From IMG/VR virus record IMGVR_UViG_3300017917_004106, positions 1 through 30,255 of that record: a DNA stretch of 30,255 bases; one strand, written 5' to 3'. Below are positions 1 through 30,255 of the stretch, piece by piece. The notes under the pieces are model-generated. The model saw nothing but the letters and a program-made list of their open reading frames with translations, ran no database searches and was not told the origin of the DNA. Made by a program: the position numbers and the translations under genes. The stretch comes from a virus. How positions within the stretch are numbered: the stretch's first letter is position 1; each line of letters begins with the position of its first letter.

Positions 1-1
1 A

Positions 2-601
2 GATAATGAAAACTATGCAGGTCTGTTACGTTATTGTATTAAGCACAATCATTGGTCTGTTTTTGAGCAGGCATTTATGACACTTGAGATTGAAACCAAT
101 CGTGGTATTGCAGCTCAAATACTTCGTCACAGATCTTTTACATTTCAAGAGTTTTCTCAGCGTTATGCTGATACAAATTTAATCACTGAGCACATTCCTA
201 TTCCAGACCTGCGTCGCCAGGATACAAAGAATCGTCAGAACTCTACAAATGATCTTGGTGATTACGTAAAACTTAAGTTTCAAGCAGAGATTGCTGAACT
301 TTTTGCTCATTCCAATAATCTTTACAAGAGAATGTTGGAAGCAGGAGTGGCTAAAGAATGTGCAAGGTTCGTCCTTCCATTAGCAACACCCACCAGAATC
401 TACATGACAGGATCTGTAAGGTCTTGGATCCATTATATTAATCTAAGGTCTGCTAATGGCACTCAAAAGGAACATATGGACATTGCAGAGGCATGTAAGT
501 GTGTCTTCACTTGCCAGTTCCCTGTTGTATCAGAAGCACTTGAATGGGGTAGAGAAAACTGTCCAGAATGTGTTGATGCACCATCCATTACTCTTGAATA
601 A
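2..601 (+). CDS. thyX: Flavin-dependent thymidylate synthase ThyX (5' truncated by window edge)
   Basis: Makes dTMP from dUMP using FAD, NADPH and methylene-tetrahydrofolate, supplying thymidine for phage DNA synthesis. The reading frame is open from base 2, so the first ATG at 77 is internal and the true start lies upstream of the window. The ThyX signature is clear: RHRSFTFQEFSQRY fits RHRxxSxxxxSxR with Thr at the first Ser position. A second conserved block, RFVLPLATPTRIYMTGSVRS followed by an NLRS..GTQ stretch, matches the usual C-terminal dUMP/FAD-binding region. The gene is followed 28 nt later by the 80-aa small gene and then phoH, so it heads the nucleotide-metabolism and replication block. 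ThyX is common in T4-like cyanophages, whereas T4 itself uses the unrelated Td enzyme. The identification is firm; only the N-terminus is missing. Confidence 0.95.
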   Translation, partial: DNENYAGLLRYCIKHNHWSVFEQAFMTLEIETNRGIAAQILRHRSFTFQEFSQRYADTNLITEHIPIPDLRRQDTKNRQNSTNDLGDYVKLKFQAEIAELFAHSNNLYKRMLEAGVAKECARFVLPLATPTRIYMTGSVRSWIHYINLRSANGTQKEHMDIAEACKCVFTCQFPVVSEALEWGRENCPECVDAPSITLE

Positions 602-618
602 ATATCTTTACATACTAT

Positions 619-624
619 GGAGGA
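619..624 (+). promoter_or_regulatory. Shine-Dalgarno deciding a TTG start
   Basis: GGAGGA lies 5 nt upstream of TTG 630. It is the best ribosome-binding site near this reading frame, and no in-frame ATG downstream would keep the conserved N-terminus. It therefore fixes the start of the 80-aa gene. Confidence 0.75.
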
Positions 625-629
625 ACGAA

Positions 630-872
630 TTGGCAATCTATCCAATTATTCATAAAGAAACAGGTGAGAAAAAAGTAATTGAGATGAGTGTTCATGATAT
701 TACTCAATGGTATGAAAACAATCCTGAGTGGAGGAGGGATTGGTCTGAAGGGTGTGCAAGTCCTGGGGAAGTTGGTGATTGGAAAAATAAACTAATCAGT
801 AAAAATCCAGGTTGGAATGATGTTCTTGAAAAAGCATCTAAAGCTCCAGGTTCACGTGTAACTAAAATCTAA
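630..872 (+). CDS. Conserved small cyanophage protein, 80 aa, TTG start, function unknown
   Basis: The frame has upstream ATGs inside thyX, but the supported start is the TTG at 630: GGAGGA at 619-624 stands 5 nt before it and it lies just after the thyX stop. The 80-residue product begins (M)AIYPIIHKETGEKK and is rich in Trp (QWYENNPEWRRDW, then GEVGDWKNKL, NPGWNDVLEK). It ends in a basic APGSRVTKI tail. The layout, with a short TxP...ETGE opening, a central segment and a GWNDVL..K..PGS end, resembles small FmdB-like phage proteins. It has only one cysteine, so no zinc ribbon can form. Its stop overlaps the phoH start as TAATG, implying translational coupling. I recognise it as a conserved type in T4-like cyanophages but cannot assign a function. 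Confidence 0.8.
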   Translation: MAIYPIIHKETGEKKVIEMSVHDITQWYENNPEWRRDWSEGCASPGEVGDWKNKLISKNPGWNDVLEKASKAPGSRVTKI

Positions 873-1633
873 TGGCAAGAAACAGAAGAAGAAACACAGG
901 CGAAAGTCCTATTGGAATTGGAACAACCGTAAGAAATAAAAAAAAGAGAAAAGCAATTAATGCAGATTCTTTACTTGATATTCAACCATTAACTAAAAAT
1001 CAAACTATTTTGTTTGATGCTTATGATTTAGAAAAGCATCTTTTTATCTATGGTTGTGCTGGTACAGGCAAAACATTTTGTGCATTATACTTAGCTCTTA
1101 AAGATGTTCTTGATGAACTTACTCCATATGACAGAATTGTAATTGTCAGGTCACTTGTTGCAACAAGAGAAATTGGATTTCTTCCTGGAGACCATGAGGA
1201 TAAGTCATCACTTTATCAAATTCCTTATAAGAACATGGTAAAGTACATGTTTGAATGTAATTCTGATGCAGAATTTGAAATGCTTTATGGAAATCTTAAA
1301 GCTCAAGAAACAATTAAATTTTGGAGCACATCATTTATTAGAGGAACCACATTAGATAATTCTATTATTATTGTTGATGAATGTCAGAACTTGAACTTTC
1401 ATGAACTTGATAGTATAATTACAAGGGTTGGTGATAATTCTAAGATTATGTTTTGTGGTGATGCTACACAGTCAGATCTTACAAGAAATAATGAGAGAGA
1501 TGGTATTCTAAACTTTATGAAGATTATTCAAAGAATGCCAGAGTTTGAATCTATTGAGTTTGGTGTTGAAGATATTGTTAGATCTGGTTTGGTTAAGTCC
1601 TACATTGTAAATAAAATAGCAGCAGGATTTTAA
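872..1633 (+). CDS. phoH: PhoH-like P-loop ATPase
   Basis: PhoH-family ATPase of 253 aa. Walker A is GCAGTGKT (residues 61-68) and Walker B is IIIVDECQNL (from 165). An RSLVATRE...GFLPG block lies between them, and FCGDATQSDL (194-203) follows, as in helicase superfamily 1-like PhoH proteins. About 45 basic residues precede the ATPase core. In bacteria PhoH belongs to the phosphate-starvation regulon; in phages its role is unproven, with RNA or DNA remodelling often suggested. It is very widespread in marine phages. It starts on the last base of the upstream gene's stop (TAATG) and its own stop overlaps the nuclease start the same way, so it belongs to one tightly coupled operon. I see no separate promoter or pho box upstream. 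Confidence 0.95.
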   Translation: MARNRRRNTGESPIGIGTTVRNKKKRKAINADSLLDIQPLTKNQTILFDAYDLEKHLFIYGCAGTGKTFCALYLALKDVLDELTPYDRIVIVRSLVATREIGFLPGDHEDKSSLYQIPYKNMVKYMFECNSDAEFEMLYGNLKAQETIKFWSTSFIRGTTLDNSIIIVDECQNLNFHELDSIITRVGDNSKIMFCGDATQSDLTRNNERDGILNFMKIIQRMPEFESIEFGVEDIVRSGLVKSYIVNKIAAGF

Positions 1634-2313
1634 TGTTTAATCATGTTGATATGAATCTTCCCAAACTTGAAAGGGAAGAGATTGATGGAGTAAGATATTA
1701 TAAAATACCTGGGGAGGATAACCTCTCCAGGTTAGTTTCTATTACATCAGTTACAAGTTTCCATAATAGACATATCTTTGAGAACTGGCGAAAGAAGATA
1801 GGTGAAGAGGAAGCAAATAAAATCAATAAACAGGCAACCAGTCGTGGAACTGATATGCATAGTTTGGTTGAGAATTATCTTTACAACATTCCAGAACTTC
1901 CAAAAGTTCAACCATTATCTGAATTTCTTTTTAAAATTGCAAGAAGTCAGATAGATAATATAGATAATATTCATGCACTTGAGAGTTCACTATACAGTAA
2001 AGTTCTGGGAATTGCTGGAACTGTAGATTGTATTGCAGAGTATAATGGTGAACTTGCAATCATAGATTTCAAAACCTCAAAGAAACCAAAACCTAAAGAG
2101 TGGATTGAGCATTATTTTGTTCAGTGTGCTGCTTATGCTTGTATGTTCTATGAGATTACAGGTATTGCTGTCAAAAAATTAGTCATCCTCATGGCATGTG
2201 AAGATGGGGATTGCGTTGTTTATGAGGAGTATGATAAAATGAAGTATATTAGGTTACTTAATGACTACATTAACGAATTTGTTCAATCAAAACTCAAAGA
2301 ATATGGAAGATAA
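1633..2313 (+). CDS. RecB-like PD-(D/E)XK exonuclease
   Basis: A 226-aa nuclease of the RecB/PD-(D/E)XK fold. The visible catalytic pieces are H76 in RGTDMHSLVE, E118 in ALESSLYS, D132 in GTVDCIAE, and D145-F-K147 in IIDFKTSK. The QCAAYA motif (from Q164) supplies the usual QxxxY helix. This order and spacing match RecB-family and Cas4-like single-domain exonucleases. In T4-like cyanophages such a protein is usual in this position, beside phoH, gp33 and gp59, pointing to a role in replication or recombination end processing or in host DNA degradation. It overlaps phoH by one base and gp33 by 11 bases. No Cys cluster for an iron-sulfur site is visible, so a Cas4 proper is unlikely. The physiological substrate cannot be read from the sequence. 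Confidence 0.88.
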   Translation: MFNHVDMNLPKLEREEIDGVRYYKIPGEDNLSRLVSITSVTSFHNRHIFENWRKKIGEEEANKINKQATSRGTDMHSLVENYLYNIPELPKVQPLSEFLFKIARSQIDNIDNIHALESSLYSKVLGIAGTVDCIAEYNGELAIIDFKTSKKPKPKEWIEHYFVQCAAYACMFYEITGIAVKKLVILMACEDGDCVVYEEYDKMKYIRLLNDYINEFVQSKLKEYGR

Positions 2314-2560
2314 ATTAAAAGACGCATTAGATCTCAAGTTCCTGTGCCCAGCAAAGTTTTCACAAATTATAGAAGAACTTGTAAAAACTAATGAGGAAAT
2401 GAATTATATTGATGCTATTGTGCATTACTGCGAAGAGAATAAAATTGAAGTTGATTCAGTTGCTAAACTGATTAGCAAACCCCTCAAAGAAAAACTCAAG
2501 TGTGATGCTATTAACTTAAACTTTTTGAAACGAACATCTAGAGCTAAACTTTTAATATGA
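2303..2560 (+). CDS. 33: gp33-like late promoter transcription accessory protein
   Basis: An 85-aa homologue of T4 gp33, which bridges the host RNA polymerase beta flap and the sliding clamp gp45 to co-activate late transcription. The frame opens earlier (ATG 2261), but that start would bury 53 nt in the nuclease gene. ATG 2303 gives the usual size and an 11-nt overlap. The segment MNYIDAIVHYCEENKIEV, then AKLISKPLKEKLKCDAI, follows the T4 pattern SYLEATTAFLEENSI...AKFI...I..KI..EAI. The C-terminus ends in hydrophobic LLI, consistent with the clamp-binding tail that ends T4 gp33 (LDFLL). The stop overlaps the gp59 start as ATGA. Its presence fits the TATAAATA-like late promoters seen before many structural units in the window. 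Confidence 0.82.
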   Translation: MEDKLKDALDLKFLCPAKFSQIIEELVKTNEEMNYIDAIVHYCEENKIEVDSVAKLISKPLKEKLKCDAINLNFLKRTSRAKLLI

Positions 2561-3147
2561 CCTCATTTGATGCTTATAAAACTTACCTTGCACTCAAGAA
2601 TCATTTTAGTAAACCAAAGTATGATTACTTTAAATATGCAGGTAAGTCCAGAGCATCAGCAGATTCATTCAATAAACGAAAAGATAAGTATTGGTTTGAA
2701 AGAATCAGTAGACAAAAGAATGATGAAGAAATAAAAAACTTTTTTCTTTCTAACTTTGTTGCATTGGATAATCCACAAGCAGTTTGGATTGGACAACTAA
2801 TGCGAGAAGGTGAAGATGCATATCAACAATGGACAAAAAGACAGCAGAGTTTGAAGTATCTTTTCACACAAGAGTCTCAAGATATGTTGTCTGAAGGTAA
2901 CTTGGATGAAGTTCTTGATGCTTCAAAGCAACATCCTACCATCTTGAAAAAATTCCTGAGCGGGAAAATTAGTATAGAAACCTTCACCATTTATGATAAA
3001 ATATTCCTGTTCAGGAATAATTTTGATAAAAAACTTTTAGATCCTGTATGGGAAATAGTGTCACTAAAGATACAGAAGTACTCTCCATTCCTAAATATTG
3101 ATATACAGGATTACAAAAAAATCTTGAGAAATATTGTAGAGGGGTAA
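2557..3147 (+). CDS. 59: gp59 loader of the gp41 DNA helicase
   Basis: A 196-aa counterpart of T4 gp59 (217 aa), which binds fork DNA and gp32 and loads the replicative helicase gp41. The recognisable order is YKTYLALKNHF (T4: YKLYLMIKQHM), KYDYFKYAGKSRAS, SFNKRKDKYWFERIS (T4: AYQKRRDKYFFQKLS), FLSNFVALDNPQAVWIG (T4: FISNLVAN.DAWIG), and a C-terminal helical part with SIETFTIYDKI (T4: SFETFILLDSF). It starts inside the gp33 stop (ATGA) and is followed one base later by the DUF1825-like gene. gp32, its known partner, is two genes downstream, so the helicase-loading and ssDNA-binding functions are clustered. The identification is strong from motif order and context. Confidence 0.93.
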   Translation: MTSFDAYKTYLALKNHFSKPKYDYFKYAGKSRASADSFNKRKDKYWFERISRQKNDEEIKNFFLSNFVALDNPQAVWIGQLMREGEDAYQQWTKRQQSLKYLFTQESQDMLSEGNLDEVLDASKQHPTILKKFLSGKISIETFTIYDKIFLFRNNFDKKLLDPVWEIVSLKIQKYSPFLNIDIQDYKKILRNIVEG

Positions 3148-3148
3148 T

Positions 3149-3481
3149 ATGGCCTTCTTCGATTCAGAAATAGTTCAGAAAGAACTAAAGAGTATTGAGA
3201 AACTTCAAAGGGAACTTACAAGGAGCGTCTTGAGGTTTCCTATTATGTCCAAGGCAGAAAAACTTGAGCATGTGAATTTGCTATCTGAATTATTAGAGAA
3301 ACAAAAAATCCTGTATACAAGATTGAGTTTGTCTGATGACCCCCAAGCAATTGAAAAGAAGAATGAAATTATTGCAGCATCAAAAATGATTGGTTATGGG
3401 GACCCATCAAACATGAATGTGGTGTTTGATAACATGCAAAGAGTAATCCAGAGACTCAAGCGTGAAGCAGAGGTTGACTAA
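3149..3481 (+). CDS. DUF1825-like protein, as found in cyanobacteria
   Basis: A 110-aa protein beginning MAFFDSEIVQKE, which I recognise as the hallmark N-terminus of the cyanobacterial DUF1825 family. The rest is predicted helical and coiled: IEKLQRELTRSV, KAEKLEHVNLLSELLEKQ, then MIGYGDPSNMNVVFDNMQRV, which resembles the family's C-terminal GMTPQQMFDQM-type helix. The function is unknown in both hosts and phages. It sits between gp59 and gp32 in the replication block, and its stop lies inside the terminator hairpin that ends this transcription unit. The shared N-terminus suggests exchange between phage and cyanobacterial host. What it does cannot be read from the sequence; a helical adaptor binding a host protein is only a guess. 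Confidence 0.8.
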   Translation: MAFFDSEIVQKELKSIEKLQRELTRSVLRFPIMSKAEKLEHVNLLSELLEKQKILYTRLSLSDDPQAIEKKNEIIAASKMIGYGDPSNMNVVFDNMQRVIQRLKREAEVD

Positions 3482-3494
3482 GACCTCTTTTTTT
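3469..3494 (+). terminator. Rho-independent terminator ending the thyX-DUF1825 unit
   Basis: AGAGGT (3469-3474) pairs with ACCTCT (3483-3488) around an 8-nt loop, followed by a T run (3488-3494). The stem contains the end of the upstream gene and its stop codon. The loop contains most of the -35 box of the gp32 promoter. Confidence 0.75.
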
Positions 3495-3502
3495 GCTATG
3501 AT
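3474..3502 (+). promoter_or_regulatory. Sigma70-like promoter of gp32 with extended -10
   Basis: TTGACT (3474-3479) is a five-of-six match to the -35 consensus. After exactly 17 nt comes TATGAT (3497-3502), five of six to TATAAT, preceded by TGC, which makes an extended -10 element. The start of transcription is expected near 3509, giving a leader of about 42 nt before gp32. This looks like a host-polymerase (early or middle) promoter rather than a T4-type late one. Confidence 0.75.
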
Positions 3503-3512
3503 GTCTTTGGAT

Positions 3513-3539
3513 AATCAATCCAATTAATCCAACTAATCC
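3513..3539 (+). repeat. Three phased 9-nt direct repeats in the gp32 leader
   Basis: AATCAATCC, AATTAATCC and AACTAATCC follow one another without gaps and run straight into the Shine-Dalgarno GAGG (3540-3543) 7 nt before ATG 3551. The consensus is AAYYAATCC. The stretch contains no G and cannot fold into a stem by itself. T4 gp32 represses its own translation by cooperative binding to an unstructured leader, so this is a candidate autoregulatory operator. The repeats are seen; the role is inferred. Confidence 0.65.
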
Positions 3540-3550
3540 GAGGTAATCTA

Positions 3551-4465
3551 ATGTCTTTTACAGACCTTAAAAAGAAATCTTCTCTTGGTTCTCTTACGTC
3601 CAAACTGGTACAAGAGGTTGAGAAGATGAACTCTACTGGTGGTTCTTCAGATGAACGTCTGTGGAAACCAGAAGTAGACAAAGCAGGAAATGGATTTGCA
3701 GTCATTCGTTTCCTTTCTGCCCCACAAGGGGAAGACCTTCCATGGGCAAAGGTCTATACCCATGCCTTCCAAGGTCCTGGTGGATGGTTTATTGATAACT
3801 GTCTGACCACAATCAATCAGAACTGCCCTGTCTGTGAAGCAAATAGGGAACTGTGGAACACAGGTAGCAAAGCAAATCAAGATATTGTTCGTGATCGTAA
3901 GCGCAAACTGTCTTACTATTCCAACATCTATGTTGTTCAGGATAAATCTCATCCTGAAAATGAAGGAAAAGTATTCCTTTATAAGTATGGTAAGAAAATC
4001 TTTGACAAGATTATGGCTGCTATGAAGCCTGAGTTTGATGATGAAACTCCTATCAATCCTTTTGATTTTTGGGCTGGTGCTAACTTCAAGGTAAAAATTA
4101 CCAAGAAGGATGGTTACTGGAACTATGATAAGTCAAAGTTTGGTAATCCTGAACCACTCTTTGATGATGATGATGCTATGGAAGCAATCTGGAAGAAGAC
4201 ATATTCTCTTGCAGAGTTTACTGATGCAGAGAAGATGAAGACCTATGAACAACTTGATGCTCGTCTGAAAGCTGTTCTTGGTAAGAAGACTGCTGCCCCT
4301 GTTGATGAATCTTTTGATGATGAAGATGAGGATCGTGGACCTGTTCCTACTGCTGAAGAGGTTGTACAGGGAAAGTCTGGTGGAACTCGTACACCAAATC
4401 GTTCATCCAGTTTTGATGATGAAGATGATGCTCTGAGTTACTTCCAGAAGTTGGCTGAGGAATGA
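3551..4465 (+). CDS. 32: gp32 single-stranded DNA-binding protein
   Basis: A 304-aa homologue of T4 gp32 (301 aa), the ssDNA-binding protein of replication and recombination. The basic N-terminus (SFTDLKKKSSLGSLTSKL) corresponds to the cooperativity domain. The zinc site is complete: H71 in VYTHAFQG, C84 in FIDNCLTT, and C92 and C95 in NCPVCEANR, the same arrangement as T4 H64/C77/C87/C90. The OB-fold core continues to about 245 (KVKITKKDGYW, WKKTYSLAEFTD). The C-terminal third is acidic and low in complexity (SFDDEDED, SSFDDEDDALS), as in the T4 protein-interaction tail that contacts gp59 and others. It has its own promoter, a repeat-bearing leader and a strong terminator, so it can be made in excess of its neighbours. 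Confidence 0.97.
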   Translation: MSFTDLKKKSSLGSLTSKLVQEVEKMNSTGGSSDERLWKPEVDKAGNGFAVIRFLSAPQGEDLPWAKVYTHAFQGPGGWFIDNCLTTINQNCPVCEANRELWNTGSKANQDIVRDRKRKLSYYSNIYVVQDKSHPENEGKVFLYKYGKKIFDKIMAAMKPEFDDETPINPFDFWAGANFKVKITKKDGYWNYDKSKFGNPEPLFDDDDAMEAIWKKTYSLAEFTDAEKMKTYEQLDARLKAVLGKKTAAPVDESFDDEDEDRGPVPTAEEVVQGKSGGTRTPNRSSSFDDEDDALSYFQKLAEE

Positions 4466-4472
4466 TTATTGG

Positions 4473-4500
4473 AGGAGAGGAATTATTTCCTCTCCTTTTT
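4473..4500 (+). terminator. Rho-independent terminator after gp32
   Basis: AGGAGAGGAA (4473-4482) pairs over 10 bp with TTCCTCTCCT (4487-4496) around a TTAT loop and runs into five Ts. It starts 8 nt after the gp32 stop and separates the replication block from the fiber genes. Confidence 0.88.
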
Positions 4501-4516
4501 ATTTTAAATGGACAAA

Positions 4517-4523
4517 CTAAATA
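4517..4523 (+). promoter_or_regulatory. Possible T4-type late promoter (CTAAATA)
   Basis: CTAAATA followed by TA lies 22 nt upstream of the ATG of the collagen-like gene, in the only gap between the gp32 terminator and that gene. It differs from TATAAATA at one or two positions. Some promoter is required here because the terminator precedes it. Confidence 0.4.
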
Positions 4524-4544
4524 TAATAAAAGTATCAATTAATA

Positions 4545-5747
4545 ATGTCTAAACAGCAAATATTTCCAGGAAGTTCTCCTAATGATGGAACTGGAGATAC
4601 CTTATATCAAGGGGCTCTTAAAATTAATAGTAATTTTAATGAAATTTATACGACTTTTGGTGATGGTACAAATTTATACAATGTCACTGGACCTCAAGGA
4701 GCAATAGGACCTCAAGGTGCTCAGGGGTCACAAGGGTCACAAGGTTTTCAGGGATCTCAAGGATCTCAAGGATCACAAGGTTTTCAAGGGTCACAAGGTT
4801 CTCAAGGATCGCAAGGACTCCAAGGACCTCAGGGTGCTCAAGGCAATCAAGGATCTCAAGGTATTGTAGGACCTCAAGGTGCTCAAGGTCTTCAGGGGAT
4901 AGTAGGACCTCAGGGTTCTCAAGGAGTTGGTGGTCCACAAGGATTTCTAGGTCCACAAGGATCACAAGGTTTTCAAGGAATTCCTGGATCAAATGGAAGT
5001 AGTACACATCAATGGACTACTACACCTGTAGGAATTCATACACTTTCTAATGTTGGTATTGGGACCACAAATTCAACCAGTGAACTTACAGTAAAAGGTA
5101 ATGTATCAGTTTCTGGTGTCTCTACATTCAGTAATAATTTTAATATTGATAATAGTATTATTGAATTAAGTCATACTGTTGCTGTTAGGAGTGCAGCTTC
5201 TGGAAATCTTACTGCGTATTTTGATGAATCTGGTACAGCAACTTTATTACATGAGAATATTCCCAAATTAATAACAACAAATGAAGGATTAGATATTCTT
5301 GGAACAGCAAGTGTTACTAATAATATTGATGTTTCTGAATTAACAACAACAAGAGATCTTTATGTAACTGGTGTTTCTACATTCACTGGTGCTGTAAGTT
5401 TTGGTACTTCTGTTTATTTTGGTGTTAATACTGGATTTGGAACATTTAGTGCAACATCTGGGATATCTACTGATATAGATACTTTAGTAATTAATACTTC
5501 AAACTTCAAAACTATTGAATATACTTTTCATTTTATGAATGGAAATAATATTCAATCTCAAAAAGTTCTTGTGATGCAAAATGGAACCACTGCATATTCT
5601 CAAGAGTATGCAATAATGTCTGATCCTAATTTAATAGTTTCAATTGGATCTACAATTTCTAGTGGAGTTTTAAAAATACAAGCAACACCTGATCCAGGTA
5701 TATCTGGACTAACAACCTACAGATTCTTAAGAGGAGGACTATTGTAA
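4545..5747 (+). CDS. Collagen-like virion/tail fiber protein
   Basis: A 400-aa structural protein. Residues 1-48 (SPNDGTGDTLYQGALKIN, then NFNEIY..FGDG) form an N-terminal attachment module that I recognise from cyanophage structural proteins. About 35 uninterrupted G-X-Y triplets follow (residues 49-153), mostly GPQ, GSQ, GAQ and GFQ, which should fold as a collagen triple helix. The remainder is beta-rich with fiber motifs NVGIGTTNSTSELTVKGN and two SGVSTF/TGVSTF repeats, and a C-terminal domain ending RFLRGGLL. It is followed one base later by the subtilase gene. Gln at the Y position is typical of prokaryotic or phage collagens, which lack hydroxyproline. It is probably a homotrimeric fiber or whisker. 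The exact place in the virion is not known, and no chaperone domain is visible. Confidence 0.85.
   Translation: MSKQQIFPGSSPNDGTGDTLYQGALKINSNFNEIYTTFGDGTNLYNVTGPQGAIGPQGAQGSQGSQGFQGSQGSQGSQGFQGSQGSQGSQGLQGPQGAQGNQGSQGIVGPQGAQGLQGIVGPQGSQGVGGPQGFLGPQGSQGFQGIPGSNGSSTHQWTTTPVGIHTLSNVGIGTTNSTSELTVKGNVSVSGVSTFSNNFNIDNSIIELSHTVAVRSAASGNLTAYFDESGTATLLHENIPKLITTNEGLDILGTASVTNNIDVSELTTTRDLYVTGVSTFTGAVSFGTSVYFGVNTGFGTFSATSGISTDIDTLVINTSNFKTIEYTFHFMNGNNIQSQKVLVMQNGTTAYSQEYAIMSDPNLIVSIGSTISSGVLKIQATPDPGISGLTTYRFLRGGLL
4689..5005 (+). repeat. Collagen-encoding 9-nt-multiple repeat tract
   Basis: Low-complexity direct repeats of units such as GGATCTCAA, GGTTTTCAA and GGTGCTCAA encode the G-X-Q triplets. 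The near-identical codons make this tract prone to slippage or recombination, so copy number probably varies between relatives. Confidence 0.8.
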
Positions 5748-5748
5748 T

Positions 5749-7656
5749 ATGGATAGGAAAATCAAGGGTTTGAAACCCTCAGAAAGTCCTGATATTGTAA
5801 GAATAGTTCTTGATGATCCATTGTCTCCTAATACTCCACAGGCATTTACTGTTTGTGTAAAAGATCCTGCTGATTGGGAAGAGATTCATAATTATATTAT
5901 TAATGAAAATGAAATTGATGGTATTCCAAACAGACAAATAGATTGCATTTCCGAAATGCAGTGTTCTGCTAAAAGATCTGTATATGAAATGTCTGTAAAT
6001 GAAGCAGAAATTCTAAGAGGACATTCTAAAGTTGAATGGGTTGAAAGATCTTCGATGCATAATCCTCTTGTCTTAGAACAAAGAAAGTTAGATGAAGATT
6101 TTGATAGACATATTTTTACAAATCGTTTTAAAAAAAATGTTATTCACAGAAGAACATTAGGTAATCCTGGAGTAGCATTAACTTTTACTCAATGGGGAAT
6201 TTCTAGACATTCAAATAGTTCAAATAATTTTGGAACAAGTTCTACACTTAATGAAGATGTTAAATATTCTTTGTCTGGTAAACATGTTGATGTTGTCATT
6301 ATGGATACTGGTGTTAGGTGGGACCACCCAGACTTTTTAAATCCACGATATACCTCTGTGCCTGCTGGTGTATCCACAGAAACTGTAAGTAGAGTTAGAG
6401 ATATTTTAATTCATGGGCAAGATGAATATGGAATTAATTGGGCATCTCAAGGTTTAATTGCTCCAGGGACAAGCACTCTTGCAAATTATACAAAAGCAAA
6501 CGCATTAAATTCTTCATCTTTTAATGGGTCTTGGCACGGTAGTCATGTTGCTGGAACTGCTGCTGGAAATCAATTTGGTGCTGCCTTTGAAGCAAATATT
6601 TGGAGCATCGCTTGTATTGATAGATCTGATTTGGGTTGGTCTGATCCTTCAGATGGATTTGATTACATTCGTGTCTGGCATAAAAACAAACCAATTAATC
6701 CAATTACTGGAAGAAAAAATCCCACTATTGTTAATGGAAGTTGGGGACTTCGACAATTTGTTAGTTATGCCAATTCTTATAATGTAACATTTAGAGGAAC
6801 ATCATATTCTTCTTCTTATGTTGAAGCAAATGAAAATAATCTTCCAGCAGTTTACTTTATTAGTACTACAGGAAGTTATTATGAATTTACATGTAAACAT
6901 AGCATATCACAAGCAACAACTGATGAATTGTTTGATGATCCATTGTGTAATGATTTAATCTGTGTTTTTGCTGCTGGAAATTCTGGATATCCTAGTGGTA
7001 AACAAGATGTTCCAGGGGGAATAGATTATGCTAATCAATTTACAAGTGGAACTTTTTATTATGATATAAATGCACCTACTGGAGCCCCTGATAATTTTTT
7101 CAATAGACCAGGAACTCCTGCAGTTGCACATTATGCCAAGAAAGATGCTCCAATTATAGTAGGAGCTTTAGATTCTGTAGTAATTTCAAGTGGAATTACA
7201 TCTGAAAGAAAAGCAACTTTTTCAAATGCAGGACCAGCAATTGATGTATGGGCAGCTGGAGTTGATATTTTAGCCCCTTGGAATAATAGTGCTTACAAAC
7301 AAAGTGCTGTTCCAGATCCAAGAAATAATAACTTTTATTTAAATTACTTAGATGGAACAAGTATGGCAGCACCAAACGTTTGTGGGGTTCTTGCTTGTTA
7401 TTTAGAATCTAATCCAAAGGCAACTAGAGTCGATCTTCGTGAATGGTTGTATCGTCATGGATCTGTTACCCTTTCAAGTGGGCCAGGAACTAATATTTTA
7501 GATACATTTGGCAACTACACTAATGCTCAACAAGTTGGAGCTGGTACTTCTTTTGCATATTGGACTGATATTTATGGATTAAAGGGTTCAACAGCAAGAA
7601 TTTTACATAATCCTTTTGCCAATAATGTTGTTCCATCCATTTCTATAAATATTTAA
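5749..7656 (+). CDS. Subtilisin-like (S8) serine protease
   Basis: A 635-aa protein with a complete subtilase catalytic set: Asp186 in VVIMDTGVRWDHPDF, His263 in GSWHGSHVAGTAAGN, oxyanion Asn411 in FAAGNSG, and Ser538 in DGTSMAAPNVCG. About 175 residues precede the catalytic domain (SVYEMSVNEAEILRGH and VEWVERS in the first 100). They resemble an inhibitor-like propeptide, since the segment containing VEWVE matches the propeptide pattern seen before S8 domains. There is no signal peptide, so export would be by incorporation in the virion or by lysis. It lies between two fiber genes with a gap of one base upstream, pointing to a virion-associated or fiber-maturing enzyme. It might process fibers, digest host surface proteins or act in lysis. 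The family call is firm; the role is open. Confidence 0.93.
   Translation: MDRKIKGLKPSESPDIVRIVLDDPLSPNTPQAFTVCVKDPADWEEIHNYIINENEIDGIPNRQIDCISEMQCSAKRSVYEMSVNEAEILRGHSKVEWVERSSMHNPLVLEQRKLDEDFDRHIFTNRFKKNVIHRRTLGNPGVALTFTQWGISRHSNSSNNFGTSSTLNEDVKYSLSGKHVDVVIMDTGVRWDHPDFLNPRYTSVPAGVSTETVSRVRDILIHGQDEYGINWASQGLIAPGTSTLANYTKANALNSSSFNGSWHGSHVAGTAAGNQFGAAFEANIWSIACIDRSDLGWSDPSDGFDYIRVWHKNKPINPITGRKNPTIVNGSWGLRQFVSYANSYNVTFRGTSYSSSYVEANENNLPAVYFISTTGSYYEFTCKHSISQATTDELFDDPLCNDLICVFAAGNSGYPSGKQDVPGGIDYANQFTSGTFYYDINAPTGAPDNFFNRPGTPAVAHYAKKDAPIIVGALDSVVISSGITSERKATFSNAGPAIDVWAAGVDILAPWNNSAYKQSAVPDPRNNNFYLNYLDGTSMAAPNVCGVLACYLESNPKATRVDLREWLYRHGSVTLSSGPGTNILDTFGNYTNAQQVGAGTSFAYWTDIYGLKGSTARILHNPFANNVVPSISINI
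7644..7651 (+). promoter_or_regulatory. T4-type late promoter, exact TATAAATA
   Basis: TATAAATA is a perfect match to the T4 late -10 element. It overlaps the last codons of the protease gene, 14 nt before the ATG at 7666, so the leader would be only about 9 nt. A chance match in AT-rich coding DNA is possible. Confidence 0.5.
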
Positions 7657-7665
7657 AAAAATCTC

Positions 7666-8622
7666 ATGGCAGATAAGAATTTTGGAGTAAAGGAAATTAA
7701 TCTTAGTGGAAAATCATCTGGAACTCCTACGTTTGAAAGTCCAAATAATTTGAATTTAAATGCATTCACAGTTGCCATTAGTACAGATGTGACAATTGGA
7801 GGACAAGTTCAATCTAATTTAGTTGTTGGGGCAGCATATTCAGTTACATCTAAAGGATCAACTTACCTCCAAGAATTAAGTGTTTCTGGTGTATCAACAT
7901 TTGCTGGCATCACCACTGTTACTGGACCCACCTTATTTGCCAAGCAACTGAATGTTTCTGGTGTTTCTACTATTGGTCCAGTTGCTGCTGGAACAACTAG
8001 TTTATATCTTGGTGGACCCCTTAAGGTGGGAGAAATTGATATCTCAGGTGGTTCTAATAGTGTGCATGTTGGTCAGGGTGCAGGTCGTAAAAACTATAAT
8101 GGTGGAAGTGGGCAACAAAACACTGCTGTTGGTTGGAATGCTTTAGGAGTCAACAGAGCAAGTAATTTTAACACTGCTTTTGGAATAAGTGCATTAGGTG
8201 CTCTAGGTGATACTCAATTCAATAATTATGATGCTAATACTGCAATTGGTGCATATGCTGGTAGTTCACTTTTAACAGGATACCAAAATACTTTTGTTGG
8301 AAGAAGTGCTGGTAATTTAATCACATCAGGTTCCAACAATACAATTTTGGGAAGATATGATGGAAACTCTGGTGGATTAGATATTAGAACTTCATCAAAC
8401 AATGTTGTAATTGCTGATGGTTCTGGCAATATCAGACTTTATGCAAACTCCAGTGGTAATATTGGAATAGGAACCACAAATCCAACACAAAAACTTGATG
8501 TAGCTGGAAGCGTCAAAGTTGGTATTAACACATCGCAAGGCGTCATTCTGACTTCACTAAATGGAACAAAGTATCAACTCTTTGTTGAAAATGATGGTAC
8601 TTTAAAGACAGTTGCAGTTTAA
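7666..8622 (+). CDS. Virion/tail fiber protein with NTAxG head repeats
   Basis: A 318-aa structural protein. The N-terminal half carries two SGVST repeats (ELSVSGVSTFAG, LNVSGVSTIG) like those in the collagen-like protein two genes upstream. From about residue 155 it has five related units: NTAVGWNALG, NTAFGISALG, NTAIGAYAG, NTFVGRSAG and NTILGRYDG. These resemble the left-handed beta-roll head repeats of trimeric autotransporter adhesins. The C-terminus has the fiber motif NIGIGTTNPTQKLDVAGSV. It is likely a trimeric fiber or decoration. The stop directly abuts the end of the minus-strand gp53 gene, with one terminator hairpin serving the junction. The start ATG 7666 has no good Shine-Dalgarno. 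The structural call is confident; the exact location is unknown. Confidence 0.82.
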   Translation: MADKNFGVKEINLSGKSSGTPTFESPNNLNLNAFTVAISTDVTIGGQVQSNLVVGAAYSVTSKGSTYLQELSVSGVSTFAGITTVTGPTLFAKQLNVSGVSTIGPVAAGTTSLYLGGPLKVGEIDISGGSNSVHVGQGAGRKNYNGGSGQQNTAVGWNALGVNRASNFNTAFGISALGALGDTQFNNYDANTAIGAYAGSSLLTGYQNTFVGRSAGNLITSGSNNTILGRYDGNSGGLDIRTSSNNVVIADGSGNIRLYANSSGNIGIGTTNPTQKLDVAGSVKVGINTSQGVILTSLNGTKYQLFVENDGTLKTVAV

Positions 8623-9393
8623 TTATCTTGGAGAGAGTACTCTGCTACTCTCTCCTTTTTTAGTAAGATCATCAACATACTGAGAAGAGAATCCATAAGA
8701 CATAATTCTTCTCATATCATCAATAGCAGTTTGTAGATATCTTGGTCTTAAAAGATAGATATTTCTTTTCTTGTCATTTTGCTGTATTTCATATTCATAA
8801 ATGCTTACCATCTTAACTGGAGTTTTTGTTACCATTGTTCCAATTGTTTGAGTTTCTGTTGTTGTTGAATCAAATTTTATATCAATAGAATCAAATTTTG
8901 TATTTGTTGAGCTAAAAACATAATCAATATTAACTGATTGTTGAATTGAAAGTCCTTCATCAATGTAAGTTACAGTGAAATTAGAATCAACAATTTTACC
9001 AGCAGGAATAATCATTTTTCCTCTGGAATCTGTAACTAATGTTGTTTCATAATGATGTGCTGATGCCAACTCTGCTTCTGTGTATTTCCTTTCAAGGTAG
9101 TTAGAAAACTCTGCATCAGACAATGGCCATTCAGTTCTAATATTAAGAATATTATTTGAGATTAGAACTACCCAATCATACTCAGAAGAACCATAAATTT
9201 TTTCTGCTACTTGATCTGGACGTTCTTCTCCAACGATTTTATACTTTGTAAATGCTGTAGTATTTTGGAAGAAGTCATCACGAATCTTTGCTCTACGAAA
9301 AAGATTCTTGACTCTTGCATAGTCATAAGATGAATTTCTGTTTGTTTGTTGGGACTGATAAAGTAAGTCCGATACTTCTCTGAAATATGTCAT
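8623..9393 (-). CDS. 53: gp53 baseplate wedge protein
   Basis: A 256-aa counterpart of T4 gp53 (196 aa), a baseplate wedge subunit that holds neighbouring wedges around the hub. Recognisable features are the N-terminal MTYFREVSDLLYQ, FRRAKIRDDFFQNT, the conserved ERPDQVAEKIYGSSEYDWV (T4: RPEEAAEQLYGNTQLYWV) and LISNNILNIRTEWPLSDAEF. These are the parts where the family is best conserved. The longer C-terminus adds a beta-rich segment (NFTVTYIDEGLSI) and a basic end. It is the last gene of a four-gene minus-strand operon with gp4, a 179-aa protein and gp48, separated from gp48 by 21 nt. Its 3' end overlaps the opposite-strand terminator. Confidence 0.92.
   Translation of the reverse strand: MTYFREVSDLLYQSQQTNRNSSYDYARVKNLFRRAKIRDDFFQNTTAFTKYKIVGEERPDQVAEKIYGSSEYDWVVLISNNILNIRTEWPLSDAEFSNYLERKYTEAELASAHHYETTLVTDSRGKMIIPAGKIVDSNFTVTYIDEGLSIQQSVNIDYVFSSTNTKFDSIDIKFDSTTTETQTIGTMVTKTPVKMVSIYEYEIQQNDKKRNIYLLRPRYLQTAIDDMRRIMSYGFSSQYVDDLTKKGESSRVLSPR
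8630..8661 (+). terminator. Terminator at the convergent junction with gp53
   Basis: GGAGAGAGTA (8630-8639) pairs over 10 bp with TACTCTCTCC (8646-8655), loop CTCTGC, then six Ts. It ends + strand transcription of the fiber genes. It lies wholly inside the 3' end of gp53 on the other strand, so its sequence also encodes the gp53 C-terminus. The T run exists only for the + direction. Confidence 0.88.
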
Positions 9394-9414
9394 TATAGTG
9401 ATTTACTTAGAAAG

Positions 9415-10998
9415 TTATCCTGGAGGTACAACACCAAGTCCCACACCTGGCACAGCTCCAATTCCAGGAACAACAGTTCTAGCTGGTGTTTGTGATCCTG
9501 GAGGTGGTGCTGATGATCTTGGTGGAGGTGTTGGTTGTGCCACGTTATAATTTAAGTTTGGTTCTGGACCAACTCCTTCTACATTTACATCATAATCATC
9601 ACTAAAGATTGGGGTAAGTTCAGTAAATCCAAGAGTTAGAACAACTGCAATAGGTTGAGACCCTGTTTTACTGTCACTGTAAGCTGCATAAAACCCATCA
9701 GGAGTATAGTTTACTCCACAAGATACTAATGCACAGGTTTTCATTTTTCCTATGCTGGTAATTTCTCCTCCAGACCCACTGACAAATTTCATTTGAAATA
9801 CATTAGGAGTTCCAAGATATATTGATTTTTCTGCTGTTGTTGTTCTTCTTGGAGACATTCCTTTTTTAAAGAATTTGATAATGCTTCTAATATTTTTTGC
9901 TTCTTTCTCACTTCTTGGAGTCATCTTAAAAGTAAAAGCAAATTGTCTTAATTTTGGACCATTAAATAAAAGTTCTAGGTTTGGATTGATAGCAACCCCA
10001 GTGACTCTGCTAATGTATGCTTCTGGATTTACATTAATTCCTCCAAGTTTTAATATAGATGCACCAGCATTTACAATTAAAAATCTTTTAAATCTATCTT
10101 GAATTGCTGGGTTATTTAAGTTACCTACAGCCTTTTCAAGGCTTCCTAATGTTCCTTGTACACTTCCTGATGCAACTTTATCAGCAAATTGAGTAGCATT
10201 GGACATTAATGCTGCAGTGATAGAAGATAAACTATCTTCTCCCCACCCAACTCCATTAGATTCAGATAAATCATTTGGAATTGGAAGAGTCACATAACCC
10301 AAAGTTTTTGTTTTTGTAAGTTGACTCTCTCTATTCCCAAGAGCAGTTGCTGCTGTTTGAACAGAGATATTTGTTTGTGCTATTGGTGCTGGAACATATT
10401 CTACTTGAGTAATAATAATTCTATCTTGCCCAGTTCCTGCTATATTTTGTGGATAAAAAAGAAATGGGGTTAAGGCATTAAAGTTATTATTATCTCCAAA
10501 ATCTGAAAGTTCATTTTTAAGTTCTGGGGCATTATCTACATTATATGTGCTTCCTATTCCTGAGTTTGGACCTGATGCTGCAGCCCCTGGAGTTTGTCCT
10601 GTTGGAGTTGTTGGTGTAGGTGAAGTTGGAGATGGAGTTACTCCAACTTGAGGAGCTTGTGCTACTAAATTTGCTTGTAATCTTGCTTGAAGATTTGTTC
10701 TATTAAATACTCCCCCACCAGTAGATGCTCCTTTAGTATTTGCAGCAAAATCATTCAAAGTGTTTTCTACATCTGCTTGGAATGGTTGGGTGCTTGGACC
10801 AGGACCAAATTTAAATGTTACAACTCCATTATTATTAATTGAATAAAATGGATAATTGGGTCCAGTGTTTCTACTATAAAATGGGATATAACCAGATGGA
10901 TTTGATGGAGTTATGGTTGTAAATCTGGGGTCAACTTTTATGGGAGTATTCGTTGGGATTGCTTGCCCAGTTCCAGGTCTCCAGTTTTCATTTGCCAT
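9415..10998 (-). CDS. 48: gp48 baseplate tail tube cap
   Basis: A 527-aa protein, longer than T4 gp48 (364 aa), as usual in cyanophages. The tail-tube-like core is visible in the middle to C-terminal part: VTGVAINPNLELLFNGPKL, FAFTFKMTPRSEKEAKNIR, IIKFFKKGMSP, then VFQMKFVSG and VLTLGFTELTPIF. This is the tail tube/gp54/gp48 fold that seeds the tube on the hub. Pro/Ser/Thr/Gln-rich low-complexity linkers flank it (PTSPTPTTPTGQTPG near residue 125-140 and the PPPRSSAPPPGSQTP tail). The N-terminus (NENWRPGTGQAIPTNTP) is specific to cyanophages. It lies directly after the 179-aa gene with no gap (stop at 11001, start 10998). Assignment as gp48 rather than gp54 rests on size and on the neighbouring gp53. 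Confidence 0.85.
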   Translation of the reverse strand: MANENWRPGTGQAIPTNTPIKVDPRFTTITPSNPSGYIPFYSRNTGPNYPFYSINNNGVVTFKFGPGPSTQPFQADVENTLNDFAANTKGASTGGGVFNRTNLQARLQANLVAQAPQVGVTPSPTSPTPTTPTGQTPGAAASGPNSGIGSTYNVDNAPELKNELSDFGDNNNFNALTPFLFYPQNIAGTGQDRIIITQVEYVPAPIAQTNISVQTAATALGNRESQLTKTKTLGYVTLPIPNDLSESNGVGWGEDSLSSITAALMSNATQFADKVASGSVQGTLGSLEKAVGNLNNPAIQDRFKRFLIVNAGASILKLGGINVNPEAYISRVTGVAINPNLELLFNGPKLRQFAFTFKMTPRSEKEAKNIRSIIKFFKKGMSPRRTTTAEKSIYLGTPNVFQMKFVSGSGGEITSIGKMKTCALVSCGVNYTPDGFYAAYSDSKTGSQPIAVVLTLGFTELTPIFSDDYDVNVEGVGPEPNLNYNVAQPTPPPRSSAPPPGSQTPARTVVPGIGAVPGVGLGVVPPG

Positions 10999-11538
10999 TT
11001 ATCTACCCCACACACGTCTGGATTGGATTGGTATCTCTACCCCACCTAAGTCCCTTACAAATTCTTCTACTGGAAGCAGACACATAGTTTGCCATTCTTG
11101 CTGTGCTAAAATAAGATAAGGACTTCTTACCTCTGATAATAAGTATTTATGTGCTCCTTTAGTAAATCTTGGAATTCTATCTTCTGCCAAACTCATAGCA
11201 ATTCCCATACGTTCTTCTGGTGAATAGTAATGTAGATTGACACCAAAGAATGATTTACCATCTATCTCTAGAACAAATACCAAAGGATGTTTGTCATAGA
11301 ATGGAAGTTCATTTCTCCACTTAGCTTTGTAATCATAATACATTAGATTGTACAATCTTGGAAATGATGTGACCAAGTTTGTATCACGCTCAAGTTCATC
11401 TCCAACTTCATCAGACCTTTCATCAGTGATGATATTTTTAGGAGCAGCATTTTCTAATTGAGTTCTATACCATTCTCTTGATTGTTGTCTGCCACCAGTT
11501 TTTTCTTGGATGGTTTCAAAGAGTGTTTTATACGCCAA
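10999..11538 (-). CDS. Conserved structural/assembly protein of unknown role, TTG start
   Basis: A 179-aa protein between gp4 and gp48. The start is TTG at 11538, supported by GGAGGA (11544-11549 on the minus strand) 5 nt upstream. It overlaps the end of gp4 by 11 bases. The core has a distinctive block LMYYDYKAKW, LPFYDKHPLVFVLEIDG, FFGVNLHYYSPEERM. This resembles a conserved domain found in virion-associated proteins of many large myophages (a Y-D...LPYYD..PL...G..GLNLHYL pattern). It ends with a basic IQSRRVWGR. I do not recognise a T4 gene number with certainty; a gp2-like DNA-end protector role is conceivable from its position next to gp4, but I would not assign it. It lies within a head/baseplate operon, so a virion assembly role is likely. 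Confidence 0.8.
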   Translation of the reverse strand: MAYKTLFETIQEKTGGRQQSREWYRTQLENAAPKNIITDERSDEVGDELERDTNLVTSFPRLYNLMYYDYKAKWRNELPFYDKHPLVFVLEIDGKSFFGVNLHYYSPEERMGIAMSLAEDRIPRFTKGAHKYLLSEVRSPYLILAQQEWQTMCLLPVEEFVRDLGGVEIPIQSRRVWGR

Positions 11539-11962
11539 GATTATCCTCCGTCAGTATTTGGAACTCCCACTTTCTATCTGCACAAAATTCTTTTGCTGCC
11601 TTCCATTTTGCTTGGTTCTTAGCAAACTCTTTTATCTCATACATTTGCTTTTGAGTCACACGCTTTTGTGGTTTAGGACCTTCAACTTGTCTTTTAGGTT
11701 TGACTTCAATTAAACTTTCTTTGACAATTCCTTTTGAATCTTTATATTTAATGTAAAAGTCAGGGAAGTATTTGTGGCATCTATTATCTAATGGAGATAT
11801 ATATGGAATCCAAATTTCTTCTGATGCCCACTTCAAAATATTTTGATTGTGATCGACCCAATACATGAATTTTCTCTCCCACAGTGACCTGTAAATAATG
11901 TTGTTGGGGTCACCAATATACTTTTTTGGGTTTGAAGGTTTATATATTCCCTTATAGCTCAT
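11528..11962 (-). CDS. 4: gp4 (gp50/65) head completion protein, nuclease fold
   Basis: A 144-aa homologue of T4 gp4 (about 150 aa), needed to complete the DNA-filled head before tail joining. The characteristic order is YKGIYKPSNPKKYIGDPNN, IIYRSLWERKFMYWVD, LKWASEEIWIPYISPLDNR, HKYFPDFYIKY, and LIEVKPKRQ. These form a TnsA-like PD-(D/E)XK nuclease pattern: E29 (in LWER), P67-D68, and E86-x-K88. A C-terminal helical basic segment (QKRVTQKQMYEIKEFAKNQ) follows. It is the first gene of the minus-strand operon, reading away from gp54. A CTAAATAC late-like promoter lies about 25 nt upstream. The identification is strong; whether the nuclease is active cannot be told from the sequence. Confidence 0.93.
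   Translation of the reverse strand: MSYKGIYKPSNPKKYIGDPNNIIYRSLWERKFMYWVDHNQNILKWASEEIWIPYISPLDNRCHKYFPDFYIKYKDSKGIVKESLIEVKPKRQVEGPKPQKRVTQKQMYEIKEFAKNQAKWKAAKEFCADRKWEFQILTEDNLGV
11544..11549 (-). promoter_or_regulatory. Shine-Dalgarno deciding a TTG start
   Basis: On the minus strand GGAGGA stands 5 nt before TTG (11538), inside the 3' end of gp4. It matches in sequence and spacing the site used for the TTG-started 80-aa gene at 630. Confidence 0.75.
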
Positions 11963-11986
11963 ACATATAATATAGGCACTTCAAAG

Positions 11987-11993
11987 TATTTAG
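11987..11993 (-). promoter_or_regulatory. Possible late promoter for the gp4-gp53 operon
   Basis: Minus-strand CTAAATA followed by CTT resembles the T4 late TATAAATAC with one change. It is 25 nt upstream of the gp4 ATG. It ends one base before the ATG of the divergent gp54 gene. Confidence 0.45.
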
Positions 11994-12770
11994 ATGGCAG
12001 TAATAGATTACAAAAAACTATACTATAGTACTGATACTTTAATCAGTAGATTTAAACCATCTTTATCTAATTATTTTGATGTTTATATTAATTCTTCTTT
12101 TGATGGGATAAACACAGATGAAAATAATGAAATAAATTTTTCAGCTTATGAGGCAGTTCTTCCAGGAACTTCATATGAGACCACACAAGTTTTTGGAGAT
12201 AGGCAAGGAATTACAGAAACATTTGCCAATAAGAGAGTGTATCCTCCAGTGGATGTAAGTTTTTATGTTGATAGTAATTATAATATTCTTCGTTATTTTG
12301 AAAGTTGGTTGGGACAAATATCTCCAAATTTAGGAGTGCCATATCAATCTTACCAAAAATTTAAATACCCAGAAAATAATGGTAAATCTGGATATAAAAA
12401 AGAGATTATTATTACCAAATTTGAAAGAAATTTTAGACAACCTAACCAAAGATTGGTTGAAGGTGGAGTGTATGATGTCCCAAGTAATTACTGCACATAC
12501 ACATTGAGAAATGCATATCCTACTAATTTAATTTCAGTTCCAGTTTCTTATGAAGGTGCAAATATATTAAGAACAACTGTAACTTTCAATTATGATGTAT
12601 ATGCATTTACAAAATCTAATGGACAAGAGATCAATCCTCCAGGTGGTGGAGGAGGAAATGTTCAAGGACCTGGGGTAGATGTATCTCCAACACTACAAAG
12701 ATTGCCAGGAAACATTGGTGGATTTACTGGAGCAGGATTTGAAGGATTTGCACCTTCTGATGTTGGTTAA
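11994..12770 (+). CDS. 54: gp54-like baseplate tail tube initiator
   Basis: A 258-aa protein with the tail-tube fold signature. After MAVIDYKKLYYSTDTLISRF, the features are NYFDVYINS, NFSAYEAVLPGTSYETTQV, RVYPPVDVSFYVD, ILRYFESWLGQI, KKEIIITKFERN, and YTLRNAYPTNLISVPVSYE followed by TTVTFNYDVYAF. The last two are the usual tail-tube strand pattern of gp19/gp54 and related proteins. T4 gp54 is 320 aa. The C-terminal 50 residues are Gly-rich and may be flexible. It is divergent from gp4, with only 31 nt between the starts, and begins the + strand baseplate operon that continues to gp5. It could alternatively be described as a gp19-like tube paralogue; the single copy beside hub genes favours gp54. 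Confidence 0.75.
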   Translation: MAVIDYKKLYYSTDTLISRFKPSLSNYFDVYINSSFDGINTDENNEINFSAYEAVLPGTSYETTQVFGDRQGITETFANKRVYPPVDVSFYVDSNYNILRYFESWLGQISPNLGVPYQSYQKFKYPENNGKSGYKKEIIITKFERNFRQPNQRLVEGGVYDVPSNYCTYTLRNAYPTNLISVPVSYEGANILRTTVTFNYDVYAFTKSNGQEINPPGGGGGNVQGPGVDVSPTLQRLPGNIGGFTGAGFEGFAPSDVG

Positions 12771-12776
12771 TAAATA
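12769..12776 (+). promoter_or_regulatory. Late promoter AATAAATA before gp26
   Basis: AATAAATA overlaps the gp54 stop codon, 26 nt upstream of the gp26 start, in the only intergenic gap (32 nt) of this part of the operon. One base differs from TATAAATA. Confidence 0.5.
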
Positions 12777-12802
12777 GTCATACCTGAATTTTATATCTCA
12801 CG

Positions 12803-13534
12803 ATGCCATTACCAGTTGTTGCAACTCCAACCTATGAGTTGATTTTACCATCCAATAAGAAAGCAGTTAAGTATAGACCTTTTCTTGTTAAGGAAGAGAA
12901 AGTTTTAATTCTTGCTATGGAGAGTGGTGATTCAAAAGAAATCACCAATGCAGTTAAAGATGTATTAAAGAACTGCATTTTGACAAGAGGAATTAAGATT
13001 GATACTCTTCCAAGTTTTGATATTGAATACTTGTTCCTCAATATCAGAGCAAAATCTGTTGGAGAATCTGTAGATTTGATTATCACCTGTCCTGATGATG
13101 GTCAAACACAAGTGGAAGTTAAACTTGATATTGATGATATTGAAGTTGTCATTCCGGAAGAACATTCATCAGAAGTAAAAGTTGATGGCAACATTGTAGT
13201 AAAGATGAAGTATCCATCACTACAAGAGTTTATTGATAACAACTTTGATTTTTCTAAACAGAAAAGTAGTCAGGATACTATCGATAAATCTTTTGAGATT
13301 GTTGCATCCTGTGTTGATATGGTTTATACCAAAGATGAATCTTGGTCATCTGCAGATGTAACCAAGAAAGAACTGGTTGAATGGTTGCAAACATTTGATG
13401 CCAATCAATTTAAACAGATTGAAGAGTTCTTTAATACTATGCCAAAACTTTCTCACACCATGAAAGTTACTAATCCAAATACTGGAGTTGAGAATGAGAT
13501 TGTATTGGAGGGTCTCTCAAGTTTTTTCGGATAG
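12803..13534 (+). CDS. 26: gp26 baseplate hub protein/chaperone
   Basis: A 243-aa homologue of T4 gp26 (208 aa; T4_baseplate family), which acts in baseplate hub assembly. The N-terminus is MPLPVVATPTYELILPSN followed by KYRPFLVKEEKVLILAMES, the family's most conserved part. Then come VKDVLKNCI, FDIEYLFLNIRAKSVGE, VKMKYPSLQEFI and the C-terminal VEWLQTFDANQFKQIEEFF, FNTMPKLSHT and EIVLEGLSSFFG. The last four sense codons include T TTT TTC immediately before the stop (see the slippery-site entry), and a gp51-like ORF continues in the -1 frame. By gene order and size it behaves like a tail-assembly chaperone of the lambda gpG type. A late-like promoter lies just upstream. Confidence 0.92.
   Translation: MPLPVVATPTYELILPSNKKAVKYRPFLVKEEKVLILAMESGDSKEITNAVKDVLKNCILTRGIKIDTLPSFDIEYLFLNIRAKSVGESVDLIITCPDDGQTQVEVKLDIDDIEVVIPEEHSSEVKVDGNIVVKMKYPSLQEFIDNNFDFSKQKSSQDTIDKSFEIVASCVDMVYTKDESWSSADVTKKELVEWLQTFDANQFKQIEEFFNTMPKLSHTMKVTNPNTGVENEIVLEGLSSFFG
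13522..13528 (+). other. Candidate -1 ribosomal frameshift slippery heptamer
   Basis: T TTT TTC is in the correct phase for an X XXY YYZ heptamer in the gp26 frame (codons agt ttt ttc gga tag). It stands 3 nt before the gp26 stop. A -1 slip reads TTT TTT CGG ATA and continues without a stop to 13713, through the gp51-like ORF. Downstream, AAGAT/ATCTT (about 13547-13559) could form a weak stem. The phase and overlap are seen; frameshifting is inferred. Confidence 0.6.
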
Positions 13535-13713
13535 TCCTTAGTCATGAAGATTTAGTATCTTATTATAGAATTAATTTTGCCTTGATGCAGTATCATAAAT
13601 ACTCTTTGACAGAGATTGAAAATATGATTCCTTGGGAAAGGGAAATTTATCTATCCCTTTTAGAAGCACATATACAAGAAGAAGAGGAAAAAGCAGCTAA
13701 GGCAAATAGATGA
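13525..13713 (+). CDS. 51: gp51-like baseplate hub assembly protein (likely -1 frameshift extension of gp26)
   Basis: The frame after the gp26 stop encodes about 60 residues: HEDLVSYYRINFALMQYH, KYSLTEIENMIPWEREIYL, then SLLEAHIQEEEEK and AAKANR. The IPWEREIY..LL..HI.EE.E block is the pattern I associate with short gp51-type proteins of cyanophages and with T-type tail-assembly proteins of other phages. No ATG or GTG precedes the conserved HEDLVSYYRINF part. The only internal starts are TTG 13582 and ATG 13585, which would cut it off, and neither has a Shine-Dalgarno. The natural reading is therefore production as a gp26-gp51 fusion by a -1 shift at 13522-13528. The stop TGA overlaps the ATG of the next gene (ATGA). 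The coding call is strong from conservation; the expression route is inferred. Confidence 0.72.
   Translation, partial: FRIVLSHEDLVSYYRINFALMQYHKYSLTEIENMIPWEREIYLSLLEAHIQEEEEKAAKANR
13594..13601 (+). promoter_or_regulatory. Possible internal late promoter CATAAATA
   Basis: CATAAATAC lies inside the gp51-like ORF, 108 nt upstream of the next gene. It differs from the T4 late consensus by one base. It encodes His-Lys-Tyr in frame, so a chance match is quite possible. Confidence 0.22.
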
Positions 13714-15389
13714 ATCCAGAAGATTTTAATTACTTTCAATCAAGGGTTTCCAGATTTATCACTGGTTCAAATCGTAGAAGTAGTTCTGGGTCTTTTCTTT
13801 CGCCAAGAATTACTCGTCTTTCTGGGATCATTCCAAAGAGAGCCCTTCCATCACAAATTTTTTCAAGACCAGCAGCATCTGCAGATGATGCCATTGAATC
13901 TTCAGGTAGAGGAATATCTTCATTAGGTCGTGTCACACTTGACCTCGAGATTATTAATAATAATCTTGATAGAATTAGACAGATTATAGAGCAGGACTAT
14001 AAAAATACACAAGAAATTAATAGAAAAGAAACAGAAGATTTTAGAAAGCGTGTAGCAAACAGAGGAAGAATATTTGGTAGAAGAGAACTTGGTGATAAGA
14101 AAACTGATGTTCTTGGTGCAGTTAAGAAATATGTAGGATCATTCTTTAGTGGGACTGGTGGTGCAATCAGAGCACTTGCCATGTTTAATTTACTTCAAGG
14201 TATTTTATCTGGCGACCCATCAAAAATTATTGGACCTTTACTTGGGATTGGATTAACCTATATTCCTGCCATTGCAACTGGTATAGCAGGAGCAGTTGCC
14301 ACATCCTTAGTAGGTAAATTGTTTGGTGGAGGAAATGCAAAGGCAGCAGCAACTGCTGCAGAGGCAGCACCAGCAGCAACAAAAGTTCCAAGAATGCGTA
14401 AGTTTGGAAAGTATGCTGCACTTGCTGGATTGGCTGCAACTGGAGCTGCCTTATTGACTAACACACAAGAGGATGATTCTCAGCAACAAAGATTAGAACA
14501 ATTAACTCAGGAACAAAAGGGACTTACAGATCCTCAAAACTTAGTTCCAATTCCTCAGGATGATCTAAAGAGATTTGAAAACTTAAACAAAAGATTTGAA
14601 GCAGCACTTGATTTTTTGATGGGTAAAGGTGGTAGGCAACAAGAACAACAAACAACAGATTCTGGTGGTGGGGGAACTCCTCCACCAGGACCTTTACCAG
14701 ACCCATATGATATTCCGAACTTAAATGTTACGCCAGGATCAGTTGGTAGTTTGGATCAATTTAAAAATGTTCTTAAAGGAACACCAATGGAATCAGAATC
14801 AGAATCAATATATAACACTGCACTAAGCGAGGGATTGAACCCTGCATTTGTGGCTGGACTTGCTGGAGCAGAATCTAGTTTTGGTGCTGCTGGTATTGCA
14901 TCTGGAACAAAAAATCCTTTTGGATTACTTACAGGATATTCACCAACATCTTATGCAGATGCCACAAGGTATTTGGCTAGGAGATTAAGAGATCCTCAAG
15001 GACCTTATGCTGGAAGAACCACATTCCAGGAAATTATGGAAAAATATTCTCCACCATCTCAAAATAATTTACCAAGACATATGGCAAATATAATGAATGT
15101 AGGAGCTAGAAGTGGAGGAGATCCAGCTACTCTGTTTATTCCAAGAGGATTTAGAGGAACTCAAGCGTCAGTATTACCTTCACCATCTGCACAAAGACAA
15201 CAAAGACAGCAAATATACATGCCCCCACAAACAGTCCAACCAGAATTTACTTTTGTTCCTGTTGATTCTGGAAGTCAAACTCCTTCATCTACAGTAGCAT
15301 CATCTAATGACTCAGCAATTTCTGTAGATACTACACACCCAGAAAACTTTTTGGCATTATATTCCAAACTCATTTATCAGGTGGTGTGA
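13710..15389 (+). CDS. Tail-associated protein with C-terminal lysozyme-like (SLT-type) domain
   Basis: A 559-aa protein. A basic N-terminal region (SRFITGSNRRSSSGS) is followed by a coiled segment, then FRKRVANRGRIFGRREL and VKKYVGSFFSGTGG, and hydrophobic Gly/Ala-rich stretches (AIATGIAGAVATSLVGKLFG at about 191-210 and AALAGLAATGAALL at about 235). A Gln/Gly/Pro linker leads to a domain at about 365-480: IYNTALSEGLNPAFVAGL, AGAESSFGAAG with candidate catalytic Glu388, NPFGLLTGY, and YADATRYLARRL. That order fits lysozyme-like/lytic transglycosylase or glucosaminidase modules. It shares its N-terminal architecture with the next gene, and both lie between the gp26/51 pair and gp27, where T4 has no equivalent. 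A role as tape measure or as a channel-forming, peptidoglycan-cutting tail protein is inferred. T4 gp29 is 590 aa, but I see no direct similarity. Confidence 0.75.
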   Translation: MNPEDFNYFQSRVSRFITGSNRRSSSGSFLSPRITRLSGIIPKRALPSQIFSRPAASADDAIESSGRGISSLGRVTLDLEIINNNLDRIRQIIEQDYKNTQEINRKETEDFRKRVANRGRIFGRRELGDKKTDVLGAVKKYVGSFFSGTGGAIRALAMFNLLQGILSGDPSKIIGPLLGIGLTYIPAIATGIAGAVATSLVGKLFGGGNAKAAATAAEAAPAATKVPRMRKFGKYAALAGLAATGAALLTNTQEDDSQQQRLEQLTQEQKGLTDPQNLVPIPQDDLKRFENLNKRFEAALDFLMGKGGRQQEQQTTDSGGGGTPPPGPLPDPYDIPNLNVTPGSVGSLDQFKNVLKGTPMESESESIYNTALSEGLNPAFVAGLAGAESSFGAAGIASGTKNPFGLLTGYSPTSYADATRYLARRLRDPQGPYAGRTTFQEIMEKYSPPSQNNLPRHMANIMNVGARSGGDPATLFIPRGFRGTQASVLPSPSAQRQQRQQIYMPPQTVQPEFTFVPVDSGSQTPSSTVASSNDSAISVDTTHPENFLALYSKLIYQVV

Positions 15390-15392
15390 TAA

Positions 15393-17717
15393 ATGGATCC
15401 AACCACACTTTTAAATAGACCAAAAACACTAAACATCACTCCAAAGATTACTAAGATTAATAATCTTTCTATTGCATCTGGTCAGGCAAGAAAATCTTCT
15501 ACAAAATTAGTTAAAGTTTTTGAGAAAGGAACATACCAAAAGAAAACTCAACTGTCTGTTTTGAACAGATACAAAAGACGTTTAGAGTCAATTCAAAAGC
15601 AGAATGACAGGGCTTTTGGTAGGAAGAGAAAAGTAAAAGTAAAAATGCCAGACATTAAAAAGTATGTTGGCAGTTTCTTCACTCCTGGTTCTACTAATGA
15701 CCCACTCAAAGCGATAGGAGCACTTGCTGCTTGGAATTCTCTTTCAAAAGGTTCTAAGGGTGACTGGGGTGGAGCACTTGGTTCTGGATTAGTTGCATTT
15801 GGATTATTAGGTGGGGGTGCTGCTGGAATTAAAATGGCAAGAGCAATGTTTAAAGGAGGTGCTACTCCTGCTGCTTCAGGGGCTGGAGGTGCTGGAGTTG
15901 TTAGTCCTCCTTGGTGGATGAAAAATACTAAGTCATTGGGCAGATCAAATGAATCTTATGCAAGATACATAGCAGGAGAAGCAAACATTGGGGATAGAGC
16001 TAGATTAGCAAGAAGAGGAATGATTCCTGCATCTGGAATGTTTTCTCGTGGAGGAACAGATGTTCTTGCAAAACAAGCAGGAAAACCATTAGCAAAAGAA
16101 GCACTTGGGAGATTTGGGAAATCAATTATTCCTGGAATTGGTGCAGCATTTAGTTTTCAATCTGCTAAAGAAAGGGATAAAGCAGGAGATAAGTTTGGTT
16201 CTGCTGTTGATAATATAGCAGGAAGTTTAGATGCATTTGCTGCAGGAGTTCAACTTTATGCTGGAGCTTCAGCTGCTACAGGACTTGGACTTCCAGTAGC
16301 AGGATTTATTGAAATTGCAGCTGGCATCGCATCAATTGGTTCCTTTGGATTGGATATGTTTAATTTGGTCAGAGATATAACTGGTCAAAGTGATAAAGAA
16401 ACACAGAAAAATAAATTACAACAACAAACAGAACAACAAAAAGCATTAGTAGAAAAGAAAGGAGATGAAAAAGGTAAACTTACATTCTCAAAAACTTTGA
16501 ATAGTTATGATAGAGCAGTCACAAAATTTGAAGAATTTTCTAAAGGATTTACATCAAATAGAGCAAAAAGTTCTTATGTTGAAGGTAGAGAACCTCTTCC
16601 TCCACCTCCTCCTCCAGGTCAAAATGTCAAAATTAATTCACAAGTTGTTCAAGATGCAGTTGATTTTAGAAATCAATTTCCATTAGGAAGAGGAACACCA
16701 AATTCTTCTATGACTCCATATGAATTGCAAATGAGAGAAAATACTATGTTACATGCTGCTGGAATTGGTAATGATCCAACAGTAGAAAGTGTTCATGCTC
16801 AAGGGTCAGCACATTATTCAAATACAGCTATTGATATTCCAGTTAATAGTAGAGCAATTGGAGATAGGGTTGCTCAATTTTGGAGGTCAAGAGGATACTC
16901 TGTTTTGTGGCAAGTTGCTGGTCATTATGATCATGTGCATGTTCAGTGGAATGAAGGATCTACTCAGGCTGGACCACCAACAACTCCAAGTAATACTAAA
17001 GGATACATCATTATTCCTGGACACTCTACTGGTGGTGGAGCTCCTGGGGAAAAAGATTTAGTAAAAAAATTAGCTATTGATGCTTACAATAAAATAAAAA
17101 GACAAAATCCTAATGCTCCAGTTCAATATATGGATTTGGATTCAATGTTTGAAGATAGTGATGCTGGGTGGGATAAACAAAAAGCATGGTATGAAAATAT
17201 GGAAAGGCAGGGATATCAAGTTTTGGAAATTCATATGGATCAAAAAGGTGGTATTGGAAAGGGTGTTATTAGATCTCATGGTCAACAAAGTGGTGCAGCA
17301 AATCAATGGATAAAAGAAGGAAATTATGCTTATCCTATGGATTGGAGATCTAAACCTGGAGAAAAACCATTAGCAGGTCCACATAGAGGAGTTGATTTAT
17401 TTGAACTGGGTACAATGAAATCTGGATCCTATTCTCAAAATGAAATAAGTTCTTTAACTACTCCTTTTGTTTCATCTGTATTAAATTCTATTAAGGGGGC
17501 AGTAAGACAAACTACTGTTCCTCTTTCTACCAACTTACCTTATCAACAAGGATATAGGGCTCCAAGACCAACAGTAGTTCCATATCCAGTAGTCAGACAA
17601 CAAGCAGCAGCACCTGCAGCATCTGCACCATCAGCACCCATGATGTTCCCTGGACCATCAGAGCAACAACTGTTAAATAGTTTTTATAAGAAGGTTCTCC
17701 TCAATACAGTGCAATAA
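15393..17717 (+). CDS. Tail-associated protein with M15-type peptidase and amidase_3-like modules
   Basis: A 774-aa protein. The N-terminal 170 residues parallel the preceding gene (RRLESIQ..NDRAFGRKRK, IKKYVGSFFTPG, LAAWNSLSKG, then Gly/Ala-rich hydrophobic stretches), so the two are tandem paralogues. A membrane-like segment (LDAFAAGVQLYAGASAATGL) follows at about 280. The C-terminal half has two zinc enzyme modules. An M15/VanY-like D,D-peptidase shows H474 and D481 in SAHYSNTAID and H514/H516 in GHYDHVHVQW. An amidase_3-like module shows H544 in IIIPGHSTGGG, E553 in APGEKDL, H614 in LEIHMDQ and a late E671. Together they would cleave peptide stems of host peptidoglycan during DNA injection. 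The gene's stop overlaps the gp27 start. The module calls rest on metal-ligand motifs; the virion location is inferred from context. Confidence 0.78.
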   Translation: MDPTTLLNRPKTLNITPKITKINNLSIASGQARKSSTKLVKVFEKGTYQKKTQLSVLNRYKRRLESIQKQNDRAFGRKRKVKVKMPDIKKYVGSFFTPGSTNDPLKAIGALAAWNSLSKGSKGDWGGALGSGLVAFGLLGGGAAGIKMARAMFKGGATPAASGAGGAGVVSPPWWMKNTKSLGRSNESYARYIAGEANIGDRARLARRGMIPASGMFSRGGTDVLAKQAGKPLAKEALGRFGKSIIPGIGAAFSFQSAKERDKAGDKFGSAVDNIAGSLDAFAAGVQLYAGASAATGLGLPVAGFIEIAAGIASIGSFGLDMFNLVRDITGQSDKETQKNKLQQQTEQQKALVEKKGDEKGKLTFSKTLNSYDRAVTKFEEFSKGFTSNRAKSSYVEGREPLPPPPPPGQNVKINSQVVQDAVDFRNQFPLGRGTPNSSMTPYELQMRENTMLHAAGIGNDPTVESVHAQGSAHYSNTAIDIPVNSRAIGDRVAQFWRSRGYSVLWQVAGHYDHVHVQWNEGSTQAGPPTTPSNTKGYIIIPGHSTGGGAPGEKDLVKKLAIDAYNKIKRQNPNAPVQYMDLDSMFEDSDAGWDKQKAWYENMERQGYQVLEIHMDQKGGIGKGVIRSHGQQSGAANQWIKEGNYAYPMDWRSKPGEKPLAGPHRGVDLFELGTMKSGSYSQNEISSLTTPFVSSVLNSIKGAVRQTTVPLSTNLPYQQGYRAPRPTVVPYPVVRQQAAAPAASAPSAPMMFPGPSEQQLLNSFYKKVLLNTVQ

Positions 17718-19057
17718 TGGAATCATTTTTTAATTATAAAATAGAACAATTTGTAGTTGAATCACATGATGGGAAATCTTCTACTGACTTAACGCAATGT
17801 ATAGCAAGTGTAAAATATTATGAAGATTTATTTTCCCCAGCAACTTTTATATCATTAGTTTTGGTTAATACTAATGGTTTATTATCATCACTTACTAATT
17901 CAGATTCAAACAAACAATCTGGAATCAAAGGTGGAGAAAGGGTTAGATTAAAGATTAATCAACCTGCTTTTCCAAAAAATGGAATTGATATAGATGAAAC
18001 TAAAAATACATATTACATTTATAAAACTTCATTGTCCACAACAGAGTATACAAGAGAAGCAGTTGTAGTGGATTTGTGTCCTGCAGAAGTTTTTATTAAT
18101 GAAACCTCAAGAGTTTTTAAAAAGTGTTCTGGACATATTGGATCTACAGTCAATCAAATTTTAAAAGAATCTTTTGGAGAAAGCACTTATAAAAAAGAAA
18201 ACATAGAGGAAACCTCAAACAAATATACCTTTTATGGTAATAATAAACGACCATTTACTGTTGTAACTTGGTTGTGTCCAAAGTCAATTCCAGGTGGAAA
18301 GGGTAAACCAACATCATCAAGTCCAAACAAAGGAACTGCAGGATTTTTATTCTATCAAAATAGAAATGGATTTAATTTCAAAAGTATGGACTCTTTGATG
18401 AGTGGATTAAAATTAGGCACAGCAAATAAAAGAAATATTCAAACTTATTATTATGGAACTCCACCCAATCCTGCAAGTGATATTCAAAATAGATTGATTG
18501 TTGATACTCCTACATTTGAAAAGAATGTAAATGTAATGGAGAACTTGAGAATTGGTATGTATTCAAGTGTAAATTATTTCTTTGATGTGAATGCCAGAAA
18601 ATTTTATGCTGATAAGTATAGTCTGAAAGAAAGTTATGAGTTAATGAGTCACGCATCAAGAGGAAACTTTCCGCCTACAATTCCATTAGGATTAGAAAAA
18701 AATCCTTCCAGAGTTATGGTTAGAATTCTTGATAATTTTAATTCTGACCCTGCTGGAGATGCTATTGCAGCAATAAATAACAAAGATAATACTAATCTGT
18801 ATCAAGCAGCATCCATCGCCAGATATAATCTTGCATTTTCTCAGTCTTTGAACATTACTATTCCATTGAACTTAAGTTTGACTGTTGGTGATATTATTAA
18901 TTTACAATTTCCAAAGATTACTACAGGAACAAGAGGTGAAAAGGATAATATAAAATCAGGACACTATTTAATTAAAGAAGTTGCACATTTATTTGAAAAT
19001 AATCAAGGTTATACTGGGCTTAAATTAATTAGAGATTCTTATGGAGATCCAGAATAA
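17717..19057 (+). CDS. 27: gp27 baseplate central hub protein
   Basis: A 446-aa homologue of T4 gp27 (391 aa), the trimeric torus at the centre of the baseplate that carries the gp5 spike. It opens NYKIEQFVVESHDGKSSTDL and VKYYEDLFSPATFISLVLV, matching the family's N-terminal tube-like domain with its YEDLFSP-type sequence. YKTSLSTTEYTREAVVVDLC, VNQILKESFGE and YTFYGNNKRPFTVVTWLCPK follow, then GFLFYQNRNGFNFKSMDSL, which is very typical of gp27 (F.F.E...GF.F.S...L). The C-terminus INLQFPKI and SGHYLIKEVAHLFEN is the usual second tube-like half. It overlaps its neighbours by single bases (TAATG both sides), next to the CP12-like gene and gp5. The identification is strong. Confidence 0.92.
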   Translation: MESFFNYKIEQFVVESHDGKSSTDLTQCIASVKYYEDLFSPATFISLVLVNTNGLLSSLTNSDSNKQSGIKGGERVRLKINQPAFPKNGIDIDETKNTYYIYKTSLSTTEYTREAVVVDLCPAEVFINETSRVFKKCSGHIGSTVNQILKESFGESTYKKENIEETSNKYTFYGNNKRPFTVVTWLCPKSIPGGKGKPTSSSPNKGTAGFLFYQNRNGFNFKSMDSLMSGLKLGTANKRNIQTYYYGTPPNPASDIQNRLIVDTPTFEKNVNVMENLRIGMYSSVNYFFDVNARKFYADKYSLKESYELMSHASRGNFPPTIPLGLEKNPSRVMVRILDNFNSDPAGDAIAAINNKDNTNLYQAASIARYNLAFSQSLNITIPLNLSLTVGDIINLQFPKITTGTRGEKDNIKSGHYLIKEVAHLFENNQGYTGLKLIRDSYGDPE

Positions 19058-19269
19058 TGGATAACATTCACGACCACATTAAAAGAGACAGAGATGAACT
19101 TGAAAACCCAATAATTTCATCTCAAAGACGTAGACATGTTGAAGATGAACTGGAGTCATTAGAAAAGTATCATGCCAATCATCCAGATGATGAACATGAT
19201 CCAACAGCTTTTGAACTATATTGTGATTCAAACCCAGATGCTTTGGAATGTAAGGTATACGACGTATGA
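19057..19269 (+). CDS. CP12-like small protein
   Basis: A 70-aa protein. Residues 47-70, HDPTAFELYCDSNPDALECK then VYDV, match the C-terminal GAPDH-binding motif of CP12 (YC..NP...EC.VYD) with the paired cysteines C56 and C65 eight residues apart. The N-terminal half is helical and charged (HIKRDRDELENPI, RRRHVEDELESLEKYH), as in marine cyanobacterial CP12-type proteins. The N-terminal cysteine pair of plant CP12 is absent. In hosts CP12 docks GAPDH and PRK to shut the Calvin cycle, and CP12 genes are known auxiliary metabolic genes of cyanophages. Here it is translationally coupled between gp27 (TAATG) and gp5 (ATGATG) in a late baseplate operon, which is odd for a metabolic regulator. The motif match is strong; activity is unproven. 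Confidence 0.8.
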   Translation: MDNIHDHIKRDRDELENPIISSQRRRHVEDELESLEKYHANHPDDEHDPTAFELYCDSNPDALECKVYDV

Positions 19270-21290
19270 TGCTTGAACAGTCCCTAATTAGTCCCAACTT
19301 TTTAGGAAAAGAATCTTTTAGATGGTTCATTGGTATTACCACCAAGTATAAACAAGTTGAGAATGGTGGATACAAAGCAAAAGTTAGGATCATAGGGTAT
19401 CACCCAGATGCATCAAGTATAATCAAGGATGAAGAACTTCCTTGGGCTCATGTTCTTGTGCCCTTAAATATGGGTGCAGGTGAAGGAGGAACAGGAGTAA
19501 GTTTTAACTCCAGAGGTTCAGAAACTGTAGTTGGTTTCTTCATGGATGGTGACAATGGACAACAACCAGTCATCATTGGGTCACTATTTTCTGGTTATGA
19601 TATAGTTCACTCAAATAGTTTCAATCAAGGCACAAATGGATTTAATCCATTTAAACCTGACAAGTCTTCAATAAAAAATCCAAACAATACATCATCCGAA
19701 ACAGGAAAATCTTCACCCTCTGGAATTCCAAATACTTCTAATAATGTTGGGATAGGATCTACAAATCCGAAAGGTATTCCTTCTCAAGGAAAATTAGCTT
19801 GTGATATTGGAGATAGAAATAAGTATGTTATTACTATCCCCCCAGTTTGTAAGGATTCAAAAACTAATTATTCAAAGATGATAAAAACTCTTAGACATTT
19901 TATCAAAACTCTAAGGACCATACAACAAGTTCAAAGTGGATTTATTAGTCCAACATTAAATGCACTTCAAGATGTTCCAGGATTAGTCCAAGAAGCATCA
20001 ACTATTATATCTGATTTGGTTATTGAGTACATGAAGTTTCAGAGAGATGCAATTATTGCTGATATTAATAAATGGTTAAAAGAGCAAATTAATAGATTTC
20101 TTCCAAAAGATTTTAAGTTATTTCAACAATTAGCTGCAGACAAGATAGTAGATGATATTTGGTGTGTATTTAATAAAGTTATTCAAAAAGTTGGAGAGTT
20201 TATTTTTAATTTCTTAACCCAGTTGGTTAGTGCAGTTACTAATGTTCCAATTTGTGCAGCAGAAGCATTTCTTGGAAGCATTATGTCCACCATTACAAAT
20301 GAAGTTAGTGAAGCATTAGGTCCAACACTTCAAGAAATTTCATCTCAAATAGGAAATATTATTGGTCCTATTTCCAACTATGTTTCTCAGGCATTAACAT
20401 ATTCAACTCAGGCATTAGCATTTTTAAGTTGTGAAAGTGCAGAATGCAAGCAAATTTTTGATTATCAAATGAATAAAGGATACATTCCACAAGAAACTTT
20501 AGATGATTATACTAAGATTTTAGGTTATCCAAGATCTAAACTTTCTGAAGGCAAAGAAGCTGCTAAAAAGTGGCTTGGAATTACTGGAGGTGGAAGGTCT
20601 GATAATCCATATTCTTATCTGTCTGACACCTATGGATACTGTGATGCTATTAATTTAGAATGTGGACTTCCAACAATTAAATTCTTTGGTGGTGCTGGTG
20701 GAGAAACTCTTGGTCTTGCTGTAGTGGATGCACTGGGTCAGATGATGGGAATTTATGTTCAAAATGCTGGAACTGGATATGCAAGTGCTCCTTATGTTTC
20801 TATTGAAGACCCTTGTAACAATGGTACAGGAGCTATTGCAACTGCAAACATTGAAGATGGGAAAGTTGTTTCTGTTACTATGAATAACACTGGTTCTGGA
20901 TATCTCGGACCAGAAGTTGTGGGAGATAATGTTTGTTCAATTAATCCAATTGATTCTTCTGGTTCAAGTGTTGTTGGTTATATTGTTGGCGTAAATATTC
21001 TGAATACTGGTGTTGGATATGCAACAACAGATTTAATTACTGATTCTGTATGTGCAAGTGATGTTGAAATTTATCCAATCACTGATTCAAATGGAAGAAT
21101 TGTTGATGTTAATATTGTCAATCCAGGTTCTGCAATTAGAATCTATCCAAGACTGGTAATAAATACACAAGATGGTGAGGGAGCTATTCTTGAACCAATT
21201 CTGAACTTTAAACCTGTAGAAAAATCTTCTGTTGAAACTGATATGGATAAGGTTAAGAAAGTAGTTCTTTGTGCAGAGGACCATGGCTGA
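19266..21290 (+). CDS. 5: gp5-like baseplate hub/spike protein without visible lysozyme domain
   Basis: A 674-aa protein. Residues 1-120 are the gp5 OB-fold: FRWFIGITTKYKQVENGGYK, KVRIIGYHPDA, ELPWAHVLVPLNMGAGEGGT, then VVGFFMDGDNGQQPVIIGSL (T4: WFVGVVED...LGRVRVRVVGLHP...LPWMSVIQPI). A Ser/Asn-rich linker holds NNVGIGSTNPKG. Residues about 200-400 are helical (MIKTLRHFIKTLRTI, DKIVDDIWCVFNKVI). Residues about 480-650 are beta-rich with four units around N-x-G-x-GY at 500, 541, 580 and 619. The T4 lysozyme domain is not visible, and the gp5 C-terminal needle seems to be the next gene. The start may be ATG 19266 or the adjacent ATG 19269, both in frame. It overlaps the CP12-like stop. The identification is strong for the OB domain; the rest is cyanophage-specific. 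Confidence 0.87.
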   Translation: MMLEQSLISPNFLGKESFRWFIGITTKYKQVENGGYKAKVRIIGYHPDASSIIKDEELPWAHVLVPLNMGAGEGGTGVSFNSRGSETVVGFFMDGDNGQQPVIIGSLFSGYDIVHSNSFNQGTNGFNPFKPDKSSIKNPNNTSSETGKSSPSGIPNTSNNVGIGSTNPKGIPSQGKLACDIGDRNKYVITIPPVCKDSKTNYSKMIKTLRHFIKTLRTIQQVQSGFISPTLNALQDVPGLVQEASTIISDLVIEYMKFQRDAIIADINKWLKEQINRFLPKDFKLFQQLAADKIVDDIWCVFNKVIQKVGEFIFNFLTQLVSAVTNVPICAAEAFLGSIMSTITNEVSEALGPTLQEISSQIGNIIGPISNYVSQALTYSTQALAFLSCESAECKQIFDYQMNKGYIPQETLDDYTKILGYPRSKLSEGKEAAKKWLGITGGGRSDNPYSYLSDTYGYCDAINLECGLPTIKFFGGAGGETLGLAVVDALGQMMGIYVQNAGTGYASAPYVSIEDPCNNGTGAIATANIEDGKVVSVTMNNTGSGYLGPEVVGDNVCSINPIDSSGSSVVGYIVGVNILNTGVGYATTDLITDSVCASDVEIYPITDSNGRIVDVNIVNPGSAIRIYPRLVINTQDGEGAILEPILNFKPVEKSSVETDMDKVKKVVLCAEDHG

Positions 21291-21846
21291 ACAATATACT
21301 GATGCTCAAGTTGGATTTGTTTTAAATGATTGTGAGTCAGGTACAATTTTCATTGGAAAAGATGAAGGTGTAACTAGAACAAGAGAAATTGAAATTCATG
21401 CAACATCAAATGCATGTATAAAATTATTTGAAGATGGTGGATTTGAAATACAGGGTCAAGGTGGTGCAAAGCTTGCAGATAATATTTCCAGCACTTGTAA
21501 AGATGGTCTTATAATTAGAGGTAAAAATATCAGACTTGATGCAGGGACTGGGGAACTTACTCTTGCAGCAAGAAGTATTAGGTATGAGTCATCAGGACAT
21601 GATCAAAATCTTGTAATTAGCTCAAAGGGAAACATTGACATTAGAGCAAATGATACTGTAAAAATTGATGGTTCTGTGGTTGCTATTGGTGCAAGAACCA
21701 GAATGGCAATTGCATCTAAAGGTAACATTTATGTTAAGTCAAATGGTAGATTCACTGTAATTGAACCCCAAACAAAGCTAATACCTACAAGTTTAGCAGA
21801 TCTTACTAATATTTTATTTCAAAACTTGTTTCCAAATTATTTCTAA
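21283..21846 (+). CDS. Needle-like beta-helix baseplate spike protein (gp5 C-terminal-like)
   Basis: A 187-aa beta-rich protein. A GTG at 21271 is possible, but ATG 21283 is preferred: it gives MAEQYTDAQVGFVLNDCESG and overlaps the gp5 stop by 8 bases. The body has short repeating strands: IEIHATSNACIKLFEDGG, DGLIIRGKNIRLDAGTGE, LTLAARSIRYES, LVISSKGNIDIRANDTV, KIDGSVVAIGAR, and MAIASKGNIYVKSNG. This is the pattern of the triple-stranded beta-helix that forms the membrane-piercing needle of T4 gp5 and VgrG/gpV spikes. Its place directly after a gp5 that lacks this region suggests the needle has been split into its own gene. C-terminal residues (DLTNILFQNLFPNYF) are hydrophobic and might bind the tip or a PAAR-like cap. 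The fold and role are inferred from repeats and position. Confidence 0.72.
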   Translation: MAEQYTDAQVGFVLNDCESGTIFIGKDEGVTRTREIEIHATSNACIKLFEDGGFEIQGQGGAKLADNISSTCKDGLIIRGKNIRLDAGTGELTLAARSIRYESSGHDQNLVISSKGNIDIRANDTVKIDGSVVAIGARTRMAIASKGNIYVKSNGRFTVIEPQTKLIPTSLADLTNILFQNLFPNYF

Positions 21847-21848
21847 CT

Positions 21849-22562
21849 ATGGCATCTTTTCAATCATTAGAAGTAGAATCAATTCAAGCAGGAACTGCAG
21901 GTATTCCACCAATTTCTACAATTGATATTTGGCAATCCCTGGATCCTACTCTTCCATTTTCACTTCAAAATTGGGGCATATCTAATTTCCAAGGTATGCA
22001 CAATCAGATAGGTGTGCATAATGGTATTGGTGCTCATATTTTAACTGGACTTTCTTCCTTGATTGGATTTAAATCTCAAGTTGGTGGTCAAGTTCATGCA
22101 GAACCATCATCAAATGCTGCTGCAGTGCAGATGGCATTTTCATCTCCACAACTGATCCAAACAACACCACTGAATGCAACAACGCTTTTTCAAAGTGGGA
22201 CAGCAGTTTGTGTAGCTCCTTGTTCTGATGAGAACGCAAAGAAGAATGTAGAACCTCTTCAAAATTCTTTGGATAAAGTTTTAGAATTGAATGGGGTTAG
22301 TTTTGATTGGAGGGAAGATGTAGTTCCCATCAAAGCAGAAAAAGAAACAAGGCAAATTGGATTAATTGCTCAAGAAGTAGAAAAGATTGTTCCAGAAGTT
22401 GTTACAGATGAAATAGTAGAAGGTCAAACATTAAAGAGTATTAGATATGAAAACCTTGTTGCTATTTTGATTGAAGGTATGAAAGAGCAACAAGAACAAA
22501 TCAATTCCCTTAAGGAGACAGTTCAAGAACTGTCCACCAAACTTGCAGAGTGCTGCTCCTGA
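21849..22562 (+). CDS. Structural protein with C-terminal S74 intramolecular chaperone
   Basis: A 237-aa protein. The first 120 residues are beta/loop (FQSLEVESIQAGTAGIPPI, GMHNQIGVHNGIGAHILTG). From Ser126 (CSDENAKKNVEPL) it has a complete peptidase_S74/endosialidase chaperone domain: VLELNGVSFDWRED, RQIGLIAQEVEKIVPEVV, IRYENLVAILIEGMKEQQ, ending in a coiled-coil helix with a Cys-Cys-Ser tail. Such domains trimerise the upstream fiber part and then cut themselves off at the conserved Ser. The upstream part is short, so the mature product would be only about 125 residues, perhaps the tip or cap of the baseplate needle encoded just before it. It is the last gene of the long baseplate operon. 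The domain call is firm; the location is a guess. Confidence 0.85.
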   Translation: MASFQSLEVESIQAGTAGIPPISTIDIWQSLDPTLPFSLQNWGISNFQGMHNQIGVHNGIGAHILTGLSSLIGFKSQVGGQVHAEPSSNAAAVQMAFSSPQLIQTTPLNATTLFQSGTAVCVAPCSDENAKKNVEPLQNSLDKVLELNGVSFDWREDVVPIKAEKETRQIGLIAQEVEKIVPEVVTDEIVEGQTLKSIRYENLVAILIEGMKEQQEQINSLKETVQELSTKLAECCS

Positions 22563-22571
22563 TGCTATGAT
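22543..22571 (+). promoter_or_regulatory. Sigma70-like promoter with extended -10 for the tRNA cassette
   Basis: TTGCAG (22543-22548), a 17-nt spacer, then TATGAT (22566-22571) preceded by TGC. The TGCTATGATG string is identical to that of the gp32 promoter. It lies at the 3' end of the S74 gene and would start transcription near 22578, ahead of the 56-aa ORF, the structured segment and the tRNA. It is unlike the late-type promoters of the surrounding genes. Confidence 0.6.
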
Positions 22572-22599
22572 GGTTAGGTAAGCAACCCCCCTAACAACT

Positions 22600-22770
22600 A
22601 TGCAAATTGATCGTGACCAACTGGAAGAACTGAAAGGTCTTCAAGAAGATACTGCTGCTCACTTTACTGACACCAATTTAGTTAGTGGGGAAACTTATTG
22701 GACCTGTGTAGAAGCATTTGCTCAAGCAAAACTTGCAGAACTTCGTGGTGAGTTGGTTTATGAGGGTTGA
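22600..22770 (+). CDS. Small ORF, 56 aa, unknown function
   Basis: ATG 22600 opens a 56-codon frame: MQIDRDQLEELKGLQEDTAA, HFTDTNLVSGETYWTCVEAF, AQAKLAELRGELVYEG. It looks like a real protein: two amphipathic helical segments flank a loop, with one Trp and one Cys, and no long low-complexity stretch. There is no clear Shine-Dalgarno, since the 5' end of the expected transcript is only about 22 nt away. It is the only coding gene of the cassette driven by the 22543 promoter, followed by the structured segment and tRNA-Leu. Short acidic proteins of this kind are common in T4-like cyanophages. I recognise no family, and it could be spurious, though the promoter spacing supports it. Confidence 0.55.
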   Translation: MQIDRDQLEELKGLQEDTAAHFTDTNLVSGETYWTCVEAFAQAKLAELRGELVYEG

Positions 22771-22773
22771 CTG

Positions 22774-22871
22774 GGACTGAGGTTTGAGGTAGACTAACCA
22801 AGTCCGTGTGAAGGAGTGCTGGAGGTTTCGTGCCTGTGAAGAGGAAACTCTGAGGCTGTGTAAATCCTCCA
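22774..22871 (+). ncRNA. Candidate structured RNA upstream of tRNA-Leu
   Basis: This gene-free stretch between the 56-aa ORF and the tRNA is about half G+C, well above the AT-rich neighbours, and folds by eye into strong stems. Hairpin 1: GGACT (22774-22778) with AGTCC (22801-22805), enclosing GGTT (22781-22784) with AACC (22796-22799). Hairpin 2: TGGAGG (22820-22825) with CCTCCA (22866-22871), enclosing GCCT (22832-22835) with AGGC (22853-22856), capped by AGAG-GAAA-CTCT (22840-22851), a GNRA tetraloop. CCAAGT (22798-22803) can alternatively pair with ACTTGG (22871-22876), which includes the first bases of the tRNA, so a switch is possible. I match it to no known RNA family. It might be a tRNA leader, a regulatory RNA or a decayed tRNA gene. 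Confidence 0.5.
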
Positions 22872-22874
22872 CTT

Positions 22875-22947
22875 GGCGGTGTAGCCCAGCGGAAGAGGCA
22901 AACGACTTAAAATCGTTCAAGGGTGAGTTCGAATCTCACCACCGCTA
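22875..22947 (+). tRNA. tRNA-Leu (anticodon UAA), short variable arm
   Basis: Full cloverleaf. Acceptor GGCGGTG (22875-22881) with CACCGCT (22940-22946), with G-T at the end pair. D stem GCC/GGC. Anticodon stem AACGA/TCGTT with loop CTTAAAA, giving anticodon UAA (22908-22910). T arm GTGAG-TTCGAAT-CTCAC. A73 follows as discriminator, which fits leucine. CCA is not encoded. The variable loop is only CAAGG (five bases), whereas bacterial tRNA-Leu normally has a long extra arm. It would read UUA, a frequent codon in this AT-rich genome. Confidence 0.92.
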
Positions 22948-23017
22948 TTTCAAAATTGACTTTTAATTCCAAAAATCCCCTCGAAAAATTTTCAGGCAAA
23001 AAATGACTGTAGGGTTT

Positions 23018-23758
23018 TTACAACCATTCTTCATTATTAGGGTCTTCAAGAAAACTTATGATAGAACTGCTAATTCCTATAGATGTGTTAATTTGTGATT
23101 TTGACTGATTGTAGGCATAATTCTGCAATTCATATTGCAATCGCGCATCCTTTAAAAAATTAACTTTGACAATCAAATCATCTCTTTCTGTAACAAGAGG
23201 TCCTATTTGATTTGAAAGAGTAGTAATAGATGCAGCTGCTGCCACACAAGAACCACCAGGAGCACTACTACAATCTATTTCATTGCAACTTGACAATCCT
23301 GCATGATATGTTCCAATAGATACTGTTACAATGCTGTTTGATACTCCAATTCCTAAATTAGATGATGATAATGTTTGTGTTGATTGTAAGAATGGGTTTG
23401 TTCCACTAAGAGAATAAACTTTACAGTTAATTGTAGAAGATGCCACAGAAACAAAAGAAGATGTAGTTCCACATCCAGCATTTGATGCATTTTGCCCTAT
23501 CGTTAAAATTTCAGTTTTTAAATCTGCAATTTCATTGGTTAATTCTAAAATTCTATTATCTAATTTTTCTATAGGAACATTATAATTTTCTATAACTTCT
23601 TCTGGTCCCCAAATCTTAATGTATTCAGTTGCACCTATACCTGTGGGAATTATATATCCTGTTTGAACAGTTGTGACTTGTTGCAACTGCTTTTCATCTA
23701 AAGAAATTTTTTGATTATATAATTCAAGAAGTGCTTCAGTTTGCGTGCTAATTGGCAT
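23018..23758 (-). CDS. Virion structural protein, coiled coil, function unknown
   Basis: A 246-aa minus-strand protein. Residues 1-30 are helical (TEALLELYNQKISLDEKQLQ), followed by YIIPTGIGATEYIKIWGPEE. A coiled-coil helix LDNRILELTNEIADLKTEIL lies at about 66-85. The central domain contains six cysteines (NAGCGTT, INCKVY, SSCNEIDCSS, GGSCVAA) and is Ser/Thr-rich like fiber sequences (NLGIGVSNSIVTVSIG). A second helical region (LVTERDDLIVKVNFLKDARL) and the acidic FLEDPNNEEWL end follow. There is no signal peptide. The gene stands alone on the minus strand between the tRNA cassette and the giant fiber gene, reading away from the latter with a shared promoter region. The heptad-like helices and fiber motif suggest a trimeric structural or adaptor protein. 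I do not recognise a T4 counterpart. Confidence 0.72.
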   Translation of the reverse strand: MPISTQTEALLELYNQKISLDEKQLQQVTTVQTGYIIPTGIGATEYIKIWGPEEVIENYNVPIEKLDNRILELTNEIADLKTEILTIGQNASNAGCGTTSSFVSVASSTINCKVYSLSGTNPFLQSTQTLSSSNLGIGVSNSIVTVSIGTYHAGLSSCNEIDCSSAPGGSCVAAAASITTLSNQIGPLVTERDDLIVKVNFLKDARLQYELQNYAYNQSKSQINTSIGISSSIISFLEDPNNEEWL

Positions 23759-23780
23759 CAGTCAAAAATGTTAATAATCC

Positions 23781-23788
23781 TATTTATT
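23781..23788 (-). promoter_or_regulatory. Late promoter AATAAATA (minus), 246-aa gene
   Basis: Minus-strand AATAAATAGG about 23 nt upstream of the ATG at 23758. It abuts the opposite-facing GATAAATA, forming a compact divergent pair. Confidence 0.55.
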
Positions 23789-23796
23789 GATAAATA
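23789..23796 (+). promoter_or_regulatory. Late promoter GATAAATA (plus), 1667-aa fiber gene
   Basis: GATAAATAAG lies 35 nt upstream of ATG 23832. It differs from TATAAATA at one base. A moderate ribosome-binding site AAGGA (23818-23822) follows before the start. Confidence 0.55.
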
Positions 23797-23831
23797 AGAC
23801 AGAAGAAATGTAACCAAAAGGATAATCTGAG

Positions 23832-26800
23832 ATGCCTTTAGCGAGATTAGAAAATTTTCTTAAAAATTTAAGCGGTAATACATTATATGTAGATCCTAAT
23901 GATTTAGATTCCACTGATTCTATTGAAAATAGAGGAAATTCTAAATTACGTCCTTTTAAAACAATTCAAAGAGCTCTTTTAGAGGCAGCAAGATTTTCAT
24001 ATGTAGCTGGAACTAATAACGATATATTTGATCAGACTACTATTTTAATTTCTCCGGGCACGCATTACATTGATAATAGACCTGGGTATTATGTTACATC
24101 ATCCAATGTAATTAAGGATGCTGGAAATTTTACTAAAACTATTTCAGAGTTTAATATTCTTAGTAATTTTGATATCACAGATTCAGATAATCAACTTTAC
24201 ATTTATAATAGTGTTGATGGTGGTGTTATATTACCAAAAGGAACATCTCTGGTTGCATCTGATTTAAGAAAGACTAAAATTAGACCATTATATGTTCCAG
24301 ATCCAGAAGATTCAAACACTGGAGATACAGCAATTTTTAGGTTGACTGGATCTTGTTATTTCTTTGGTTTTACCATTTATGATGGTGATCCATCTGGGAA
24401 AGTTTATAACACCTATGGTCCAAATACAGTTTCTCCTTTTTATTCTCACCACAAATTAACAGCATTTGAATATGCTGATGGAATTAATGAAGTAGTTAAA
24501 AATAACTCTAACACAGGTCGTACAGATTTAGAAACATATTATTATAAAGTTGCCTTAGCTTATGGGCAACAATCTTCCAGAAATATAATTGATGGGGATT
24601 ATAATTTCCAACCAAATATTGATGAGTATAGAATTGTAGGTGAACTTGGCGTAGGTTCAGTAGGTATTTCTTCAATTCGTAGTGGCGATGGGATATCTGC
24701 CACAAGTGTTATTACTGTAGATACAGAAACTGAACATAAATTATCTCCATTTACTCCAATATTGATATCTGGAGTTGGTAATGCAGAAGGATCTCCAACC
24801 ACAGATGAATATAATGGAAATTTTGTGGTTGCACAGGTTTTAACTGAAAAACGATTTACATATGTTTTACCACAAATTCCAACAGGGTCACTTTTTCCAA
24901 GTTTTGATGGATCTTCAATAAAAGTTATTTCTGATACTACAACTTCTTCATCTCCATATGTTTTCAACTGCAGTTTGAAATCAGTTTATGGTATGAATGG
25001 TCTTCATGCTGATGGATCTAAAGCAACTGGATTTAGATCCATGGTGACTGCACAGTTTACAGGCATTTCACTTCAAAAAGATGATAGAGCATTTGTAAAA
25101 TATGATGAAGATTTAGGAACATATAGAGATCAAACTACTTTTGGAGTTAATCAATTTCTTCATCAAGATATAGATTCAATTTATAAACCAGAATGGTCAA
25201 GTGCTCATATTAAAGCTTCAAATGATGCATTTATTCAATGTGTGTCAATTTTTGCTATTGGATACTCAAATCAATTTACTGCAGATGCTGGCGGTGATCA
25301 AAGTATTACTAATTCTAATAGTAATTTTGGACAAAGATCTTTATTTTCTGAAGGATTTAAAAAAGATGCTTTTCCAAAAGACGATCATGGATTTATAACT
25401 CATATTATTCCTCCCAAAGATATATCTTTAGATTCTCAAAATATTAACACATACCTGACAAATAAAGATTTACCCAACACAAATTCAAGATTATATTTAC
25501 AAGGTTTTAATGACATTTTAACTCCACCAAATTCTAAAGTTAGAGGATATTCAATTGGTGGAAAATATGATGATAAAATTTATTACATCTATAATGGCGT
25601 TGAATACTATGCTAACATAATTCCAAATTATCAAGTTAATGTTGGAATAACAACAATTGACACATCACTTAACACTCTTACATTATCAAGTGTGTCTGGT
25701 ATCAGCACAGGACTTTCTGTAAAGATTATTTCAAAAAATGCTATTTTGCCAGATGGTATTGAAGCAAATAAAACTTATTTTGCAAAACTTGTTGGTGGAA
25801 ATAATATAAGAGTTTATGAGAACTTAGAAAATTGTAATGGTGATACTGGAAACACTGGTCAGACTGCAGTTAATATTAAAAATATTGTTGGACTTTCTTC
25901 TGACAATTTATTTGTATTGAGTAAAGTTTCTGACAGATCTTCTGGATCTGTAGGAAGTCCTATACAATGGGATAGCACTAACAAAAATTGGTACATAGGG
26001 ATTTCAACTGTTGTAGAATCTCCTAATTTTATTTCAAATATTGCAAACTTAACATCAACACCACAATTATTTTTAAAAAGAATTATTGATACAAGATCTG
26101 ATGTTGATAGATCTTATAGGATTAGATATGTCATTCCAAAAGAATCTCAATCTGCAGCAGTCCCAACATCAGGATTTATTTTCCAAAAATCTTCATACCC
26201 ATTAAATGGAACATATCCAATTGGAGTAACTTCTACATCTTCTTCTGTAGAATTAAGTGCTGGTGCCAACAATACTGATACTTTATCAGCTATTAGAAAT
26301 AAAAATGTTATTGTTGATGCATGGTATTCTAGTGGAACTGCCACAATAATAACTAAAAATCCACACTATTTAAAAGCAGGTAATAAAATTAGAATCTTCA
26401 ATTTGAAGAGTGCTAATGAACCAAATCCAATTGGAATTGGAACTGGAACAGGATACAATGGTATCTTCGTTGTTGCATCTGTTCCAAATGATCTTACATT
26501 TACCTATTCAATTTCAGTAGATCCTGGTAGTATCACAGCTGGTGTTTCTACCATCACAAGTTGGTTAAATGAAAGGAATTGTACCCAAGTATCAAGGGTT
26601 CCACCATACACAATTTATCAAGACAATAGGCAAAATCTTCCATATTTTGTTTGTAATCAAATTGAAAATCACTATCAAGCATACAAAATTAAACAAATTC
26701 AAAAATATTCAGAAGGATCTACTGATGGTGTTTATCACATTACACTTGATGCATATAAAAATACTCCTACCATATCTCCATACAATATAAGTGAATATAA

Positions 26801-28835
26801 ATTTGGACAAAGTTTAGATAATCTTTATCCAAAAATAGATTTTGATAATTATAATGTTGACCCAGATCCAACTGTCACTGTTGCTTCGAGGCAAGTTATA
26901 GGTTCTGTAGATATTAATGATCCTGATTTAAGTTCAACCAAAGAAACTATAGTTGAACTTTTCAAAGATTTTGATCTTGGTAAGAAAATAACAGGGTTTG
27001 TAAAATCTGGAAATGACATTATTGTTACAACAAGTCAAAATCATGGTCTTGCTGGAATCAAAAGACTTGTTTCATTATCTTTAGGATCTGGATATACTAA
27101 TGGTACATTTTATGATATTCCTCTTTGTGGAGGATCTGGACAAAATGCCACTGTAAATGTTAAAGTTTCTGGTGGCGTTCCTACATTTTTTGAAGTTGCT
27201 AATTCTGGATCAGGATATCTTGTAGGTGAAACTTTATCTATTAAAGGAATTCCTGGATCAACAACAGTTACTACTGTTTCCATTCCTTCTAATGGGTTAA
27301 ATTTTGATGCTAATGAATCAGATTTAATTCAAATTTTAGGAGCAACGAATTCTTCAAATAATGGACAATTTGTAATTTCGTCTGTTACAGCAAATACTAT
27401 AACATATTCTAATTCTGCTGGTGTAACAGAATCTCCAACCAATGCAGTTTTAATTTTTTCTGGTCCAGGATATCCAGTATCTTCAGTTTCCTATGATGCT
27501 ACAACTGGTATCAGCACTATTACGACAGGTGCTCTTGACCCTCATGATTTTGTTTTGGGGAATAAAGTTTTATTTGATGTTAATAATTTAGGTATTTGTA
27601 CCGTAACAAGTAACACAGGAAACACTACATTTACTGTTGGTGGAGATGCAAGCACTGCAACCAGAGTTTATTCTATTGGATTAATCCCAACATTAAAAGA
27701 TACTGATTCTTTAAATGAAAATCTCAATACTAGAGATTATGTTGCTTATTCTGGATTTAAGAGTAGATTATCAACTCCCATGACAGTCTTCTCTACATCT
27801 GTAAATGTTAATACCACCAATGGATTGAAAAAAGGTGATTTCATTCAAGTAGAAAATGAAATAATGCTGGTGACTAAAGTTGATGTTGGAAATTCTATTT
27901 CAGTAAAAAGGTCTTTGTTCTCAACTCAAGCAAGAGAGCATTCAATTAACTCTTCAGTAAAGGGCATTAATATTGTTCCAGTAGAACTTAGAAGACCTTC
28001 AATTTTAAGAGCATCTGGACATACATTTGAATATACTGGTTTTGGTCCAGGAAATTATTCCACTGCAATGCCAAGTAATCAAACTAAAGTATTGAGTGAT
28101 AAGCAAGTATTAAATTCACAATCTCTTGCTAATAGAGGTGGATATGTTGTTTATAGTGGAATGAATAGTAATGGAGAATTCTTCATAGGTAAGAAAAAGT
28201 TTGATGCCTCAAGTGGACAAGAAATAGTTACTACAGGAGAAGGAGATGTAGCGATAGTTTCTGATTTTGATTCTTTAACACTCAATAAGTTGACTGTCAA
28301 TAAAGAAATTGATGCATCAACTGCTTCAGTTAAGGTAAATGATCTCAAAGTTCTTGGAATAACCACATTTACCAATTCTACAGATTCTACTTCTTGCACA
28401 ACTGGATCTATTCAAATTGCTGGTGGAGTTGGAATTGGGAAAACTGTTAATATTTGTGGAGATCTGAATGTAGCTCAACATGCTACAGTAGGTAGTGGAT
28501 TGACAGTTACTGGTGTCTTAAGAGTTACAGATGATATTGTAGCATTCTGGGCATCTGATCAAAGATTGAAAGATAATATTACTAAAATTGATGATCCATT
28601 AGCAAAAGTTATCTCAATTAGTGGAAATACTTTTGATTGGAATGAAAAGTCTGATAAGTCTGGGCATGATGTTGGGGTTATTGCACAAGAAGTTCTTGAA
28701 GTTCTTCCAGAAGCAGTTACAACAAGGAGTGATGGATACTTAGCAGTAGATTATCACAAAATTATACCACTTTTAATTGAAGCAATTAAAGATCTAAAAA
28801 CTGAAATTGATGAATTGAAAAAGGATAAAAAATAA
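23832..28835 (+). CDS. Giant tail fiber/baseplate-attached structural protein with S74 chaperone
   Basis: A 1667-aa protein, the largest in the window. The N-terminus MPLARLENFLKNLSGNTLYV, then LRPFKTIQRALLEAARFSYV, is the cyanophage form of a beta-helix (pectate-lyase-like) entry. A long beta-rich body of Ser/Asn/Thr/Gly repeats follows, with pieces such as GDGISATSVITVDTETEH and NSGSGYLVGETLSIKG. Near the C-terminus is a repeat-type shaft (ITTFTNSTDSTSCTTGSIQI, GGVGIGKTVNICGDLNV). The last 93 residues from Ser1575 (SDQRLKDNITKIDDPLAKV, FDWNEKS, DVGVIAQEVLEVLPEAV, VDYHKIIPLLIEAIKDLKTE) are an S74 chaperone that would trimerise the fiber and release itself. It is likely a receptor-binding or wedge-attached fiber. 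The gene ends head-to-head with the adhesin-like gene on the other strand, with no terminator seen. It is similar in style to proteins often annotated as structural or gp10-like in relatives. Confidence 0.88.
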   Translation: MPLARLENFLKNLSGNTLYVDPNDLDSTDSIENRGNSKLRPFKTIQRALLEAARFSYVAGTNNDIFDQTTILISPGTHYIDNRPGYYVTSSNVIKDAGNFTKTISEFNILSNFDITDSDNQLYIYNSVDGGVILPKGTSLVASDLRKTKIRPLYVPDPEDSNTGDTAIFRLTGSCYFFGFTIYDGDPSGKVYNTYGPNTVSPFYSHHKLTAFEYADGINEVVKNNSNTGRTDLETYYYKVALAYGQQSSRNIIDGDYNFQPNIDEYRIVGELGVGSVGISSIRSGDGISATSVITVDTETEHKLSPFTPILISGVGNAEGSPTTDEYNGNFVVAQVLTEKRFTYVLPQIPTGSLFPSFDGSSIKVISDTTTSSSPYVFNCSLKSVYGMNGLHADGSKATGFRSMVTAQFTGISLQKDDRAFVKYDEDLGTYRDQTTFGVNQFLHQDIDSIYKPEWSSAHIKASNDAFIQCVSIFAIGYSNQFTADAGGDQSITNSNSNFGQRSLFSEGFKKDAFPKDDHGFITHIIPPKDISLDSQNINTYLTNKDLPNTNSRLYLQGFNDILTPPNSKVRGYSIGGKYDDKIYYIYNGVEYYANIIPNYQVNVGITTIDTSLNTLTLSSVSGISTGLSVKIISKNAILPDGIEANKTYFAKLVGGNNIRVYENLENCNGDTGNTGQTAVNIKNIVGLSSDNLFVLSKVSDRSSGSVGSPIQWDSTNKNWYIGISTVVESPNFISNIANLTSTPQLFLKRIIDTRSDVDRSYRIRYVIPKESQSAAVPTSGFIFQKSSYPLNGTYPIGVTSTSSSVELSAGANNTDTLSAIRNKNVIVDAWYSSGTATIITKNPHYLKAGNKIRIFNLKSANEPNPIGIGTGTGYNGIFVVASVPNDLTFTYSISVDPGSITAGVSTITSWLNERNCTQVSRVPPYTIYQDNRQNLPYFVCNQIENHYQAYKIKQIQKYSEGSTDGVYHITLDAYKNTPTISPYNISEYKFGQSLDNLYPKIDFDNYNVDPDPTVTVASRQVIGSVDINDPDLSSTKETIVELFKDFDLGKKITGFVKSGNDIIVTTSQNHGLAGIKRLVSLSLGSGYTNGTFYDIPLCGGSGQNATVNVKVSGGVPTFFEVANSGSGYLVGETLSIKGIPGSTTVTTVSIPSNGLNFDANESDLIQILGATNSSNNGQFVISSVTANTITYSNSAGVTESPTNAVLIFSGPGYPVSSVSYDATTGISTITTGALDPHDFVLGNKVLFDVNNLGICTVTSNTGNTTFTVGGDASTATRVYSIGLIPTLKDTDSLNENLNTRDYVAYSGFKSRLSTPMTVFSTSVNVNTTNGLKKGDFIQVENEIMLVTKVDVGNSISVKRSLFSTQAREHSINSSVKGINIVPVELRRPSILRASGHTFEYTGFGPGNYSTAMPSNQTKVLSDKQVLNSQSLANRGGYVVYSGMNSNGEFFIGKKKFDASSGQEIVTTGEGDVAIVSDFDSLTLNKLTVNKEIDASTASVKVNDLKVLGITTFTNSTDSTSCTTGSIQIAGGVGIGKTVNICGDLNVAQHATVGSGLTVTGVLRVTDDIVAFWASDQRLKDNITKIDDPLAKVISISGNTFDWNEKSDKSGHDVGVIAQEVLEVLPEAVTTRSDGYLAVDYHKIIPLLIEAIKDLKTEIDELKKDKK

Positions 28836-29984
28836 TTATATAAAGGGTGTTGCTGTTGGTTTAGATCCTAAATATCCTGTGTCTCCATTGACATAGGTAA
28901 TAGCAGGACCTGCAAAAGTAGGACTCGTAATGACAATAGATGCTCCACCAGGACCTCCAGATATTCCATTGCGACTTTCTCCAACATTTCCCCAAGAACC
29001 ACCAGCCCCACCACCAACACTAGGACCATTAATACATACATTTTGGAATCCTTGACTAATTCCTCCTGGACCGCAAGCTGTACCTCCTCCATTACCACCA
29101 CTTCCTGGACCATTTACTGTTCCATCCCCACCATTACTACCCTGTCCCCCAGAAATATTGTTTGCTCCAGGTCCTCCCCCATTACCACGTGGTCCACCAT
29201 TATATCCTTGTCCACCACCACCTCCTCCTCCACCAGATCCAATATTCGTTGGACCTGCTCCAGGGGATTGAAAATATGTTGTTTTTGTAGAATTGCCACC
29301 AGCACCACCTCCACCTCCACCATAAATATACCCATTATTATTGATATAAAGACGCTCGCATTGAGAATTTAGACCATTACCACCAGGACCTCCAGGAGAC
29401 CCATTATCAGCATTAAGTCCACTTGCAGCATTTCCACCAGCACCTCCACTTCCATAAATGTTCCCATCATTATCGAAATAAACTAATGTTCCTCCTTTAT
29501 CTGCTTCGTTTGGAATAGTAGCAGAATATGAAGATGCATTGTTTGTTAAAGAAGAATAGCAAGTTCCACTATTTCTAATGTCTATAAACATTACATTGGT
29601 ATTTTTCTTATCTGTATTTGGATTATAATTTCTCCCATTAGAGTAAAAAGAATTAAAATTGTATTGATCATTATTTCCAGTTAATACTGATGCTTCAATA
29701 GGTGGTGCTGCGTAAATATATTTGCTTCTAAAATTTCCCACATTCATATTACTTCCAGGTCCAGTATACACTTGTAGTAATCCTATGTTTGGATAATAAG
29801 GAGAATCTGAATTTGTTCTAATTTGCTCAGTGCAATTGTTGGACCTAAGAATATTTCCACCATATCCAAGTTCACTCATACTAATTTGAGAATTAGCATT
29901 TGAGGCACCTCTGAATTCAGTATTAATTTGTGAAAATGAAATTGAATTTCCAGGGGATGGAAGTTTTTCTACTGGAACTGGCAT
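28836..29984 (-). CDS. Polyglycine-rich adhesin-like structural protein
   Basis: A 382-aa protein. A TTG at 29993 in frame would add three residues; ATG 29984 is chosen because it gives the familiar MPVPVEKLPSPGNSISFSQ opening. Residues 1-170 form an N-terminal attachment domain (SFSQINTEFRGASNANSQI, MSELGYGGNIL). The C-terminal half is dominated by Gly runs: GGAGGNAAS, GSPGGPGGNG, YGGGGGGAGGNST, GSGGGGGGGGQGYNGG and GGPGANNISGG. The clusters are regularly spaced, as in the polyglycine-II sandwich of phage tail-tip adhesins such as the S16 gp38 type. A C-terminal GASIVITSP... strand region closes it. It lies between two fiber genes on the other strand. It probably binds a host surface receptor. 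The fold is inferred from composition. Confidence 0.8.
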   Translation of the reverse strand: MPVPVEKLPSPGNSISFSQINTEFRGASNANSQISMSELGYGGNILRSNNCTEQIRTNSDSPYYPNIGLLQVYTGPGSNMNVGNFRSKYIYAAPPIEASVLTGNNDQYNFNSFYSNGRNYNPNTDKKNTNVMFIDIRNSGTCYSSLTNNASSYSATIPNEADKGGTLVYFDNDGNIYGSGGAGGNAASGLNADNGSPGGPGGNGLNSQCERLYINNNGYIYGGGGGGAGGNSTKTTYFQSPGAGPTNIGSGGGGGGGGQGYNGGPRGNGGGPGANNISGGQGSNGGDGTVNGPGSGGNGGGTACGPGGISQGFQNVCINGPSVGGGAGGSWGNVGESRNGISGGPGGASIVITSPTFAGPAITYVNGDTGYLGSKPTATPFI

Positions 29985-30001
29985 TGGGAACAATTTATAA
30001 C

Positions 30002-30008
30002 TATTTAG
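30002..30008 (-). promoter_or_regulatory. Possible late promoter CTAAATA (minus), adhesin gene
   Basis: Minus-strand CTAAATA lies 17 nt before ATG 29984, so the leader would be only about ten bases. It faces away from the CATAAATA at 30013. Confidence 0.35.
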
Positions 30009-30012
30009 AACT

Positions 30013-30020
30013 CATAAATA
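30013..30020 (+). promoter_or_regulatory. Late promoter CATAAATA (plus), last fiber gene
   Basis: CATAAATAAC lies 30 nt upstream of ATG 30051 in the gap between divergent genes. It is one base from TATAAATA. A purine-rich AGAGGGGGAT Shine-Dalgarno candidate follows at 30031-30040. Confidence 0.55.
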
Positions 30021-30050
30021 ACTTTATAAAAGAGGGGGATAGGGAACCCA

Positions 30051-30255
30051 ATGGCTTCTCAAGATAACTATTTTGTAGTTAGAAAAGGTTTAGGTGTAGG
30101 AACAGCTGCCTTATATGCTGATGGTAATAATAAAACAGTTTCTATTGGAAAAACTGTAGCAAATTATCCTCTTGATGTAGTAGGTAAAATATATTCAAAT
30201 GATGCAATTTATGCCCAAAATAATGCTGGTGTTGGAACAACATCTAATTATCAAC
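30051..30255 (+). CDS. Fiber/structural protein, N-terminus only (runs off window)
   Basis: The first 68 codons of a + strand gene cut by the window end. The sequence opens MASQDNYFVVRKGLGVGTAA and continues YADGNNKTVSIGKTVANY, then PLDVVGKIYSNDAIYAQNN. The (V)SIGKT..NYPLDVVGKI part is the same fiber motif as NIGIGTTNPTQKLDVAGSV in the 7666 gene and similar motifs elsewhere in this window. It is therefore another tail fiber or appendage protein with a repeat shaft. It follows a late-like promoter and a purine-rich ribosome-binding site. Nothing can be said about the rest. Confidence 0.8.
   Translation, partial: MASQDNYFVVRKGLGVGTAALYADGNNKTVSIGKTVANYPLDVVGKIYSNDAIYAQNNAGVGTTSNYQ

Follow-up and report, generated by a model that had tools for sequence, protein, structure and literature searches.

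How gp32, a single-stranded DNA binding protein that is indifferent to sequence, selects its own message has been described as unclear (PMC535899), and the study of diverse relatives has been called for (PMC3014915). This question is raised by the viral DNA analysed here (IMG/VR record IMGVR_UViG_3300017917_004106, positions 1 to 30,255; the window, 30,255 nucleotides in length), in which gp32 is preceded by a tandem repeat. A preliminary description, made from the letters alone, had proposed this repeat as an autoregulatory operator. We therefore asked what the array consists of, whether it is maintained in relatives, and what may read it.

A phased array of words before gp32

The gene downstream of the repeats had been taken for gp32, and profile matches to Pfam PF08804 (E 1.8e-48, residues 46-242) and PHROG 224 (E 9e-120) confirm this. 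As judged from its sequence, the protein has both the nucleic-acid-binding core and the N-terminal cooperativity motif, the latter as KKKSS at residues 7-11, which resembles the LAST motif described for T4 gp32 (PMC535899). The features surrounding its start are collected in Table 1.

Table 1. Features at and around the gp32 gene of the window.
Feature	Coordinates	Strand	Remarks
Terminator-like inverted repeat, AGAGGT-TGACTAAG-ACCTCT and T run	3469..3488	+	Terminator-like scan, 7 pairs
Predicted sigma70-type promoter, TTGACT-N17-TATGAT	3474..3502	+	10/12 consensus matches; TG before -10
Repeat unit 1, AATCAATCC	3513..3521	+	Word AATCC at 3517-3521
Repeat unit 2, AATTAATCC	3522..3530	+	Word AATCC at 3526-3530
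Repeat unit 3, AACTAATCC	3531..3539	+	Word AATCC at 3535-3539
Shine-Dalgarno-like GAGG	3540..3543	+	Directly 3' of unit 3
Fourth word, AATCT	3545..3549	+	Between Shine-Dalgarno and ATG (3551); offset 10 nt from word 3
gp32, single-stranded DNA binding protein	3551..4465	+	304 aa; Pfam PF08804, PHROG 224
Terminator-like hairpin	4471..4498	+	Terminator-like scan, 12 pairs; directly after gp32

As first described, three 9-mers follow each other in exact phase, lack G and run into GAGG. The span originally given, 3509-3551, needs correction, as the array begins at 3513. The sequence after GAGG, TAATCTA followed by the gp32 ATG, holds an additional word. Tandem Repeats Finder reports the array with period 9, 3.0 copies and a score of 40, as one of 38 rows in the window; since several of these score similarly or higher, the score is unremarkable by itself. 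Lag-9 self-matches of at least 16/18 occur at two places in the window, the leader array and a collagen-like coding repeat near 4746, and in none of 200 dinucleotide-preserving shuffled windows, and the chance expectation for AATCC-N4-AATCC is 0.11 per window. The repeat array before gp32 is confirmed as real, and is not a local oddity. A coding or leader-peptide origin of the 9-nt period was rejected, as the spacing varies from 8 to 10 nt and the units contain TAA; no listed plus-strand ORF of at least 60 aa covers the array. The gene at 4545-5747, whose product combines collagen-like repeats with an N-terminus similar to T4 gp9/10, is 9-nt periodic in its DNA for coding reasons.

Consensus prediction places the transcription start at about 3508-3510, that is, at about -42, so that the predicted leader is some 40 nt long and almost wholly made of repeats. 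With this promoter just upstream and a terminator-like hairpin right after the gene, the predicted mRNA carries gp32 alone, and a leader this short, with the array at its 5' end, would leave no room for a pseudoknot of the T4 type. The upstream hairpin lies at the end of a DUF1825 gene (3149-3481) and overlaps the -35 box; this overlapping stretch (3469-3502) may hold a terminator, an operator or a read-through hairpin. In relatives, the inverted repeats around -35 or -10 vary, with 17% above the 95% level of shuffles, and one relative (L157) has a 13-bp perfect stem around -10. Further upstream of DUF1825, which was identified by profile match and for which uvsY was rejected, are gp59, the late-transcription coactivator, a PD-(D/E)XK nuclease and PhoH, an arrangement much like that in the annotations of DSL-LC03, Syn30 and similar cyanophages. 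The only Rfam match in the window was a tRNA, and the window has a tRNA-Leu gene (anticodon TAA) at 22874-22948.

Conservation, anchoring and gene specificity

We compared 317 gp32 leaders from IMG/VR and phage records, reduced to 159 non-redundant leaders differing by more than 14%. First, copies of the word AUMC or AUCU number 3.25 per leader, compared with 1.21 in shuffles, and 276 of 358 successive spacings are of 9-10 nt (177 at 9 nt and 99 at 10 nt), compared with about four at each distance in shuffled leaders. Lag-9 and lag-10 identity give z-scores of 21.7 and 11.0, which measure regularity rather than independent events, as the leaders share ancestry and shuffle statistics overstate independence. 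Absence or loss of phase in all relatives had been named as what would speak against the proposed operator, and we found the opposite, a conserved and phased array across the sampled cyanophage leaders. The AAYYAATCC consensus suggested earlier proved too broad: the word does recur, and what is kept is AAUCY or AAUAC, with a free spacer of 4-5 nt.

Second, words and spacers evolve differently. In 19 leaders picked for ending in AATCCGAGGTAATCY, an end that is invariant by this choice, the second-last word is nearly invariant as well, while the spacers between upstream words vary freely. Spacers within a leader are no more alike than those of different leaders (0.46 versus 0.49), and two identical adjacent spacers were found in 0 of 25 leaders. 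Since spacers are not duplicated within leaders, the words are maintained by selection rather than recently copied, and an origin by slippage was rejected. Third, after AAT-type starts the third base is either C or A, depending on the lineage (AAUCC versus AAUAC), with an agreement among the words of one leader of 0.87, compared with 0.50 by chance, and at least 6 changes of type on the gp32 tree, compared with 54 expected with shuffled labels. Thus, more than one word of a leader took part in each switch, which is what a single reader of all of them would lead one to expect, although common ancestry accounts for some of the agreement. The leaders of more distant marine T4-like phages (L358-L437) have AUACAA words, spaced mostly 4-12 nt apart without a strict 9-nt register, and a strict 9-nt period as a universal property of T4-like phages was rejected on this basis.

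The array is set by the start codon and not by the promoter. A promoter-like site (at least 9/12) is present in 145 of the 159 leaders, compared with 20% of mononucleotide shuffles, and its -10 end typically lies 41-47 nt before the ATG. The commonest arrangement, with only 1-2 nt between the end of the last word and the ATG, is seen in 94 of 122 leaders (sd 2.8), whereas the distance from -10 to the first word is scattered (sd 9.0). A recognisable Shine-Dalgarno is absent in 44/159 leaders, in which the words persist and an ordinary spacer takes its place; intact arrays of this kind are found in L029, L034, L045, L054, L080 and L096.

The claim that the leader is unstructured holds for the family, with an unpaired probability of 0.757, compared with 0.706 for the leaders' own shuffles and 0.555 for other ORF starts, and less strictly for the window, whose predicted fold contains a weak helix of 4 bp (GGAU/AUCC, 3509-3512 with 3518-3521) and joins the Shine-Dalgarno GAGGU (3540-3544) to ACCUU in codons 5-6 (3564-3568). 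Tandem short words in an unstructured stretch over the ribosome site are found at the initiation region of gene 32. Relatives with AGGT in the leader tend to have ACCT early in the gene (odds ratio 5.4, p 1.6e-4, with kinship ignored). The gp32 of the window retains, by alignment, the complete set of four zinc ligands of the T4 protein (His, Cys, CPVC), and a simple pattern finds the full set missing in 129/159 relatives, such as Syn9, P-SSM2 and Bellamy; a dependence of the array on the zinc site was rejected, as words are present with and without the Cys ligands.

Among the ORF starts scanned in three sequences, chains of at least three words are limited to gp32. They occur at one of 211 ORF starts in a 181-kb relative and at one of 210 in SynMITS9220M01, both nearly complete genomes, and at one of 27 in the window, in each case that of gp32. 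A scan of IMG/VR for AATCC-H4-AATCC-H4-AATCC matched at least 119 stretches; among the matches listed, 41 lead into a gp32 start by BLAST, L522 is an additional gp32 case whose gene is cut by the contig end, and most of the remaining ones lie inside long ORFs or in arrays of near-identical units. A recurrent exception (L537:1196-1218 and L622:5534-5556) consists of period-9 AATCC arrays that, in two contigs, abut the start codon of one and the same cysteine-rich ORF of 77 aa, the PHROG matches of which are families of unknown function. Other AATCC-N4-AATCC sites of relatives, tried as further candidates, were rejected, since many of them look like collagen-like coding repeats in spacer and strand, and the one site that was read (G012:9677) is inside an ORF.

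A candidate gp32 operator and its alternatives

Based on these results, we consider the array at 3513-3549 to be, with moderate confidence, a translational leader operator of gene 32 that apparently lacks a pseudoknot and whose words would nucleate a gp32 filament and set its register over the start site. Autoregulation by gp32 is suggested by the gene specificity of the array, its anchoring to the AUG and its openness, together with the precedent of T4 and RB69 (PMC535899). Transcription from the promoter just upstream would yield a short, open, G-poor leader with four AAUCY words, 9-10 nt apart, running through the Shine-Dalgarno up to the AUG. With more gp32 present than single-stranded DNA can take up, several monomers would load side by side, presumably one per word, cover the ribosome site and turn translation off; exposed single-stranded DNA would then draw gp32 away and restore translation. 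The repeated word would thus take over the role of the T4 pseudoknot in providing specificity and register.

Some observations fit this operator less well. The repeat had been likened in size to one gp32 binding unit, a comparison that is loose, since T4 gp32 covers 7 nt of DNA per monomer (PMC7826291, PMC10484735), regardless of sequence (PMC7826291), and the period here is 9-10 nt; the site of cyanophage gp32 may be larger, or its bound monomers may be spaced. Specific reading of a pentanucleotide would be unusual for a single-stranded DNA binding protein, and the distant marine T4-like leaders keep AUAC words at loose spacing. In the literature searched, we found no report of binding or repression for a cyanophage gp32.

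Leaders without a Shine-Dalgarno pose a further difficulty, as they need another means of ribosome recruitment, which the words could supply. This keeps alive the main rival, which we regard as unlikely, namely, that the array is an initiation enhancer read by the ribosome, in which an open, G-poor leader recruits S1 or the 30S subunit and no repression takes place. The openness of the leaders agrees with it. In one version of this explanation, AUCC could pair with the GGAU located just 5' of the anti-Shine-Dalgarno in 16S rRNA, the end of which is GGAUCACCUCC, and GAGGUAAUCC could then act as an extended Shine-Dalgarno; by inspection, it matches the complement of this textbook end at 9/10 positions. 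However, the AUAC words of many leaders do not pair with that end, upstream words are too distant from the AUG for such pairing, and a fixed word every 9-10 nt calls for more than openness. Moreover, an enhancer would be expected to be common to many well-expressed phage genes, and the array is found at no other ORF start in the two nearly complete genomes.

That the array is a translational operator with a different RNA-binding protein as its reader, for instance phage RegA or one from the host, is in our view quite improbable. The concerted words and the anchoring to the AUG are features of a reader site, whichever the reader, and cyanomyoviruses do carry regA (PMC2984593). However, RegA represses many messages in a general manner (PMC3014915), whereas the array precedes a single gene, and it stays with gp32 in contigs that differ upstream of the promoter. 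Still less probable is an element acting at the level of DNA, be it an operator, an iteron-like repeat or a replication site. The array does lie close downstream of a strong predicted promoter, at about +5 to +40, and some relatives have inverted repeats around -35 or -10; against this, its position is tied to the AUG rather than to the promoter, the last word falls between the Shine-Dalgarno and the AUG, a spacing of 8-10 bp loses helical phase, and every word is in mRNA orientation. Finally, a functionless tandem duplication or low-complexity stretch, suggested by the fact that 9-nt repeats are not rare in the window, is excluded in practice by conservation across the family, to which the uncopied spacers, the different evolution of words and spacers, and the 0/200 shuffled windows add.

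It is possible, if not quite probable, that a broader rule applies, by which the gp32 of cyanophages and T4-like relatives is guided to its own mRNA by a word that is particular to each lineage and recurs at the spacing of filament subunits, with no pseudoknot in cyanophages and with a code word that diverges along with the protein. The words would be UUAAA in T4, ACUGU in some other Straboviridae, AUAC in marine T4-like phages and AAUCC in cyanophages, and a nominally sequence-independent single-stranded DNA binding protein would then read a periodic linear code. The hundreds of natural leader variants, which belong to phages abundant in the ocean, retain a single word and a single spacing against a drifting background, and they include cases in which nature has exchanged the word or lost the Shine-Dalgarno; with these, the question of gp32 self-recognition becomes directly testable.

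Comparison with known gene 32 leaders and other repressors

A gp32 leader with repeated words is, as such, already known from T4. As far as the literature searched shows, in which we found no paper on cyanophage gp32 leaders, what is new is the word itself (AAUCC/AAUAC), its 9-10 nt register, its presence between Shine-Dalgarno and AUG, the seeming absence of a pseudoknot and the wide distribution among cyanophages.

The T4 operator consists of a pseudoknot for nucleation and of UUAAA/UAAA repeats along which gp32 spreads, both of which are essential (PMC535899, PMC3014915). These repeats occupy the same place as the cyanophage array and are themselves essential for autogenous repression (PMC535899). 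Thus, the two leaders share the gene, the position, and tandem, short, A-rich words in an unstructured stretch over the ribosome site. They differ in the word, UUAAA/UAAA in T4 and AAUCY/AAUAC in cyanophages, where UUAAA was not found as the repeated word; in the period, 4-5 nt in T4, with TTAA words at -31, -27, -22 and -17, compared with 9-10 nt; and in that the cyanophage leader has an extra word between Shine-Dalgarno and AUG, is short and starts from its own predicted promoter, and has no conserved 5' pseudoknot that we could see. Inverted repeats at -105 to -42 of relatives showed no shared structure, the transcript start at about -42 being a prediction. The earlier suggestion that, with no pseudoknot visible, the mechanism would differ from that of T4 therefore stands for nucleation only, as none is conserved and the predicted start is near the first word, and does not extend to the repeated words, which T4 also has. 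The cyanophage leader may accordingly be viewed as the second part of the T4 operator, made more regular, without the first part in the predicted transcript.

Among other relatives, RB69 gp32 has been shown to repress its own synthesis (PMC535899); its leader has a pseudoknot and a word different from that of cyanophages. Several leaders of Straboviridae (T4-like) repeat ACTGT at a 10-nt spacing. The RB49 gene 32 leader resembles that of cyanophages in that a pseudoknot is not reported; according to one account its UUAA(A) units are kept (PMC535899), whereas according to another it lacks the A+U-rich stretch too (PMC3014915), and its autoregulation, like that of T4 relatives without a pseudoknot, is stated to be unknown (PMC535899). 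Lastly, M13 gp5 is also a single-stranded DNA binding protein that acts as a translational repressor (PMC535899), although it is another protein and its target, gene 2 mRNA, is the message of another gene.

Follow-up and report, generated by a model that had tools for sequence, protein, structure and literature searches.

The locus described here, from a virus related to T4-like cyanophages, probably gives rise to two forms of a tail assembly chaperone, the longer of which would arise by a -1 ribosomal frameshift at the end of gp26; judged from its sequence, this reading has a probability of roughly 90%. The locus is located on IMG/VR metagenomic virus record IMGVR_UViG_3300017917_004106, and the 30,255-nt (30 kb) fragment that was analysed is referred to as the window. 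An earlier note on this DNA had proposed that gp26 and a gp51-like ORF are joined by such a frameshift, and comparison with relatives gives this proposal strong support, from the slippery heptamer, the -1 phase and a switch of the frame under selection. The locus comprises the following features.

12803..13534, + strand: gp26 (T4_baseplate family PF12322, E = 1.5e-75; phrog_150, E = 2e-80), 243 aa, proposed as the short form of the tail assembly chaperone.
13507..13512, + strand: Shine-Dalgarno-like GGAGGG within gp26, a proposed stimulator; GGAGG ends 10 nt 5' of the heptamer.
13522..13528, + strand: T TTT TTC, the slippery heptamer, in phase with gp26 and unchanged across 131 distinct junctions.
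13532..13534, + strand: TAG, the stop that ends gp26 in the zero frame, one codon 3' of the heptamer; a stop (TAG, TAA or TGA) is found at this exact place in 131/131 junctions.
13537..13555, + strand: candidate stimulatory hairpin, weak in the window, with arms 13537-13543 and 13549-13555, from pairing statistics and folding z.
13525..13713, + strand: -1 frame extension with the gp51 domain (phrog_634, E = 1.9e-28; pN/pS), 62 aa plus stop TGA 13711-13713.
13582..13587, + strand: the sole local start codons of the -1 frame, TTG 13582 and ATG 13585, both within the conserved domain and lacking a Shine-Dalgarno.
13710..15389, + strand: next ORF, 559 aa, a candidate tail-lysozyme or tape-measure-like protein with no family assigned; its ATG overlaps the gp51 stop (ATGA), and family matches are sub-threshold only.

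The final codons of gp26 are AGT TTT TTC GGA TAG, in which the heptamer stands in the X XXY YYZ phase and GGA is the single codon before the stop. The position, phase and distance to the stop that the earlier note had given for T TTT TTC are correct to the base. The -1 frame translates as FFRIVLSHEDLVSYYRINFALMQYHKYSLTEIENMIPWEREIYLSLLEAHIQEEEEKAAKANR and terminates at TGA 13711-13713, being open to 13713 as had been claimed. It was also right that neither ATG nor GTG precedes the conserved part, and TTG is likewise absent before position 13582. The window contains one PF12322 match and one gp51 match; as it is a fragment of the genome, a second copy elsewhere is possible. The 559-aa ORF downstream of gp51 has hydrophobic stretches, and family searches yielded no tape measure family match to it. 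This ORF and the consecutive ORF 15393-17717 have a KKYVGSFF block in common, with a hydrophobic stretch after it (43% over 70 aa, E = 3e-4); they could have diverged as paralogues of a tape-measure or hub protein.

According to the proposed mechanism, the majority of ribosomes would end at the gp26 stop and produce the short form of 243 aa. A minority would be paused by the internal Shine-Dalgarno-like element, possibly also by a hairpin 3' of the heptamer, and would slip by -1 on T TTT TTC into the gp51 frame, yielding a gp26-gp51 fusion as the long form. A peptide of this fusion would span GLSSFFRIVLSHED at the junction. By analogy with gpG/gpGT of phage lambda, coating of the tape measure protein would fall to the short form, and tail tube or hub subunits would be recruited through the extension. 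The sequences show the signal, its conservation, and selection on the -1 frame in junctions that lack a start codon; we infer slippage in cells, a slippage rate that would leave the long form in the minority, and the chaperone role.

Relatives were collected by two IMG/VR scans and from named phages, giving 165 cyanophage-type loci with 131 distinct 120-nt junctions, which share kinship and do not amount to 131 independent events. In every one of these junctions, T TTT TTC is followed by exactly one codon and then by a stop. Nearby codons vary, with all six codons used for Leu at -3, all four for Gly at -4, and all three stops. Other Phe-Phe pairs in gp26 are encoded by TTT-TTC in only 5 of 130 cases. 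Furthermore, the cyanophage-type relatives examined all have gp51 in the -1 frame relative to gp26. The earlier note had named in advance what could refute the frameshift, namely relatives in which the heptamer or the -1 phase is lost; none of the cyanophage-type relatives examined has lost either one. By itself, the 7-mer shows no enrichment, with 12 copies in the window (both strands) versus 20.3 in shuffles, and the signal therefore consists of phase, position and conservation. A chance heptamer was rejected on this basis, as these properties are not explained by chance. One other in-phase copy is present in the plus-strand ORFs of the window, 184 codons before the stop of its ORF. Separately, an in-phase A AAA AAT occurs at 3116-3122, 7 codons from the 3' end of ORF 2557-3147.

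The heptamer also persists in more distant relatives. Twelve further loci with 33-40% identity contain T TTT TTC or T TTT TTT. Beyond the cyanophages, T TTT TTC is found in Cronobacter phage S13, Vibrio phage R10Z, Pseudomonas phage Astolliot, Stenotrophomonas phage YB07, and Aeromonas phage AS-szw, T TTT TTT in pf16 and Sinorhizobium phage phiN3, and T TTT TTG in Rhizobium phage RL38J1. The heptamer is absent from the Ackermannviridae-type relatives examined. In Pelagibacter phage Mosig (L084:2990-3031), T TTT TTC is retained, yet the zero frame runs seven codons beyond the usual one before it ends, unlike the 131 junctions.

A Shine-Dalgarno-like element (GGAGG, GAGGG, AAGGG or AAGG) is positioned 8-10 nt 5' of the heptamer in 131/131 junctions, and is the strongest such site in the scanned 3' part of gp26. 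Conserved Glu-Gly residues contribute to this element, and the relevant measure is the excess over the synonymous null: the energy of its duplex with the anti-Shine-Dalgarno is -7.75 kcal/mol versus -6.04 kcal/mol for synonymous random codons, with 0 of 100 replicates as low. Downstream, the 40 nt starting 5 nt 3' of the heptamer fold better than shuffles, with a mean z of -1.86 across relatives. RNAalifold, run on 88 or 130 sequences, gave no single consensus hairpin for all relatives. One conserved hairpin common to all was thus rejected, the hairpins being lineage-specific. The clade of the window has a 7-bp hairpin with 82.9% of cells paired, a value reached by 2 of 500 shuffles, and one pair with double changes; it is weaker than the P-SSM2-type hairpin, and weak in the window itself. 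The 11-bp hairpin of the P-SSM2-type group shows covariation and is matched by 0 of 500 shuffles, a count that carries a selection caveat; the A5 sequence set was partly picked by pairing, so that its hairpin counts lean toward structure. The frameshift signal of Escherichia coli dnaX consists of an internal Shine-Dalgarno about 10 nt upstream, the heptamer A AAA AAG, and a downstream hairpin. The order of elements is shared with the window, whereas dnaX differs in being a cellular gene, in its heptamer, and in giving a truncated product.

At the heptamer, the frame under purifying selection changes from that of gp26 to -1. In the 45 nt 5' of it, pN/pS is 0.30 for the gp26 frame but 1.88 for the -1 frame, while downstream it is 0.24 in the -1 frame and about 1.3 in the other frames. 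Within the clade of the window, the 45 nt 3' of the gp26 stop have a pN/pS of 0.16 in the -1 frame versus 1.03 and 1.44 elsewhere. In 16 distinct junctions, the window included, no ATG, GTG or TTG occurs until at least 20 codons 3' of the heptamer. For these junctions pN/pS in the -1 frame is still 0.165, and the nucleotides 3' of the heptamer must therefore be translated in that frame. Several relatives have a -1-frame stop directly 5' of the heptamer, so that there is no entry from upstream. The heptamer is the only evident entry into the -1 frame, a non-canonical start such as ATA or ATT being a remote alternative. Zero-frame readthrough and +1 shifts were rejected, as no conserved extension was seen in the cases inspected.

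These data bear on a different reading, in which gp51 is a gene in its own right, initiated downstream of the gp26 stop through translational coupling or reinitiation, with the heptamer there only incidentally. GenBank records do annotate gp51 as separate genes. Of the 131 relatives, 80 have an ATG as the first start of the -1 frame, 4-8 codons in, and some have a TAATG overlapping the gp26 stop; Ackermannviridae-type relatives from Vibrio and Escherichia have TAATG and no heptamer. Incidental slippery sites would, however, leave the invariance of the heptamer unexplained, as well as the purifying selection before the first start in the 16 junctions without an early one. Moreover, Aeromonas phage AS-szw and Cronobacter phage S13 keep the heptamer without an annotated gp51 gene. 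A separate gene in place of the frameshift is consequently quite improbable. The two routes could coexist, with a separately started short gp51 in those relatives that have an ATG shortly 3' of the heptamer; the window has no such start. It is an unlikely reading that lineages with both signals make three products in regulated amounts, namely gp26, the fusion of gp26 with gp51 and, through reinitiation, a gp51 domain on its own; such three-product lineages would be an intermediate between frameshifting and separate genes. Kuttervirus S115 (L261:2270-2300) and KE30 (L266 around 1598) have neither the heptamer nor an ATG, GTG or TTG before the conserved -1 ORF. Instead, they have ATT exactly where Escherichia phage AV101 (L265) has the ATG overlapping the gp26 stop, possibly as a rare start or with another form of recoding.

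A frame change could in principle also stem from RNA polymerase rather than the ribosome, by slippage on the T6 run. The heptamer does contain six consecutive T, a number that is short for efficient bacterial polymerase slippage. Its final base is C and not T in 131/131 junctions of the cyanophage-type group, and polymerase slippage assigns no role to the codon phase, the Shine-Dalgarno-like element or the fixed spacing. This origin is highly improbable here, although transcriptional slippage is a known cause of frame change (reviewed in PMC5009743). That a single in-frame gp26-51 gene was split by an error of sequencing or assembly within the T run is refuted by the equal run length and phase in isolated phages that different teams sequenced (P-SSM2, S-PM2, S-CAM1, S-PRM1) and by the agreement of 131 distinct junctions whose zero frame always stops one codon on; in its favour, homopolymers are prone to errors and the window comes from a metagenomic record.

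The two proteins that the frameshift would join belong to known families. In a profile search, gp26 covers positions 2-218 of 219 of PF12322, and the extension matches phrog_634, the baseplate hub assembly catalyst that represents the short cyanophage-type gp51. The baseplate hub family phrog_150 is matched by gp26 at profile positions 5-232 and by the extension at 232-280 of 282. These consecutive matches indicate that some members of this family carry both parts as one chain. T4 genes 26 and 51 belong to the same two families as the window proteins, but gp51 of the T4 group has its own gp26-like domain. In phage T2, which belongs to this group, residues 1-201 of the 249-aa gp51 match the gp26 family (E = 4e-55) and residues 147-246 match the short gp51. 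An hhalign comparison of the gp26 profile with T2 gp51 alone is modest (88%, E 3e-6), the Pfam match being stronger. As T2 gp51 thus combines gp26-like and gp51 domains in frame, the T4 group has two gp26-like genes, and duplication into two complete genes replaces the frameshift there. The two-gene arrangement is also found, by annotation and translated sequences, in Aeromonas phage 31 and Klebsiella phage phi1_146015. In the latter (L264:2501-3794), the gp51-like and gp26-like genes are overlapping tandem neighbours, which fits tandem duplication.

The predicted structure of gp26 has a pLDDT of 84 and a pTM of 0.77. Its best PDB matches are the HK97 tail assembly chaperone 2OB9 (Z 7.7) and two similar small proteins, 3FGX (7.3) and 3KLU (7.1), with alignments that span only the N-terminal residues 1-95 and Z scores in a range (<8) that, according to the tool, can reflect a common or chance arrangement; the first clearly unrelated row has a Z of 3.2. 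The modelled fold supports, but does not prove, the assignment of gp26 as a tail assembly chaperone. A link to lambda-type chaperones had already been drawn in the earlier note, and it gains support from the two-product layout, the domain composition of T2 gp51, and the HK97 chaperone as top structural match. A short form and a frameshifted long one, as in gpG/gpGT, are proposed for the window too. The lambda heptamer is G GGA AAG, whereas here it is T TTT TTC, and gp26 has about 240 aa.

Vladimirov, Gautam and Davidson (Virology, 2022) reportedly described the tail assembly chaperones of T4-like phages as frameshifted in some groups and encoded by separate genes in that of T4; the abstract is said to identify the T4-like chaperone genes as genes 26 and 51. 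Passages of later papers that cite this work mention poly-T slippery or frameshift signals in the TAC-N genes of T4-like phages (PMC12846349), and a short gene plus a long fusion gene in some T4-like phages instead (PMC10885494). The earlier note was unsure whether the frameshift had been reported for cyanophages. As far as these passages go, the mechanism has been on record for T4-like phages since 2022; in the literature searched, Vladimirov et al. 2022 excluded, no cyanophage-specific report of a gp26-51 frameshift and no ribosome profiling was found. The frameshift mechanism is thus known, and the window locus is an additional, unannotated case in the frameshifting branch of T4-like phages. 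The chaperone locus of Vandenendeviridae and Andersonviridae is similar in having a conserved -1 frameshift and a C-terminal ORF listed as a hypothetical protein in its own right, but differs in its motif, GTTTTT 5' of that ORF, and in belonging to other phage families; there, the frameshift was proposed from sequence conservation (PMC12846349).

Many cyanophage records give gp51 its own start or omit it. Being compact, the frameshift signal lends itself to a standard reporter assay. In 2010, it was remarked that cyanophage gp51 appears truncated by about 200 residues, and that gp51 is seemingly missing in Aeh1 (PMC3037559). The missing residues would be gp26 itself, joined by the frameshift, which would explain this oddity. 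The Aeh1-like Aeromonas phage AS-szw (L258:2262-2430) and Cronobacter phage S13 (L089:3223-3390) both have the heptamer and an unannotated -1 ORF at the gp51 position. An unannotated frameshifted gp51, as in AS-szw, may explain why the protein was reported missing in Aeh1.

Follow-up and report, generated by a model that had tools for sequence, protein, structure and literature searches.

A conserved structured RNA with a predicted kink-turn beside tRNA genes in probable cyanophages

The locus and its genes

The stretch of DNA analysed here (the window) is a virus fragment of 30,255 bases, and its T4-like tail and baseplate genes, PhoH-like gene and CP12 gene make it very probable that it comes from a phage of cyanobacteria. 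The nearest annotated relatives of its tail protein are found in Synechococcus and Prochlorococcus phages (about 30% identity). The CP12 gene (70 aa, 19057–19269; Pfam PF02672, E 3.3e-14) is flanked by a gene for a tail protein and the one for the baseplate hub, and the same gene order is found in phages DSL-LC03 and DSL-LC02. A protein of 1667 aa with a C-terminal Peptidase_S74 chaperone domain (23832–28835) is probably a tail fibre.

The element described below lies between a small ORF (P0001) and a tRNA-Leu(UAA) gene. P0001 is conserved in relatives, with homologues in 136 stretches, and distant homologues are found in cultured cyanophages. Similar class I-type tRNA-Leu(UAA) genes are present in phages S-SRM01 and P-RSM6 and in the Pseudomonas phages ZC03 and ZC08. 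The record of S-SRM01 also contains tRNA-Met-like and tRNA-Leu-like sequences without annotation (L204, about 880–1070). The features of the locus, all on the + strand, are as follows.

22600–22770, +: small upstream ORF P0001, 56 aa (context only); its stop codon overlaps the −35 box
22767–22795, +: sigma-70-like promoter, TTGACT-17-TAGACT; the 5' hairpin of the original prediction lies on top of it
22801–22819, +: short leader GUCCGUGUGAAGGAGUGC, shared by relatives whether or not they have the element; start site placed from the −10 box
22820–22871, +: conserved RNA element, 52 nt; 73 distinct loci, covariance model, core z −2.48
22820–22825, +: P1, 5' strand (partner 22866–22871); changes in helix 1
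22826–22828, +: loop side 1, Y (U-A or C-G with 22864), W, Y22828
22829–22834, +: P2, 5' strand, CG-U(bulge)-GCC; near invariant, one G-U variant (L172)
22835–22839, +: predicted kink-turn, bulged strand, L1–L3 UGU followed by G.A and A.G; G and A in 39/39 rows
22840–22851, +: P3 and GAAA loop (AGAG-GAAA-CUCU); both-side changes in 2/4 pairs
22852–22853, +: predicted kink-turn, opposite strand GA; 39/39
22854–22858, +: P2, 3' strand, GGC-UG; near invariant
22857–22865, +: loop side 2, UG-K-GUAA-R-U
22866–22871, +: P1, 3' strand (pairs with 22820–22825)
22875–22947, +: tRNA-Leu(UAA) with short variable loop (class I), starting 3 nt past P1

A single promoter match such as TTGACT-17-TAGACT is within shuffle expectation; in relatives a promoter is found at the equivalent place, in some of them with TTGACA and TATAAT. 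The leader (22801–22819, GUGUGAAGGAAGUGC) is common to Gly and Leu transcripts bearing different hairpins. Two independent hairpins had originally been proposed for this segment. The 5' one (about 22774–22805) coincides with the promoter, and its pairing is gone in a relative (L009), although that relative keeps the 52-nt element; it is rejected as a structured RNA and regarded as promoter DNA without conservation. A conformational switch (CCAAGT/ACTTGG) reaching into the 5' end of the tRNA had also been suggested, and this too is rejected: only the closest relatives show this pairing, and its 5' arm sits no further downstream than the start site placed from the −10 box.

Conservation and structure of the element

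Based on folding energy the whole segment is unremarkable (z −0.40), as is the leader plus tRNA (z −0.46), while the 52-nt core lies below expectation (z −2.48; 4/200 shuffles as good). It is the comparison of homologues, and not folding energy, that is decisive. A first scan with a 19-base apical stretch, which left the loop unfixed, matched 35 viral contigs, nearly all of which contain the entire element before a tRNA; one match (L021) is a chance match in unrelated sequence. Flexible patterns extended the collection to 73 distinct loci, and 39 distinct sequences were aligned. In a relaxed scan (kink-turn and tRNA T-arm, loop not required), the only real matches among those listed are full elements with the complete loop; listed rows that fall outside the family match by chance. 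Four hits of the patterns in genome collections have unrelated flanks and lack the element.

Among the 39 distinct homologues, standard pairs occupy 94.5% of cells vs 86.1% in shuffles and 69 cells are doubly changed vs 24.7 in shuffles, though kinship alone can lift pairing above shuffles without structure, and the strongest points are qualitative exchanges. For P1 these are UGGAGG/CCUCCA, GUGGGG/CCCCAC, AAGGGG/CCCCUU and UGAAGG/CCUUCA; for P3, AGAG/CUCU, AGGA/UCCU, AGG/CCU and AGA/UCU. The pair adjoining P1 exchanges U-A for C-G, and in helix 1 (P1 with this extra pair, 22826–22864) 5/7 pairs show changes on both sides. The pairing score also drops steeply when the pairing partner is slid. 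Compensatory changes, which were to be sought in relatives, thus support P1 and P3; P2 is nearly invariant, so covariation gives no test of it. Among variant pairs G-U outnumbers A-C (13 to 4), which indicates an RNA of the + strand. Concerning coding capacity, the length of P3 shifts by 2 nt in otherwise near-identical copies, which rules out a coding reading, and candidate start codons are unconserved. A decayed tRNA is likewise rejected, as no tRNA model matches the element. On these comparative grounds the element is established as a real, conserved and noncoding member of an RNA family, with the + strand as its strand and with P1 and P3 paired.

Two of the stems originally proposed, TGGAGG/CCTCCA (P1) and AGAG/CTCT with its GAAA loop (P3), are found within 22820–22871, just 5' of tRNA-Leu(UAA). 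A third, GCCT/AGGC, is retained in part: GCC/GGC is P2, and the fourth pair (U-A) more likely belongs to the kink-turn. The GNRA loop said to cap AGAG/CTCT is the usual one but is replaceable, since UUCG, AAAA and UCAUAA occur in its place. P3 varies between 3 and 4 bp among homologues and, with these loops and this variation in length, GNRA docking is rejected as a requirement. The asymmetric loop beside P1 has U or A opposite GUAA, and a U is bulged out of the 3' strand at the U-A/C-G pair. GUAA and the U preceding the 3' strand of P1 are invariant in 39/39 rows, an invariance of the core that is partly by construction, because the second to fourth search patterns fixed part of it; the first scan and the relaxed one, which left the loop free, test it independently. 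Y22828 and 22859 change together without exception: C is matched by G in 23 rows and U by U in the other 16, and the two classes may differ in their pairing register around these positions.

The sequence between P2 and P3 has the standard kink-turn signature (a 3-nt bulge, then G.A and A.G between two helices) in 39/39 homologues; GA/GA was fixed in some search patterns but not in the flanks of the first scan. UGU-GA...GA is predicted to be a standard kink-turn. A Watson–Crick 3b.3n pair prevents folding of a kink-turn in ions alone, whereas 3n=G or 3b=C (not both) permits it (PMC4382518). Here the 3b.3n pair is A-U in 34, U.U in 3, A.A in 1 and G.U in 1 of the 39, and 3n=G or 3b=C, the type that folds in metal ions alone, is found in 0/39. 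By that rule a bound partner is suggested. The usual binder of kink-turns is L7Ae. No L7Ae-type protein was found in nine element-bearing phage contigs and the window, and the family cut-off is passed in only 2/146 cyanobacterial genomes; L7Ae is probably missing from the presumed hosts as well as from the phages searched. A kink-turn in phages, and probably in hosts, without the usual protein would point to another binder.

The standard kink-turns of box C/D and U4 RNAs resemble the element in having a C stem, a three-nucleotide bulge, tandem G.A/A.G pairs and a non-canonical stem, as well as the strings GUGA and CUGA. The element differs from them in lacking a guide sequence and a second box pair, and in that an L7Ae-type protein is absent from the phage contigs searched and rare in the sampled cyanobacteria. 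A box C/D guide RNA is rejected, as there is a single GUGA/CUGA pair and no variable guide.

Distribution across contigs and tRNA genes

Uncultured viral contigs resembling viruses of cyanobacteria have close copies at 73 distinct loci (the window itself, L116, is left out of the locus counts). At 71/73 of these loci a tRNA begins no more than 60 nt downstream, and at the other two none is present in the DNA covered. The spacer from P1 to the tRNA is 2–6 nt at 63/71 loci. The tRNA that follows is Gly, Leu or Met, and three settings occur: promoter–element–Gly(UCC), promoter–element–Leu(UAA) and Ile(UAU)–element–Met(CAU), in the last of which the element nearly abuts the upstream tRNA. Searched with the covariance model, 14 contigs (31–205 kb) each gave a single strong copy; the contigs are fragments or of uncertain completeness and their hosts are inferred, so that one copy per contig is a lower bound. 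In five of the 14 there are second matches, none above 15 bits, which we regard as noise. Nine of the 14 contigs contain 5–23 tRNAs each, and many tRNAs in the element-bearing contigs lack such a hairpin.

A 142-kb relative (L049) gives no match, and eight complete cultured cyanophages give no clear match to the covariance model. No blast match was found among 50,697 annotated phage records, a search that could miss a diverged copy. A host origin is rejected on the basis of 0 matches in 292 cyanobacterial genomes, in a search without a positive control. In Rfam 15, nothing reaches the gathering threshold on the segment except the adjacent tRNA, and at relaxed thresholds (E up to 5) there is still no hit over the element on the strand that encodes it. 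The Rfam scan that had been called for thus gives no family at either threshold. No description of the element was found in a literature search of open papers. With its covariation, and being neither coding nor a decayed tRNA, the element bears out the original prediction of a novel structured RNA of no known family; judged from its sequence and relatives, it is a phage structured RNA with a predicted kink-turn that is absent from Rfam.

The element is not tied to one tRNA. In L009, whose tail protein is 61% identical to that of the window, the element is 98% identical, while the tRNA-Leu, 85 nt long and of class II rather than class I, is 50% identical. L003 likewise has an element 98% identical to that of the window, but before a Met tRNA. 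By these comparisons the element outlives replacement of the tRNA. Three relatives with the same Leu locus (L042, L047, L048) have plain hairpins at the position of the element, and three loci, L050 and L075 before Leu and L176 before Gly, combine P1 and the GUAAG loop with a different apical stem. In these three (L050, about 3170–3280; L075, about 3160–3260; the Gly leader of L176) the arrangement is P1 and a GGC..GUAAG loop with an unrelated apical stem. The Gly leader of L187 has a long hairpin, GGGGTTAGTAC...GTACTAACCCC, directly 5' of tRNA-Gly, and the element is found elsewhere in L187.

Possible roles of the element

The reading that we prefer, at a probability of about 0.42, is that the element is an independent small RNA, or an RNA–protein scaffold, which uses tRNA transcription and processing to obtain its ends. 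It would be transcribed from the + strand as a P1–loop–P2–kink-turn–P3 hairpin, and its location directly 5' of a tRNA would let transcription of the tRNA supply the element RNA. RNase P would cut its 3' side during processing of the tRNA end, and its 5' end would be either the transcription start or the product of 3' maturation of an upstream tRNA. The internal loop, the bulged U and the kink-turn could form the face that a protein or some other partner contacts inside the infected cell; here we infer the kink-turn, transcription, excision, action in trans and the existence of the partner. This reading is supported by the single strong copy in contigs with several tRNAs, and the persistence of the element across a change of tRNA (L009, L003) speaks for an RNA that has a function of its own. 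Counting against it are the plain hairpins of L042, L047 and L048, which a cis role explains more simply, and the lack of L7Ae in ten phage records and its rarity in cyanobacteria (2/146), whereby the obvious kink-turn binder is missing.

A close rival, which we consider a real possibility, is a cis-acting role in maturation of the tRNA leader: the structure would insulate the tRNA from the leader, protect its 5' end, or present the precursor to RNase P or another nuclease, and the kink-turn would be one of several solutions. Wherever a tRNA is seen, the element stands just before it with a short spacer, and this role is favoured by the plain hairpins that occupy the same position at the homologous Leu locus in other phages, together with the altered apical stems over P1 and the GUAAG loop in L050, L075 and L176. 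Against it, the identity of the tRNA varies, the same contigs have many tRNAs without such a hairpin, and the unpaired bases are conserved far beyond the need of a mere barrier. We give the independent RNA a small edge, since a cis role does not easily account for a single copy per genome or for indifference to the identity of the tRNA.

A small ligand-binding or self-cleaving RNA that would control or cut the tRNA precursor (riboswitch-like or ribozyme) is improbable. Kink-turns are known in riboswitches (PMC4316175), but the 3b.3n pairs of the element differ from those of SAM-I kink-turns (PMC4382518). The fold is compact and has strictly conserved unpaired bases, as this explanation would have it; no Rfam ribozyme or riboswitch matches it, however, and neither a second conserved domain nor a pseudoknot was apparent. 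Concerning a downstream expression platform, no terminator was found beside the element, and the product at 71/73 loci is a tRNA.

Least probable by far is a DNA-level signal (a binding or recombination site that is merely palindromic), for although the inverted repeat adjoins tRNA genes, which are common recombination sites, the variants are more often G-U than A-C, the apical loops are replaced while the stems are kept, the conserved loop is asymmetric, and the orientation is fixed relative to promoter and tRNA.

Among known phage RNAs, species 1 and 2 of T4 are stable non-tRNA RNAs that lie among the phage tRNA genes and are processed with them. The element is like them in being a non-tRNA RNA encoded among phage tRNA genes, for which processing is proposed, and differs from them in length; no function of species 1 and 2 was found in the open literature searched. 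The structured RNAs manA, wcaG, PhotoRC-II, the glutamine riboswitch and CfrI also come from T4-like cyanophages (PMC2864571, PMC9602691). No Rfam family matches the element, and manA and wcaG are found in or near the 5' UTRs of protein genes (PMC2864571, PMC9602691), whereas the element is found by a tRNA. RNA anti-CRISPRs are solitary repeat units, likewise small phage non-coding RNAs (PMC10651486), as the candidate here would be in having a single unit; in the element, though, the stem varies freely and the loop is fixed, which is not suggestive of a repeat mimic.

A more specific form of the preferred reading, which we hold to be rather unlikely, is a class of phage small RNAs excised by tRNA processing ('tRNA punctuation'), present in one copy per genome, with a kink-turn and internal loop that would capture a specific host or phage protein. 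If a separate excised RNA with a partner were shown, it would constitute a new class. Few phage non-coding RNAs are known, and the element is conserved, small, testable and outside Rfam. Should it be a cis element, it raises the question of how phages control the maturation of the tRNAs that they bring; if it acts in trans, tRNA genes would serve phages both to carry regulatory RNAs and to signal their processing.
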